From contig NC_045147.1 of assembly GCF_008831285.2 (NCBI RefSeq), positions 2,692,001 through 2,756,000 on the forward strand: DNA of 64,000 bases, in the 5' to 3' direction. Origin of the DNA: Nymphaea colorata. Lineage: Eukaryota; Streptophyta; Magnoliopsida; Nymphaeales; Nymphaeaceae. Of the stretch, positions 1 to 64,000 are shown piece after piece (position 1 is the stretch's first letter; each line of letters opens with the position of its first letter). Made by a program: the position numbers and the translations under genes. The notes under the pieces were generated by a model, which was not told where the DNA came from, made no database searches, and saw only the letters and a program-made list of their open reading frames with translations.

Positions 1-1
1 C

Positions 2-970
2 AGGGACAAGCTTAAGGTTTGGTGCAAAGGTGGAGCCAATAATCTACCTCACCAAATAATGGAGACAAAGAGCAAAATCAAACATCTCCAATCCCAAAGA
101 GAAAGTGGCGAGCTCGAGGCAATAGATGAAGAATGCAGACTTAAGCAAGATATTTCCATGCTATTGTGGTTAGAAAAACGTCTATGGCGCCAGAAAGCTA
201 GAATCAAATGGATGAGGGATGGAGACCTAAACACCAAATTCTTCTAAGGGATTGTCAATGAGAAGAGATGGGGGAATAAGATCAAAACTATCTCTCATGA
301 GGGTCAGCTTGTAACAGACAATCCTGAAATTTTTACTGCTTGCACTGATTTCTTTGCTGGCTTGTTAGGGACTACCCATTGCTCAGGGCTTTTACCTCAA
401 ACTCTCGCTTCGGGTCCTACTGGGTCGCAGGAGGAGTATGCTGAACTCTTGAAATCCGTCACTGAAACATAAATCAAGTGGGCAGTTATGGAGGCAGATA
501 GGGTTTCCACGCCTGGCCTAGATGGGTTTGGTAAGAACTTCTTTCAGAGTAACTGGAGCGTTGTACAAGACGCAATAGTAAGGGCAATACGTGGCTTTTT
601 TGATTCCAGCAGATTGGTTAAATCTGTTAATAATACTCACATTATTCTTTTGCCCATGGAGCAAGGCACGACACAGGCGGAGAAACTTCCACTCATCTCC
701 CTTTGCACTAGCATGCTGAAATTTATCACTAGGATTATGGTTCAGTGTACGCGACCTATCCTAAACAGGAATATCTCCAACAACCAAAGCGCTTTTTTTC
801 CGAGAAGACACATTCAGGAGAGCTTTCTACTCAGCCAAAAAATTGGCCACATTTTTCAAAACAGCAGGAAGAAAGCAACTTGCATCGAAATTGCCCTGCC
901 TGGCAATGATTCACGCGCTTATGCTTATGAGCTGGCCCCGATGTCTGAAGAGCCCTCTACCTGGCAATGA
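2..970 (+). pseudogene. LINE ORF2 fragment (endonuclease-RT linker and N-terminal reverse transcriptase)
   Basis: One reading frame runs from base 2 to 970 with in-frame stops at 245-247 and about 470. It shows the linker motif WMRDGDLNTKFF, matching the plant L1-type WLKEGDxNTKFFH. It also shows the start of the non-LTR reverse transcriptase: PGLDGFGKNFFQ, then VNNTHIILLP, LPLISLC (usual form FRPISLC) and NNQSAFFPRRHI (usual QSAFVPGR.I). The catalytic FADD box and everything after the QSAF block is missing; the frame runs into a duplicated segment at about 899. The endonuclease domain would lie left of the window. In live elements this protein nicks DNA and copies the element RNA at the target. 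The two stops and the truncation make it dead. Assignment to plant L1-like LINEs is firm; the exact family is not determined. Confidence 0.85.
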
Positions 971-1004
971 TTCACGCGCTTATGCTTATGAGCTGGCCCC
1001 GATG
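899..1004. repeat. 45-bp direct repeat at LINE junction
   Basis: A 45-base segment beginning CCTGGCAATGATTCACG occurs at 899-943 and again at 960-1004 with no mismatch that I can see, giving a period of 61. It sits exactly where homology to the plus-strand reverse transcriptase ends, just before the minus-strand ORF1 remnant. It is probably a footprint of the event that joined them. Confidence 0.85.
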
Positions 1005-1061
1005 GTTTCAGATCAGCAAAACTGCGATTTGCAGTATCCTGAACAGATTTCCTATGACCAG

Positions 1062-2340
1062 CTAGCCTGCTACTCCTCCCATGGCTATGAGTAATACCCC
1101 TGCAGAAAACAAAGGTTGAAAGTTACCGGCTTGTAGATCAACATTATGAACATCCTCTTGGCCATCATAGGGAGCTTTAGCAGTGGCTTGAGGATTGCGC
1201 TTAGGGGATGATGTGAAAGAGAAGACAAGGGGTATTTCAGTAAGCAGACTTTCAGTTCGGTAAAAGGGGTTAACCATACTAGTCCGGTTCTCAGTTTCAA
1301 CCCTCATAATGTCTTTACCCTTAACTCTCCTTATAGTGGTGTCGATTCTAGGTGCTTGGTATGATAGCTGCAAACGACCTCTATTAGTATGATCCTAAGG
1401 GGACGAGACATCTTTGGTGGTGAAAGAGCTCTTTGTTGGATCCTCGTTGGTGCCGTCTAACTCCATTAGAGCCATGAATTGATTCTTAGAAGTACGTAAC
1501 CCCTTCTGTCCTTCCACATTAAGACCTTTGCTGGAGCTGGACGCCTTCATTGAGTCTTTTCATTTGGCCGCCTCATGGGAATAAGTCCCTTGATTGCGTG
1601 ATTCACGCTTGGGGCGTTTATCCGGAGGATGAGAGTTGACAGACACCGTAAAACCTGCAAAAACGTAAACTCTCCTCATAGATTAAGGATTGGGTGAGGG
1701 TGTAGCTATCCTTTAACACAAATTGAAATTCAAGAGGTAGTGGGGCACTAACTCTGATTCTAGCAAAGGCCCATCGATTAATGTCTCTGGTTTGATTGTC
1801 CATTTCCAAAAAATCACCCTGCCAACCCTTGGCAATGCTGTTGAAGATTTACACAATCCACATATTCAGAGGCAGATTTGGGAGTTGAATCCAAAGAAGG
1901 GCGAAATGCTCAGGCGGCATGGTGAGGGGTTGTCCGGGCTGCCAACGGTGGGTAACAAGAGACCTGCCCCCAACATTCCAAGCTCGCTTCTGACGAATGC
2001 ATTGAAGTTGTTGTTCATCCTTGACCCGAATAAGAAAGGTGCCACCAGTGAGTATGGTGAACTTAGGGCAAGCTTTACCTGCCCATAGACTCATGAGTTC
2101 CAAAAAACCAAAAGAGAAATTAGTGTTCCCATTAGGGGAAGAACCTTGCAGCCGTGCCAAAGCTGCCCATTGGAATGGTCTGTTCATCTCTTCATACGCT
2201 TCTTGAGGGATGAGGATTTTGAATCTGCCATCGTGAAGCTCCACCTCCAATGGGTGCTCTGGAAGGCTACCAGCAGAAGGCCCACCATTAACCAAGGATG
2301 CCCACGAGCGTTGTCCACACCCCTGTTCCATATGACTGCC
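1062..2340 (-). pseudogene. LINE ORF1 remnant (DUF4283 RNA-binding-like domain plus CCHC-like region)
   Basis: On the minus strand, 2331-1849 translates to a DUF4283-type domain typical of plant LINE ORF1. Visible pieces are FSFGFLELMSLW, RAWNVGGRSLVTHRWQPG and ALLWIQLPNLPLNMW. After one stop at 1849 the same frame continues to 1618 with FARIRVSAPLPL and a YEESLRFC segment, matching the usual ARVLVEVDL and YExLPxFCxxCG of the following zinc-knuckle region. Beyond 1618 the frame is lost, and 1062-1373 is probably the degenerate ORF1 C-terminal linker. ORF1 proteins bind the element RNA. The remnant points toward the plus-strand ORF2 fragment, so the two cannot be one collinear element. Confidence 0.8.
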
Positions 2341-2424
2341 AGGGGAAGACGGTGAGGGGGGGGCGGGGGCAAGATTGGTTTTTCTAAAATGAAAAACTAA
2401 GTAGCTAACTATTCATTATGTAGG

Positions 2425-2570
2425 ATTAAGGATGTTCAACGAGTCTAGCCATCTTAAACTTGAGACAAGTCAAGCTCGAACTAATAAACTCAAGTTCTAG
2501 TTGAGCTCTAAGCAGTGGAGCAGTGTTCGAGCTGCCTAAGCTTGGCTTGAACTCGACTGAACATAATTGT
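2425..2570. repeat. Decayed hAT/MITE end with CGAG-type subterminal repeats
   Basis: The left edge reads GGATGTTCAACGAG, close to the TAGGGATGTTCAATGAG end of the complete MITE at 56773-57124. It is followed by AAGCTCGAACT and GAACTCGACT motifs. No matching right end or target duplication was found, so it is a truncated copy. Confidence 0.5.
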
Positions 2571-2954
2571 TCCCCCTCATGCAGAACGGTTTTAGGTCTA
2601 GCCCATCGTAAGCAGACCAGATCCACAATTCTCCTACTTGCCCCTGATGAGCTGTTCGGTGTTCATGATGCAATTTTAATTGTGGTGTCTTACTGAAACA
2701 ACACGCGTCATGCAGTATATGCCAGATTGATCCAAAAATTCAGTTGTGGATTAGTAAAAAAATATTTAAAAAATCCATTTTAGAAATTAAATAGAAATAC
2801 ACATATATAATTTTAAGTTCTTTTTTTTTAAAAATTAACTAGTAATTGGATGCAAATTCTTGTTGCAGGTAATTACTGTCTTTTCATCTCTGTTTTAAGG
2901 TAAGTAAGCCGGTTTGCAATTCGCTAAGTTGAATTTCATTTTTACCGAACCTAG

Positions 2955-3165
2955 TTATATGCACCATATTAGTATATGATTTTTTGTGTGTCAATATGGT
3001 TAATGATTAAAATGCTCTTAATTCACTTTGAAAAAAAAAACTTTTTTGTAAAAATAACATTAAAAATGAAAAAAAAGTAAAAAGGAGAATGGATGATTTT
3101 TCTTTTTAATAAATTACTAAAACATCCTTCATTCCTCTGCCCAATGCAGGTACTTTCTCTCCATT
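2955..3165. repeat. Dispersed repeat shared with 31600-31780 and about 9080-9200
   Basis: The segment starting CATATTAGTATATGA and its A-rich continuation to a GCAGGTAC border resemble 31606-31780 (CATATTAGTGCATGA, then ATGGTTAACGACTAAA). A shorter A-rich part resembles 9080-9200. There is no coding capacity. It looks like the end of a larger unnamed transposon. Confidence 0.45.
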
Positions 3166-3169
3166 TTTA

Positions 3170-4330
3170 ATTTATTTTAATTCAATGAAGGTAACTTTCA
3201 AACCATTTTTACATTGACATTGGTGAAGAGGGTGTCTAGAAAAGAAGCATGGCGGCTTTTATGTTGAAAAAGATGCCTGGACTCTTTCCCACCGACTAAA
3301 AAGTTCCCTCCCAGACTTAAAAGGTGGGGGTGGGCTTGTTGTGGTCTCGCATTAAACCATCTTTTCTAGAGCCAATTCTTTTGGGTCTTATAAAGGCGTT
3401 GATGACAGGATGAAGTTGATGTGATCAAATAATGAAAAGAACGTCAGCAAACATCACATGTTGCTTCTGCTGAGTCAAAAGATCACTATCCTCACTTTCC
3501 ATTGTACATAGACTCAAACGGAGACATACCAAATAATCTCAGACCCCTCTTTTTTATGTGACATAGAATACCTTTTTACTTAGTCTAGCATTGCATTAGA
3601 CCTAATTAACAGCCCTTGTTTTATACATCCAACCCCAACTTGCATAGATTCATGCAGAGAGGAATCTGTTATTTAATCTAATAGTTGATTTAAGATTCAA
3701 AAATTTTCAAATTCGTGTGGATCTTAGACTGTCGAGGCCAGGGGCGAAGCCAGGATTTTTTTCAGGGGTGGGCCAAACCATCCGTGTCGGGACTTGGATG
3801 AACTTACAGTTACTCTATTTAACTTGAGAGTAGTGCCTCTCACATTTTGCAGTTCGGAGGAATGACACCCATGAGAATCAAACTGATGTAGATAACAACC
3901 TACATTTAGAAAAAGCATAGTCTTGTACAGATGTACAGCATTCATCTCCCCATATCATCAAACGGCCTCTCCGTTGACTTTACAAAATCAAATGTGTCCA
4001 TTTCGAGGCTTAAAATCCTGAGACGTTGATGATGATTTGAAAGGAGAAACTAACGTTTTCCTACTGCCTAGCTTTTCATAAGAAATCAAGCTAAGATTTT
4101 TTGCATTTTATAAGTGGGCCAGCTGCCTTTCTTCACAATCAAGAGGGTTGCTCTTCCGTATGGGAACATGCTGTTCCATTTAATAGCCAATAAGGTACCT
4201 TTGACAGCAACAGAAAGACTAAAACCACGAAACGTGAGAAACAATGAAGACAGCTATAAACTGTTTGACAAGACTAAATTGATCAAAACTCTCACACCAA
4301 ACATCTGTGTAATTAAAGATGGGTGGGCTT
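3170..4330. other. Intergenic DNA without a recognised gene
   Basis: AT-rich sequence. A motif GGGGCGAAGCCAGGATTTTT at 3741-3760 belongs to the common GGCGGAGCCAGG class of plant repeat ends seen again near 6950, 23545 and 30300. Short open frames here have no recognisable protein features. Confidence 0.5.
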
Positions 4331-6130
4331 GGCAACAAAATCCAAAAGTTTAGAGACAACTTCTCATTATGGTGTGTTGATGTCACCGGAACGTCATAAA
4401 ACTCTAGCAATTCAAATAGGGAACATTATTAATGTTGCTCCCAAGTGGTAGATCACTGAACTTCCCTTCGCTTTGTATATAGACAAAACCACTGGCGCAT
4501 GAGGCAAAAAAACTTTTAGAAAAGGCCCCCGAACCTTTCAGGCACTGAAACCCTCTGCGTTTGAGGGTTTGGGTTCTCGAAAACCCTCCACTCAAAAGGC
4601 TTTTGTGCAACTGAAACCCTCTACATCGAGGGTTAGTTAAGTTGCTTGAAATCCTCAACGCAAAGAGTTTCAGTACCTGAAAGGTAGAAAAAGAAAGAGG
4701 GAGGGACACAGAGAGAGACAGACTGAGGGACAGTTACAAAAACATGATATTGTCATGGATACATGTTTGTGATCATTCACGTATATTCTTGTTTTTACGT
4801 TCTTCTAAAATAAGGGCATAGAGTCATACCATTTCTTTGAGGCTTGTTTCATTTTAAACTCTCTCCACCTTATGATTTCCTCATAACCATTGCCTGTATT
4901 GAATTGCGGGACTACATAGCATGCGAATATACTATAATCAATATTTCCTGCTTTGTATCACAAAGATAGTCATATGTTGGCGGCACAATATCAATATCTA
5001 TATTGACAAAGCCTTCTGTTACCCAACCGTTTATGAATATTCGTTCTACTATGTAAGTCAGTCTCCAATTGAATTGCAACATCCGAGTTTGCTCTACTGT
5101 AGTTAGGATTAATCTCTTTACATCAACTTTTTTAATGACAACTTCGTGTCGAAGATACCCAAATTCATTTTCTGAGGTTGATGCTGGATAAGATAATCCC
5201 AAAGTCTGCATTACATTCGCAGAAGGAATGATCTAAGTTCTTTCTTGCTGAAAACTGACTAAGCAATAGGCAAAAAAAAAAACAGATACATAAAAATGAG
5301 AAACCCACCTATCCATGATGTTGGATTTTCCCTTCAGGCTCAGCGACACCACCGTCAGTCGTTGTTTCTGTCACGACCACCATTTGTTTTCCAGCATCAA
5401 AAAAGAAAAGAAAAAAAAAAATCCTAGAGAAGCTCCATTTGTTCGAGAGAAACACATCATGAAAAAAAAAAGAGTGAGGATTTTATACCCGTTTAAAACA
5501 ATTTTACGTTCTTAAAAAAGTTTTCAAAAAGGTTCCCCATTATAAAAAGGTCCACGTCTCTTCTTAAAAATTTAAAAAATACTCGGGCAGATGATCGTGA
5601 TTGGATGGATCTTAAAGTGGCTGGAGGATTTTAGAAATACAAAGACAATCGGGTTTCAAAAAAGTTGGTATTCTTTCCCATTTCTCCAAATCCAGAATCC
5701 TTTTTTTTTTTTATTCTGGAAATTGGAATTGGCAGTCCCTAATCTTGATTCTGGAGCAAACGGTAGCTTACTGAAAGGGAGATAAGGTTCCCAAAGAAAA
5801 AAAAAAAAAGCGATAAAGATATAAGCAGGTAGTTGTCACCTTTTCTGCTCTTGTTTAGTTTGGTTTTATCATCAACTTGCCTGAAAGACTGAAGACAGAG
5901 CCGACCCACATTCAAAAAGCAGAATCTTGGACAGATTATATATGTATGGCCTTTACGATCCGAAAGGTTGATTCCGGAGGGTTCAGCCTGCGAGGTTTCG
6001 ATCAACTCTTTTCCGGCATGAAGACAAAGGCGACTTTTTCGCTTTTAATGCGAGAATGATGGATGCAAATATGCATTGAATCTAAAAAGGTGAGTTACCG
6101 ACGGCGACCCTGCTTTAAATTTCCACCGGC
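4330..6130 (-). repeat. Inverted copy of the window's multi-copy non-coding repeat
   Basis: Read on the minus strand, 6130-6010 matches the block at 21760-21845: the CACCTTTT border, a GCATCCAT motif, then AAAGCGAAAAAG and TTTGTCTTCATGC. Next, 5925-5805 matches the block at about 21965-22075 (TGAATGTGGGTC, TTTCAGGCAAGTTGATGAT). Finally 4400-4340 matches 23140-23200 (ACACCATAATGAGAAGTTG, then TCTCTAAACT). The order is the same as in the plus-strand copies at 15-23 kb, so this is a diverged inverted copy with an inserted foldback at 4534-4684. No coding frame is recognised. Confidence 0.6.
4534..4684. repeat. Foldback (palindromic) element
   Basis: The left arm CCTTTCAGGCACTGAAAC is mirrored at the right edge by the reverse complement CCTTTCAGGTACTGAAAC, and the arms continue as GCGTTTGAGGGTTT against GCGTTGAGGATTT. 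The roughly 150-bp segment could fold as a hairpin, as foldback MITEs do. No clear target duplication is visible. Confidence 0.6.
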
Positions 6131-6299
6131 CGGCTGCCTTTTAGCTATAAATTCCAAGAGATCTTTGTATATAATTTCTCGAACCAGAAAAAAATCTCTG
6201 GTCTGCATATAACAAGAAAAAGTTGAACATATAAATATAGAGATAAAGAAGAAACATTGAAGTACTCACAGCGGGCCCGTATACATAAATGTGAATCTT

Positions 6300-7090
6300 A
6301 TACTAGTCGGGGATTCGGTAGCGGAGCTCCATATAAGCTGGTTCTGCCCCCCACGCCACTAACAAAATTTTTATTTATTTTTACATAGATTTCTTATAAT
6401 TATTTACTTATGTATATATGATTTGCCACTTCAAAAATAAAATTTATATAAGAGTGCCCCATAGCTAAAAAATTCTCCCTTGGCCACTGGTCGAATTTGT
6501 ACCCAGAGTAAATAATAAAGTCCAAATCCGAATGAAATGTCATTAGAATCAAACTCATCATCATGGTAAAACCAACCGTGTATAGCAGGGACGGCGGCAG
6601 GTGGAGCCACCATAGCCCACTCTTTAAAAGGTTAATTTAGAGAGATCCGAATTATTGTCTCATGGTAAAATTTGTTAAAATCTGGATATAGGGCAAATTG
6701 CTTAAGATGTTTTGCTTCTTCTCAGGAGAGAACAACGCGCGGAGCATTTCAACTGTGAAGGTTTAAACGAAAGAAAAAATATTGAGCTTACCAAATCACA
6801 AATCACTAAGCTTCTACTTGAAAATGCATTTTGAGAAGTAAAGCATCTTAACTTTGATTAACTAAAAAAATAGGATCTCAAATGAAAATTAAATGTCAGG
6901 TGGGGTTGTGAATCAAGCGGTGGGGATGGCAGTGAACCAGGGTCGAAGCCAAGGAGCGGCTGGCGAAGGCCTTGCCCCCCTTAAAAAAAAAATAAAATTT
7001 TATATGTAAATTTTTAAAAATTCTCTTATCCTATATAAAAAACTTTGAAAAATGACGTGCATAAAAAAAAAAGATTTATCTTTTGATATA
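6300..7090. other. Repeat-like AT-rich intergenic DNA
   Basis: No gene is recognised. The segment holds GCCCCCCACGCCACT at about 6346 and GGCGGCAGGTGGAGCCAC at 6594-6611, and GGTCGAAGCCAAGGAGCGGC at 6942-6961. These resemble ends of a repeat class whose inside reads AAAATTTTTATTTATTTTTACAT. Probably decayed MITE or retroelement ends. Confidence 0.4.
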
Positions 7091-7124
7091 GAAGAAGACT
7101 AAATTTGAAGGATGGCATTTTCTC

Positions 7125-7350
7125 TGCAGATCGCACGTACATGATTCGTGCCATTCCTAGCAATGCTTCAGACAAAGTCTACTGCATGCTTCTCGCTCAC
7201 AGTGCTGTCCATGGAGCCATGGCTGGATTAGATTCTCGGGCTTCACTGTCGGTCCTGTTAACGGCAGGCATGCTTATATGCCTCTCTACGTAAGTTCCTC
7301 CGTGACTGAAAAACACCACGATCGTCTAATGTGCCAAATTTCCTTCTCGG
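7125..7350 (+). pseudogene. PFK: ATP-dependent 6-phosphofructokinase C-terminal exon fragment, frameshifted
   Basis: The frame from about 7125 reads [19 protein letters not shown] followed by [13 protein letters not shown]. This matches the conserved plant PFK segment [28 protein letters not shown]. The match then continues one frame over as [17 protein letters not shown], the next conserved PFK block, so there is an indel near 7222-7232. The TCTCTGCAG just before 7128 could be an old splice acceptor. PFK phosphorylates fructose-6-phosphate in glycolysis. Only about 70 of the family's 450-plus residues are present, with no upstream exons, so this is a dead fragment. It lies about 0.5 kb upstream of the left Dof gene, perhaps brought in by the same rearrangement. 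Confidence 0.8.
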
Positions 7351-7801
7351 TTTCAAATTTATTCGAGGCTCATATCTGGCTTTCATTGTCCTCATCTTGC
7401 AGTGACCGAAAGACATTGAAGAAGCCAAGAGTAAGTGGGAGTCGAGCATTCAAGATCTACAAATGTTCTTGGCGGACGGGAAGGCCTTTGAGTAGCGACG
7501 GCAATTTCCCGGCGACGTCATAATTCCGATCAAGAGATTTCGATAGTTTTGTGAACTTGAAGTACCAGCCAACATTCAAGGGAACGTATCAAAGTTGCAC
7601 TCTTCTGATGATACTATTACAAAGATCGTAAGCCAATCATTTTCGAAATATTAAACTATAATTTGGCAAAATGCTCGTCAAAAAGGTTCCTGGCCCCGCC
7701 TCTGGTAAACGACGATGTGGCTTTAGATTGGTTCGCCCCTCAACCCTCCTCTTGACTCTTTTTCCATGTGGCAGATGAGCTCCACCACTACTCAGAGTCG
7801 A

Positions 7802-7809
7802 TATAAAAG
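7802..7809 (+). promoter_or_regulatory. TATA box of the left Dof gene
   Basis: TATAAAAG lies 63 bp before the ATG at 7872, which predicts a leader of about 35-40 nt. Confidence 0.7.
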
Positions 7810-7871
7810 GCCCCCAAGGAGACGGAGGGCGGAACCACAGCCTTGAAGCGCAGGAAGAAGCACAGAGAGAG

Positions 7872-8491
7872 ATGGGAAGTTCCGGTTTCAAACTGTTCGG
7901 CAAAATTATCGTCAACTTCAGCAGCGGCCATCTGTCTGTTCAAGCGCCGGCACCGACCATGTGCAAGGTAAGATTAAGGGAATGCCGCCCATGTCTATTC
8001 CTCTCTCGATTTCTCTCTGCGCTTGCGCTGATTCTGATTATAATCAGGATGCGGTTGGGTTTCGGAAGGACGACCCATCGTTCACTTTGCTCCAACAGTA
8101 TGAGGTACCAATGGAGATCAAAAGGCCAAACACTGAAGCAGATGATACAGAGAAGACCCCTAAAACGAAGTCCCCAACAGTCCGGCCTGGAGAAGAAACA
8201 CCCACCCCCTGCCCCAGATGTAATAGTTTGGACACCAGGTTCTGCTACTACAACAATTATGATGTCGAACAACCGCGGCACTTCTGCAAGGCCTGCCAGC
8301 GGTTCTGGACAATTGGGGGGTCCATGCGCGATCTCCCGGTCGGCTCCGGTCGCCGGAAACGCAGGCGGAAATCAGGAATGGACATGGAAACGGTGGAATC
8401 AGTCAGGGGTTCCTGTAATTCCTCTCCATTTTTCGTGGCCGCCACCATGATTCTGGGACATGCCGGTGAATGTGCAGGCATGCCCTCCTGA
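7872..8491 (+). CDS. Dof-domain transcription factor, left copy (exons 7872-7967 and 8048-8491)
   Basis: The two exons give about 179 residues. Exon 1 encodes 32 residues starting [13 protein letters not shown], the KLFGK.I motif found at the N-terminus of COG1/CDF-type Dof proteins. It ends AAG|GTAAGA, and the acceptor is ATAATCAG|GAT, so the 80-nt intron is in phase 0. Exon 2 carries the Dof zinc finger with cysteines near 87, 90, 112 and 115 (CPRC...FCYYNNY...QPRHFCKAC) and the basic tail [10 protein letters not shown]. Dof proteins bind AAAG cores in promoters; the KLFGK subgroup acts mostly in light and photoperiod responses (family knowledge). After residue about 150 the sequence diverges from the right copy because of a small indel near 8445, and it stops early. 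The protein is therefore about 52 residues shorter; it may be functional or newly degenerate. Confidence 0.8.
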
Positions 8492-10251
8492 AATACATGA
8501 TTCTGCTTCTCCCCAAGTTGGCTTCATGGTCATTGAAGAAGATCAAATATTATTGAGATCAATCGCTGGGGTTGTTCATAGACGAATTGATTGCGAATTA
8601 AGCTCTTCGTTAAACGAAATTGGTAGGATTGTATCTCCGAATCGTCTACTGACAAGTCTCCAGAACATCGATGCAACATTGCGCATCTTTATTAATAACT
8701 GATGAAATATTCTGTACAATAGATCAAACCAAAAAGTCTTAAACTCCAGGAAAAGAATATAGTATCCAGAACAGGAAAAGGGAACAAGAAAAAGAACATG
8801 AAAGAAAGAAGCTCACAGGCACTTTCATGTCAGTTCAAGCGAGGTGAATCTTTTTAGTAAGCTAGAGTACTTCGAGTTGTGTAAAACAGCAGAAAGAACA
8901 AGAAGTAACAAGAAATTAAGAGAACCATTAACGACAAAAGTAAAGGGGATAAGCATTTAAAGAACGAAAAGTGAGGAACTAATTATATTTGATCCAAATA
9001 TCAACCCATCAACAAAAGCTGGTTATATAAGCCTAATGCAGTAGTATGCTTAATGACAAAATAACTCCTTAATCACTTAGAAGAAGACAAGTTTTTAAAA
9101 ACTTAAAAAAAAAATGAAATGACTATAAAGGGCATGTTTTTTTTTAATTACAAAAACATCCCCTTTTTTTTACTGTGTAGGTGCACGCATAACAATGTAG
9201 ACAACCTTTACTACCCAACAACAGGCTTATGGACGTCAAAGACTTTTAAAATATAAGGTGGAAGATCAGTTTAATCTAATAACTACAGAATATGATAAGT
9301 TATTTTGATAATTTTAATTATCAACTTAATTAACTAAAGTATTCCTTCTAATCTAAAAACACATCCATATTGAAATATTTGAAAAGTAAAAACATATTTA
9401 ACAATGATAATCTAAATGCACAGCCCAGAGTTCGGGGTTGTTACACTACCAAGTGTACAGCTAAATTTTAGTTGCCTTCAGGCGATAAAAGCTAGTAACA
9501 TACTTAAAGTTGAAAGGAAAACAAAAATTCCTCGTGTGCCCATCTGATCTAAAAAATTTGGTCTAAATTAAGCTAGATTATCTTTTCGGCTATTCCCTTC
9601 CTTGATAATATATTTTTATTGATTGTTGTTTGCTTTTCTAAAGCGGAAAATCAATTAACCAACTGCAACCATGCCGTAAGATGGTACTCCTATGATTCCT
9701 GCCTCATGCGAGGCCGCTTCAAGTCCTGCCCAGATTCAACGGGTGAGTAGAGAGACCTACTGCTAAACTGCCACCCAATTGGTAACAATAACAAGTTACT
9801 ATCTTATGAATCTAACACAAAGCATGTGATAAAATCAGGAAACGCTGTCACATTGTGTTTTATGAATCTATCCAATTTCTAGGCAAACTCAAGACAATTG
9901 CTTGCTGAATCTTGCACCCTTTTATCATCACATCACAGGAGGATTTGATTTGAAGGGGATCCCGCTCAGTTTTGTTACTGGAATGTTATTTCTACCGCCT
10001 CTCCTGATTATTATCTCAAAAGATACATGAAAACTACAGGCCCTTCAAACTCTGTGGACGCGGGGAATACAGCCCAAAGGAGGGATCTTTTATTCACTAA
10101 ATACAGAAAATCAATGGCAGAAAACCATCCAGAGAAACAAGGAGCAGTAGCATCATCTCTATGAGCTCCCTCTCTCGTTTGAACCAAGAGAGCACCAAAA
10201 AGAGTGGATCAGAGTTCTCTCCGCTGCTGCAACTGGTTGCTTGTTGGATAG
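8492..10251. other. Spacer between the tail-to-tail Dof genes
   Basis: No gene is recognised. AT-rich DNA with an A/T-run block at 9080-9200 resembling the repeats at 2955 and 31600. At 9765-9880, CCAATTGGTAACAATAACA and paired ATGAATCTA motifs resemble the MITE-like segment at 11004-11155. The 3' untranslated regions of both Dof genes must lie within this spacer. Confidence 0.5.
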
Positions 10252-12286
10252 TCACTTCTGAAGCTTTCCTGGGCGTGGTTGCGTGCTTGGCTCATTTGGC
10301 CCCATATCACTTGATTCACCTGTTGCGCCAAACAAACAACACTCAAGTGCGAGGCAACCATGAGGCCAAGAGAACAGATTCGAGTGCTCTTCTGGATCGA
10401 AACTCATCGAGTCTGCGACCTCTGCCCCAGAATTGTATGTGGTGGCGTCCATGAAAAATGGAGGGGAACATGAAGAACTCTGTGGACTCCCACTGCCTGA
10501 CTCCACCTTTTCCATATTGGTCCTTAATTTCCGCCTGCGTTTCCGGCGACCGGAGCCGACGGGGAGATCCCGCATAGAGCCCCCAATTGTCCAGAACCGC
10601 TGGCAGGCCTTGCAGAAGTGCCGTGGTTGTTCGACATCATAATTGTTGTAGTAGCAGAACCTGGTGTCCAAACTATTACATCTGGGGCAGGGGGTGGGTG
10701 TTTCTTCTCCAGGCCGGACTGTTGGGGACTTCGTTTTAGGGGTCTTCTCTGTATCATCTGCTTCAGTGTTTGGCCTTTTGATCTCCATTGGTACCTCATA
10801 CTGTTGGAGCAAAGTGAACGATGGGTCGTCCCTTCCAGCTTCATCCGAATCCTGATTATAATTAGAATCAGCTGGGGCAAAGCGAGAGAGAGAGAGAGAG
10901 ATAGAGACTTACCTTGAGGGTGTGTCCATCACCCCCTATTGTTCTTAACTAATGCTTCCTCTGTCTCTGTTCAGCATTTACTGGCAGACAGTACCGGTCC
11001 TATGGTGCCGTTTGGTAACAGTAACAGGCTGTTACCATCCAATGAATTTGTGCTAAACACTGTGACAGATTCATGGATTACTGCTCTATGAATCAAATCT
11101 AATTTTTAAGGCAGATTCATTGAATAGTAACAACCTGTGATTGTTAAGGCACACACCAGGCCTCCCCATCCCCTCACTGTTCCAGCAACCCTATGTCCGC
11201 TCTTCAATCCAACAGTTTTGGAGGGTGAGACTTTCATGTTGCTGAACCAGACAGGGTTTCTCTTTGCCACTTACATCTAGTCTATGTTTCGATGCTTGGG
11301 TTTTCTGTAACTTCTGTTCAAGTCATTTTTCACAGATGAGATATTCAGCTTGGCTTGCCGAGCAGGCCAAGACCAAGTAGCTGGGAGCCTGAACCCAATA
11401 ACTTCAGAAGCTTTTCTGAAGCAGCCACAGAAAGAAGAACCTGGGCTGTTTGATAGTAACCGTGAAGGTGATTGTATCAATCCTAACTTGTAAAAGTTAT
11501 CACTATTTTAAGATTGGTTGTTTTTTTTTAGAAGTGTTCTCCACTAGTCAGGTTTATACTTTCCACCGAGTACACTGTGGAGATCAAGTTGGACAGATTT
11601 ATACCATTTTGCTGGAAGGAAAAAGGTTTTTTGTTCACAAGCTTAACTTTATGAAGATAACTTTGAAAAAGTTCAGAAAAATGATGGATACATGAAGAGC
11701 CATGGATCAAGGGAAAAGAGAAAATCAAAACTGAAGCGAACTTACCGTACTCCACTCCTGTGGACGCTACCCAATTAGTTCCCCTACACACCTGATCAAG
11801 GAATAAAGCTCCCAGCAATCGCTCACCCCCAGAAACTTAGAAGCTCCTGAAACACGTCCATTACATTGTCCAACCTACAGGTCATCCACATGCCGAACAA
11901 GGAACAGAGCAAACCGAAATAAAAATAAGAAATGAAAATCAAGAAATAATCTTGAGTTTCTTCAATTTGCGAGCTCAATTAAGAACTCGGTAAGCAAAAG
12001 AAGGTCCGGATTTCTCGCTGAATAAGACCGAAGTTGTAATCGGAGTCGAAACCTTGCAAGAAAGCAAGCTGCCGGTAGAAATCCAAGAAAATAACGACAA
12101 AATGACGCAATAAGAGGTTATACGCATAAAAGGTAATCATCCCAATAGAATCTCTTGACGAAATCGTCACCGCCGGAAGGTTAGATCGTGCTGACCGGAG
12201 ACGAATTCTTTAACTCCCCCCAACTTCGAGATTCCACAAATGCTAAACCAAAATCTGATAAATCCTAAGATCCGGAAGAAACGAAT

Positions 12287-12328
<42 letters not shown>

Positions 12329-12446
12329 AGGCAGGGTTGGTTAAACTGACCTTGCAGACAGTCGGATGCGGCGCTTGAACGGAGAGATCGCAGCTGCTGA
12401 AGCCGCCAATAATTTTGCCGAACAGTTTGAAACCGGAACTTCCCAT
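10252..12446 (-). CDS. Dof-domain transcription factor, right copy (exons 12446-12351 and 10851-10252)
   Basis: The joined exons give about 231 residues. Exon 1 (12446-12351) encodes [18 protein letters not shown] and ends TGCAAG|GTCAGT. Exon 2 begins at 10851 after ATAATCAG, with phase 0 exactly as in the left gene. The Dof finger is nearly identical to the left copy (cysteines near 87, 90, 112, 115; RFWT instead of the more common RYWT). The C-terminal 80 residues are richer in Ser/Pro and continue past the point where the left copy is cut. Intron 1 is about 1.5 kb, against 80 nt in the left gene. Another Dof-frame exon upstream is not needed. The start is supported by identity with the left copy and by a TATA-like box 110 bp upstream. 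The reading frame is intact, so this is the better candidate for the functional copy. Confidence 0.85.
11004..11155. repeat. MITE-like segment inside the right Dof intron
   Basis: The left edge GTGCCGTTTGGTAACAG is loosely mirrored at the right edge by AACAATCACAGG and GTGCC on the opposite strand. Internal paired motifs GACAGATTCATGG and GCAGATTCATTG are also present. Similar words occur at 9765-9880. The terminal match is imperfect. Confidence 0.4.
12288..12326. repeat. (GA)n microsatellite
   Basis: An uninterrupted GA run near the start of the right Dof intron. A CT/GA tract also lies just upstream of the start codon at 12447-12463, within the predicted leader. Confidence 0.9.
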
Positions 12447-12556
12447 CTCTCTCTCTCTCTCTCAATCTCTCTTTCTCTGTGCTTCTTCTTGCCAACTTCC
12501 TCTGCTATGCTTAATTGCTTAGTTGCTGGTTGTGATTCGCCCGCCATCTCCCGCGG

Positions 12557-12566
12557 CTTTTAATAT
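12557..12566 (-). promoter_or_regulatory. TATA-like box of the right Dof gene
   Basis: On the minus strand the sequence reads ATATTAAAAG, about 110 bp before the ATG at 12446. It occupies the position equivalent to the left gene's TATA box once the GA-rich leader is allowed for. Confidence 0.5.
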
Positions 12567-12569
12567 TGA

Positions 12570-15285
12570 ATCTGAAGAGCATGGAGCCCATCTGACGCGT
12601 GGAAGAGTAAAGTGGAGGGCTGAGGACAACAGCCAATCTATAGCTACAGCATCTGCCACCGCCGTCCCCACCACCTCAGCCATGCGATTTTAAATAATTT
12701 CATTTGGGTCCCTATGTTTCTAGTTAATCTCACATAACTGGCGTTATGTTTCAAAATTCATTATCATGAGTAAAAGAGCTCAGAGCCCTTCCACCGTGAG
12801 GTGTAGTAGTATACAATGTTGCGATTTCATTGTTCATAATATAAAAAAAAAAAATCAAGCGATTGAGAATAGTATCTGTACCTACTGCCCATGCCTTTTA
12901 ATTACCCACCTGACCGAGGAATTATATTATGCCCCAATGTTTTTTATTTTGTTCTCTCTTGAAAGTTCAAACATTTGTACAATCTTGAAAGGAGATGAAA
13001 TGAATCATACCAATACTTAGAAAGGGGGAGATAATTGTAATTCGATATTTATTTGAGTGGACATTTATCAAATCAGTTTTTTTTGTTTTTTTGTTTTTTT
13101 TTGCGAGAGGACAAGTAGGGCTCACTTGCAGATCTATCGTCATAACACGTGTCAAGAATTCGACTGCCTACAAAAGGCCTTCACATTCAATCTCTTCCAC
13201 TCTTATGGCACGTATTCCAATGAAATTATTGGTTGGAGAAAGACCGTTTAATTTACACATGTGAGCTGGTTAAGACCCTTAGAAGTTCTTATTTTTACAA
13301 AGACATCTTTACAATATATATATATATATCCTCTCAGATAAACTTCTTCCATTTTACAGTATTAGGAAGAAGCAAAAAAATCTTAAAGGTAACATTTAGG
13401 TGACACCTTCAAAAGCAGTGTTTTGAGAATACGTAATTTTGAGAAAACTAGTTGTTTTTAAAATCGAGGTTGTATGTTTAAAATCGAGGTTTTTTTACAT
13501 TGGGTTTTTGAACATATATGTAAAAAACTTGTGTTCTGCAATTAAAGTTTGATGGAGGGGACTACTTGTAAGCATAATCCCCTAAATTAGGATCCCATCT
13601 TCCTGCGTGGTGTTTGAGTTAAATTTGTGTCTCTCTAGTATACATGGCAAAAATGCACGTATTCAGAACTTTGGTAATGGAGCACTGATGTTGATAAAGC
13701 CTCCTTTTTTATATGAATAACAATATCAAAGGCATGTAAGAAATAGGCAGATGAAAGAAAATGAAAAGAAAATACATGTAAGGAAGATCAGCCCATGCCA
13801 AGGTGATTGGGAGGCTGAGATGAGGAAGAAGTGCTCAATGGCAAGCTTCAACAGTTGCAACAACCATTCTTGGGAGAAGATGAGTGTGCCTTCCCTATGA
13901 GGGCCATGCAAATGTCTTTTTCCCTTCCAAGATGCAAGAAAGAGTGAGAGAAAGACATTAGGACTGAAAAAAAAACCTAACACAAATTTGGGACATCCCA
14001 ATTAAGGTAAAATGGTGAGCCAGTGAAAGTTTGGTCGTCAGTTTGATTCCAGTGAGTGCTACTTATCTGGACTGCAAACCATATATAAGCAAAATTTTAG
14101 TTGATAGGTGTCACATTTCCGGCCTAAGTCCCAAAGCAGTCGTGTACCCCAAGGATACGAGGAGTGACTTCGGTCTCTTCGTGGCATTCAACTTCCCAAG
14201 TCGAGAATTTTGAGTTAAAAATTGAAAGAGGGGAAGGGGGTGTTGTTCACTCATTATATAAAAGCGGATCAGGAAACACTGTTTAAGTGGCATTTTCGAG
14301 GAAAATAAGCATGTCATCCAAACAGGGCATAAGCATTTTACTCAGTACACTATTTATTTACTATGATGGCGAAAACTTACGTTCATTAGGATCAGGTTCA
14401 GCCTTTATTGAATTCCACTAATCAAATTGTACAAAATTAGTTTGTGTTTTGGATTTTTATATTTTAATCTGAGTATAAATTTGTCACTAGTATGAGCTTT
14501 ACATTTATATGTTTTAAGTACGATCTTTATTGAGTCATAGTGAGATGTGTGGCTTCAACTCTATTTAGGATGAACGAGATGCTAATCCCACCACAGGAGT
14601 GGAGGTTGAAGCCCCCCTTTCCCCTCATTCCCCCACGGTTTAAGGCTGCTTCATGGCACCTTGAGGTAGGTGCTCCCGCTATGCACTATTTGCACATTGG
14701 CGCCACTTCTTTTGCAGCACAGATGGGTGATGCCACGGGAGTTTGAAACGGATATTAGCCGCCTACTAGCCTCACCCCAACAGTTGCACCAATCCCCTTA
14801 TCGGTTCCAATTAAATTTAATTAATCTAAATTCAATTTGTAATTGGGCCTAAATTTCTTTATAAATCAAGCTTAAGAATCGAAATGCAAGTCACAGTTGA
14901 TGAAATATATATGGTTCATCTGTGTTCCTAATTAAGTGGTTTTCCATAAAACATAGGCACATCGAATTTATTTCCCGGGAAGCGTCAACTCGATCCAAAG
15001 TTTTCAAAATTAACACTCTTCACAAGTCACAACTCGATACTATCTGCTCATTTAATTTATGATCTCTATTTTATGTGATCATCGGCATGCCCGTTTTTAG
15101 TTGATAATTAATCGGAAATTAGTCAGTAGTTTTTATTTTAAAAATTTCATTGTCAAATAATATAGAAAGGAATGCAAATGATTTTGAAATCAAATGAACC
15201 CAAATTGTTAAGTCAAAACCCAAGTACCAACTAATCATAGTTGAAAGAAATTTGTGTTGAAAGTACAAATTGTTAAACATGAATT
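12570..15285. other. Intergenic DNA without a recognised gene
   Basis: AT-rich. At 13400-13510 a piece with TAGGTGACACC and GTTTTGAGAA words resembles the MITE family seen at 26155-26310 and 63667-63912. The segment 14540-14760 is somewhat GC-richer and reads like decayed repeat. Open frames are short and featureless. Confidence 0.5.
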
Positions 15286-15289
15286 TTTC

Positions 15290-16960
15290 AATTAAAACAG
15301 AATAGGTGATGAATTTGTCAATTTCATATAAACTAACAACAAATTTGGGAAAAGAAAAAAGCAGACAAACTTAGGAAACGCGAGTGATGTTCCCCAATAA
15401 ATTTTTGTTCAAAATTCACTTTGTAGATAACTGGCACGCTCGCATCTTCTTTATGACCGTAATATTTTTATTTTTCAAGGGAAATGTTCCATTGTTTGTT
15501 ACTTTAGTAATTATTAAACGACTTTCCGCAAAACCCTTTTTTTGAACAAAATTTGTTTGTGACATTGAAAATTTCTAGTAAATGTCAATAACTCATTCTT
15601 TTTCATCGATTGAGAAAATAATATTTAGTTCAAAAAGCGGTTTGAATTGAGAGGCCGAGGCTACTTATTTTGAATATTGGGAATATTAGTTTAATCCAAC
15701 CTCTTTAAATAAAAGTTAAAAAGAGATTCATTTTATTCATTAAATCTAGAGTTGTTTATATTTAAAGATTATGGATTCCTGTTTAAAAGAAATTATAGAT
15801 TTAAGGACGGACAGGATGTAATCTGATTTTAAATATATAAACCAGAGATATTAGGATTTCAAATTACTGATCCACGATAAAATAAACACAATCTAAAAAA
15901 CCGCTCGCTCGGATCTTAAATGTTTTTCCAAAAAAAAAAAAAAAAGAAAAAAGGGCGAGAGGCGCCCACAGATTGCTGGAAGGAGAGCAGCGGTCGCCGT
16001 TGGTCACCTTTTCAGATTTATTGCAATCTGCGTCCGTCGTTTTTCCAATAAAAGCGAAAAGTTTTTTTATCTTTTATTTTTTTGATATTTTTCGGTGTCT
16101 CGATGCTCTATGCTAGTTGGTGGAGCCCCGCCAGCTGCCCGCCCCATCCACTCGGAGTCCGGAAGCAAACACCTCTTTGTTGAACAAACCTCAGTAGTAG
16201 CAACTCTTAACCGCATTTTCAAATAGAGCTGCATACGAGTATAGTCGAGTCAAGTCTGAGTTTGAGCTTGGTCAGCTCAAGCTCAATTCAGCTCAAAAAA
16301 CTCGAGTTCAAGTTCGTTCGAACTAGATTTGAGCTCCTTATAGTAAGCTCGAGTTTAACTCGACTACACAAAATCAAGCTCAAACTCAACTCGTTTAACT
16401 CATTTAACTCGTGTAAGCATTAATTTGTTTAACTCTTGTAAGTGTTAACTCATATAACTCCTGTAACTTATGATTTTTTTTATCTTAAAAGTTAAAACTA
16501 GTGAATCGATTTTGACTATTACATAAAGTACCGGTTAAGGAGTCGAGTGGTGCATAACAGAGTCGAATTCCTCAAACTCCAACTCGCCTTGATTATCATT
16601 TTAAATATCTTCGTAAGCTCGAACTCGATTCATTTATAAACGCGTTAAGCATGAGCAAAGTTTTTTCAAATAAGTCCTAAGTAGAATTCATAAACGATGT
16701 GGCTGAGTCACTGGATCCATGGATTCACCGGATGGGTGGTTTGGCAGATTCGATTCCGGATGCTATTGCTGATAAGGTTTGAAGTTGTTCCATTGGATAA
16801 GGAAGGATAAAGGCCACATGTGCGTCCAAGATTGTGCTTTATGAATGTGGGTCTTCTTGGTCTTCACTCTCTCACTTTCAGGCAAGTTGACGACTAAACC
16901 AAAATAAACAAAGGAAAATGTGACAGCTTGTATGTCTTTATCACGAGTGAAGCCTGACAT
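15290..16960 (+). repeat. Multi-copy non-coding repeat, copy 1 (with inserted hAT derivative)
   Basis: The segment shares AAAACAGAATAGGTGATGAA (15295-15314) with 17365-17384. It also shares the GCCCACAGATTGC / CCAATAAAAGCGAAAAG block (15965-16060) with 18445, 20925 and 21717, and TGAATGTGGGTC (about 16841) plus CAGGCAAGTTGACGA with 18690 and 21967. The hAT-like insertion 16226-16665 splits it. No coding frame is recognised. Confidence 0.6.
16226..16665. mobile_element. Non-autonomous hAT-type derivative, truncated
   Basis: Starts TAGAGCTGCATACGAGT, a variant of the TAGGG(C/G)TG end of the hAT element at 44972-52632. It is filled with CTCGAGTTCAAG, AACTCGACT and TTTAACTCGTGTAAG repeats. The right end is not clean and no target duplication was found. 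Confidence 0.55.
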
Positions 16961-17339
16961 TTTTCATGAGAGAGACTGAATTAAAGTTTCTAAAATTTTG
17001 ATAAAGATAAAAATACTATTTTTTAAAATTTTTATATAAGACAGGTAAAATTTTCTAAAATTTACATGTAATTTTTTTAAGGCCAAGATCCATGTAGGCC
17101 CCTCTTGGCTCCAACCCTTAGTCTTCATTGCTTTTTCCATTGAACTGTTAGGCAGTTGAGGACTATGCTACCCTTTTTAAATATGGTGAGAAAACCCAAT
17201 GCCCCAACTCTTGCTCACTTATTGAACCCTAGATGAATTTTACCAAAAAAAAAACTTAACCTTATATATAAACGCACTCACATGCACGCGCACACACCCA
17301 CACCCACATTGCTAGATGAATTACAAGGTTAACTCAAAC

Positions 17340-19765
17340 GATAGATTAAACATTGATGTCAAATAAAACAGAATAGGTGATGAATTTATACTTTTTAAGG
17401 CTAACTACAAATTTGGGAAATACAAGAAAAACTCCGGAACAGGAATCATGTTCCCAATGGCTTTTTTTTTTTTTTTTTTTTTTTAAATTCATTTTGTACA
17501 CAATTGGCAGGTCGGTATATGCTTTATAAGGATTGACAAATCCATGCTTAACATCTCTTTCTGCAAGGCAATTTTTATTTTTTTGCAGTTTAATGTTTAA
17601 CAACTTTAAAAGGACATTTGATAATCTTGAATTTGAGAACCATGGATTTAAGATCAGAACCTCTCCCCTCCCATTTTAATTTTGACTTTTTTGCAGTGCA
17701 AAGAAAAAAATAAGGCTCTTAAATGTGGATCTTATGTTTGACTTAGGTTTTTTAGTTTGACGAACCATGAATTTTACCATGCACCTTTTATAATTGTATC
17801 AGATCTATGGATTTCAAATCAAAAGTAATCAAACGCCCCCCTAAGCCGATAATTATTGAGCTTATCAGCACTACCCTTTTGTGCCTTATGGAGCTAGAAC
17901 ATGACATCAAGTTGAAGGTATACTGATTCTATCAAAAACACCCATGGCCTAAACTCAAGAGGCATGCAGGGATGGAACCAGAAATTGTGGATAAGAAATA
18001 CTTGTTATAAATTTTTAAAATTTTAAGAAGCATTAATATGTAAATGAGAAAAATTACCCTTAAATATTAAATATAAAAATATACAATTTTTGTCCACACA
18101 ATGCCCCTACAAAGGAAGTTTTCAGCCTTCTTTTAATAAATAAAGGTACATCATTTTTGAACAACTTTAAGTAGAAAGAGACTATTAAACATACCAGTTG
18201 GCGTCATTACAAGATCCCTTAAAACTCCAACATCTCATTATTCTTCAAAGATTGGAAGAACCTTATTCAGTTGGAAAAGCAGTCCCATCTGAAACTCAAC
18301 CCAAAGAAAAATGGAATTTGCCCATGCCGCTAGAGCAGAAACTAACTTTATTCATCCACCAATTTGAAGGAAAGAAAGAACCTCTGAAATTTATCTGCTA
18401 AAAATCCGCTGTTAAATGATATTGTTTTGCTTAAAGAAAAGAGCCAAAGGTGCCCACAGATTACCGGAAAGTCGGGGGAGGAAGGCAAAGCAGGTCGCCG
18501 TCAGCAACTCACCTTTTGCAGGCATTAGTTGCATCCATCGTTCTCCTATTAAAACCGAAAAAGTTTTCTTTGTCTTCATGCACCGTAAGAGATAATTGAA
18601 GCCTCGCAGGCTGACGCCTGGCCCCCCGCCGGCCGGCCCACCCTCCGGAACTCATCAGACCCCCAAAGGCCATATCTCTGCTTTTTGAATGTGGGTCTGC
18701 TTCCTTTGTTTTCAATCTTTCAGACAAGTCGACGATGGAACCAAAATAAACTAGAGAAAAAAGGTGACCGCTAGCTGCTAGTTAGCTTTGTCTTTTCGCT
18801 TTTTTTATCCTGTTGTTGAGCATCGGAGGACCTTGTCCTCTCCCTTTTCTGGAGGGAAGAAGAAACCAAACCAGGGAGACTAGGCATGAACTTTCAACGG
18901 GGATTGGACCAAGATTTGATATTGGACATCAGTCTTCAGGTCTATAAGTACTACAACAAATGGTCGAATATGAAAAATTGTATTCAGCTAAGTCACAGGT
19001 GATCTGGGCATCCATAGATGGGTACATAAACACGGGTAAGTGGGTACATCTGTATTTTAAAACTTAAAAAGTTTCAAATTTAATTTCATGTTTTTCTTCT
19101 TTTTTTTATTATCCTTTCCCCAAGATTCTACATTTTCTTCTCATTTTTCTTTAATTTTGAGAATTTATATACATTTATTTACATATATACTCTCCCATTG
19201 GGCTTAAGACAAACATTGAAACTTTGAATCTGCGAATCACTCTTGGGTTAAACTGTGGATTCTCATGGCTTGAATCGTGGATATACCAAAGCTTGCCTTG
19301 ATTAAGTTGTTTGATATGACGGTTGATTAGGTGTAAGATAAATAATGTTGCCGAGTTTAACATGTATTGTATTCTTTACTAGATGAAATTTAAGACTATA
19401 ACAACAATGCTAGACTAAGCAAAAGGACATAAAGTGTCACATAAAAAGGGTCCCATTTATTTGGGATGCACCTGCGTTTCCCTATGAGTCCATATACAAA
19501 GAATGAGGAAGTTGAGTGATGTATAGGCTATAGCTCAACTTGGTTGCTGGCGTTCCCTTTCCTTATCGATGACATTCAACGTCGCCCCATCATCAACACC
19601 AATTGCCTCTAAACTTTCAGTTGGTAGCCAAAAGGTTGGCTTCAAAGACGACTCTTTGTGTGTATGTGCATGATCCAAATCCCCAGTGACCCCATTTTGT
19701 ATGTTTACATGGGATCCTACCTTAGTGGGTGATAAAAGACTAGTACCCGGTGAGAAATGATTCAA
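17340..19765 (+). repeat. Multi-copy non-coding repeat, copy 2
   Basis: Collinear with copy 3 at about 21500-23345. The 18445-18580 block matches 21717-21845 (CCACAGATTAC, CATCCATCGTTCTCC, AAAAAGTTTTCTTTGTCTTC). The 18890-19010 block matches 22155-22280 (GATTGGACCAAGATTTGATA). The 19380-19760 block matches 22960-23345 (GATAAAGTGTCACATAAAAA type words and GGGTGATAAAAGACTAG). The offsets between copies drift from about 3.3 to 4.1 kb because of indels. No protein is recognised. It is best read as a tandem segmental duplication of a repeat unit or a non-autonomous retroelement. Confidence 0.65.
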
Positions 19766-19782
19766 ATAAAGCAGTCGTTCAG

Positions 19783-19920
19783 GAAAGTTGATGTCTAAAC
19801 CAAATAAACATGGGGAAAATGTGACAGCTTTATGCTTTTTCTCGATATCTGTTGAGCAGAGGAGGACCTTACCCTGCCCTTTTTAATGGAGGTCTGTGCC
19901 TATTCTCTTGGAGGGAACAT
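19783..19920 (+). repeat. Partial extra copy of the repeat unit
   Basis: AAGTTGATGTCTAAACCAAA followed by AATGTGACAGCTTTATG repeats the part of the unit seen at 16875-16945 and 18725-18830. Confidence 0.5.
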
Positions 19921-19954
19921 GAAAAACAGGTAAGGTTGAACACTAGCAGAGTTT

Positions 19955-20115
19955 TGAGCCCCAGCTTGGCCAGCTCGAACTCGACTTGGCTCAAAAAACT
20001 CGAGTTCAAGCTCGTCTCAAACTCAAATTGAGCTCCTTATACCAAGCTCGAGCTCAACTTGACCTCACAAAATCGAGCTAAACTTGACTCTTTCAGCTAC
20101 TTATACCAAGCTGAG
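19955..20115. repeat. hAT-type CGAG/CTCG subterminal repeat cluster
   Basis: Dense GCTCGAACTCGACTTGGCTC and AAAACTCGAGTTCAAGCTCG words, as in the hAT subterminal regions. No terminal repeat or target duplication is visible. Confidence 0.5.
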
Positions 20116-20919
20116 CCAGACCGATGCCGAAGCTTAGGTACAACCACCTGTCGCCATGCACCAACAACAACCAGCCATGTTGGAGAACCTGTCTTGTAGC
20201 ATTGCGGTTGGTGCATTACATCTCCATCCACTGTTATAAATACATGCTCTAACAAATAACTTGCACTTTTGATACTTTAATCATTATAAGACAACTTTAC
20301 ATATGGTTGTACTTTGATCTGATGTCTTCGAGGAGGCTAAACAAATATAGTTTTAGCAAGACAGGTTTGTATCATTGGAAAATCTTTGCAGATTCTATTA
20401 TCTCATTCAATTTATTTGGATGTCTCCCAAGGGACCTCTTATCTTCTCATTCATTTTCGTAGATTGGAAACACATTATTTAATTCGAAAACATTTTGATT
20501 TGAGATTTTTTTTCCCTTCAAAACTAATTTGTAACACTTAAACAACAAAAAGCCAAGAAAAACAAAAGAAACAAAAGAAATGGATCAATAAGAGTAAAAT
20601 AATTAATTTAAAGTAAGCGGAAGGCGTTTGAAGAAGATCGAAGCCCTCTCTTGTCCACAAGATTCAGGACTGCTTCAAGACCTGTGTAGACTCGTGGTAT
20701 GCCCATCACCTAAAGTATAACACTACCATGATTTCCAACTTACTGTGAAACGCGTAGATGAATAGAGCTAATGATCGAGTCCTCACTGAACCCCGTCCGT
20801 CCAGCTATACTATGTTCCTTAAAAACTATTTTTGAAATTTATATTTAACAACATCTTTATTTTTTATCATTTCAAGAGACACGAAAAAGGAAAAGGACAC
20901 TTGAATTCTAATTGTTAAC

Positions 20920-23345
20920 CCCCACAAATTGCTGCAATGTAAGGAAGGAAGCAAAGCAGCATAGCCGTCTCCCTCCTTTTCAGATTTATTGCATTTAAAT
21001 CGGTCATTTTCACATTTAAAAAAATTCTTTTGTCTTAGTTTCGGACAGTTGTTGGAGCCTCGCCCTCTGAAGCCATTTCTCATCCACAAGAACTTTTGTC
21101 GTTTAAACAAAAAAAAATATTTAAAAAAAAATCTAAAATTTTTGATTTTTTGTGTATTTAAATTTTGATGTTTTATATTACAAAAAACATTCACACCGCT
21201 TCCATAAAATTACCACAAATTGATAGATTATGCGTGCAATGTCACATAACAAAGGGCCTCGGTACGCTTAGGATGTGTACATCTCTGACGCAAACAGTAG
21301 AGCCTAAATGAATAATAGCTCAAGTCGCCTCATGTTCTTTTCAATGTGGGTGAGATCAACCTTTTCCTGTTAATGAAGAACGCCACAATGGAAAGTTGAC
21401 TTGGATTTGGACTTTATATTTCTTATTCTAAATATAAACCTGACTAGTATAAGATTCACATTACATGTATTTAACTCAAATTCAAGTTCAATCCAAATTC
21501 GATTGGCAATTCAAAACGCGAATCATGTTTCCCCATGTATCTTTTTCTTTTCCTTTAAATTCATTTTATAGGCAATTGGCAGTTTAGTGTTTGCTTTGTA
21601 AGAGTTGACAAGTGCATCCCTATCGTTTCTCTCTTCTCTTCAAGGCAATTCTGTTCATTTGCACTCGCAGATCACAGTTGGGCTTTACAAATGAAATTAT
21701 TTGCCAAAAAGAAAAGCGCCCACAGATTACAAGAAAGTTGGGGGAGGAGTCGCCTGCCGTCGGCCACTCACCTTTTTAGATTCAATGCATATTTTGCATC
21801 CATCGTTCTCCCATTAAAAGCGAAAAAGTTTTCTTTGTCTTCATGCCCGAGAGGAGGCAGGTGGTGGAGCCTCGCAGCCGCAGGCGGAACCCTGGCCCCG
21901 CCACACCCTCCTCCGGCGTCATGCGACGCCCTTTCAGCACCGCAAAGGCTAAGATTCTGCCCTTTGAATGTGGGTCTGCTTCTTTCAGGCAACTTGGTGA
22001 TGATCAAACCAGAGATAAGCAACAAGAGAAAAAGGTGGCAGCTAGCTGCTACTTAGTTGCATCTTCTTTTCGCTTTTTCTCTTCAAGTACGGTCGTTGAG
22101 TAGAGTATACAGGAGCATCTCCCTCCTCTTATTAAGGGCTTAATGGTTTAGGCGGGAACATTCAATGTGGATTGGACCAAGATTTGATAGTGGATTTGGG
22201 AGATGGGTTCCGTCTCAGATCTATAAATAATATCATAAATGGTCAAATACGAAGAACTTGTATTTGGCTAAGTCACATGAGTGCCGGGTGATCTGCCCCA
22301 AGTACCCGGTACAGGAGTTCGACGACATGGGTACGGTAGGGTACCAGCTGTATTTCAAAACTTAAATTTTTATATTTTCAAATTCAATTTATTCTTTGAT
22401 TTTGATCTTTCTCTTTTTTTTTTTTTATTTGTCTTTCATAAGATTCTATATTTTCCTCCAACTTTTCTTTAAATTTGAGAATTTTTGTGGATAATTGTAA
22501 TATAGTGTACATATTTTATCTATACAATTGCCGTACCCAAATTTTCTAAAATGGTTGTACCCGTACCTGCTTTACCTTACTCCTACCCATACCCATGTGA
22601 CTTGGGTATTTGGATAGTTTGTCGGATGCGAGAAAGAGATCTTGTCCCCTACTGTTGCTCACTTTTCTTGAAACCGTGGTCTAGTTTGGATGAATTGTAC
22701 ACGGAAAAAACTTGGGCCATGTTTGATTGCCTTGGCGACTTGAGGTAGTCATTGACTTGAAAAAACCTGGATGTAAAGCAAGCAGACTTTTAAGCTGTAG
22801 ATCTGAAATTCCCTATTGGGTTAAGCAGCGGATTTCTCTTGCCATGGATCTCGGATCCGCGTTGATCTATCAAACATGGCCTGATTAAGTTGTTTGACTT
22901 GATGACCGATTAGTTCTAAGGTTACTAATGTTGCCGGGTTTAATATGCATACTTTTAGATGAATTTAAGCCTATATCAACTATCTTAGACTAAGTAAAAG
23001 GAGATAAAGTGTCACATAAAAAGTGCCGGTCCTATTTATTTGGGATGTACCCTCGTTTCCCTGTGAGTCTATATACAAAGAAAGGAGAAGTTGTGATCTA
23101 CCAGTTGGGAGGAGCAATAGTTGCGTTTCTTTCCTTGTCGATGACATCAACATCGCCCTATCATCAACACCATAATGAGAAGTTGTCTCTAAACTTTTTG
23201 AAGTTGTCTTCAAACTTTTTGAAGTTTACTTCAAAGATGACTGACTCTTCGTGGGTATGTGCATAAACCCAAATCCGCAATGAGCCCACTTTTTATGTTT
23301 CCAGCGATACGAACTTTAGTGGGTGATAAAGACTAGCACCTTTTT
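20920..23345 (+). repeat. Multi-copy non-coding repeat, copy 3 plus a partial copy at 20925-21060
   Basis: The unit from about 21500 carries all blocks in order: GCAATTGGCAG at about 21570, the CCACAGATTAC block at 21720, CATCCATCGTTCTCCC at 21797, TGAATGTGGGTC at 21967, GATTGGACCAAGATTTGATA at 22171, and GTCACATAAAAAG at 23011. A partial unit (CAAATTGCTGCAATG, then the CTTTTCAGATTTATTGCAT block) lies just before it at 20925-21060. The CTATAAATAATATC at 22220 is TATA-like. Pairs of GGGTAC-rich words at 22280-22340 and 22530-22615 suggest an insertion. No coding frame is recognised. Confidence 0.65.
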
Positions 23346-23539
23346 CATGTGCTAGTTAAAAGCCACCATACTTCTTCCTTCCTTAGATATTTGATAAAAT
23401 TGGAACGATACAGAGAACCGAATCGACAGCCGGTTCGCCGATTCAGCCGAATCAATCAATTGTGAATGGGGTAAGAATATTTTCAGAAATTCATTTTCTA
23501 GGAAAAGATAGTCGAACGTTAACGCGTTGCACACTTGAA

Positions 23540-23700
23540 TCCAGTGGCGGAGCCACATGTTGGCAGGTGTTTGCAGTGGCCCACACCAGCATTACAAAAT
23601 TTATTCATTTTCATATACAGTAGTCCTTCAAATATGTGTTGATTTACATATATAGAGTACATCTCAGATCAAATTTTCTGGCTCCCACTGCTTGAGTGAC
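23540..23700. repeat. Repeat with CAGTGGCGGAGCCA end
   Basis: CAGTGGCGGAGCCACATG at about 23542 and TGGCTCCCACTGC at about 23681 form imperfect inverted ends around about 150 bp of AT-rich DNA. CAGTGGCGGA starts are common in plant non-autonomous DNA elements. Related words occur at 3741, 6946 and 30301. Confidence 0.5.
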
Positions 23701-24920
23701 AGAATTAAATCAGATTCTTGAATTCGATTTGAATAAGCCAACTCAAGCTAATGTAAACTGGTTTTTGGTAAAACACTTGCTTGATTGGTCTTTCATTCAG
23801 GTTGCCATGCAGTGAGATGATATATGATGTGGGGAATGTAATGCCACTATTTGAGCAGAAATCTGGTCCCTCTATATATCCGCTAAGGTCCAAATACCTT
23901 GATCACATAATTCAAAATAATTCACACTTCAACCTAACCAATTTATTCAGATTGGCCATCAAGACCTCAACCCTGTTGGAGACGCATGCAAAGAGTGCTG
24001 CACGTTGCGGCTGTCCTGCCATTTGATAAAAGTTGTCAACTGAGGCTGTCCATCCATGGCAATAAAAAAGTGGATTTAGTTTGCATAACAGGTTCATGAT
24101 TTCAATTGCTTGGGCACTACTAATTTCTTCTACATAACGTTAATAGTCAAATTCAAACTTTGCCGAAGTTTCTAAAACAATTATACACATTCATAACAAT
24201 CACAGTCACAAATATAGTTTCCGCGTTTTAAACGTCAAGGTTCTCAATCACAGACATTTGATGGACTATAGGCAAGCTTCAGAATTCGTTTTTGGAGCTC
24301 TCATTGCTCGCAGAAAATCTCACCTCTAGCTGCATGAAAATCCAATTCTCTCTCTTATGCAAGAAGCCTTTGACATCTTCAATATGTGGTTGAATAGGTA
24401 AACTTTTTCAGTGAGTACTCATGTTTTTGCTCTCATTGTTCAATGTGGCAAAAGCTAAGATCAAGAATGGTAGGTTTCTGCAGAGGTTGAGTCCGGGATG
24501 TAAATAACAAATTTATATTGAACACGAAGAAGAGGAAGATTTCCTCTGAGGTTCAGGCAATCTGGAGGAGCTGTGAAGAAAAACTTCCTTCAGTGATTTG
24601 GGACTGTAAGCTTCCACAAATGCAAGCTCCATTGCTGACTGCTTACTGGTATAATCTTTTGAGCGCCTTGGTGTACCTACCTTGTTAGATCCCTGTATTT
24701 ATCTCCAGACTGTCTTCACATCTACTAAACATGGAAAATTGATGGCTTTTGGGGTCAGAACTTGTCATGAGGAATTGCCATACAATCACATGAGGCAATT
24801 TCTTCCACAAACTCAAGCAATTGAAATAGATCTGCAGAATTATATTCTAGGCCTCATCAATCTCTTTTAGATCCCTTGCATGGACCAAGTATCAAACAAA
24901 TTGGGATGTATCAACTAGAT
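23701..24920. other. Intergenic DNA without a recognised gene
   Basis: Mixed-composition sequence. Open frames of about 60-80 residues show no recognisable family or motif. Confidence 0.5.
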
Positions 24921-24923
24921 TAA

Positions 24924-25087
24924 GGGGTCGTTTGGTAGTTGGAACGGCCTGTGAGTGTCCTATGAATGTATGCTAAATATTGAAGTAGGTTTACGGAACA
25001 CTAGAACTAGTGTTCCATGAACCTACACCAATATTTAGGACAGATTCATGAGACACTCAGAGAGTGCCCCAACTGCCAAACAGCCTC
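24924..25087. mobile_element. Foldback MITE with GTCGTTTGGTAGTTGG ends
   Basis: The left arm GGGGTCGTTTGGTAGTTGG is mirrored by CCAACTGCCAAACAGCCTC. The arms continue inward through GAGTGTCC / GACACTC and TAGGTTTACGGAACACTAG / CTAGTGTTCCATGAACCTA. Almost the whole 164-bp segment is a hairpin. A possible 3-bp flanking repeat (TAA/AAA) is not decisive between Harbinger-type and other superfamilies. Confidence 0.75.
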
Positions 25088-25924
25088 AAAGGTCGTACGA
25101 GTCTAGAACTACGGCAACGTTTTCACTCAACTTACAAGTCCATGATTGCTGAAGGTTGTCATTGAACAGTCCCCTGCTCAGGATGTCGCTGCTACGCTCC
25201 TCTAGGCTCCCCAAGGCTTTTTTCTTTCCCCTTTCTGTGTAGCCTGCAACTTTTTGGTTCAGTCCTTGTTGCAAGCTTTTGTGAGATCATTGGAAGGAGG
25301 TCCACCTCTAGTAGGAATATTTCTTCTCCTGGAGAGAATTTGAGCAGAAGCCTTTACACTTAAAATTAGAATTAATACCCACCGTAGAAATGTATTGCAG
25401 GCAATAAAACTATTATATTCCGGAATTTAGTTCTATCCTAACCAGGGTGCTCTCTAGGCAAATGATGAACTGGCTTGCAACTCAACCAGAGTTATGGTTC
25501 AATTGATCTGTTTTGATAGTTCAACATAAATGTATGCTTCTTGTCATTTTCAAAAAACATTAAGCACGTAAAGAATATAATTTCAGTGAAGAAGCACGTA
25601 AAGAATTCATTTGGACGAGATTGAGCTATGATTTTTATAAGTTTACGAACAATTCTGAAAAAAATCGACAGTTGGTGGAAGGAACACGTTCTATTCAGTT
25701 CCTATGGTTCTTAAAATATGGTATCGAAATCAATTCTTTTTGCCTGGTTGGAAAGTAGGTAGCTAGAACTGCCCAACTGGTACTTTTTTGTGCAAATATG
25801 AGCTAAGAAGAGACAACTAGCTATAAGTAACAGGCACTGCTCATATGTATGTCAAGGATTGTACTTCTTTCTGCTTCATTCAGAATTAGACATAAAGAGT
25901 TGTCCAACAAGCATTCATTTGCAT

Positions 25925-26110
25925 ACATTTGAGTTCCGCAGAGAAAGCTGTATATAGACGCACACACATCACCAGATGAATTATAAGATTACACCTTGCT
26001 ACAGTGATAGATTAAGTAGAAAGACATGCAATTTCACACAAAAGGGGGTCCAATTTATTTGGCATGTACCCACGTAGTCTACATACAGAAGAAGGAGGAG
26101 TTATAGTTAA
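25925..26110 (+). repeat. Partial copy of the multi-copy repeat (3' part)
   Basis: AGATGAATTATAAGATTACA and TGATAGATTAA resemble 17315-17350, and TTTATTTGGCATGTACCC plus ACATACAGAAG resemble 19455-19505 and 23035-23085. It fuses parts that are about 2 kb apart in copy 2, so it is an internally deleted unit. Confidence 0.5.
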
Positions 26111-26154
26111 TACCTCAAGTTAGCAAAGTGAAAACTGAATATTAAGGGTTGCAC

Positions 26155-26315
26155 GCTTGGCAATATAAGTATGGCATTTTAGAAGCAAAAGTTTGTTTTT
26201 CCTCTAAAACCACTTTTTTAAAGTGTTGGTGACATCAAAACCGGGTTTGAGAAAAACTCAATTTTGACAAAACCTGGTTTTTGAAAGGAAATTGAATCCG
26301 AAAAACACCCTGCTG
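26155..26315. repeat. MITE-family segment related to 63667-63912
   Basis: GGTGACATCAAAACCGGGTT and AAACTCAATTTTGACAAAAC match GGTGACACCAAAACCAAC and AATTGAGTTTTGAAC words at 63708-63755. Shorter matches occur at 13400-13500 and 27190-27300. Confidence 0.45.
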
Positions 26316-26467
26316 GAGGCTTGCCCTCCTGATTTTACTATTACCAATGAAATAAAAGAGTACAATCAACAACTACAACAAAGAGAAACAAGCTTCCACC
26401 AAGTTATGTTACACTAGTGAAAGAAATCAAACCAAGATCAGCTGACGGCCATTCATTAGAACAAAAA

Positions 26468-27190
26468 TTAAAGCGGGGAAACTGCGTCAGGAAAACAAGT
26501 CCTGTGGAATAGGCCGCCTGCCTTCCACCAAAAGTCATACATACTGGACCCATCTCCTGCAATTGAGTTAACAGAAATCCTCTGTCCCTGAGAGGTTGCT
26601 AAGAATTTGATCCATAGTTGTTTAGATTCTGATTGAGGAAGGCAATTCTGAGGCTTCTGGATGGAAGAAACAAAGCTATCCTCAACAACCCATTTTACTT
26701 CAAAAATAACAGATCTCACATTGTCTTTAGCAGAGGTCACAACCTGAATGCAGACTTCATCTTCGCTGCATTTCACCTCATTACTAGGGAAAAAAAAAAG
26801 CCCAAATATGAGACAGACACAACATTCTTTAAGAGAAGAGTAAAAAACCATCCGACACATCTGAACCAGATTCTGCGCACTTCTTTGGCAAGCACCAGAT
26901 CTCCACTAACCTCGCTCGTGAAATTCCAGAGACTCGACATCACCTGATGAAAGGAGACTCACCAACAATGTTCAATCCAGCCCCTTTTGAAGCTACATTT
27001 GAAGCACCAAATAAACTCCCTTGCAACATTTTTACAACAATGTTGTTTGGGAAATTTTTTGGAGACAAACCTCTAAGTACTTGGCAGCCAGCTTACAGGA
27101 GACCGCAACATGAATAATTGATTCTTCTTTGTTATGACACATGAAGCATTCATTAGCTAAGGAAAATGAATAACCTGGCCACCCCTAGGT
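26468..27190 (-). pseudogene. LINE 3' fragment with zf-RVT zinc-finger motif and a trailing open frame
   Basis: On the minus strand, 27165-27070 reads SLANECFMCHNKEES followed by IIHVAVSCKLAAKYLEV. This is the CxxC...H....C arrangement of the zf-RVT domain near the C-terminus of plant LINE ORF2 (usual form CxLC...EES..HL...C..A...W). Downstream on the same strand a 130-residue frame (26860-26468) is open but I cannot identify it. It could be the degraded LINE tail or a captured host exon. No reverse transcriptase is present nearby. The zinc-finger call is fairly secure; the 130-residue frame is not. Confidence 0.55.
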
Positions 27191-27289
27191 CATTCATAAA
27201 AAGACTGCGTATTGGGTGTATCACCCACACACAAAAACCAACTTTAGATGCTCATTAAAAGATGTGGTTCCTGGTTTTTTGAGGGTGTA

Positions 27290-27598
27290 TTTAAATGACC
27301 CCAAGTACTTTTTATTCAACTTGTTTAAGCTCTTGTCCCTTAATATATATTTTTTGTTTAAAATTTTCATGTTTTTATTTAAGCCATTTTAATTTTTTGA
27401 AATTACAAAAGTAAGTATTATTGTTAAACACGCATAATCAAGTGGAGTCCATTCAACTCGAAGTTGACTGGTTTACAAATCTGAGTTAACAGTTAAGTTG
27501 GAATTCAACTCCTTTAACTTACGAGTCAAGCTTGAATCAAGCTTAACCGAGCGAGTTCGAGTTGAGCTTGAGTTGACTCAACTCATTGAACATGCCTA
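27290..27598. mobile_element. Truncated hAT-family MITE
   Basis: The right end reads CTCATTGAACATGCCTA, against CTCATTGAACATCCCTA in the complete MITE at 56773-57124. The internal CTTAATATATATTTTTTGTT / AAGCCATTTTAA stretch also corresponds to the middle of that MITE. The left end is lost. Confidence 0.6.
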
Positions 27599-27599
27599 C

Positions 27600-30060
27600 T
27601 TGAACCTTGAGGTCAAGGAGAAAGGGAAGGAAGAGATCTCGGCTTTCATTTGAGTAAGAGGATGAAACGCTCCTCTCACCCATCCGGACGCTAGATGACA
27701 CCCCAAAAAAAAAAAAGGGAACTTCAAGGTGAGGACTGTTTGTATATTGTAACTGCTAAAATTTCCCAAGTTTTTAAACCATGTTTTTAAGCAACAAAAA
27801 CTCAAACTGCGGAACGAAACCACATTAACATCAAATTGGAAAACTGTAGGATCTTCCACAGATATGAAATACAACCACCAAGTCTAAGATACAAAATATA
27901 TACATCAGCCCTAACCACCAACTAATATGAGTTATGAAAAATATCTAATTTTTCGGTTCTTGAATCCGAAACTTATCAACAAATATAATAGACTCTAACT
28001 AGACTGGTTTGCATAAGGCAAAATAAGACCACATTTCTTTTTAAACATACTACATAGTTGACATACGTATTTCCTACATATCTTTGCCTTTTGTCTTCCA
28101 AAAGTAAAGATTTAAAATCTGTGATTTGCCGCCACACAATTTGACCATCTTTATGCCTTCATTTAATCTGTCATCTCTCACTGGAACACAAAGAATACCA
28201 CCCTAAAACCCAAATCACGAGTCCACAATCCAGCTCCTAACTTCTATTTGATTACACGACCGAACACTTTTCCGGCCTTAGGATATCTTAGATTTATAAA
28301 CTTTTCTTTTGAAAACTTTGTCGATAAAAGTAATCACAGAAGCAAGGTAGATGGTTCCAAACATGCTTTATGAGACTAATTTTGCCTGAAAGAGAGAAGA
28401 ACTTGCTTTTTCCAGCCCTCCAGTTATCTGGATATTTTCCCCTTGAGCACCCTCGCAATAATCCAAGCCAAGGTAAAACAAGACAATGAATTGGAAAATC
28501 AGCCCTTCACCAGCCCAACAATAAAAAGTTTCAGCACATTATTATCTTCTTTATGGTAGATCTGGATCATCGTTAATAACCACAAATCTTTTCTTGTTCT
28601 GTTTAACCAAGTTACTGACTGACATAGAGCTCTCTCAACTTACTCGTTCTCCACATGTAATGCTTTTGGGCATTCAACCAATTTAAATCGAGAGCCATTT
28701 TTGATAGACGACCCATTTACAAGGGCAAAAAGAGTTGACATTCAACCCCAAGTGATCATATCATATTTTACAGTGTAGTCTCATTGTTGTATTGACCAAT
28801 ACACCTCACTCTACTAGTTTTTTGTTTTAAATTACTTTTAGCTATTTGAATTGGTCCGGATGGGCCAGATGAATTCAATTTCAATCCGCGACCGACTTTT
28901 CAGTTATATATATATATATATATATTCCTTTGGGTGATCTCCCAATATTGGAAAGAACACATCATTTTTTTTTTCAACATTTTAATGATTTCACCAAGTC
29001 TTTAAGATTGAGTAGTTAACTATATCATCTGATAAAAAACTAGTAAAAAAGAAAGAGCTAGAGTCAGGTTAACTCAGTTGCATGTCAACTAAATAGTTTG
29101 ATTCCTAATACTTGACCTGGCCAAGTCAACCCGCTGACCCAGTTGGCTGCCCATCTAAGTCCGATTCCCAAGTTTGCCAACTATGGATTACCTGTTTCAA
29201 GAAGTTTTTGAAGCCAGAAAAGAGGCATTAACTCAAACAACTTTAACTTCTTAAGGAAACCAACATAGACAAAGGAGCAGGCTGTTGAAGCGGAAGGTAC
29301 CAATATTTAAAATCAAGGAATTACATGTGGTCTTGTAATCGTATTTTCTTTAAAATTAAGCAATCACAATCCCAAACTAAACTGAAGTGTACAACTCAAG
29401 AAAATGTGCTCCACAACTCAAGCACACGAACTTTTGACCGAGCCCAAGGATGACGGAATGAAGTCCATTGTTGAGGTCAAAGTCCATGGCCACTCGGTCA
29501 GGTCCCCGACGAATTGACGCCATGGTCAGAGTCCACCGTTGGTTGGGTTGAAATGCCCTTCAAATGGACTCACGACAGCAACTGCCTTTGGGTCAACATT
29601 GAAAGCGACCAATGGGGACCGGCTGGGGTGGGGTGAGTCAAAATTGTAGTTGAGTTAAAAATTCAAAATATTTAAGTAGCACCAACCAGTATGTAAATTA
29701 AGAAAAAAAAGCTCAGAAATATTAATATGGAAAACAAGAAATCAGTTGTCCAAATTTCTTTTGGACCAAAATGCAAGAGATATTCATTTAAAACTAAATA
29801 TAATAGGAATCCAAAGCTGATATTATATTGATACCGACACTTAAATCAAGGAACTGACTCAATTATGGGTTGATATTGACATGGTAGTCCAAAGAAAACG
29901 CAGTGCCCAATGTATTTTACCTAAGATATCGCTTAATAATAGCAACTGCATCGCCTATGCTAAGATGCCTTGAAGCAAAATATGGGAAAGATCTTCACCA
30001 ATTAATTAGGCTCATGTTTTTCTATAATGCATAATTGGATGCTTTTCGATAGTTAATTTG
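27600..30060. other. Intergenic DNA without a recognised gene
   Basis: AT-rich. Contains a (TA)n run at 28905-28925. At 29056-29105 a pair of tRNA-promoter-like words (GGTTAACTCAGTTGCATG and AGTTTGATTCC) could be a decayed SINE head. No protein is recognised in either strand. Confidence 0.45.
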
Positions 30061-30061
30061 G

Positions 30062-30260
30062 CCGAGCACCCGCCATTCGACTGTGGTCGTCTCTGTCCAC
30101 GACAAGTTGCCTGCGACAAGCACCACCCTTCCCCTCGCGACAAGCTTGAATGATGGAGAATCGTTCTGGTATTTTGGACGAGTACCGCACACATGTGGTC
30201 CGTTCCCACTCAAACACAGTCCGGGTGGTGGGGGAGAAGGCCAGAGCCTAAAATTTCTAG
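30062..30260. repeat. Dispersed repeat, copy A (partner at 31790-31975)
   Basis: Shares CGACAAGCTTGAATGATGGA with 31886-31905, and the flanking ACATGTGGTCCGTTC / CTCAAACACAG words correspond to ACATATGGTCCAGTTC / TTCAAACCGCG at about 31927-31955. Copies are on the same strand, 1.74 kb apart. Confidence 0.6.
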
Positions 30261-31599
30261 CTGAATGCTTCAAAATTTAAACTTTTGAAAGTTACTAATC
30301 AGTGGCGGAGTTAGGATTTTTTTTGCTAACGACCACTTTTAGTCACCGGCATGAGTCTAACGTGTCACGTGTAACTCGACCTGGCTCTACCTCAACTATA
30401 ATGAATTTTGAAAAAGCAAATGAGAAATGGTTTCGGTTCTCATTTTTAAGCGGCTGATCCTAATCCTTTTGCTCACCTAGAGTTAGGGGCCCGAAGTCAA
30501 GGTAGACTGCATGAGCTCTGGTCCCACCTCAATTTTTTTTTTTAAAAAATTACATGTAAATTTTCAAAATTTTCACTTGTTTTATATAAAAATTTTGAAG
30601 AATGATATTTCAAACCTAGCAAAAAATTTTAGAAATTTTAATTCGGTTTACATCATGAAAAATTTCTAACTCAGGAGTTAGCAAGTTCAACAAATCTAGA
30701 ACAATGGCAGACCAACATATGCATTCAATTAATAAGAGGGGGCAATAAAAGAAGCCAATAATAGTTAAAGCATGTTTTGGTCATTTCGTTATAATTTCAG
30801 CCTGTTTTACGAAATTAAAAAAAAAAATCTCACTAACCTCAAATGTCGAGTTAGTCACAAGAATATTCACACACTATGTCAACATTCTTGCAAAGATCCT
30901 TGAAAGAGTCACGTCAAGCTTTGATTCAATGACAAATATAGTTTGATATGGACACATTAATTCATTGACCTGAATTGTGGGGATCTTAAATCGGGTATCT
31001 GACAAAATCACTTCAAAAGAAAAATCGCATATGAAAAGAAAAATAATAACCAATTAAGAAATAGGATCGAATTTGCATTTTGATTTAAGTAGACATCTAA
31101 GCGGATTCCAATCTGCATTCAATTCAGACATAGTTTAAATAAGTATCCTATATCTAATATTGTCCATATATTTTGAACATATAGAATATAGTTTAGATTT
31201 GGTTCAAAAGCTGGATTTGGATTTAGATGTGAATCTGAAAACGGAGCTCGGATCGAATTCAGACCTAAAAATTAGATTTATAGATTTTTCTTGGTTTTTA
31301 TTTGCATTCAGATTTGAATCTGGATCTGCATTTTTATAAACATCCAAAGTCAATAATGGGTACTACGACTCACTCAGAATCATTGGTATATAAGATTAAT
31401 TCACAAAAAAAAGTACTGAATTGCAATTACTTGGATTGCAACCACATATTTATGCCTATGCTAAAATGCATTGGAACGCCATCAAGTTTGTGGCAAACGA
31501 TATGGTAAAAAAATTAGCAATTAATTAATCTCGTTTTTTTTTTGCAATGATCAGATGGTTATCATTAGGTAATTTGATTGATCTCGGGTGGAACGTGGT

Positions 31600-31975
31600 T
31601 ATACACGTCATATTAGTGCATGAATTTTTGTGTGCCAGTATGGTTAACGACTAAATTACGGTTAAAAATAAAACTTTTTGTAAAGATAAATTTAAAAATG
31701 AAAAAAAATAAAAAAACTATAAAAAACATTTTTTTTAATAAATTAACAAAATGTCTTTCCCTTTTTTACTATGCAGGGTGCGCTCGGAGCACATAACTTC
31801 CTCTCGGTGATGGTGGGCACCCCTCAACTCCGGCCATCTGTCCACCAGGGTAAGATTGTTTGCGAAAAGCCTCACCATTCCCCTTGCGACAAGCTTGAAT
31901 GATGGAGACTGCCTCTTACCACATACCACATATGGTCCAGTTCTCATTCAAACCGCGTTTGAATGGTGGAGGATA
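31600..31975. repeat. Dispersed repeat, copy B, with the 2955-type A-rich segment
   Basis: The first half (ATATTAGTGCATGAATTTTTG, then an A-rich block up to 31775) matches 2955-3165. The second half matches 30062-30260. Finding the two together suggests they are neighbouring parts of one larger unnamed element. No coding frame is recognised. Confidence 0.5.
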
Positions 31976-32057
31976 AGGTGGAGGAAAACAAAAACTAACA
32001 CTTTCAATTTAATTACATCTTTATACGATATACAATATCTAAATAAACAAACATAGC

Positions 32058-32140
32058 TCAAGGACATAGTACCTATTGGAATGGAAAGGCTCGAACTTTC
32101 ACATACGGTGCCTCTGCTCAATCAGCTATGCTATATCCCT
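32058..32140 (-). repeat. SINE-like tRNA-derived head, copy 1
   Basis: On the minus strand GGGATATAGCATAGCTGATT, then GAGC, resembles a tRNA 5' half with an A box. About 30 bases on, AAGTTCGAGCC resembles a B box. It ends AATAGGTACTATGTCC, which matches the second copy at 41041-41133. The acceptor stem does not close, so it is not a working tRNA gene. Confidence 0.5.
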
Positions 32141-32554
32141 TTCCTTTCCTTTGCCCGATCGGCTACGGCTACGCCCCTTCCGATTAAATACAAAAAATAA
32201 ACACTTAAACATGTTCTTATTGTTTCGTTAAAATTTGAACGCTTTTGGTAAAATTTTTAAAAGGTACTTGCCAACGCTTATAGTGGGATGTTCACACTTG
32301 AAGTCAAGGTACGTGCATTATCTGTTAGCTGTCTCTCACTTTGGAAACGGTGATGAGTACAGATATTGCACCAAATTAATTAGTCACATTACATTTATAT
32401 GGACGTCTGACCATACACATGCGCACACGCATACATAAGTACATGCAAATGTGAATGTTGTGTGTGTTAGATGACTTCATCATGACCATGCATTTTTAAG
32501 CAGATCAGTCTTTACCTATATCAGAGCTTTATTAGTGGCAATCAAATTTTACAT

Positions 32555-33060
32555 CTAATTTCTTGAAGATGAAGCACTTTTCGATGTTGTTAGATCTTGA
32601 TTCTTAATGCAATACGAACTGCTCAGTTTTGTCATTGGTCGAGTTCTTACAATAAATCTGTGCCCTATGAGGTAGAGCCTCCATTTTTCGATGGCTAGAA
32701 CTATAGCCAGTAACTCTTTCTCATACGTATACGTAGATAACGGCTTAGCGCTGCTAATCAAGGCTTTTGACATGAAAGCAATAGGGTGGCTTTCTTGACC
32801 CAAGACTGTGCCAACCCCTATGTCAGCAGCATCGGTTTCTACCATAAGTTCATTCATAAAATCTAGCAATACTAGCACTGGGCACTCATTATGGCTTCTT
32901 TCAATCTGACAAAGGCTTCCAGACCAAGTAAACTCTCTCTTTTTCAGCATGTGCGTCAATGGGGACACAATCAAACCATAACCCTGAATAAACCTGCAAT
33001 AGTAACCTGTAAATCCAAGAAATCCGCGAGGATCCTTGGGGAGGGGCCACTGCTCCATCG
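32555..33060 (-). pseudogene. Ty3/gypsy reverse transcriptase-RNase H fragment
   Basis: The minus frame begins WPLPKDPRGFLGFTGYYCRFI (usual WP.P...K.LRGFLGLTGYYRRFI), then continues YGLIVSPLTHMLKK. The RNase H region follows: ETDAADIGVGTVLGQ, HPIAFMSKAL and STYTYEKELLAIVLAIEKWR, ending near RTRPMTKL where RTDHQSLK is expected. These are hallmarks of gypsy polyproteins. Only about 165 residues remain; no integrase, gag or LTRs are recognisable nearby, so this is an orphan fragment. An in-frame stop lies just upstream near 33070. Confidence 0.9.
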
Positions 33061-33519
33061 CACCTATGGATAGATATTGATGTTCAAATCTGGTGTAGAG
33101 AAGGTGCTTCTACTCTTTTTGTTTTTTTTTTGTTGCTAAAAAATGTTTACTTACGAGAAATTGTCTTTTGGCATTAAATCCATAAGATCATATGGTTTTT
33201 TAAGGTTCTAACTTGCTTCAAAGCCTGGATGGATCTACTATAATAAAAATGGTGTGCATGCATGCTCACACAGCCACACACTTCATAACATAATAAGAGG
33301 TTAGGTATCTTGAAAGAAGGAAAAGGGGGTTTCCACTGAAAAGCAGAAAGGTTAGATCAGATCTGCTTGGGTCTTGTTTTTGACTAAGTTCAAACTTGTA
33401 GCTTTCTTGCCTTTAAGTTCGACATGCCTTAGCTTTCGTCCCCAAAACGTCACACAACAAATATATATATTCTGACCATCCGTTCTCACTGTGCAGCTGT
33501 TACAATATATATTGAGCTG

Positions 33520-33520
33520 C

Positions 33521-33551
<31 letters not shown>

Positions 33552-33552
33552 C
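33520..33552. repeat. Compound (AT)n(GT)n microsatellite
   Basis: An AT run followed directly by GT repeats. Confidence 0.9.
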
Positions 33553-33599
33553 ATGCGTTGTGAGCACCTGCCAGACCTGTTAAGTCAGGGATAAATATC

Positions 33600-34925
33600 A
33601 AACGGCTTTGGACGCATAACTTTTATATGCTATTATAAGTCATTTGATTGAAACACATATTAAGTTAACTAATACATTGTCAACGATAACAAAACTAACT
33701 GCCATTATAACATTAAAATTTTGATAATAGAAAAGACAGATTAAATTATGCTGTACATCAAATTAGCGTTCATAAGCGTGGTAAGATATATCGTAATTTG
33801 TTTTAGATGTTTTTTACAATAATTTGTAGAATTCGGCCTTTAACATTTAGGAAAAACAGAATGATTCAACTTTTTATGCCAATATTTAGATGTTCATAAT
33901 ATGTTGTTGGTTGTGGATACGGTGATACAAGGAAGGTTGAATTTCTGTTGCAGTCTCCCTGTCTTTGTCGACGGAATAAAGTAACTGAAAGTCGGGGGCG
34001 GAGAGCTCGAGGGACGGAGAAGAAAGGGGCTGCACTTTGACTCGGTATTAAATATGGGGGAGACGAAAAAAGCGACGACAGGTCGATCGTTTTCCGCTGC
34101 AAGCCGACGGAGCCTTTTGCCCTGCGGCTCAAAACGCGTGAGAACTGCAGGGGTGAGGAAGAAGAGCTCAGCAAATTTTATTCCCTCTGTTGGCCACTGG
34201 AACATCGTTTCTTTCCTTTTTCTCTCAATCTTTCTGTTTTCTTAATGAGATAACATTTCCCAAACTGAGGAGACCTGAGAATGAATGGACACATAATGCA
34301 GGGGGACAGAGAATTCTCTTCTTTTCATTCCTCGAGTCGTTGAAGACAACACAAAAACATCCATTCTTAAAAGAAGAGAAGCAACGAGAAAATTCAGCCT
34401 TGTTTTCAGCTTTAATGCCGTTGTAGGGCTGAATAAGCTTTTAACAGAAGAAGGGTACAGAGAACGAAGATTGCTCTTAGTTTTCACAACCAGTTAGAGA
34501 AACGGCAGACCAATTGCAGTACTTCAAATTCTTGGCGGTTGCTTGTAACTCATCCTCGCTTTCACATCAATGCCAACTCATGAAACCAATCTCAAGTTCA
34601 GCAGGAAACTCTAAACTTATGAAGAACATTATTCGTTTCTCCTTTAAAGAATAGAATATTAAGAGTACAATTGGAACCAAAACAAATACTGTACACTGTT
34701 TAAAGACCAAAAAAAAAAAAAATGAAAGAAAAATGAAGGATCTATAGCTTGAGATTGTATGCTATAAGAGTAACAAGAACACCAAAAATTGCAATCTATT
34801 ACTTGTTTCTTCTTCCCCCTTCCTGAAAAGGGAAGCCGAGAGGAGAAAAACCCTGTCTAGGAAACCCGCTTCAGCCTCCCCTGCATGGAAGTTGGATGCA
34901 CCCGGATCTGCAATCTGCAGGCTGG
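33600..34925. other. Intergenic DNA; GC-richer island at 33980-34200
   Basis: The 33980-34200 stretch is GC-richer than its surroundings, with open frames on both strands (for example 54 residues from 34054). None matches a family I know. It could be an unrecognised first exon or promoter island. The rest up to 34925 would hold the 3' untranslated region of the IDA-like gene on the minus strand. Confidence 0.4.
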
Positions 34926-34930
34926 TAAGG

Positions 34931-35182
34931 TCAGGGAGAAGTTGTTGAAGTCAGGCCGATAGAATCGACTTTTTCATTGTGTCTCAAGGATGGCCCCGAT
35001 GGTGGAATGCGCATCCCCTTAGGCAACAAATTGAAGATCCAATTGGTTGTGTTTGCAACGACAGGTCGATCCTCCACACGATAGAATCTGTCTCTTGCAG
35101 AAACCGTGGAAACAGGGAAGAGGAACAGCAGAAGGAGAAGAAACAAAAGCAGCAAAGAAGAAGAAGAATAAGAAGAGGCCAT
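34931..35182 (-). CDS. IDA/IDL-like secreted signalling peptide precursor
   Basis: An 83-residue precursor with an N-terminal signal peptide (residues 1-29, a Ser-rich start then a long Leu/Phe core ending VSTVSA). A variable middle leads to the EPIP/PIP motif at residues 50-69, which includes LLPKGMRIPPSGPSLRHN. In IDA and IDL peptides the motif is (Y/N)LPKGxPIPPS(A/G)PSKRHN; it is cut out, hydroxylated at a Pro, and perceived by HAESA/HSL receptor kinases to trigger cell separation (family knowledge). The key PPSGPS and RHN elements are kept. The usual Lys/Arg before RHN is Leu here, and the Pro before IPPS is Arg. A 14-residue tail follows the motif. Single exon, as usual for the family. 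A TATA box sits 37 bp before the ATG, so the leader must be very short. Confidence 0.8.
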   Translation of the reverse strand: MASSYSSSSLLLLFLLLLLFLFPVSTVSARDRFYRVEDRPVVANTTNWIFNLLPKGMRIPPSGPSLRHNEKVDSIGLTSTTSP

Positions 35183-35218
35183 GTTGGTGGAATGGTGTCA
35201 AACAGAGAAGAGAGGTAT

Positions 35219-35227
35219 CTATTTATA
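35219..35227 (-). promoter_or_regulatory. TATA box of the IDA-like peptide gene
   Basis: On the minus strand the sequence is CACGTATAAATAGA. TATAAATAG begins 45 bp before the ATG, leaving a predicted leader of only about 10-20 nt. Confidence 0.65.
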
Positions 35228-35229
35228 CG

Positions 35230-37000
35230 TGGTGTTGGGGGAAGGCTGTGTGGGGAGGAAGAAAAGTTGGAGCTAGAAGAATAGAAGAGAGGGAAAGGTG
35301 CAGAAGAAGACAACATAAATGAAAGTCGGAGAAGATGTCAACGGAGGAAGCAGGCGTGCTGGACAGGGTACCGTCGAGAATTTCTTTCTCAATTTATTAA
35401 AGTAAAAGCGGAGTGAAGGGTCAGATGAGCACACCAACATCCCCTTTGGACCAATTCCCGTGCCCCTCTCTTCCGGCTAACACCCTTTTCGCTACAGCAA
35501 GCCCATGGGCTCCACTTGTCAAGTTATTTAATTGATCTGTTATATATATATATATATACTAAAACAAAATATAAACATCCTAAAATATTTATAAAAAACT
35601 ATTTAATATAAAAAATACTTTAATTTGAATTTTTTTATGAAAAATGAAGACTTTTCTGCTATCAAAATGTGGATGTTATGCGAGCCATTTATTTTTATTT
35701 ATTATAAAAATACTATTAAACTCCAAAAACTTGATCAAGTGAATACGTGTTTTCCATTAAGCCAGGAACGAAAATTAGACTGGTTAAGCACAATGAATAT
35801 GGTGTTTTTTTACAATCTAGGTTTACAAATATGATCTTAACAATAAATTGATGAGAAACATACATTAAGCTAATCATTTGTATAGGAAGTAAAATTGAAT
35901 AGCTCAGATAACATCAAAATTTTGATGATAGAGAAACCCCCGTCATTCAAAAAACCAACCAAAACTAAAGCATGTTTTGTATCAAATTAGTTTTTATAAA
36001 CATATTATAATGTCTTTATTTTGTTTGACACATTCTGTAGCAAAGAAATTAAACGGTCAAGTGTATTTTAACAGGGCAAAGTGGTCAAGTGTACCAGCAG
36101 AAAGTGAGGTGATTTGAAATTAAAAAAAAACATAAAAGAAAAGATAGTTTAAAAAGGAACTTTGCAGATGCAACATCAAGACGTCATGGCACGCAAAGAA
36201 TAAAATGAAGCCACAGTCACAGGAACAGAAATAGTTCCTCCTCTAGTAAAAGTGGAGGCAAGGCGTGCATATCTATGGGGAAAAAAAAAAAAAAAGGAAA
36301 CTTATATGCAGCGACAAATATCTTGTTTTCCGGACAATCTCAACTGATTCAGAATTTTCTACTTCAATAAGAAAACCCACAGGGAGCTTCATCTTATTCG
36401 TAGCAAAAATTGACTTTATGTCACGCTGAGATCGTGATAAAAAGATGACATTATTAAAAATAGGTGAATAACTTAAAGTACCTTTCTTCGGCATTATGCA
36501 ATATCTCTTTTCAACTATGATATACAATTATACTTCAAAAAATGATACATAATTTTGGTGAGGCAAAGTATTATCCAAATGCACATATAAGTTTGATTCA
36601 ATTGGAAAAAAAAAAAAAAAGTGGCAATAAGAGAGTTGAAAGCCCTGTTCATCCAAAGATGAAGCCCAATTATCCGCAAGCTGCAACCTGTAATTCCGGC
36701 ACCGGGTGTGCATATATAAAGATTGGTCTCCGATGGGTGGCCGAGAAGTTGAGTGTTTTGCTCAGGGGAGGTCTGGTTTTTTCTGATTGCCCCGAAACAG
36801 AGGCTTAAAGCAGGGGGCGGCAGCTGAGTTTCGAGCAGACAAGAGATCCACGAAGAAGGGGAATGCTCGGGGGAAGCCTCTTCCCTCGTTTCAATGCAGT
36901 TGAAGAGATCGATGCATGAGTTCAGATTTCATGGACAAGTTTTCCTTTGTTTTTTAAAATTTTCTTTTCGTGCCCAGTAATTATCATCGTCAACCATGAA
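35230..37000. other. Intergenic DNA without a recognised gene
   Basis: AT-rich, with a (TA)n run at 35540-35558. The segment 36700-36900 is GC-richer with a short open frame of no recognised family. Confidence 0.45.
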
Positions 37001-37002
37001 GT

Positions 37003-37312
37003 AGAGCTGTATACGAGCCCAGTCCAGCTTGAGCTCAACTCGATAGACTGAGTCGTGTGTCGAGTCGGACTCGTTTAAACTCGTTTATCAACTCTTCATT
37101 TGACTTTGTATCTTTTCTAGGTTTTAAGTTTGGAAATTACAAAAAAAAAAAAAAAAGATAACCTAAGATTCAAGGAGCTTGTTCTAGTTTAGCATGTAAT
37201 CAGAACTGGACTCATTTATAAACTTGAGTTTTCTCGAGCTCGACTCATTTCGAGCTTAATCGAGCAAGTTCATGTCAAACTCAAGTTGGCTCAACTTGAT
37301 GTAGAGACCTAC
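37003..37312. mobile_element. Non-autonomous hAT-type derivative
   Basis: Begins TAGAGCTGTATACGAGCC and ends near CAACTTGATGTAGAGACCTA, with CTTGAGCTCAACTCG and AGTTCATGTCAAACTC repeats inside. Ends are diverged and the flanks do not give a clean 8-bp duplication. Confidence 0.5.
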
Positions 37313-40300
37313 TAAGAAGAAAATATACAAGATCAAACTAATATCTTGTGTATGCTAAGCTTTCTCTCTGGTTCATGTTAAGCTTTTCTCTTTTAGCAAC
37401 AAAAGATGAAAAAGAAGGAAAGAACTTTGGGAAGGGCACCAAGGAAGAAGGAGGTAGTAAAATCAGTAGTGTAAGTGTAGTGGGCAGGTTCAGATTTGGT
37501 GTCACTGTGGACGTGGGGAGCTTCTTAATATGTAGGCAATATGCGGAATCAAGGGGCAGGGACTTAGGGAAGACATGCCCTTCAATTCAATGGTGTTTCG
37601 CCTCTTCATTGCATCTTGCCATCCACAAGAAATCGAGTAGTTTATGGTCACATTAAAAGCTTTATGTCTCCACGAATGAGATTGCTTCAAGTTCCCATGT
37701 CCGGAATTCAATTGCATTAATCCCAAGTAAAATAATGCAAAGCTCCATGCTCTCTCTCTCTCTCTAAATATGTGTGTATGTGTGTGCAGGATCGTGCATT
37801 CACGTGCAGCTAGACTTGATCAACAACACATTATTTTTCTCTTTTTTCTTAGAGATAGTTAAAGCCCCTCTTTCCTCTGGCCTCCGGAGTTCAGAGTTGC
37901 TTCGGTGTTCACCTTCAGCTCAGCTCAAGTGTTATATGATACCTCCGAAAGACAATGGAGTATTAACGAAATGCTGTAAATGCGTCACCAGCCCTATCAG
38001 GTATGCTATGACCTTTGAAGAGGTCGCCATGCTAATAAAACAGGCTAAGCATGAGATTGGTCTTATGCGCGCAGAATTTGAATATGATTTTAGCAGCTTG
38101 CGCCATTACATTTTACATATATATTATGTTTTTCTTCAATAGGAGACACACACATGCACAAATGCGCATGCGTGCAGGCATAACTTGTGAAATATGTAAG
38201 AGAATTCATGGGAACATTTGTGAACCGTTTGATTGCGAGGTTCGATGACAAACTTGCCATAGAAAAGCCAAAATTGTGTTCTTGACGTGGTAGGCCGTCT
38301 GTTATTTTATGTCAACCATGACGAGGTTGGTCATATTTAATGAGTTCTCCGTTTACTAACCTTGTATATGCAAAACATATTCAATCCCCAAGAACTCGGG
38401 ATTGAATAACAGTCCCCTTCACCAAAAAGCAAGGCTAGGCATCGGGCTGCGTACATGAGCCGCCGGGGATAAACACTAAAAAGCCTACTAGGTCAGCCTG
38501 ATATATCGAGCCAGCCCGGGTTGGCCCAATTATGCTCGATATGTTTTTTTAACATTATTTTTATTATTTTATTTTAAACATGATATATATTTCATACAAT
38601 TATTGATATTTAAAAGTATATTTTTTATTTTACCCAAGCAGGGGCCGACCCGACAAAAAAATTGGAAGAGTGAAAAGTTAAAAAATATAAATCTTGTAAA
38701 TGACCTCGACAAAAAGGGAAAACAAAGCCCTCCGGAGGTTAAAGTTAACACATGGAGATGCATAGTAAACATTAATAAACACACTATATATTGTTATACA
38801 TACAAACTGTGAGAAATTACACGTTTAGACTTTGAAGCCAGTTCTTTTTAATGCTCAAAGGCCATAACATAGTTGGTCAAGTTGGTAGGCTGATAAGAGC
38901 CTTTGTTGCTCTTGAAAGTAACCATAAGTTCACAGCGACCTTGAAACAGCTCTGGACATTGGGATAGGATAGGGAAAAGAGGGAGAGCCTTGGCCTCTAA
39001 ATTTTTCTCTAAATAAATTCTGAAGATGTAGTTTATTATCAAACTTAATTCAAAACTAAAAATATTAATAAATCTCTTCATTTTCATAACAAATAAAAAT
39101 GGTGAAGCTTGTTAAGTTCTTGCCCCCATTAATTGAGTGCGTATCATATCAAAACAAATACGAATTATGAAATTAAAAGTATTAAAAATTAATCTTCTCT
39201 TGATAAAGGTAAAATAATGCTTGAATGAAGACAGTCTTTTTCAGACAGTATTTGTCCTTTTAACCCAAATACATAATAAAAGGAGATATGCAAGTCACTT
39301 TGTTGCAAAAGGAAAACTTGTGCTAAAAGTTCAAAGCAATGTGCAACAACATTCAATGATGTTCCTTTAATGCAGAAGCTAATTATGATATGCACTTCTT
39401 TTTCTTTGTTTTCATAAATTGAAGTTAAAACTCTTTTCCTCTTGCAAAAGCAAATTAATGAACGGATAAGAGCGGGGGCAAAGCTAGAGACACTAATTAT
39501 ATATAATAAATTTAATGTTTCATATTGAGTTCCGTAGGGCATCCTGCTTCCCCATGTATGTTCACCCCTGGTAAAGAGGCGGTCCTTAAAAAAGAAGCTT
39601 TTGCTAATTTATCTTGCTGTTAAAAAAACCCAAAAAATGTTGGAGGTAGTCGCCCACTTACCCGCTCCTAAAACAAATTCTGGCACTAGTTTTTGGAGGC
39701 GTTAATAAATCTGATTAGGATCTTAAATATCTAAAACTAATGGGTTTCCCTAAAAATTGGATATGAAATATTAACGTCCAATTAAGAAATCAGATTGATG
39801 AAATAATATCCAACTGGATATGCATTCCGATGGGATTTTAATTTTAAATAAATATCCTATATATGTCTAATATATATTTATACATTTTATGATCTGGTTC
39901 GTAACATAACTTTATGTGGTTCAAATTTGGTTTAAAAGTCAGATTTAGATAATGGGTGCGAATTCAAAAGTCAAATTTCAATTGAATTCGAGTTTTCAAT
40001 TTGAATTTTGAATTTGGGTATGGTATTAGCACTTGAACTTGCTGCAGTTTGAAGAAATTTTGCTGATTATTTTGTTTTATTTTGTAGAACTCTAGACGTG
40101 CAGCATTTTTCAGATGTGCAGGTAGCTGCTGTATAAATTAATCTGACCTGCCCCATTGTTTTATTTACTGCATCAATTATTTAAATATATCTGTGAGCTA
40201 AACGAATATCGATTTCAGGTCAAATTATTATACCAGATTCAGTACAAGAGGTTGTCTAAAAAAAAAGATGATGCACTTGTTCCAAGTTGAGTTTCGCTGA

Positions 40301-40889
40301 TCCCCGAGAGACTACGTGCGGGTGCCGTGTTTGCTTTCAGAAAACGTGACAAAAGTTTCCCAATTTTCAGGCAAATAACAAATTAAGGTTCAACCTTCTT
40401 ACGGCTCAATTGTAGGAGATAACCAGCTTCACTATTGCGAGGCACTATTTTTCTTTCCCATCACCCCCTATTAGTGGCTGCCGGTGAAGGCATTTGGTCA
40501 CATTAGTTAAGTTCCACAAGATTTCTTTATTTATATATTGATATTCTCAATGATTTGCTCATTTATATATTGATGCCCATAAGAATATAATACTTTTTGA
40601 ATTAATGCCCCTCAGCCCCATATTCCTACCTCTGCCATATAAGCATCATGAGCAGAGATGACAAAGCTCGATGTCGTTTCTATACCCTGTTTTTTAACAT
40701 GCATGTCGCAATGGAAGATGGAGAGTTTTTTGAGATATTGGTAGAGGAGGATGGAGAAGAGAGTCAGATCCCAGAAGAGAAGAAGGTGATGGTGGAGACA
40801 AACGTAGGCCCAGTCTTCTGGGCAAAAGCGACGCCTGATTCCGGTGACAATGGAGGGTAGTTTTTGTAAATTTGTTTCAAATTTAACTT

Positions 40890-40950
40890 TTTTCATTCTT
40901 TGCTAGAAAATAGGTCAAATTTTTCATTCTTTGCTAGAAAATAGGTCAAA
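40890..40950. repeat. 31-bp tandem duplication
   Basis: TTTTCATTCTTTGCTAGAAA and the ten bases after it occur at 40890-40919 and again at 40921-40950 without a mismatch. Confidence 0.9.
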
Positions 40951-41040
40951 AAGACCCACCCTAAATTTCCTATCACCTTCAAGGTCCTGCATTGGCGCAA
41001 AGGTGTACCCTTCAACTCCATACCTTACTGCTTAAGATGC

Positions 41041-41133
41041 AAAGACATAGTACCCTTTAGAATCAAACTAGAAACTTATCTTTTTGTTGACTTATAGTCC
41101 AACCAGCTATGATATGTCCGTAACTAGCACCTC
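41041..41133 (-). repeat. SINE-like tRNA-derived head, copy 2
   Basis: On the minus strand it reads GGACATATCATAGCTGGTTG, an A-box-like D-arm. TAGTTTGATTC, a B-box-like word, follows, and it ends GGGTACTATGTCTTTG. It shares the CATAGCTG.TTG and GGTACTATGTC words with copy 1 at 32058-32140, in the same order and spacing class. Confidence 0.5.
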
Positions 41134-42224
41134 ACCATTGAAGATTTAAAGTTGGTTAGTGTTTTTTTTTTTTTCCCAAAAACTAAGAGGTTTTTTCCTT
41201 TACCTTTTTATTTTACTCAGTGTACTCACTCTTTTTTTTCTTACCAATTCATAGACAAATTTATCATTAATAAAATGTGTATATAGGTCATATATTACAA
41301 GTATCAACTACTTTCTTGTCTTCTTTCTTTCTTTTTTTTTTTTTTGGGTAAAAGAATACTCCGTCGAATTGATGGATTCGCCTGGATATAACTCTATGAA
41401 AATAAATGAACCGACACTGCACTCGGACACGGCAGTGCTAGCCACTTATGTTCACGGGACAAAATATTGCCCGAATATTGTATGTAGGTGCAGACCAGGG
41501 TGGCTCAATGACCCATGAAAGTGATCGCGGGCGGTGAAACAACAAGTTTGAAGGTAGGGGAAGGGTTGCAACAAGATCGGGGGCTCACGATGTTCTAATA
41601 TGTCACCTCTAAGCGCTCTTCACTTTTTTATAATATGCACGTTTGATCAATGAACCTATTCGCATAATCTTATAGGTGGTGCATATATTCTTCAGTAATA
41701 TTTATCTTTCGAAGATGGATTTTCATGAATTTAATTGTTTTTAAACTATATGCTAAAAAAAAAAAATCCGATACGTAATTCAAATTATGTTAGAAGAGAG
41801 TCTGACGTACAAATCAGATTTCATATGGATCCGTCACTTGCAAAATCCTCATCAAACTTGATCGACCTTTGGATTCGATAGGTTCGTGTTTTTCTTTTGT
41901 TCCAGAATTATGAAACGTGTCACAAGTCCATTGACTCTGCTGTCAGATTTATCAAAGAATCAGAATAAATTTATATATATAATTGGTATATGAATTTATG
42001 CATACTTAGTGGTAATATCATGACGATCGGTACATCACATACTGCACGGAGATTGATATGGTTAGAGATGTCAATAAATCTAAGTCCGAGTGGGATCAAG
42101 TCCGAGTCGGATCAGATGTGTCCCTCCCTCTCCTTCTCTCTCTTTAGCTAAAACCTTTTGAGGGGATCTCTCCTTGCATTGAGAAAGAATCAAATACAAT
42201 AACAAATATTTACAACTAGGGATA

Positions 42225-42535
42225 GAGCTGCACAAGCACTCGAACGCCACTCATGAACTCGTTTATGTTAAGCGTGTCTTATTTCTTTTTACTCGTTTAA
42301 TTTGATTAACTCGTTGACTTGCTACTCATTTAATTATTCTTTTCATTAAAATTCAATATTTATTGTGTAGTCAAGCCGTGTTAGGTTTAGATGTGTTGAG
42401 TTATTACAACTCGAACTCGACTAGTTTAACATGTCAAGCATATATTTGAACTCGAGCTCAATTCGTTTATAAACGAGTTGAGTTTAAGTCGAGTTTTAAT
42501 GAGGGAGTTTGAGTTGAGCTCAAGGTGGCGTTCTA
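42225..42535. mobile_element. Non-autonomous hAT-type derivative, diverged
   Basis: Starts TAGAGCTGCACAAGCACTCG and is filled with CTCGAACTCGACTAG, TTTAACTCGTTG and AACTCGAGCTCAATTCG words. The right edge near AGGTGGCGTTC is uncertain and no target duplication is seen. Confidence 0.5.
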
Positions 42536-42579
42536 ACTAAGGGAGCTTTAAAACAAACCCCATAGAAAGAAACTAGTCA

Positions 42580-43580
42580 ATCAGCAAAATGAATTACAGA
42601 AACAAAAACGTGACCATGACTGCCTAACCTGAATTCGTGAGCAATCTTACAAAAGACAGAAGATAGAGTCAAGGAAATATTAAGCATCTCTGAATCTGTT
42701 ACATCAATGGTCCCCGATTTCAAAGGATCTGAATATTCTGAGATAGCATTCCTCACAGAAATATTCAGCTTCACCCCGAATTTCCATAAGCGACATCTAC
42801 AAATTTATCACATAAAATTTCACCCATCCAAGGCTCTATCCAAAACTTAGCCATGGATCCATCTCCAAACTTCCCAGAAATCTCTTGGGCAACTCTTTCC
42901 AGCACTTTAACACATCTTTTCAAACTGGAGAAGTTGGATTCCTTGAAACCTTCCAACTCCAAGCACTAGAGTAGCAAAAACATTTCTTTCTACAAGTTGA
43001 GCCCCAAAGACCATCACGATCAATTATGGTCCATTTGGCAAATGAAACAGTTTGTAACTGTTCTACAAATCTGCCCTAGAAGGCATTCTATGAAGCCACA
43101 AATAATGCTGCGTACAAGCATTAAAAATATGGACAGAGTCCTCAAAAGTCCCTTCATCAATAATAATACGTTTAATACATTTCTTTCTTGCTCTTCCTTT
43201 TGCAAGTTCAAAAACGAACCAATGTTACCATCTCCTTCTTTTCCGCTGCAAAGCCAGACGGTGGAAACCCCGTCATTTATACAATCTCCTTCTTTTAACC
43301 AAACCAACCTCGCCTTTGGTTTCCAAAGGATCTGTTCTTTTTTTTTTTTTTCAAAGCTTGAACCAACGTCCCACGAGTTTGCTGCTTTCTCACAGTCCAC
43401 CCAGTAGATCCAAAGGAAGGATCAGCATAAAGGTCCTCCACGATCATTTTGCAGTTTGATTACAGTCAGATCCGTCCTGCCATTCTCAGATTTATTCCAA
43501 GAACTCAGAAATTGGCCCACCTTACTCATCTTAAGCACTAGTTTAAGCATCAGGCAGCCATCATATTTCCAATTCTAGCT
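42580..43580 (-). pseudogene. Internally deleted LINE ORF2 remnant
   Basis: Going down the minus strand, 43400-43200 shows ILWKPKARLVWLKEGDC, the EN-RT linker (usual W.QKSR..WLKEGD.NTKFFH), then a diverged block ending GKEGDGNIGSF (usual RRRRNxIxSL). The reverse transcriptase is absent. At 42962-42771 the frame resumes with GKFGDGSMAKFWIEPWMGE, the GxGxxixFWxDxW motif found before zf-RVT, and 42774-42577 continues the C-terminal region. The element therefore lost its catalytic core by deletion and is inactive. It lies directly next to an unidentified open frame and the copia element. Confidence 0.65.
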
Positions 43581-43639
43581 ACAAATTCCAATGCTTGAAA
43601 GTTCGGAAAACACCTCTGCCTATGCAAAACATATTATTA

Positions 43640-44071
43640 TTAGTAAACTGGAATAGAAGCACTGAGCGATCTGACAAGCCTCACGAAGACCAGCAAAATT
43701 AATGAAAGTGCTAAAAGGAATACGAACTTGAGGGCTTCAACTTTCCCTACTTTCTCTGTTCTATCTAACATGACTGGAGGTCCCCACAATAATGGTAGAA
43801 GTCCAGCCCCAAGCATAACCAGCTGATCTCTTCGCATTCGAAAATGTTTATGTAGGTAGGCGTTAGCAACATCAGATTTGAAAGACCCGTCAACTGATTC
43901 AAAAGAACAATCAAACCAATATAGCTTGTAGTGACAATCTGCACGGCAAAAATCAATGCATCTCCATCCCAATATTAGTATGGTCCAGTTACCGTCAATT
44001 TCAATATTTGAATCTATCTCGTAATCCTTCAATCCTGCAGCAAATCTAGAAAGATTATCACTCGCGAACAT
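43640..44071 (-). CDS. Unidentified open frame, 143 residues, with hydrophobic C-terminal half
   Basis: The minus frame starts FASDNLSRFAAGLKDYEI and contains a Cys/Trp-rich stretch (GWRCIDFCRADCHYKLYWFDC). It then has LVMLGAGLLPLLWGPPVML and a final hydrophobic LLALSLILLVFVRLV, which look like two membrane segments. I do not recognise the family. TTTGCTGCAG at the start of the conserved-looking part could be a splice acceptor, so it may be a last exon rather than a whole gene. The copia element is inserted just upstream on the same strand, and possible exon-like sequence lies on its far side (56640-56760). This may be a host gene interrupted by the retrotransposon, or simply a decayed repeat. 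Confidence 0.35.
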   Translation of the reverse strand: MFASDNLSRFAAGLKDYEIDSNIEIDGNWTILILGWRCIDFCRADCHYKLYWFDCSFESVDGSFKSDVANAYLHKHFRMRRDQLVMLGAGLLPLLWGPPVMLDRTEKVGKVEALKFVFLLALSLILLVFVRLVRSLSASIPVY

Positions 44072-44118
44072 GGAATCTGTTAAATTTCATGGAAGTAAAG
44101 GCAGGAAGAAAGAACAAC

Positions 44119-44490
44119 TGAATATTTACGTGGTTCGGCATTAAGAGCCTACATCCACGAACCAGAGGAAGCAGTGTTTTTCTCTCTTATTTTCTTATCT
44201 TGTTCAAGTAGCAACGAACTCTATTTAAAGAGTTACAAGATACAGCCCAATCTCCCTTTACATATCCCGTCAGATTATGATCCCTCAAAATTAGGGAATT
44301 ACAGGGAAAAAATGGTAACAGATCAAAATGGTAAGACGACATTCTTGCCCTGTTGCTCCTCTATCCAAAGATTTGATTAGGAGATATCTTTCCAAAGATG
44401 TAGGAAGGAGATGAACAAGAGATTGAAATGATGAGAGAGCTTCCTTTTTTTTTTGGGTACAAAGAGAGCTTCCTTTCATGTGCACTAACA
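44119..44490 (-). repeat. 3' LTR of the copia element
   Basis: On the minus strand it starts TGTTAGTGCACATGAAAGG and ends ...ACGTAAATATTCA. It matches 56208-56550 through most of its length, for example ACGTGGTTCGGCATTAAGAG against ATGTGGTTCGGCATTAAGAG and the shared AGTAGCAACGAACTCTATTT. An extra stretch near 44440-44470 makes it longer than its partner. Confidence 0.85.
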
Positions 44491-44505
44491 AACACCCCTC
44501 AAGTT
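44491..44505 (-). other. Polypurine tract of the copia element
   Basis: On the minus strand ACTTGAGGGGTGTT lies immediately before the TGTTAG start of the 3' LTR. It is a shortened form of the TTGAGGGGGAGTGTT tract usual in plant copia elements. Confidence 0.7.
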
Positions 44506-44963
44506 GGTAGGCAGGCATCGGTCCACCCCAACTTGTTCACAATCATCCACTCCAACTTGTTCACAATAATCGTGTGTCTTTCTTTTCCTAGGCTTTTTGT
44601 GAAGATGTCCGCGAGCTGGTTTTTGCTTTTGACATGAGATGTTGCAAAGGTGCCATCTTGAATTTTTTTTCGAACGAAATGACAATCGACTTCAATATGT
44701 TTTGTTCGTTCATAAAACACAGGGTTTGCACCAACATGAATAGCAGCCACGTTGTCGCACATAAGTTCCATTGGAGAGTGAGTTTCGACCTTTATATCGA
44801 GGGGTTTAATCCAAATCAATTCATATGTACATACGGCCATGGCTCGGTACTCAGCCTATGCGTTGGATCGGGCAACTATGGCCTGTTTTTTACTTCACCA
44901 TGTGATCAAATTTTTTCCAATAAATGTGCAGTAACCTGATTTTGACCATCTATCATTTTGTCC
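44499..44963 (-). pseudogene. Copia RNase H, distal part
   Basis: The minus frame shows RWSKSGYCTFIGKNLITW, SKKQAIVARSNA and AEYRAMAVCTYELIWI. After these come CDNVAAIHVGANPVF, RTKHIEVDCHFVR and KSKNQLADIFTKSLG. All are standard copia RNase H blocks. Stops interrupt the W*SKK and NA*AEY junctions. The proximal part (GFCDADWA) lies at 52680-52645 on the other side of the hAT insertion. Confidence 0.9.
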
Positions 44964-44971
44964 CAGCCCAA
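44964..44971. other. Left target-site duplication of the hAT element (partner 52633-52640)
   Basis: CAGCCCAA precedes the TAGGG end and CAGCCCAG follows the CCCTA end. They are 8 bases, 7 identical, the length expected for hAT elements. Confidence 0.85.
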
Positions 44972-45150
44972 TAGGGGTGCACAACGAGTCGAGTTACTCG
45001 AACTCGACTCGTTAGTGTAAACGAGCTGCTTCATTAGTTAAACGAGTCTAGCTCGAGTTCAAGAGTCAACTTGTTTAACTAATCGAGTCGAGCTCGAGTT
45101 CACTTTGCAAACTCGTTAAAGCTCGACTCGGCTCGATTAACATACCGGTT
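44972..45150. repeat. Left terminal inverted repeat and CGAG subterminal array of the hAT
   Basis: TAGGGGTGCACAACGAG is followed by GTCGAGTTACTCGAACTCG, GTTAAACGAGTCTAGCTCG and related words on both strands. A short palindrome ACCGGTTTT...AAAACCGGT lies at 45145-45168. Confidence 0.8.
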
Positions 45151-45219
45151 TTAAAAAAACCGGTTCACTAGTCACGACTCACTTTGCGAACGGGAAAGGG
45201 TTTTTTTTCGTTCTAGGGT

Positions 45220-45514
45220 TTGTTAACTTTGTTTTCGTTCTCCCGCTCTCTCTCCGACTCCGACTCTCCCTCTCTGGCCTCTCGACTCTCGCCTCCTTCT
45301 CCGCCTGTGCTCCCGCCCTGCTTCACTGTGCTTCTTCTCCGCCCGCCTGTGCTCTGCGCTCCTGCTGCCCTACGAGGCTGCGTCAGTGTACTCGCCGCGG
45401 CCACTTTCGTCTCTGGAAACGCGGAGGCGAAGGAGCGCCTCCCTCTCGAGCTTACCCCGCGCAACGTCGTGCTCTATCAGTACGAAGCATGCCCCTTCTG
45501 CAACAAGGTTAAAG
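45220..45514 (+). pseudogene. Captured exon 1 of a prostaglandin E synthase 2-like (thioredoxin/GST-fold) protein
   Basis: The frame from 45220 starts MLTLFSFSRSLSDSDSPSL, Ser/Pro-rich as in an organelle-targeting leader. It then reads NAEAKERLPLELTPRNVVLYQ followed by EACPFCNKVK. In plants VVLYQ(Y/F)EACPFCNKVKAFLDY is the start of the thioredoxin-like domain of the membrane-associated PGES2-like proteins; the CPFC redox motif is intact. Homology stops right after NKVK at AAAG|GTGAAC, an apparent exon-intron border, and the next exon is not found. This is a fragment carried inside the hAT element, same strand as the transposase. Its start codon and leader are still open, so a chimeric transcript into the element is possible but not shown. 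Confidence 0.8.
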
Positions 45515-47051
45515 GTGAACCCACGGAATTTTACTTCTCTTACACTGTTCCGGTAGATTTTTTATGTGCGCCGATTTTGCGTACCGTTGGAACGTATAGT
45601 TGGCTTGTTAAGTTGAGTAGCAGAGGAAAGAAACATTGCCTGTGTGTTGTGAAAAATTTTAATGTTTCTTGCGATTACACATACCATGACACGTTGGTTT
45701 TAAGTTGATCGTTCTTGATGTTCTTTTAGTGTGTTTGTTTGTTTATCACGGAAATCGAGTGTTGAAGCAAGTTCCAAGCAAGACTTATCAGTGAGAAAGT
45801 ATAAGATTCAGTAGACATTACCCTTTATTGGATTTACTTCTCCCTGGTGTCGGATGATTATGATTTGCTTCTGACATCTACTAACTTGATGTGGATGGAA
45901 GTGAATGATGAAATTAAGACTCAAATGTTCTATAAACTGGGAATTTCTGCAGACTTTTCTTTTCCTAAGGAAGCCTTCTGTTGTTAAATTTTCCAAAACC
46001 CCATTGTGTAATAGGTTCGCTGCCAGGTTGAGTCGATATAAGATACTTTATAATTTCATAGAAATTTTCAGCTTTACCCTTTTTAGGATGATAGTTGTAT
46101 TTTTGAGTTTTTTTTTGTTTAAACCAAAATACAATAATGTGGTTACCTGTTATTTCACATACAAAAAATTAAGATGAAGGAAGCACCCTCTAGCCCCATA
46201 CAAATGAATGACTTGAAGCTATCTTTATGCTTGCGACAGTAAATGCCAATTTACTCGTCCAGAAGTGCAAATTTTGATTGGCCTTGTTGTGCACATGATT
46301 GACATGTTATTTATTTATTTATTTATTTTTCCTGCTTAAGTAGTTACTGTTGAATTTTAAGAAGCATTTTGCAAATTTTATATGCTGAAAACTTAATCTT
46401 AAGTATGTAAGATTTTTAAATTCGGACATGGGTGACAATTTGTGTTTGTGAATCCTTAGATAGCTTATATTTTGGTTATAGTGGATACCTCAAGACTGTA
46501 TTATCCCTGACTGGCAAATTTCCCAAGTATGCTAGGCTAATGTGGTATGTAGTTTGAGTCGAGATCCAACTAATTTTGGTTTACATAACATCATTTAGAT
46601 AAAGAAAATTGGTTAGTTTTTTGGCCAAACATGTTGTTACATAGTAAATGGGGGGAAAAGATCCCCATCGAAAGAAAAGATCCCCATCGAAAGAAAAAAT
46701 GGAACTCCACTACCTGCAAGACCAGTAAAAGCATTTCGGCTGCCAGATAGCTGCTGAATATGGAACTCAATTTCTGTCGCATGGATGCATCTAAATATAT
46801 GTCTGTCACACTATTTCAGTTTATGTCTTATGCTTTCAGATAACATACCATTTGCTTCCATGTTGTATGATTGTGATCATGTGAGCAGAATGAGATTCTA
46901 GTCTACCCACCTCAAGTATCTCATTATGATGATTGAACAATCTTCTTGTTTGATTAGACGTAACTGGTAATATGCTTGTTGATGAGTAGTTTCTTTTCAT
47001 GTTCAAATAGGAGAATAGCTTGAGCAGGAGGGAAAATTACTAGTTTGAAGA
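45515..47051. other. Interior of the hAT element, no recognised coding
   Basis: It begins with the intron-like continuation of the captured exon. TTCAAATAG just before 47012 could be an acceptor feeding the transposase exon. A short duplicated GATCCCCATCGAAAGAAAA occurs at 46660-46695. Otherwise nothing is recognised. Confidence 0.5.
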
Positions 47052-49250
47052 ATGACAAATTTAGGAAGCTCGAGCATTAATAAGGGCAAACAAGTATGTG
47101 ATTCGAGACCGAGATCAGATGATGTTCCAATCGAAGTACATTCCTCCAATGAAACTCCTATAGATTCGCAAGACCCTGACTATGAAGGGGTTTTAATAGA
47201 TGCTCATGAAGTACGTATAAGTGGTGCAAAAAGGTCAAAGTCAAAGACTTCTACAATATGGAATGATTTTGACGAGGTTGTTATAAATGGTATAAAAAAA
47301 GGAAAATGTAAATACTGCAGTGCACTATTTTCGATAAGTGGAGGAGGCTCTACATCATCAATGAGAAGACACAAATATTTGACACGTTTTGCTAACAAAA
47401 AGCAAACGACTTTAAGTTTTAAATCTGAGACTACTTCAGATGTCACGAAGAAGCTTATGGAAATTGGTTCCAACATTGATGATCAAGCAATAAGAGAGTT
47501 AATTGCAAAACTAGTGGCAACCGGAGAACATGCTTTTTCCATAGTGGATAATTGTTGGTTTAGGTTCATTCTTAGGCTTGGTTTTCCTAATTGGGTGCCA
47601 GTTTCAAGAACGACAGTTAAGAGAGATGTCATGAAATTATATGAAGATGAAAAGAAGAAATTGCTCATTGTCTTCAAGGGTGTTGAGAAGATTGCTTTGA
47701 CTACAGATATGTGGACATCAAACCAACAACTTGGATATTTGGCATTAACAGCACATTTCATTGATAAAGATTGGAAGATGCAACAATGTATCATCAACTT
47801 TACCAAAATTGAGCCACCTCATATTGGGTTAGTTTTAGTAAATATAATTGCTAAGCATCTTGCAGAGTGGGAGATTAAAAAGAAAATAATATCTATTACA
47901 GTTGACAACGCTTCATCAAATGATGTTCTTGTCAGAAAATTAAAAGAAAACATGGAAAAGAGCGGCATCAACTTGTATCATAGAGGTAAATTTTTTCATG
48001 TGCGATGTTGTGCACATATTTTGAATATAATGGTACAAGATGGGTTGAGTGCCATTAAGGATGAAATCATTAGCATTAGAGAGGCAGTTAAATATATCAA
48101 AGTTTTACCTTCAAGACTCCATGGTTTTGCAGCTGCAGCTAGAGAGTTGGATCTTTCAACGTCAAAGAAGTTAGTGTTAGATGTACCAACTCGATGGAAT
48201 TCAACATATTTTATATTGGAAAGAGCTCTTTTATATAAAGATGCTTTTGCAAGATATAGCATGGAAGACCCAGGTTTGGTATGGTTGCTTGGACCCGAGG
48301 ATTGGGAAAAAATTGCAGTGATATGTGATTTTCTTCAAGTTTTTTATTCAGTGTCGACCCTATTTTCTGGGCATCTTATGCAACAGCAAACTTATATTTT
48401 CTTGAAATTTGGAGAGTTCAAGCAATATTGCAGGAAAAAGTTGAAAGTGAAGGTGGGTTTATGAAGGCAATGGCAGTGAAAATGAAGGAGAAATTTGATA
48501 AATATTGGAAATCCTGTAACTTGATAATGATTATTGCATCCATATTAGATCCACGCGTGAAACTCACATTATCAGAATTTGTCTTTTCAAGAATTTACCA
48601 ATCAAGAGAAGAAAGGGAAGAACAAATGCAAATGGTAAAACAATCTTTACAAGATGTATATCAAAGTTACATTCAAAGAAATGAAGTGGATGTCAATATT
48701 TCTACTGCTTCAACTAATTCCGCTAGTATTCAAAGTCGAGAGAGTCGAGACACCCCACAATGTGGAATAAATCTATTTTTTAACTTGTTAGGTAAAGCTG
48801 AGAATGTTGCTTTTCAGGTCACCAAATCTGAGATAGACACTTATTTGAAGGACGGATTGATTAAGCATGATAATAATGGTGATGCTTTTTCTTTCAATAT
48901 TTTGCAATGGTGGAAGGATAAGGAATCTAAGTATCGAATTCTTTTACAAATGGCACGTGATTTGTTGTCAATTCCAATAACTTCTGTTGCTTCAGAAAGA
49001 GCTTTCAGTACAGGAGGTTGAATTGTTAATGATAGTCATAGTTCATTGGTGCCAAAAACAGTTGAAGCTGTGGTTTGTTTGGGTAATTGGGTAAAGAATG
49101 ATGGTGATCCAATGCATGAAGTTGTAACACAAGTAAGTATATTTTGAATAAATTGTATTCATTAAATATTTTGTGAATCATTTGTTAATTGACTATATGT
49201 ATTTCTTTCAGGTTGAGGATGAATCAAGTGAATATATATCATTAGAATGA
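47052..49250 (+). pseudogene. hAT transposase (BED zinc finger, RICESLEEPER/DAYSLEEPER type), broken
   Basis: The N-terminal BED finger spans about residues 65-110 (W70, F73, C86, C89, H107; the last zinc ligand is not evident). The catalytic core has D219 in TTDMWTS, D285 in TVDNASSND, the RCCAHILN motif near 319-325 and W382 in TRWNST. At 48371-48374 a 1-base deletion shifts the frame; the correct continuation reads ATANLYFLEIWR and joins the second frame (48428 on). That frame holds ILDPRVKL, the dimerisation domain ILQWWKDKESKYRILLQMARD, and the catalytic Glu in SVASERAFSTGG. A TGA at 49019-49021 replaces the usual Arg after STGG, a change consistent with CGA to TGA. A last intron (GTAAGT at 49133, acceptor before 49212) leads to VEDESSEYISLE and the true stop. 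It would cut and paste the element in the nucleus, but with two lesions it is probably inactive. Confidence 0.9.
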
Positions 49251-49625
49251 TTCAAGTTGCCTCTTGGTAATGCCTTTTTTTTTTGTTGTTTTGTTTTCTT
49301 CTTTTTCTTGATTTAATGTGATTCTAGTGTCTGTTTCAGTTGCCTCTTGTAGTTTTTCTTGATCTTTTTCTGTGTACTGGTTTTATTCATTTGCTTATTG
49401 TTCTAGTGTCTGTTTCAGATGGAAAACTTCTTGCTTCAAAAGGATATGTTAATCGAGCCTTAAACGAGCTCCAAAATGATGGGCCACCTGAATTCCAGAT
49501 AATTTTCTGAACACAGATTGTGTACTGAATTGCCTTCATGGCTGTAGATCTTGTATTCCACTTTCAAAGATTCTATGACTGCTATTCCTTGTTGAATCTT
49601 AGAAGTGTAAACATTGGTTTTGTTC

Positions 49626-49678
<53 letters not shown>

Positions 49679-50147
49679 CATGTATTCCATCACATAGTAT
49701 TGTTTTGAATACATAAGCATGTACATGTGTAGATCTTTTTCATGTGTATTTTTATTTTTTTCCTCTGTATTTTTCTATTCTTTTCTTGTATTTTTGTTCC
49801 CTATTTTCTGTTGCCTTTGTATCAGCCGACTAGCCATTGGCTAGTTCCAACAAGGAGCTGTGTTTTCTTTGGGAGTGGGAATCAGTTCTCTTTGTATCTT
49901 TGTGCACTCGAACCACCAACTTCGTAGTGGCTGCCTTAGATTGTGAGATGGTTGGAGGGGGGAGCGATGGAACATTGGAGCTTTATGCAAGGAATTTGTC
50001 TTGTTGATGAAGTCAAAGAAGTGCTTTTTCTGGCCTATGTCCAACATGAGATTGCTGTCTCAGATTATAGGTATTGGCGTACTGCTTGGTCTGTGGTAGG
50101 TATCGATGAGGCGTGCTGTCTGAACATACATGTTGCATTTCTTCCAG
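49251..50147. other. hAT interior, 3' of the transposase
   Basis: Contains a (TA)n microsatellite at 49629-49674. After TGTCTGTTTCAG at 49419 a short open stretch (GKLLASKGYVNRALNELQND in one frame) could be another captured exon but matches nothing I know. Otherwise no recognised coding. Confidence 0.4.
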
Positions 50148-51012
50148 TTAATTGCAGAAGTTGCAGAGGATATCTGGGATCGTTATGGCTATGATTTTGG
50201 GACTGATTATTCTGGACTTTTTGCTGCCCTTTCTCATATAAAATTTAATGTAAGGGAGGCAGCTGCAGAGGCATTAGCTGCAGCGCTGGATGAAATCTTG
50301 ATTCTATACAGGTTCATCATGTTCCAGTTATGCTTTTCAATTATGTGATAGGTGAACCTTTTTAACTACTTTCTTTGGCAGGAAATCCTTTCAAATTTAT
50401 TTTCATTGATGGAACAGATATAAACTGGCTTGGTAGACAAGGAATAGCCTTGGCTTTATACTCATCTGCTGATGTTTTGAGAACTATGGATCTTCCTATG
50501 GTCATGACATTTTTAATATCCTGTGCACTGGTAGGTTCTTCTGACCTGAACATGGTTTTAGTTTTGTTATGCCTTTCCAGTCTTTCCTTCTTCTGAATGT
50601 TTAACTTATTTTTCTTTTCTTTTTGATATAGTGAAGTACCTCATTTTATTTCTGATTTCTTTTGTTTAATCATATTCTAATAGACTAATACTAATGTATT
50701 GCTATAACTTTCCTTTCTTTACTTCTCTTCCGTTCCCTTGTTGTTCATGTTGAGATCTGCAAATGTTTTGACAAATTTTTGTTTTATTTTTCCTCTTTGG
50801 TATTGTGAAACACATAATTTTATTTCTGACATTTTTTTGTCAACAAAATTTTATATACTAATGTATTTCTATAGTTTCTCATTGTTTTATTTTCTTTGAA
50901 GAACGTGTATGATATATGACCTTTTTGGCCAATGTAATTGCAGGCTGACCCTAATATGGATGTTCGTGCCAGAATGATAGATGCTGGTATCGTGATTGTT
51001 GACAAACATGGT
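50148..51012 (+). pseudogene. ILA: Captured exons of translational regulator GCN1 (ILITYHIA)
   Basis: Exon A (50148-50311) reads LIAEVAEDIWDRYGYDFGTD followed by YSGLFAALSHIKFNVREAA and AEALAAALDE. Exon B (50383-50530) holds DINWLGRQGIALALYSSADV then LRTMDLPMVMTFLISCAL. Exon C (50944-51012) reads ADPNMDVRARMIDAGIVIVD then KHG. These are consecutive HEAT-repeat segments of plant GCN1, which activates GCN2 kinase on stalled ribosomes and supports immunity and cold tolerance (family knowledge). Introns with CAG acceptors and GT donors at the expected places separate the pieces, so genomic DNA, not cDNA, was captured. A frameshift near the start of exon B and the absence of the rest of the roughly 2,600-residue protein make this a fragment. 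A short NTSILLPLL frame at 51033 may be further decayed GCN1. Confidence 0.85.
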
Positions 51013-51743
51013 ATCGTGATTTTTTAGAAGTGAACACGTCAATATTGCTGCCTCTTCTCGTTGCAGCTCAAACTGCTCAACTTCAAAAACTCTCACCAGA
51101 AAACGATGTGTCCGCCCCTCCCTTTGGTGAGCAGTCTGGCAGTGACAGTAACATCTCCGGTGGCGGCAGCTCTCTCCCTGGCTGTGGCAGCTCTTTCTCT
51201 ATGGCAGCAGCATTCTCTTCACATTGCAGCTTAAGCTACTCAATATCAGATAATCTCACCAGAGATTCAAAAAATGCTGACATCCACCCCTGCCTTCAGT
51301 GAATTAGTTTTTTCTTGCTAGAATATTATCTTGAGAACAATCACATTTAGCTTAACATTTTTTTGTCTATGAAATTTGCTTTGTTTTCTTTGAACCCTTC
51401 ACAATTTGCATTCAGTTTTGCTCCTTTTTTTTCTGATTGCTTAGTGAATGGTGGAAGTTCATAGCATTTGAACCCATCTTGTTTTATGCAAGTAGTCACA
51501 TATGTAAGTGTCGTAACATGGTAACAGGTTGCCAAAATTCTTTACCCGTCCAACTGGTTTGAATTTAACCTTCCCTATTACTGTTTTCCGAACTTCATTC
51601 TTTTGATTGGTCAGGCTGCAATGATCAGCCATGCAAAATACAAATGAGGTATGAAATCAAGGTCGATAAATGTTGGATTGTCTGCATGTCTTCGATAAAC
51701 CCCATATTGGTTTATATTTCTGATAAAAATGTGATTCATGTAG

Positions 51744-52140
51744 GAATGATGCTGTTGAGGATGGTATCTTCAATGACCTGTTTGTTTTTCAGCATGATCT
51801 ACTAAGAGACTTGGCCATGTATTCTGCCAAGTCTAATTGTTGCAAATCATCACTGTTCTTTTGTGACGTTGATGAGGCCAATTGCCATTCAGGACTGAAT
51901 ATTGCAGACATGTTTCCAGAGCTCACAGAACTCAAGATTGACTATTGCAGTAATTTGGTGCGTCTACCTCCTGGATTATGTGAGATTATCAAACTAAAGA
52001 GCCTCAGATTTTTTGATGTGTCTGACTGTGCAACCATCAGTAGCTTCCCTGATGAATTTGGTGACCTGACAGGTCTGAGAAAGATCAACATGAGGTGGTG
52101 TTTGCAGTCATTGCTTGTATGTTTGCAGTCATTGCTTGTA
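51744..52140 (+). pseudogene. Captured fragment of an RPW8-type helper NLR (ADR1/NRG1 class)
   Basis: The frame reads GIFNDLFVFQHDLLRDLAMY, the QHDLLR.LA block at the end of the NB-ARC region in ADR1/NRG1 proteins. It then reads MFPELTELKIDYCSNLVRLP followed by PGLCEIIKLKSL, the characteristic first CNL-R LRRs (usual LTIDYCxDLVxLPxGxCDI). It jumps to LRFFDVSDCATISSFPDEFG and LRKINMRWC, which belong to a later LRR. The middle LRRs are deleted and the N-terminal RPW8 and most of NB-ARC are absent. Helper NLRs form calcium channels that transmit immune signals (family knowledge); this piece cannot do so. It ends in a 21-bp tandem repeat. Confidence 0.82.
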
Positions 52141-52142
52141 TG
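52101..52142. repeat. 21-bp tandem repeat within the NLR fragment
   Basis: TTTGCAGTCATTGCTTGTAT plus G occurs twice in tandem. A third partial copy (CAGTCATTGCTTGTATG plus TATAATGTAT) is at about 52217-52244, each followed by similar sequence. Confidence 0.9.
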
Positions 52143-52335
52143 TATAATGTATCACGAACTTGAAATTTTCCACTATGCCCCTCAGATTGTTCTTGCTGTG
52201 ATCTCGAACTTGATACAGTCATTGCTTGTATGTATAATGTATTTCAAAAATTGTTGACAATCTGAACATAATTAATGCCAGGTGGTTTTATATATCTTTT
52301 TGATGAAACTGTTAGCAGTAATACAATTGGTTTGA

Positions 52336-52632
52336 TTCAGTAAACGAGTTAAACGAGTCGAGCTCGACTATTGGTTTAATTCTTAAACGTTAAACGAGTC
52401 AAGCTCGACTAAACGAGTTAAACGAGTTGAGCTCGACTATTGGTTTAATAATTAAACGTTAAACGAGTTAAACGAGCCGAGCTCGAACTCGACTATGTAT
52501 AGTCGAGTCGAGCTTGAGCTCGTGTTAGGAACTCGACTCGAGTTCGAGTTCGAGTTCGAGCTCGAGCTTTTCGAGCCGAGTCGAGTTCGAGCTGGGCGAG
52601 CTCGAGCTCGACTCGGCTCGTGTGCAGCCCTA
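52336..52632. repeat. Right subterminal array and terminal inverted repeat of the hAT
   Basis: AAACGAGTTAAACGAGTCG with GCTCGACTATTGGTTTAA occurs at 52342 and again at 52411, a 69-bp tandem. Alternating CTCGAG/TTCGAG words follow to the end CGTGTGCAGCCCTA at 52632. Confidence 0.85.
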
Positions 52633-52640
52633 CAGCCCAG

Positions 52641-53589
52641 TCCGCATCACAAAAACCAGTAACGTGAAGAGTTTGATCGCGTCTCATTAGGATTCCCTTT
52701 CCCGGTATCCCCTTTAAGTGCCTTAAAATCCGGTGAGCAGCTTCAATATGGTTGGATCTTGGCTAGTGCATGAATTGGCTAATAACACTGACGGCATACA
52801 TAATGTCAGACCGAGTGACTGTCAAATATATAAGCTCACCTACTAATTTTTGGATTTGGAAACTTTCTTTGTTTTTAACAACATCACCAACTTCTTTCCT
52901 TAGCTTGTAGTTCATCTCAAAGGGCGTGTCTACGGGTTTAGCGCCTAGATATCCAGTTTCTTCCAAGAGATCAATCGTGTATTTGCATTGACATATAAAT
53001 ACTCATGAGTGAGCCACTTCTATTCCAAGGAAGTATCACAGTAATCCAAGATCTTTGATTTCAAATTTGGTATTTAAATGTATTTTTATAGCCTGCATGA
53101 TTTCAGAGTCGTCTCTAGTAATTATGATATCATCAACGTACAAGCAAGATGGTTACCTTGGAATTTCTGGTGAATGTGAACATGGTGTAAGCAGCAGAGC
53201 TTGGCTGAAATCCATATTTGATAAGGACAGTCTTTAGACGAGCAAACCAGGCACATGGAGATTGTTTCAGTCTATATAGTGCTTTGCTAAGTTTTGCAAA
53301 CATGTCCAGGTCGGCAGCTAACTCCTTGTGGCACTTCCATATAGACTTCTTCTTCCAATTCACAATGGAGAAAAACATTTTTAACATCTAATGGAAGAAA
53401 ATTCCATCTTTTTGTAGATGCTCCTGCAAGAAGAGCTCTAACTAAATTCATTTTTACTACCGAGGCAAAAGTTTCATTGTAATCGATTCCCTCGGTTTGT
53501 GTGAACCCCTTTGCAACGAGGCGAGCCTTACATCGCTCCACTTCCCCATTGCTTTTGAACTTTATTTTGTAAATCCATTTACATCCCAC
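52641..53589 (-). pseudogene. Copia reverse transcriptase and proximal RNase H
   Basis: The minus strand from 53589 reads GCKWIYKIKFKSNGEVERCK, then ARLVAKGFTQTEGIDYNETF, all RVT_2 signatures, followed by LSKALYRLKQSPCAWF. The catalytic YVDD codons are kept at 53140-53129 but are one frame off from the preceding block. Next come GYLGAKPVDTPFEMN and LVGELIYLTVTRSDIMYAVS at 52966-52763, and GFCDADWA, the start of RNase H, at 52680-52645, where the hAT insertion cuts it. Confidence 0.92.
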
Positions 53590-53599
53590 TAGTTTCTTT

Positions 53600-54785
53600 C
53601 CATCCGGTTGAGAAACAAGGCCCCATGCATGGTTCTTTTCAAGAGCTTTGATTTCTTCTTACATGGTTGTCTTCCACTGTGAATCTACACAAGCTTCATT
53701 AAAGTTTCTTGGCTCTTGATGACCATAAGTGGCAAAGATTTATGACTTGTAATTATCCGAAAGAGCTTCAAGAGATAGATATTTATCTACTGAATGAATA
53801 CTTTCAGCTGATAAGTGTAATAGTCACTTAACTTGGATGGAGGCCGTGTCACTCTAGAAGAACGTCTTACTCCCGGTTGAGGTTCAATGTTGTTAGGTGT
53901 GTCATCCTCTTTCAAAATGAGGTTTTCATGATTGCTGATGTTACTAGGGAAGTGAGCGATTTCCGGTTAGCACATAAGTGTTTGGCTCGTGAAGATGTCA
54001 GCTAGCAGATGCAGAGTACCATCATCATTATTTTTAGAAGAATTTCTGTTACTGACCTCCTCCTATTTGCAACTACTGTCAGAAAAAAAAATTATTTTCA
54101 TAGAAATTTACATCCCGTGATACAATCATATGTTTGGAAAGAGGATCAAAGCAGCGAGAACCCCTCTTCTTGCTTAAGTAGCCCATGAATGTACATTTGA
54201 TGGCACGTCACTGAAATTTATTTCCAAATATTTTTTCACATGTATGAAACATTTGCGCCCAAACACCTTGAGCTGTTTAAGTGATAGAGGTTTGTTGAGA
54301 AGAAGTTCAAGAGGAATTTTTCTTTCTATGATAGAGTTTGGGACCTGATTAAATATATAACATGCTTATCCCAATGGCTTTGCTCTAAAAAATCTGTGGC
54401 ACATTCATGTGCATCATAAGAGCTCATGCAATATTTAACAGCTGCTGGTTTTTTCTTTCCTTAATGCCATTTTGCTGGGGCATCCCAGCACAAGTGTATT
54501 GAGGCTGTATCCCATGCTTCCTCATAAAATTTTTCAAAGCATCATTAACATATTCACCACCATTGTCAGAACAAAGCATTTTAATTTTAGTTGAATAAAA
54601 ATGAGAGCATAAAATTCTTCAACAATTTTTGGCACGTCTTATTTTTGAAAAAATAAAACCAGGTTACACGAATCATATCATCAATAAAAGAGACATAAAA
54701 CTTAAAACCAGTATGAGAGTCCTCTGGAGCAGGCCCCCAAATATCCGAGTGAATGAGATCAAAAGCATTTGTAGACCTTTCATGA
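53600..54785 (-). pseudogene. Copia integrase region, degenerate
   Basis: On the minus strand at about 54605-54430 the frame reads CSDNGGEYVNDALKNF, then QYTCAGMPQQNGIKERKNQQ. These contain the integrase catalytic Asp (SDNGGEY) and Glu (ERK) contexts, typical copia forms being RSDNGGEY and QQNGVAERKNR. The remainder to 53600 is a decayed integrase tail and the linker to reverse transcriptase, with many stops. Confidence 0.85.
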
Positions 54786-54790
54786 GTCGG

Positions 54791-55036
54791 CTAGAAAGGG
54801 AGGCGTGTGAACTTGACGAATTTGCATGCATCACAAGCCTTATTATTATCTATAGTGAGAGACGGGATGATGTGACTGAAGTTCCGATTGCATGTGTGTC
54901 CTAATTGTGCGTGCCAAATTTGATAATTTGTCCTTTGAGTCGATTTTGATTTCGTGAAAAAATTCAAACTATTGGCATCCAAAGTGTAGAGATCACCAAG
55001 TCGTTGGCACTTACTAATCACCTTCTTCGTGCTCAC
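54791..55036 (-). pseudogene. Copia GAG-pre-integrase zinc region
   Basis: The minus frame has LGDLYTLDANSLNFF, then IWHAQLGHTCNRNFSHI and ACDACKFVKFTRLPF. This corresponds to the LWHxRLGH...C..C zinc-binding region just before copia integrase. Confidence 0.85.
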
Positions 55037-55269
55037 GTCCTGAAACGTTACATCCTTCCTGGAGAAAACAACAAAACAGTCATAATCTTAAGTAATTTTG
55101 CTAATTGACATGAGATTGACAACAAGTTTAGGAACAAGTAAAGCTGAACTAATATTTTTCTCGAAGAATGCTGTTTTACCAATGCCTGCAACTTCTATAG
55201 AAGACCAATCTGCAGAAAAAACAGATCAATGAAGGTCCCTATTTAGGTCGGTAAGTCTTGTGGGATCAT

Positions 55270-56130
55270 TAGTCATGTGATCAGTAGCACCAGAATCTAC
55301 TATCCAGGAATTCTCTAGGTTATCTTTGGTGACAAAATTTGCAAGGTTGACATCTTTGTCTGAGATTGAAGAAGATCATTTTTCCTTTCCTGGTCACCCC
55401 ACAAGTTCCCAGTAGCGTTCATGCATGTGACCTAATTTCTTGCAGTGAGTGCACTTAAGTTTGCTCGGATTTTCTGTGTGTTTGAGTAGTTCCTTTAAAT
55501 GCATTGAGTAGGGCCTGATTGTGAAAGATAGGCCATTTTTTCTTGACTTTCTTCCACTTTGGGGGGACGCTTATGACCGTTCGCCTTGGCATCTCTTTCT
55601 GAATCATTTGACAAACAACATTAAATTTTGGCTGCGTTATAGTATTGAGGATATGAGTCCTTAAGGCCTCATAGTCCTTACTCAATCCAGGGAGTACTTT
55701 AAAAATTTGATCTTCTTCAAATCGCTGCTTATAAATGACAGGATCAGAGGTCGCTGGTGGATATTGAAGGAGTTCATCATATAGGCTCTTGAGTCTTCCA
55801 CTGTACCTGCACATCTTGGTCATGGAGAATGAGGTTGGCAATTTCGCATTGTGTCTAGTATACTTGAGCAAGGCTATTTTGCTCAGTGTAAAGTTCCTTC
55901 ACAGCTTCCCATATTCCGTGTGCAGTGCCTTGATATGTGAACAGATTTGCTATGGATGGTTCCATGAAGTTGAGCAGCCACGCCATGACCATGTCATTTT
56001 CTGATTCCCATTCATCGTAATTGGGATCTGTAGTGGCTGGAGTTTGATTTTTCCGTTGATATGTCATGCCTTTGAACTTCCACTAAGAAACAAGCAAGCA
56101 GGTCCAACTCAAACAGTTTGCACCATTGAG
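55270..56130 (-). pseudogene. Copia gag and protease
   Basis: Gag pieces on the minus strand include PNYDEWESENDMVMAWLLN and GTAHGIWEAVKELYTEQNS. Downstream are GRLKSLYDELLQYPP and IFKVLPGLSKDYEALRTHIL, typical UBN2-type copia gag. A knuckle-like CTHCKKLGHMHERY lies at about 55460, with the last cysteine replaced. The protease motif WIVDSGATDHM lies at 55308-55276. Several frameshifts separate the blocks. Confidence 0.88.
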
Positions 56131-56207
56131 AGGGCTGGATGTAATTTTCAGGGCACCATTTTGATGTTCGGTGGACTTGGCTCCCTTGAATGCTTCATCT
56201 CTCTCAT

Positions 56208-56550
56208 TATTTATGTGGTTCGGCATTAAGAGCCTACATCCACTAACCAGAGGAAGCTCTGTTTTTCTCTCTTATTTTCTTATCTTGTTCAAGTAGCAAC
56301 GAACTCTATTTAAAGAGTTACAAGATACAGCCCAATCTCCCTTTACATATTATGGTCCCTGGAAATTAGGGAATTATGAAAAAAAAATGGTAACAGAACA
56401 AAATGGTAAGACGAGATTCTTGCCCTGTTGCTCCTATATCCAAAGATATGATAACGACAGTTTGTTGCTGGAAAAATCTTTCCACAGATATACAAGGAGA
56501 TAAACGAGAGATTGGAATGATGACAGAGCTTCCTTTCATATGCACTAACA
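56208..56550 (-). repeat. 5' LTR of the copia element
   Basis: On the minus strand it starts TGTTAGTGCATATGAAAGG at 56550 and matches the 3' LTR down to about CCACATAAATA at 56208. There it joins gag-frame DNA directly, so the LTR end and primer-binding site are lost. Confidence 0.85.
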
Positions 56551-56772
56551 GAATCAACATACCAAAAAAAAAAAAAAAAGATGTGAGGTTTGTGCAAGAA
56601 ACTAAGTCCAACCAGTCACGCATATCCTGATTGCCAACGCTCTCAACTATCAGAACCTACGAATGAAGTGGAGCCTTCATGCCATTCTGCCACCATTTGG
56701 AAGTAAACAACTGCCTCCCAAACCTCCGGTGACTTTCCTGACCACCGGATCCCCAGAATATGTTGACGTCAG
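56551..56772. other. Right flank of the copia element, possible exon remnants
   Basis: On the minus strand an open stretch GRQLFTSKWWQNGMKAPLHS ends at a GTAGGT that could be a splice donor. A CAATCAG|GATATGCG acceptor-like site precedes DMRDWLDLVSCTN. I do not recognise a family. It may belong to the same gene as 43640-44071, or may be chance. Confidence 0.3.
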
Positions 56773-57124
56773 TAGGGATGTACAATGAGTGAGCCGAGCT
56801 CAAACTCAGCCAGCTCGAACTCGACTCGAGTTACATATAGTTCGGCTTGAGCTTTGTGAGGTGAGCTTGTGCTCAACTCTCTTAACTGAGTCCAAGCTCG
56901 AGCTCAACTAGTTTAAGCTCGTCTCCCTTAATACATATTTTATGCTTAAAACTTTCACATTTTTTCAAAGCCATTCTAAGTAGTGTTAAACGAGTCTAAT
57001 CGAGTCGAGTTCATCCAACTCAACTCAACTCATTTACAAACTTGAGTTATCAATTAAGCTCGAAATCAGACTCGTATAACTTACAAGTCGAGCCCGAGTT
57101 GTTTGAACTCATTGAACATCCCTA
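56773..57124. mobile_element. Complete hAT-family MITE, 352 bp
   Basis: The left end TAGGGATGTACAATGAG and the right end, read on the other strand, TAGGGATGTTCAATGAG form the terminal repeats. The flanks are GACGTCAG (56765-56772) and GACGCCAG (57125-57132), an 8-bp duplication with 7 matches. The inside holds CTCGAACTCGACTCGAG-type repeats like those of the 7.66-kb hAT. There is no coding capacity, so it would depend on a transposase supplied elsewhere. Confidence 0.9.
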
Positions 57125-57209
57125 GACGCCAGCAAGGTATGCAGCAAATCCTCGCCCAATAAACCCTCACAAATATTTAATGAAGTTTCTGGAAAACGCT
57201 CATTTACCT

Positions 57210-57645
57210 AGTTGGTTTTGGTTCTTTTGGACATTCACATATTCGGATTTGAATTCATATTGAAATATGATGAAAAACCTCTATACCATATATCTTAATC
57301 TGAACTTACCATCTCAATTAGATCGAAATCTGATTGTTAAGTTCATATTTGAAACCAAATCCAACTTTTAACTCATAAGTTCATATTTGAGTCCAAATCC
57401 AACTTTTGACCCAAACCCAAACGACATTACAATATGTTGATACGGTAAGAACCAAATCTCAAATGATAGGATTAGAACTAAATTCAATCTGAATCCAAAT
57501 CCAATTAGATGTAATTTCTTATATTTGAATCTAATCTCATTTCTTAACTGGATGTTAATTTTTTTTTTTTTATACCTGAGTTTTTTTGAAGCAGATCTAT
57601 TCGATATCCAATCCAAATCTGATGTATTGACATCCCTAGTTATAA
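57210..57645. repeat. Decayed MITE-like repeat of AAATCCAA/TTTGGATT words
   Basis: Many CAAATCCAACTTTT-like words, with a right border GATGTATTGACATCCCTAG that reads CTAGGGATGTCAATACATC on the other strand. Similar composition occurs at 31080-31330 and 39720-40025, and a similar end at about 42065. Confidence 0.45.
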
Positions 57646-57649
57646 TGGT

Positions 57650-58346
57650 TTAAGCACTTAACCGCATAAAAATTTAATTTTATGCGCAAGCCATGCCGGA
57701 AATAAGCACGTATAGTTGTAGTAGCCTTGGGAGAGATTAATAATTGAGAAAGTAGGCAAGTATGGGCTATGGGTTACTTGTCCGTTTCCTCCTATGAAAA
57801 CATTATCTAGCCGGTGGAGTACCTCGCCATATTTGATGAGAACATGCATCTGCATCCTATGGAAAGCAAGACGTATCTAGGGCTGTGGGAACCACCCATC
57901 TTTGTTTTATAGAAGCGCAAAGCACTAAAAATCTCTCTCATATATAAATGTCATATGGATTTGAGTGAGGTACAGTATATAAGATGGTGGCCTGCAGCTA
58001 CCCATGCTTGAATTTTGAATTTCATGCTTTGTTTCAGTTGTATAAGTTGAAGATGTGAGGTACTATATATGTGACATTTTATGAACAGTACCTTGGAGAT
58101 GATTATATGTGAATCTTACGATTCGTCTAATCTAACATCTTGTAGCAGTTCTCTTCTTCCATTGCTGTATTCTGGCGCACACCTGCTCCTAGCATGTATG
58201 TTGATCGGTACCTGAGTTGGATTCAGTTCTCAGATTTATGGAATAAGGGAGTGCTCACCTTTTGGGGGAGTAAAATAAAGTTCTTCCAATGCCTACATGT
58301 GCACATTGCCCTTAGCTAAGAGGTTGTACTTAAGATTCGTATTAAG

Positions 58347-58389
<43 letters not shown>

Positions 58390-59390
58390 CGAATTAGATT
58401 GGCGGGACCTAAAATATGGGCCAACGAGCACACTATCGGCTGTGCCAGGACTGGTACTTGAAGTTGACGGGGCAGGATCACCGATTAGCCGAAGCTGCAA
58501 ATGGCCATCTGGCCCGGCTCAGAACCCTTGTCCCATTTGCTTTTTAAAGTCCTAAGAGCAAGGCCGCCGGATTCTTGACAACACACATATCATCCAAACA
58601 TCACCAATAATGCATCTGGAATATACAGCTGCTTCATTTGATGACTAACTTAAGCTGACCATTAAGCTTACTTACAACATTAGGCCTTCTTTATCTTATT
58701 CTTAATAAGCAAGCTGCGCTTATCAGATATATGCCTACCAGTTTATGCCAAAAAACAGCGCCCTAAGAATGAAATTCTAGATTTATTAACTTCATAATTT
58801 AACACCCAAGAAGTGCACAGACTATTGATCTCTTAAATTGAACTCAAAAGTGATAGTAGAAGTCCAAATCACCAGCAGAATTTAATCAGGTTGAAAGAGT
58901 ATCGAGTCCAACGCTCTAGCCAAGGAGAAAGCTTTGGGACATGGGACCTGAGAGGCAGGAGAAAGAGAGAGGTAGAGAGACAGAAAAGGAGGTTCCCGTT
59001 TTGACCCATAACAAGTCACCACCGCCATTGAATGCCCGCAGCAGGCACCAGCGAATCCAAATAATGAGGACAGTCGTGTCCCTCGCCCCTTGCTCACAGA
59101 TGAGCTGACAGCTGAGCCGACGCAGTCCTCTCCCGCCATGCCCTTCTTGTGTTCCTTGCACATTTCCCGGCAAACAAATTCCTCCTTCCACCAAGCCCCC
59201 AAAATCCACCAATAACGTCTATCGTCGCCATTACTCTTCAGTTTCGAGGTTCAAACCATGATGGAGCATCGACTTACTGAAAACGAAAACAAGCATGCCC
59301 ACAAGAGGGAAACGAAAAAAAAAAAAATTTCTTATATCAATCTACTGTAATAGTTTTCTATACATTCTTAATTCTAATGTTCCTGATCAT
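57650..59390. other. Intergenic DNA and 3' flank of the LRR gene
   Basis: A (TA)n microsatellite occupies 58350-58387. The 58900-59230 segment is GC-richer with open frames on the minus strand that match nothing I know. The minus-strand 3' untranslated region of the LRR gene lies within about 59100-59393; no canonical AATAAA was seen. Confidence 0.45.
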
Positions 59391-59393
59391 ACA

Positions 59394-60809
59394 TCAGATT
59401 AACATAATCAGAACAGTAAACCAGAACAAAAGATACCAACACCCTTTCCTCAAGGCCACACCAGATCCACTACTGGCGGGGAGATTTGGGCGCTCCGCAA
59501 GCTGATGCTTTGAGTAATTTTCCATCAAAGTTCCTGCCTTGCAGGGAGGCACTCCATAAGGCGCAAAACTCTTCGGCAACTTTGGTGGGTAGCAGAGGTT
59601 GGAGTTCCCCCACACTACCAATTTCCTTCCCAACCTCTGAAAGAACTCCTGAGGGAAATCCAGCATCCCAGAGAGGTTGTTCCCATCGAGATACATACCA
59701 CTCACAGCAGGCATCTCTGCCAGTTTTGATGGCAATCCACCTATGAAACTATTGTCGTTGAGAGCGAGGAACCTGAGTTTCTTTAGCCCTGTGAGTGATT
59801 CAGGAATACTCCCCACACATTTAGAGGCAGAGACGTCGAGAGTGACCAAGCTCCATAGCTTGTTCCAAGGCACAGAAAGGCAGCCATTAACGAGAGGGTT
59901 GCTGCCCACAAGCATCTCCTCGAGAAGGCTCAACTCCCCAAGTGAAGCAGGCAAACCTCCAGAGAAACTGTTGTTCCTGAGGTCCAAGAGAGTCAAGTTT
60001 TTCATTCCCCCGAGTTGATCCGGCAGCATCCCAGAAAGGGAATTGCTGCTCAAATCCAGCTTGAGAAGAGAGCCGAGCCCACCAATCGTAGACGGCAACT
60101 CCCCGGAGAGCCTGTTGTTGCTCAGGTCGAGTATCAGCAGATCCTTCAACATCCCCAACTCAGTTGGCACCTGCCCACTAAGCTTGTTCCGTGCAAGCAC
60201 CAGCCTTTTCAGAGCTGCCACACCACCCAAACTTGCCGGCACCGCCCCTTCCAAAGCGTTTTCCGACAACACCAACGAGTTAAGCTTCTTCAGGCCGCCG
60301 AGACTTGCAGGGATCTCACCCATCAACCACGGATTCCGGCGAAACTCAAGCGTTTCGAGGGAATGGGACAGTGATTCCCAGTTGGTGGTGGGGATGGCCT
60401 GCGGATGGTTCCACGAGGTGAAGCAACTGAAGAAAGACAGAGATTTGAGGTGCTTCAGTCGGAAGAGAGTGGTGGAGATAGCCGCTGCTTCGGCACACTG
60501 CAGGGAGTTGTCATGGACGGGGCCGACGCTCATGGCAGTGACATACCAGAAGTCGCCGTAGAGGTCGCAGGATATGCCTTCAATGGGAGTCCAGCCGCAG
60601 GGATCCGGGAAGAGGTCGCTGCCGTTCCAAGACTTGCCAACCAAGGATTGTATCACAGAGTAAAGAGAGTCTCTCTCGCCTGTTTCCATGGGAGCAGAGA
60701 TGTCTGCCTGTGACAGAGCAGAAGGAATCACCAGAAACAAAAACAAGCAGCACGAGAAGATTAAGAAGGAAAGAGGTTGGGATATTTTGCATGGCTTCGA
60801 ACTAGACAT
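59394..60809 (-). CDS. LRR protein of the PIRIFORMOSPORA INDICA-INSENSITIVE PROTEIN 2 family
   Basis: Single exon. From the Met at 60809 the product is 471 residues. It has a signal peptide (about 1-33, core LSFLIFSCCLFLFLVIPSAL), then a conserved N-cap with DPCGWTPIEGISCDLYGDFWY and GPVHDNSLQC. About ten LRRs of the plant LxxLxLxxNxLxGxxPxxL type follow (for example LLILDLSNNRLSGELPSTIG), then a C-cap NLCYPPKLP...PPCKAGT. A final GCWYLLFWFTVLIMLI tail after a small-residue stretch suggests a GPI-anchor signal. Potential N-glycosylation sites include WNGSD, NNSFS and ENYSK. In Arabidopsis the relative PII-2 is needed for growth promotion by the root endophyte Serendipita indica (family knowledge). 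No kinase domain, so it acts at the cell surface with partners. An upstream in-frame Met at 60863 would add 18 residues but lies only a few bases past the predicted transcription start. Confidence 0.9.
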   Translation of the reverse strand: MSSSKPCKISQPLSFLIFSCCLFLFLVIPSALSQADISAPMETGERDSLYSVIQSLVGKSWNGSDLFPDPCGWTPIEGISCDLYGDFWYVTAMSVGPVHDNSLQCAEAAAISTTLFRLKHLKSLSFFSCFTSWNHPQAIPTTNWESLSHSLETLEFRRNPWLMGEIPASLGGLKKLNSLVLSENALEGAVPASLGGVAALKRLVLARNKLSGQVPTELGMLKDLLILDLSNNRLSGELPSTIGGLGSLLKLDLSSNSLSGMLPDQLGGMKNLTLLDLRNNSFSGGLPASLGELSLLEEMLVGSNPLVNGCLSVPWNKLWSLVTLDVSASKCVGSIPESLTGLKKLRFLALNDNSFIGGLPSKLAEMPAVSGMYLDGNNLSGMLDFPQEFFQRLGRKLVVWGNSNLCYPPKLPKSFAPYGVPPCKAGTLMENYSKHQLAERPNLPASSGSGVALRKGCWYLLFWFTVLIMLI

Positions 60810-60881
60810 CGAGAACGTGTTGGGGTTGGGGAGGGGAAAAGAATTGAGGTGAGCAGACGGCATGAACAGGAAGAATGCCCC

Positions 60882-60899
60882 TTATTATATATTATATAT
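60882..60899 (-). promoter_or_regulatory. TATA box of the LRR gene
   Basis: On the minus strand the sequence is ATATATAATATATAATAA. It predicts a transcription start near 60865-60870, about 55-60 bases before the favoured ATG at 60809. Confidence 0.65.
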
Positions 60900-61160
60900 G
60901 AATGGATGTGTACAGGGAAAGGGAAGGAGGAGCGGCAGACCAAATCTGCTACAGAGAAGCACGATATGGTTTATAACTTTAGATTTCTACAGATGGTGAG
61001 ATGTAGGAGACCTTTCTCCTTTCCTTCTCGCACGAGCTGGTTAGCATCTTGTCATCACAGTTCACGAGGGCCTGCAAATGGACAGCCTATTCGCCCCTAA
61101 ATAATGATGAATTTGGTCGAAATGCGTCGGTTAAAAAAGAAGAAAGGACAAACATGTCTT

Positions 61161-61286
61161 CTCTCTCTAGGGTTTATGCAGCAATTATATTGAGTTTAAC
61201 GATGTTAATGAAGATTGACACGTATTCTCTCTCTAGAGTTTATGCAACAATTATATTGAGTTTAACGATGTTAATGAAGATTGAGA
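61161..61286. repeat. 66-bp tandem duplication
   Basis: CTCTCTCTAGGGTTTATGCA at 61161 and CTCTCTCTAGAGTTTATGCA at 61227 start two near-identical copies that include TTGAGTTTAACGATGTTAAT. Confidence 0.85.
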
Positions 61287-61289
61287 GGT

Positions 61290-63660
61290 TAGCTGTCTCT
61301 GGTGCATTTATTAATGGTGCAGATCGAAGGTACATTGATGCAGTGGCATGTTCCTTATTGTAGAAGGGTATAAAATGCTACCAACTATAAGTTATCCAAC
61401 TTTTGATAATCTTCTGACAGGGATTAGTAGTTTATTTTATGTAGAATCTTTTTCTCGTTCTAAATTGATTCTGTTTTCCTATCGATACGGGTTATTATTC
61501 TTGATTTTGATGTACTGTTTTTTCTGGATTCTGGTGATAATTGATTGACAGGGGATCATCGGATGAGGGTGTCGATGATGATATCGATAAAAGAGATGAA
61601 TAAAAAACTAATTTCTCGATATTTCCTGAAATATTTTTGAATTCCATTGGGAGGACAGCCAGCGTCGTCCACCTCGCGTTTTGATTGAGACATAATCAGC
61701 TTTACAACAAGTGTCACAGCTGAGTTGATAGAATAGCACAAAAGGCGGTGAATGTGATAGCTTCTTCCTCATCATTTAGATGGCAAAAGTTGGAGGCATT
61801 TTGGCCAACTCAACGTGGGTCCTGAAGGAAGCAAGATCACATGGGCTCGATCACACACGGGAAGTGAGTGGCAAAGAGTGATGCCAAAAAGTGACTCCAG
61901 AACAAACGACTTGGTTTTTATCACATCATTATCTCGTTGGCATGAAAGCGTCTAACTACTTGCAAGCATCATCTTCCTTTATCTTCACTGCCTACTTTGT
62001 TTTAATGCCCACCAAGTCCAAGAAACTCAAAAGCTTTTCTGTGAATGACTTTGCATATCTGATCAACTTCTTCGCCTAAAGAGATTGGATTTTCAACCTC
62101 AAGAGCCTGACTTGAGACGATGGTTTTCTGAAAACAGTTCCTCCTGCCTTTTTACGAAAAGAATTTTGAGTTGGGGACCGTTTCATTTGATATCAGTAAT
62201 CGTCCTGCGACGGCTTTGAGATTCAAAGCGACCAGAACAAATTGAAATGATGAGATTTTGAAAGGGATGACAAGATAGAGGAAGATGATAGGGATCACTT
62301 CTAGGCCCCCACTATTCATCAGTGGGGTCTCAAATCTCGACCTCGTTATGGGTCCATGATTTTGGTACATATTTGAAGTATCTTTGGAGGTGAAATCAAA
62401 CAAAAACAGACAGAGGTCATTATTAATTTGAGAGAGAGAAAAGAACAAGAGATTAGAGAGAAAAAGAAAGTGAAAAAGTAACTGGTAGGTGGTCCAATAC
62501 TGTCAAGCAGGAAGGAGAACAGAGATTGGCGCAGCGCCTTGGTAGATGTGATTCAAAAACCTTGTTTTGGCTGGCATTTGGCAGCAACCAAGATCCTGAA
62601 TCCATGGTTTGAATGTGTAAGCACAAAACCATACAAAGAAATTGAATGAGATCTAACAGTATTCTCGTACTCGCACTTTTGTTGTGGTGAAGATGGGAAT
62701 GCAACACGCGCGGCCAGAAAAGGGCCTGGTTTGGTCAGTTTTTATAGCAATGAATGCTTTTGTCTTGGCAGATGCAGAGAAGAGATAACGGCAAGCCTTT
62801 TTTCTGGGCATGGCCGCTGTCCGCTCCCTCCTTTGGACCACCACCAAGAAAGATGATGGAGGTGGTGACGAGAAAAGGGGAAAAAGAAGGCGCAAGGCAG
62901 AAGGCAAAAGCCCTTTTTTCTCTCAGACTGCAGCAGCCTCTAGCTTCATCAGTCATCATCATTAGGCATTGCTCTGCTTTGCATTTTCTCTCCTTTCTCG
63001 TCTTCTGCGTTAGCTAGCTTTGCATTTAATCCCTCCATTAAATTACTCAACAAATACTACGCCTAAGAAAAGAAAATCTGATCTTTCAGTCTAGAGAGAG
63101 AGAGGATGTCGATCTGTTTACTAAAATTGGGGCGATAGGGTTGTCTATGACTCTATGGAGCTAAAACACTTGGCAGTACCTGTACTGCAGGAAGAGGACA
63201 AAGTGGAGAGAGAAAGTTTCCTTGGCAGAGGAGAGGAGAGGAGAGGAGAGGGACCATGCTGGCTAAGAAGTTGACTACTTGCATTCACCTCCTGATGCCT
63301 GTCCATACAGCCACCGCCATTATTCAAAGGCTGGTAGCGATGGCTGCAACTCTTTTAAGACAAACGGCCTGATGCCTTTGTCTGCGTGCTCTCCTCCTCC
63401 CCTACACAGTAACACAGGGCTCTTCTAGACTTTCAAAGTTCAGCTACTTGAGTTGAGTACAGGAGTAGTCTGCCTCTCCCTGAATATGAGCTGCCATAGC
63501 CAGCTACCGTTCATAAGCCATATACATGTCAACGAGCCACAAAAAGAGAGAGAGAGAGAGAACCCATCTCCATGAATGCATCATCTAAAAGTATAGTACT
63601 CATAGAAATCAAATAAACCTACCTGCTCGACCAGACATGCTACATCTCTGAGACTTTATG
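61290..63660. other. Upstream region of the LRR gene and intergenic DNA
   Basis: GA/CT-rich patches, including GGAGA repeats at 63225-63251 and a GA run at 63545-63560. Open frames of 60-98 residues on both strands lack recognisable domains. The 62750-62950 part is GC-richer and may be a promoter or leader of an unseen gene. Confidence 0.45.
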
Positions 63661-63666
63661 GTAGCA

Positions 63667-63912
63667 TTTAGATGGCACTCCAAAACCTCTGTTTTTAGAA
63701 GGATTGGGTGACACCAAAACCAACTTTTTTTCAAATTGAGTTTTGAACAGACCTGGCTTTCAAAAGTAATTGCATAACCTTAACCCTATCATCAAGTTAT
63801 TCAAAAAAAAAAAAAGTATTTTGGATGTGTCATCCATACACCCAAACCAATTTTTAAAAAAATAGTTACTGATTTTAGTAAACACCTTTTTTGAGAGAGT
63901 ATCATCTAAACA
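63667..63912. mobile_element. MITE-like element with imperfect inverted ends
   Basis: The left edge GCATTTAGATGGCAC is mirrored by GTGTTTAGATGATAC on the other strand at the right edge. Inside are GGTGACACCAAAACCAAC and GTGTCATCCATACACCC. Related segments are at 26155-26315, 27190-27300 and 13400-13510. Confidence 0.55.
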
Positions 63913-64000
63913 CGACCTTTTTTTTCTTCTTTAAACTATGTGTGAAGCGACACAACATCTCAAATGCCTTTTTAATTAAACGATTTGTTAGCTCTTTTTA

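Follow-up and report, generated by a model that had tools for sequence, protein, structure and literature searches.

Structure and insertion site of the element

The window analyzed here is a stretch of 64,000 nucleotides from Nymphaea colorata (contig NC_045147.1), and coordinates given without a locus prefix refer to it. Positions 44972-52632 are occupied by a single hAT element with the exact ends TAGGGGTGCACAACGAG ... CTCGTGTGCAGCCCTA, inserted into a dispersed copia-like repeat that it interrupts. About 45% of this element derives from six unlinked loci, namely a PGES2-like gene (C9), NUP50 (C1), the flank of a PPR gene (C10), GCN1/ILITYHIA (C4), a C6 locus and an RPW8-type NLR gene (C3). 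The features are as follows, with L numbers referring to the sequences compared with the window.

44671-44971, minus strand: left part of the interrupted dispersed repeat, with ORFs, continuous with the right part in L028-L031
44964-44971, no strand: left target-site duplication, CAGCCCAA, 7/8 identical to the right copy
44972-45392, plus strand: left TIR, subterminal repeats and 5' leader, common to many family members (44972-45371 is 82% identical to L020)
45393-46624, plus strand, sense: PGES2-like piece, part of exon 1 and the following non-coding DNA (donor C9:24127537-24128784)
46707-46758, plus strand, antisense: 52-bp remnant of a NUP50/RanBP1-domain gene (98.1% to L023, C1)
46767-49433, plus strand: native hAT core with the transposase region (96% to L020)
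47049-49021, plus strand: hAT transposase pseudogene (ORFs 47049-48464 and 48329-49021; Pfam; comparison with the L009 frame)
49766-49860, plus strand: native 3' segment (96.8% to L018)
49879-50076, plus strand, sense: fragment from downstream of a PPR ORF (95.0% to L039, C10, which holds the PPR ORF)
50082-51011, plus strand, sense: GCN1/ILITYHIA fragment, exons and the DNA between them (donor L013, C4:25171259-25172217)
51049-51680, plus strand: C6 segment (97.9% to L014, C6:11092093-11092725)
51697-52107, plus strand, sense: RPW8-type NLR fragment lacking two internal stretches of the donor (L027, C3:21519820-21520827, three blocks of 95.2-98.3%)
52341-52632, plus strand: right subterminal repeats and TIR, from sequence comparison with family members
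52633-52640, no strand: right target-site duplication, CAGCCCAG, with the same state in 3/4 empty-site relatives
52633-53400, minus strand: right part of the interrupted dispersed repeat (ORFs; matched by 40 scored genome candidates; L028-L031)

The TIRs are TAGGGSTGCACA-type ends, inverted on the two sides with at most two mismatches, and the 17-base terminal pattern has 824 matches in the genome (403 + 421) compared with one for the reversed control. A sequence-only reading of the window had placed hAT ends at 44972 and 52632, flanked by an 8-bp duplication with one mismatch (CAGCCCAA/CAGCCCAG), and both calls proved exact. That the two ends belong to one insertion is supported by the empty site, as paralogous copies of the repeat (L028-L031) run uninterrupted through the joint of 44971 and 52641. 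From motifs in its ORFs we take the interrupted repeat to be a relic of a Ty1/copia pol gene; Pfam searches with three flank ORFs gave no copia match, and a plasmid search gave no match.

Captured fragments and their donor loci

The PGES2-like, GCN1 and NLR pieces are DNA-level copies of host loci. The protein matches reported from the sequence alone are thus accounted for by donors on C9, C4 and C3 (95.2-98.3% identity), although the three further pieces at 46707-46758, 49879-50076 and 51049-51680 had been overlooked, and the claim that all fragments lie on the transposase strand holds for the PGES2, GCN1, NLR and PPR-flank pieces but not for the 52-bp NUP50 piece. The PGES2-like piece is 98.2% identical to its donor (L012:2038-3285, minus) over 1227 ungapped bases and the GCN1 piece 98.0% over 930, with about 30 bp absent relative to the donor. 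Pfam and PDB searches with captured pieces or some donor ORFs of GCN1 and of the NHX-like source described below gave nothing useful, and the identities of the PGES2-like, GCN1 and NHX-like sources rest on other donor exons. Specifically, an exon of the PGES2-like donor 1.4 kb downstream matches prostaglandin E synthase 2 (PDB 1z9h, E 6.7e-10; the window piece alone gives E 0.04), and an exon of the GCN1 donor 3 kb away matches GCN1 (PDB 7nrc, E 3.4e-7) and HEAT_EF3_N in Pfam (E 1.2e-11). The NLR piece itself matches RPW8-domain and ADR1 proteins in the PDB (best E 5.7e-21), and its donor locus has NB-ARC and LRR ORFs.

The NUP50 donor ORF contains NUP50 (E 1.3e-13) and Ran_BP1 (E 7.7e-18) domains, and the captured fragment is longer in other copies of the element (199 bp in L001 and L002, 166 + 628 bp in L003). 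Other carriers of the PPR-flank fragment are L001, L002, L007 and L040, an element less closely related. The C6 segment is present in 10 of the 11 copies with cargo (absent from L007); diverged relatives of this segment occur at C13, C11 and C2. For 46625-46706, 49434-49765 and 52108-52340 no donor was found, nor any match to the reference relatives except one of 21 bases. The fragments might have been expected to lie side by side outside any hAT element had they not been brought together by one, but their sources are on different chromosomes and none are adjacent among the matches listed (best candidates scored).

Transposase

The window element had been read as still carrying its own transposase, but the gene is no longer intact. 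The frame changes between ORFs 47049-48464 and 48329-49021 and the second ORF ends at a premature stop, such that two frames and one stop correspond to the single frame of L009. Its description as a BED-hAT transposase is upheld for the hAT-like_RNase-H (E 5.6e-30) and Dimer_Tnp_hAT (E 2.4e-18) domains, while the BED finger scores under the Pfam cut-off (zf-BED, E 0.017; 0.028 in L009). The transposase is likewise broken in L001, L008 and L011 and is absent from L005 and L006. L009 and L010, in contrast, both have an unbroken 698-aa frame together with cargo, and a scan of the L009 frame gave the RNase-H (2.5e-28) and dimerization (3.4e-28) domains. These two copies differ at one position in 6750 bp and have different flanks, hence different insertion sites. 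From the open frame and this recent, near-identical pair we infer that L009 and L010 may be autonomous.

The family thus has 8-bp duplications, short TIRs and the RNase-H and C-terminal dimerization domains of the hAT superfamily, and host gene fragments with located donors lie between intact ends, as in Pack-TYPE elements. The non-autonomy by which the latter are also defined applies to L005, L006, L001, L008, L011 and the window copy and, judged by sequence, does not apply to L009 and L010. Helitrons are a rolling-circle superfamily, with ends and transposition unlike those of hAT elements and no target duplication, and Pack-MULEs have duplications of about 9 bp and long TIRs; the 8-bp duplications and hAT transposase found here agree with neither.

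Other copies, further sources and nesting

A search of the assembly for other copies, as the sequence-only reading had suggested, yielded ten further copies that were examined and whose cargo overlaps with that of the window element. All ten have a perfect 8-bp duplication of their own, and we conclude from these that ends and cargo move as one unit. All 11 cargo copies are flanked by such a duplication, 10 of them perfect and that of the window element 7/8; the count was made by script except for L007, where the flanks were read directly and ATGACAAG is present, perfect, on both sides. The other copies add five sources (SPL, PPR, NHX-like, a neighbor of a glycyl-tRNA-synthetase-like exon, and a C2 segment), giving eleven loci in total, nine of which are at or beside a recognizable gene. 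The NHX label comes from a PF00999 match at C10:21944573, some 2.1 kb beyond the captured block (E 4.1e-4 in one search; in another E 2.8e-7 and 30.2 bits, where the cut-off is 26.2), and the glycyl-tRNA-synthetase label from a tRNA-synt_2e match of 25.8 bits, under its cut-off of 27.

The cargo changes stepwise across the copies, with some fragments replacing or interrupting others. A 1-kb C12 fragment is nested within the PGES2 fragment in L008, L009 and L011. The NHX-like fragment lies inside the NLR fragment in L004 and adjoins the 5' part of the NLR in L008, L009 and L011, and a C2 fragment is found at the NLR/NHX border in L004 only. In L005 and L006 a PPR fragment takes the place of the transposase; it is confined to these two copies and is the fragment nearest to its donor (99.6%). 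Divergence only partly tracks nesting, however, as the C2 fragment, expected to be younger, is 97.4% identical to its donor compared with 98.3% for the NHX-like fragment, and the C12 fragment, though nested, matches its donor no better (98.3%) than the enclosing PGES2 fragment does (98.2%). This mismatch could arise if coding and non-coding DNA evolve at different rates. Cargo is in the sense orientation for eight of the nine donors of known strand (binomial p 0.039), a count noticed post hoc that takes in non-coding pieces and weak gene labels. One cargo clade is moderately supported in the tree (0.86); L041 and L042 adjoin that clade and lie outside the cargo survey.

L003 holds a nested LTR element of 4.96 kb with identical 255-bp LTRs and a 5-bp duplication. 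The use of L018-L020 as capture-free native elements turned out to be only partly right, since pieces of L018 in its 5' region match isolated loci (C11:9265707-9266332, 94%; C9:7327539-7327786, 96%; C7:9617514-9617730, 95%).

Mechanism of capture

A cut-and-paste hAT family has copied unlinked host fragments into both sides of its transposase exon and has then spread. The window holds a defective member of this family, and it is very probable that the copying took place by gap repair with template switching. We propose that a double-strand break or excision gap would arise inside the element, that the gap would be refilled by DNA synthesis switching to an ectopic chromosomal template, and that end joining would close it. 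Where the transposase exon and both ends are spared by this process, as in some copies, the element could keep moving, while copies that have lost the transposase would move only with help in trans.

The borders of the fragments bear on both the template and the route. Capture from spliced transcripts, via cDNA, was at first suggested by gaps in the SPL, NUP50 and NLR blocks that resembled removed introns. By eye, however, not one of nine within-donor gaps is bounded by GT and AG (a single gap has GT on the left but no AG), different copies show different gaps for the same donor (L003 versus L005; L007 versus the window), and the PGES2 and GCN1 pieces retain non-coding DNA. Since the borders are not splice sites, capture was from DNA; a cDNA origin is ruled out for the examined gaps by their ends and their copy-specific nature, and overall it is most improbable. 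A reversed direction, in which host loci gained segments from the transposon, deserves hardly any credence. We found no support for it, although gene content is no guide at the C6 and C2 loci, and the donors with identified genes run on beyond the captured block into conserved coding sequence (PPR, SBP, NB-ARC/LRR, NUP50/RanBP1, HEAT_EF3_N, PGES2 and Na_H_Exchanger), with no ends of the same hAT family at the captured borders. Nested insertions such as the LTR element in L003 do occur, and cargo could in principle have entered the hAT within a Helitron, Pack-MULE or LTR element that had captured it earlier. We regard this as very unlikely, as no target duplication or terminal repeat was seen by eye at 18 junctions, donor blocks directly join one another or hAT sequence, and, among the matches listed (best candidates), long cargo blocks occur in family members and at single donor loci, the diverged C6 relatives excepted.

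The main competitor of template switching is fusion, in which two hAT copies insert on either side of host DNA and are then mobilized as one unit, a model for which examples have been given (Gisby and Catoni, 2022; PMC8903248, section 9). At the GCN1 donor, a related hAT element lies some 2 kb away from the captured block, in keeping with fusion, and internal TIRs could have been lost since capture. Nevertheless, none of the 11 cargo copies shows a remnant of an internal TIR, apart from three matches with 2 mismatches inside PPR-donor or LTR-element sequence, and 10 of the 11 donor neighborhoods (8.8-14.3 kb each, 117 kb in total), scanned for ends of the same hAT family only, are without a related element. 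Two of these ten neighborhoods have a lone 2-mismatch match to the pattern, which looks like chance. Fusion also leaves unexplained a fragment lying midway in an older captured fragment with no adjoining transposon end. At the junctions, adjoining BLAST blocks either have 0-11 bases in common or leave some 5-39 bases of filler between them. It is these overlaps and filler, the lack of internal TIRs and the ten donor neighborhoods without a related hAT element that favor break repair with template switching, and we infer that a double-strand break or excision gap was the route of acquisition and that fusion is unlikely.

Relation to known systems and implications

Capture by a large transposase-bearing hAT element had been called little described, but there are precedents in grapevine (2008) and later in gene-carrying Ds elements and Pack-hATs. 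In Hatvine-6 of grapevine, the copies have the transposase and TIRs in common but vary elsewhere, and these variable parts frequently match exons and introns of the host. According to its table, 35 copies retain >90% of the transposase and 17 have ORFs that are potentially functional, the TIRs being 13 bp and the duplication 9 bp long (Benjak et al., 2008; PMC2528002). The Nymphaea family resembles it in its common transposase and ends, variable genic interior and transposase-bearing copies, a kinship by description, and differs in its 8-bp duplication; it also has a serial order, nested captures and a recent cargo pair, which are not described in the cited parts of the Hatvine-6 account. Given this precedent, we regard the Nymphaea family as an unusually rich case of a kind already known. 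Pack-hAT elements share the hAT ends, target duplication, multiple copies and host gene fragments between the ends but, as Pack-TYPE elements, are defined as non-autonomous (PMC8903248), whereas several Nymphaea cargo copies keep transposase sequence and their borders favor template switching. In maize, 11 elements (two Ds2 and nine Ds-l4) carry gene fragments, termed rare for hAT, and how they acquire genes is stated as not known (PMC3260210); they are likewise hAT elements, with intron-containing genomic fragments from a donor on another chromosome, but Ds depends on Ac to move. Metazoan Pack-TIRs, attributed to gap filling or template switching with microhomology, are from animals and mostly single-copy; one hAT element among them, Pack-hAT-N8_XT, is multicopy, with a 291-bp fragment and three different target duplications (PMC8277862). 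Stepwise addition of gene fragments, as seen here, is also described for maize helitrons (PMC3288121).

The essence of these results is that a hAT family has repeatedly copied unrelated host gene fragments, sometimes one within another. How cut-and-paste elements take up genes is unsettled in the literature cited, with fusion, a model put forward for Pack-CACTA and widened to Pack-TYPE elements in general (PMC8903248), set against gap filling and template switching (PMC8277862). The Nymphaea family provides a stepwise record of capture, with donors at about 95-99.6% identity, nested captures, readable junctions and a transposase partly kept, in which these models can be compared junction by junction, and the parent genes (NLR, GCN1, SPL and others) are now named for transcript and small-RNA work. 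It is conceivable, though we consider it somewhat doubtful, that an active, self-mobilizing lineage of this family would act as a standing gene-shuffling device, retaining its transposase while the regions flanking it would serve as repeated docking sites that take up host DNA by template-switching repair and accept captures within captures, mostly in the sense orientation. If so, genes for immunity, translation, redox functions, transcription and transport could be joined as chimeras in transcripts driven by the element.

Results

Insertion site and family of the hAT element

In the window (C10:2692001-2756000 of the 407.8-Mb genome), a dispersed repeat is split in two halves by a hAT element, whose flanks they form:

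44972-52632, hAT element, starting TAGGGGTGCACAACGAG and finishing CTCGTGTGCAGCCCTA
Flanks of the element, left CAGCCCAA and right CAGCCCAG, an 8-bp target duplication with a 7/8 match

These ends and the imperfect duplication, as given by the sequence-only reading, were confirmed, and the empty-site comparison that it had proposed bears them out, on paralogues rather than on an allele. An artificial joint of 44971 to 52641 aligns with four paralogous copies of the repeat (L028-L031) at 82-85% over ~400 positions, the sole gap near the joint being of two bases, 10 bases to its left. The site reads CAGCCCAG, once, in three of the four (L028, L029, and L031) and CAACCTAG in L030, so the right copy of the duplication looks ancestral and the left copy mutated. 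The right half of the repeat matches 40 scored candidates in the genome. From motifs in the text of its minus-strand ORFs we take the repeat to be a Ty1/copia pol relic; Pfam searches of its ORFs did not confirm the copia label. The 17-base terminal pattern TAGGGSTGCACAMSRRS occurs 824 times in the genome (403 forward, 421 reverse) versus once for its reversed control, and the family is therefore large.

Cargo of the window copy

Captured blocks make up 3438 of the 7661 bases of the element (45%):

45393-46624, PGES2-like fragment, donor on C9, 98.2% over 1227 ungapped bases
46707-46758, antisense, NUP50 fragment, donor on C1, 98.1%
49879-50076, fragment from downstream of a PPR ORF, donor on C10, 95.0%
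50082-51011, GCN1 fragment, donor on C4, 98.0%
51049-51680, fragment derived from a C6 locus, 97.9%
51697-52107, RPW8-type NLR fragment in three blocks, donor on C3, 95.2-98.3%

The claim of at least three unrelated host genes thus grows to six donor loci, with the PGES2-like, GCN1, and NLR pieces located to C9, C4, and C3. The PGES2 label comes from a donor exon matching PDB 1z9h (E 6.7e-10), and that of GCN1 from donor matches to PDB 7nrc (E 3.4e-7) and HEAT_EF3_N (E 1.2e-11), a stronger PDB match being 8i9x chain LR, labelled ribosomal protein L19. The NLR piece of the window itself matches structures of ADR1 and of RPW8-domain proteins (best E 5.7e-21), and its donor has NB-ARC and LRR ORFs; Pfam NUP50 and Ran_BP1 label the C1 donor and PPR_2 (E 5.1e-8) the C10 donor. 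The GCN1 piece is short of ~30 bases and two deletions interrupt that of the NLR, which makes intact protein products unlikely.

Sister copies and further donors

The best matches gave a sample, not a census, of 11 cargo-bearing copies: the window copy, L001, L002, L003/L004 (counted as one), and L005-L011. All 11 have 8-bp duplications (ten perfect, the window 7/8; ten scored by script, L007 read directly from its flanking sequence), and so cargo and ends travel as one unit. L017, a short copy lacking cargo, has an 8/8 duplication. The sister copies add these donors:

SBP-box (SPL) gene on C7, in L003, L005, L006, and L007 (SBP E 1.2e-17)
PPR gene with E motif on C3, in L005 and L006 (PPR_2 E 6.7e-56)
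C2 segment, in L004
NHX-like gene on C10, in L004, L008, L009, L010, and L011 (PF00999 E 2.8e-7 in the donor)
C12 segment directly upstream of a glycyl-tRNA-synthetase-like exon (match under the Pfam cut-off), in L008-L011

The NHX-like and C12 cargo of L010 was assigned via its one-base difference from L009. Donor loci total 11 over the surveyed copies, nine of them at or beside a recognisable gene, the other two being the C6 and C2 segments.

Captures piled up and overwrote one another, as the nested and replaced fragments show. In L008, L009, and L011 the C12 fragment lies within the PGES2 fragment, whose middle it replaces, and the NHX-like fragment follows the 5' NLR part, the 3' part being absent. 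The NLR fragment of L004 is interrupted by the NHX-like fragment, with the C2 fragment between them in this copy only, and a partly inverted PPR fragment occupies the expected place of the transposase in L005 and L006. NUP50 pieces measure 166+628 bp in L003, 196+180 bp in L005/L006, 199 bp in L001/L002, 52 bp in the window, and 37 bp in L008 and L011; upstream of them lies PGES2 in the window, L001, L002, L008, and L011, and SPL in L003, L005, and L006. Divergence agrees with nesting order for the C3 PPR fragment, which is found in two copies and is nearest its donor (99.6% in L005). However, nesting predicts the C2 fragment to be younger than the NHX-like one, and the identities to donors (97.4% and 98.3%) do not match this, while those of C12 (98.3%) and PGES2 (98.2%) give the order no clear support.

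Transposase and recent movement

The element had been said to carry its own transposase; the region is present in the window copy but its frame is broken (two frames and one stop against that of L009). Most of the region is kept in seven of the 11 copies (window, L001, L003/L004, L008-L011), part in L002 and L007, and none in L005 and L006. L009 and L010 have an unbroken 698-aa frame starting MTNLGSSS, and that of L009 encodes the RNase-H and dimerisation domains of hATs; L003/L004 has a long open frame, alignable from residue 9 onward only, with an LTR element just upstream, and L001, L008, and L011 are broken. A FastTree of the region (19 rows) places the seven copies in one group (support 0.86), neighboured by L041 and L042, both left out of the cargo survey. 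L009 and L010 differ at one of 6750 bases and occupy different sites with different duplications, which shows that a cargo-bearing element was mobilised recently.

Elsewhere, another copy, L045 (C11:5544894-5547099), has an open transposase frame of 699 codons (698 aa from the first ATG). The LTR retrotransposon in L003 (L003:2583-7542, C13; 4.96 kb, just upstream of the transposase) is flanked by a 5-bp duplication (CTTTC); its two LTRs, of 255 bp each, are identical, and it must be very young. The longest AT run of a microsatellite at window 49628-49675 is 46 bases, versus 158 in L001.

Discussion

We propose, with high though not full confidence, that this family captured unlinked host DNA by break repair with template switching and then spread; our trust is tempered since donor divergence follows nesting only in part. 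The ends and transposase are ordinary hAT parts; breaks within the element would be repaired by copying from other loci, and copies deprived of transposase could be mobilised in trans. Copies that keep the transposase have cargo on both sides of its exon, between exon and terminal regions.

Eighteen junctions were inspected, nine being gaps within a single donor. BLAST blocks either overlap by 0 to 11 bases (raw values) or are separated by ~5 to 39 bases of filler, as in L005, where filler of GATCTGAGGGGCATTTAT type is repeated. Capture from spliced RNA is ruled out for these junctions, since none of the nine within-donor gaps has GT...AG ends by eye (one has GT at its left end only), gaps in one donor differ from copy to copy, and non-coding DNA is retained in the PGES2 and GCN1 pieces. 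Earlier work describes two capture models, gap filling with template switching (PMC8277862) and fusion of adjacent insertions (PMC8903248 section 9). The 11 copies hold no internal sequence resembling a TIR (14-base pattern, ≤2 mismatches) beyond three 2-mismatch matches, in the PPR-donor sequence of L005 and of L006 and in the LTR element of L003. The 11 donor neighbourhoods (117,033 bases) hold one related hAT element, ~2 kb from the GCN1 block, and two further lone 2-mismatch matches that look like chance. The near-absence of internal TIRs and of related elements beside donors favours template switching over fusion, short of proof. The element near GCN1 is short (L050:437-1200, C4:25174386-25175149) and lies in or beside the donor gene.

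Gene capture by hATs is already known, including by the transposase-bearing grapevine Hatvine-6, as described in PMC2528002; the titles and passages searched describe no hAT with nested serial capture, most subscription journals and preprints lying outside that set, and papers on Nymphaea colorata and hATs, judged by title, did not bear on the question. The Nymphaea colorata family is of the same kind as known gene-capturing hATs, and is an unusually rich and clearly resolved case.

L040 (2134-2934; C9:8340900-8344500), a more distant element whose end sequences are of hAT type, holds ~800 bp of the C10 PPR-gene flank at 92-93% to the donor locus (L039), of which the window holds 198 bp; cargo may thus pass between elements, or be old. 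L018, a family member lacking the window's cargo, has 5' pieces (L018:1139-2319, C9:9785953-9787133) matching isolated C11, C9, and C7 loci at 94-96%, so that capture may extend to the whole family. A possible consequence would be effects on the parent genes, by way of chimeric transcripts or small RNAs.
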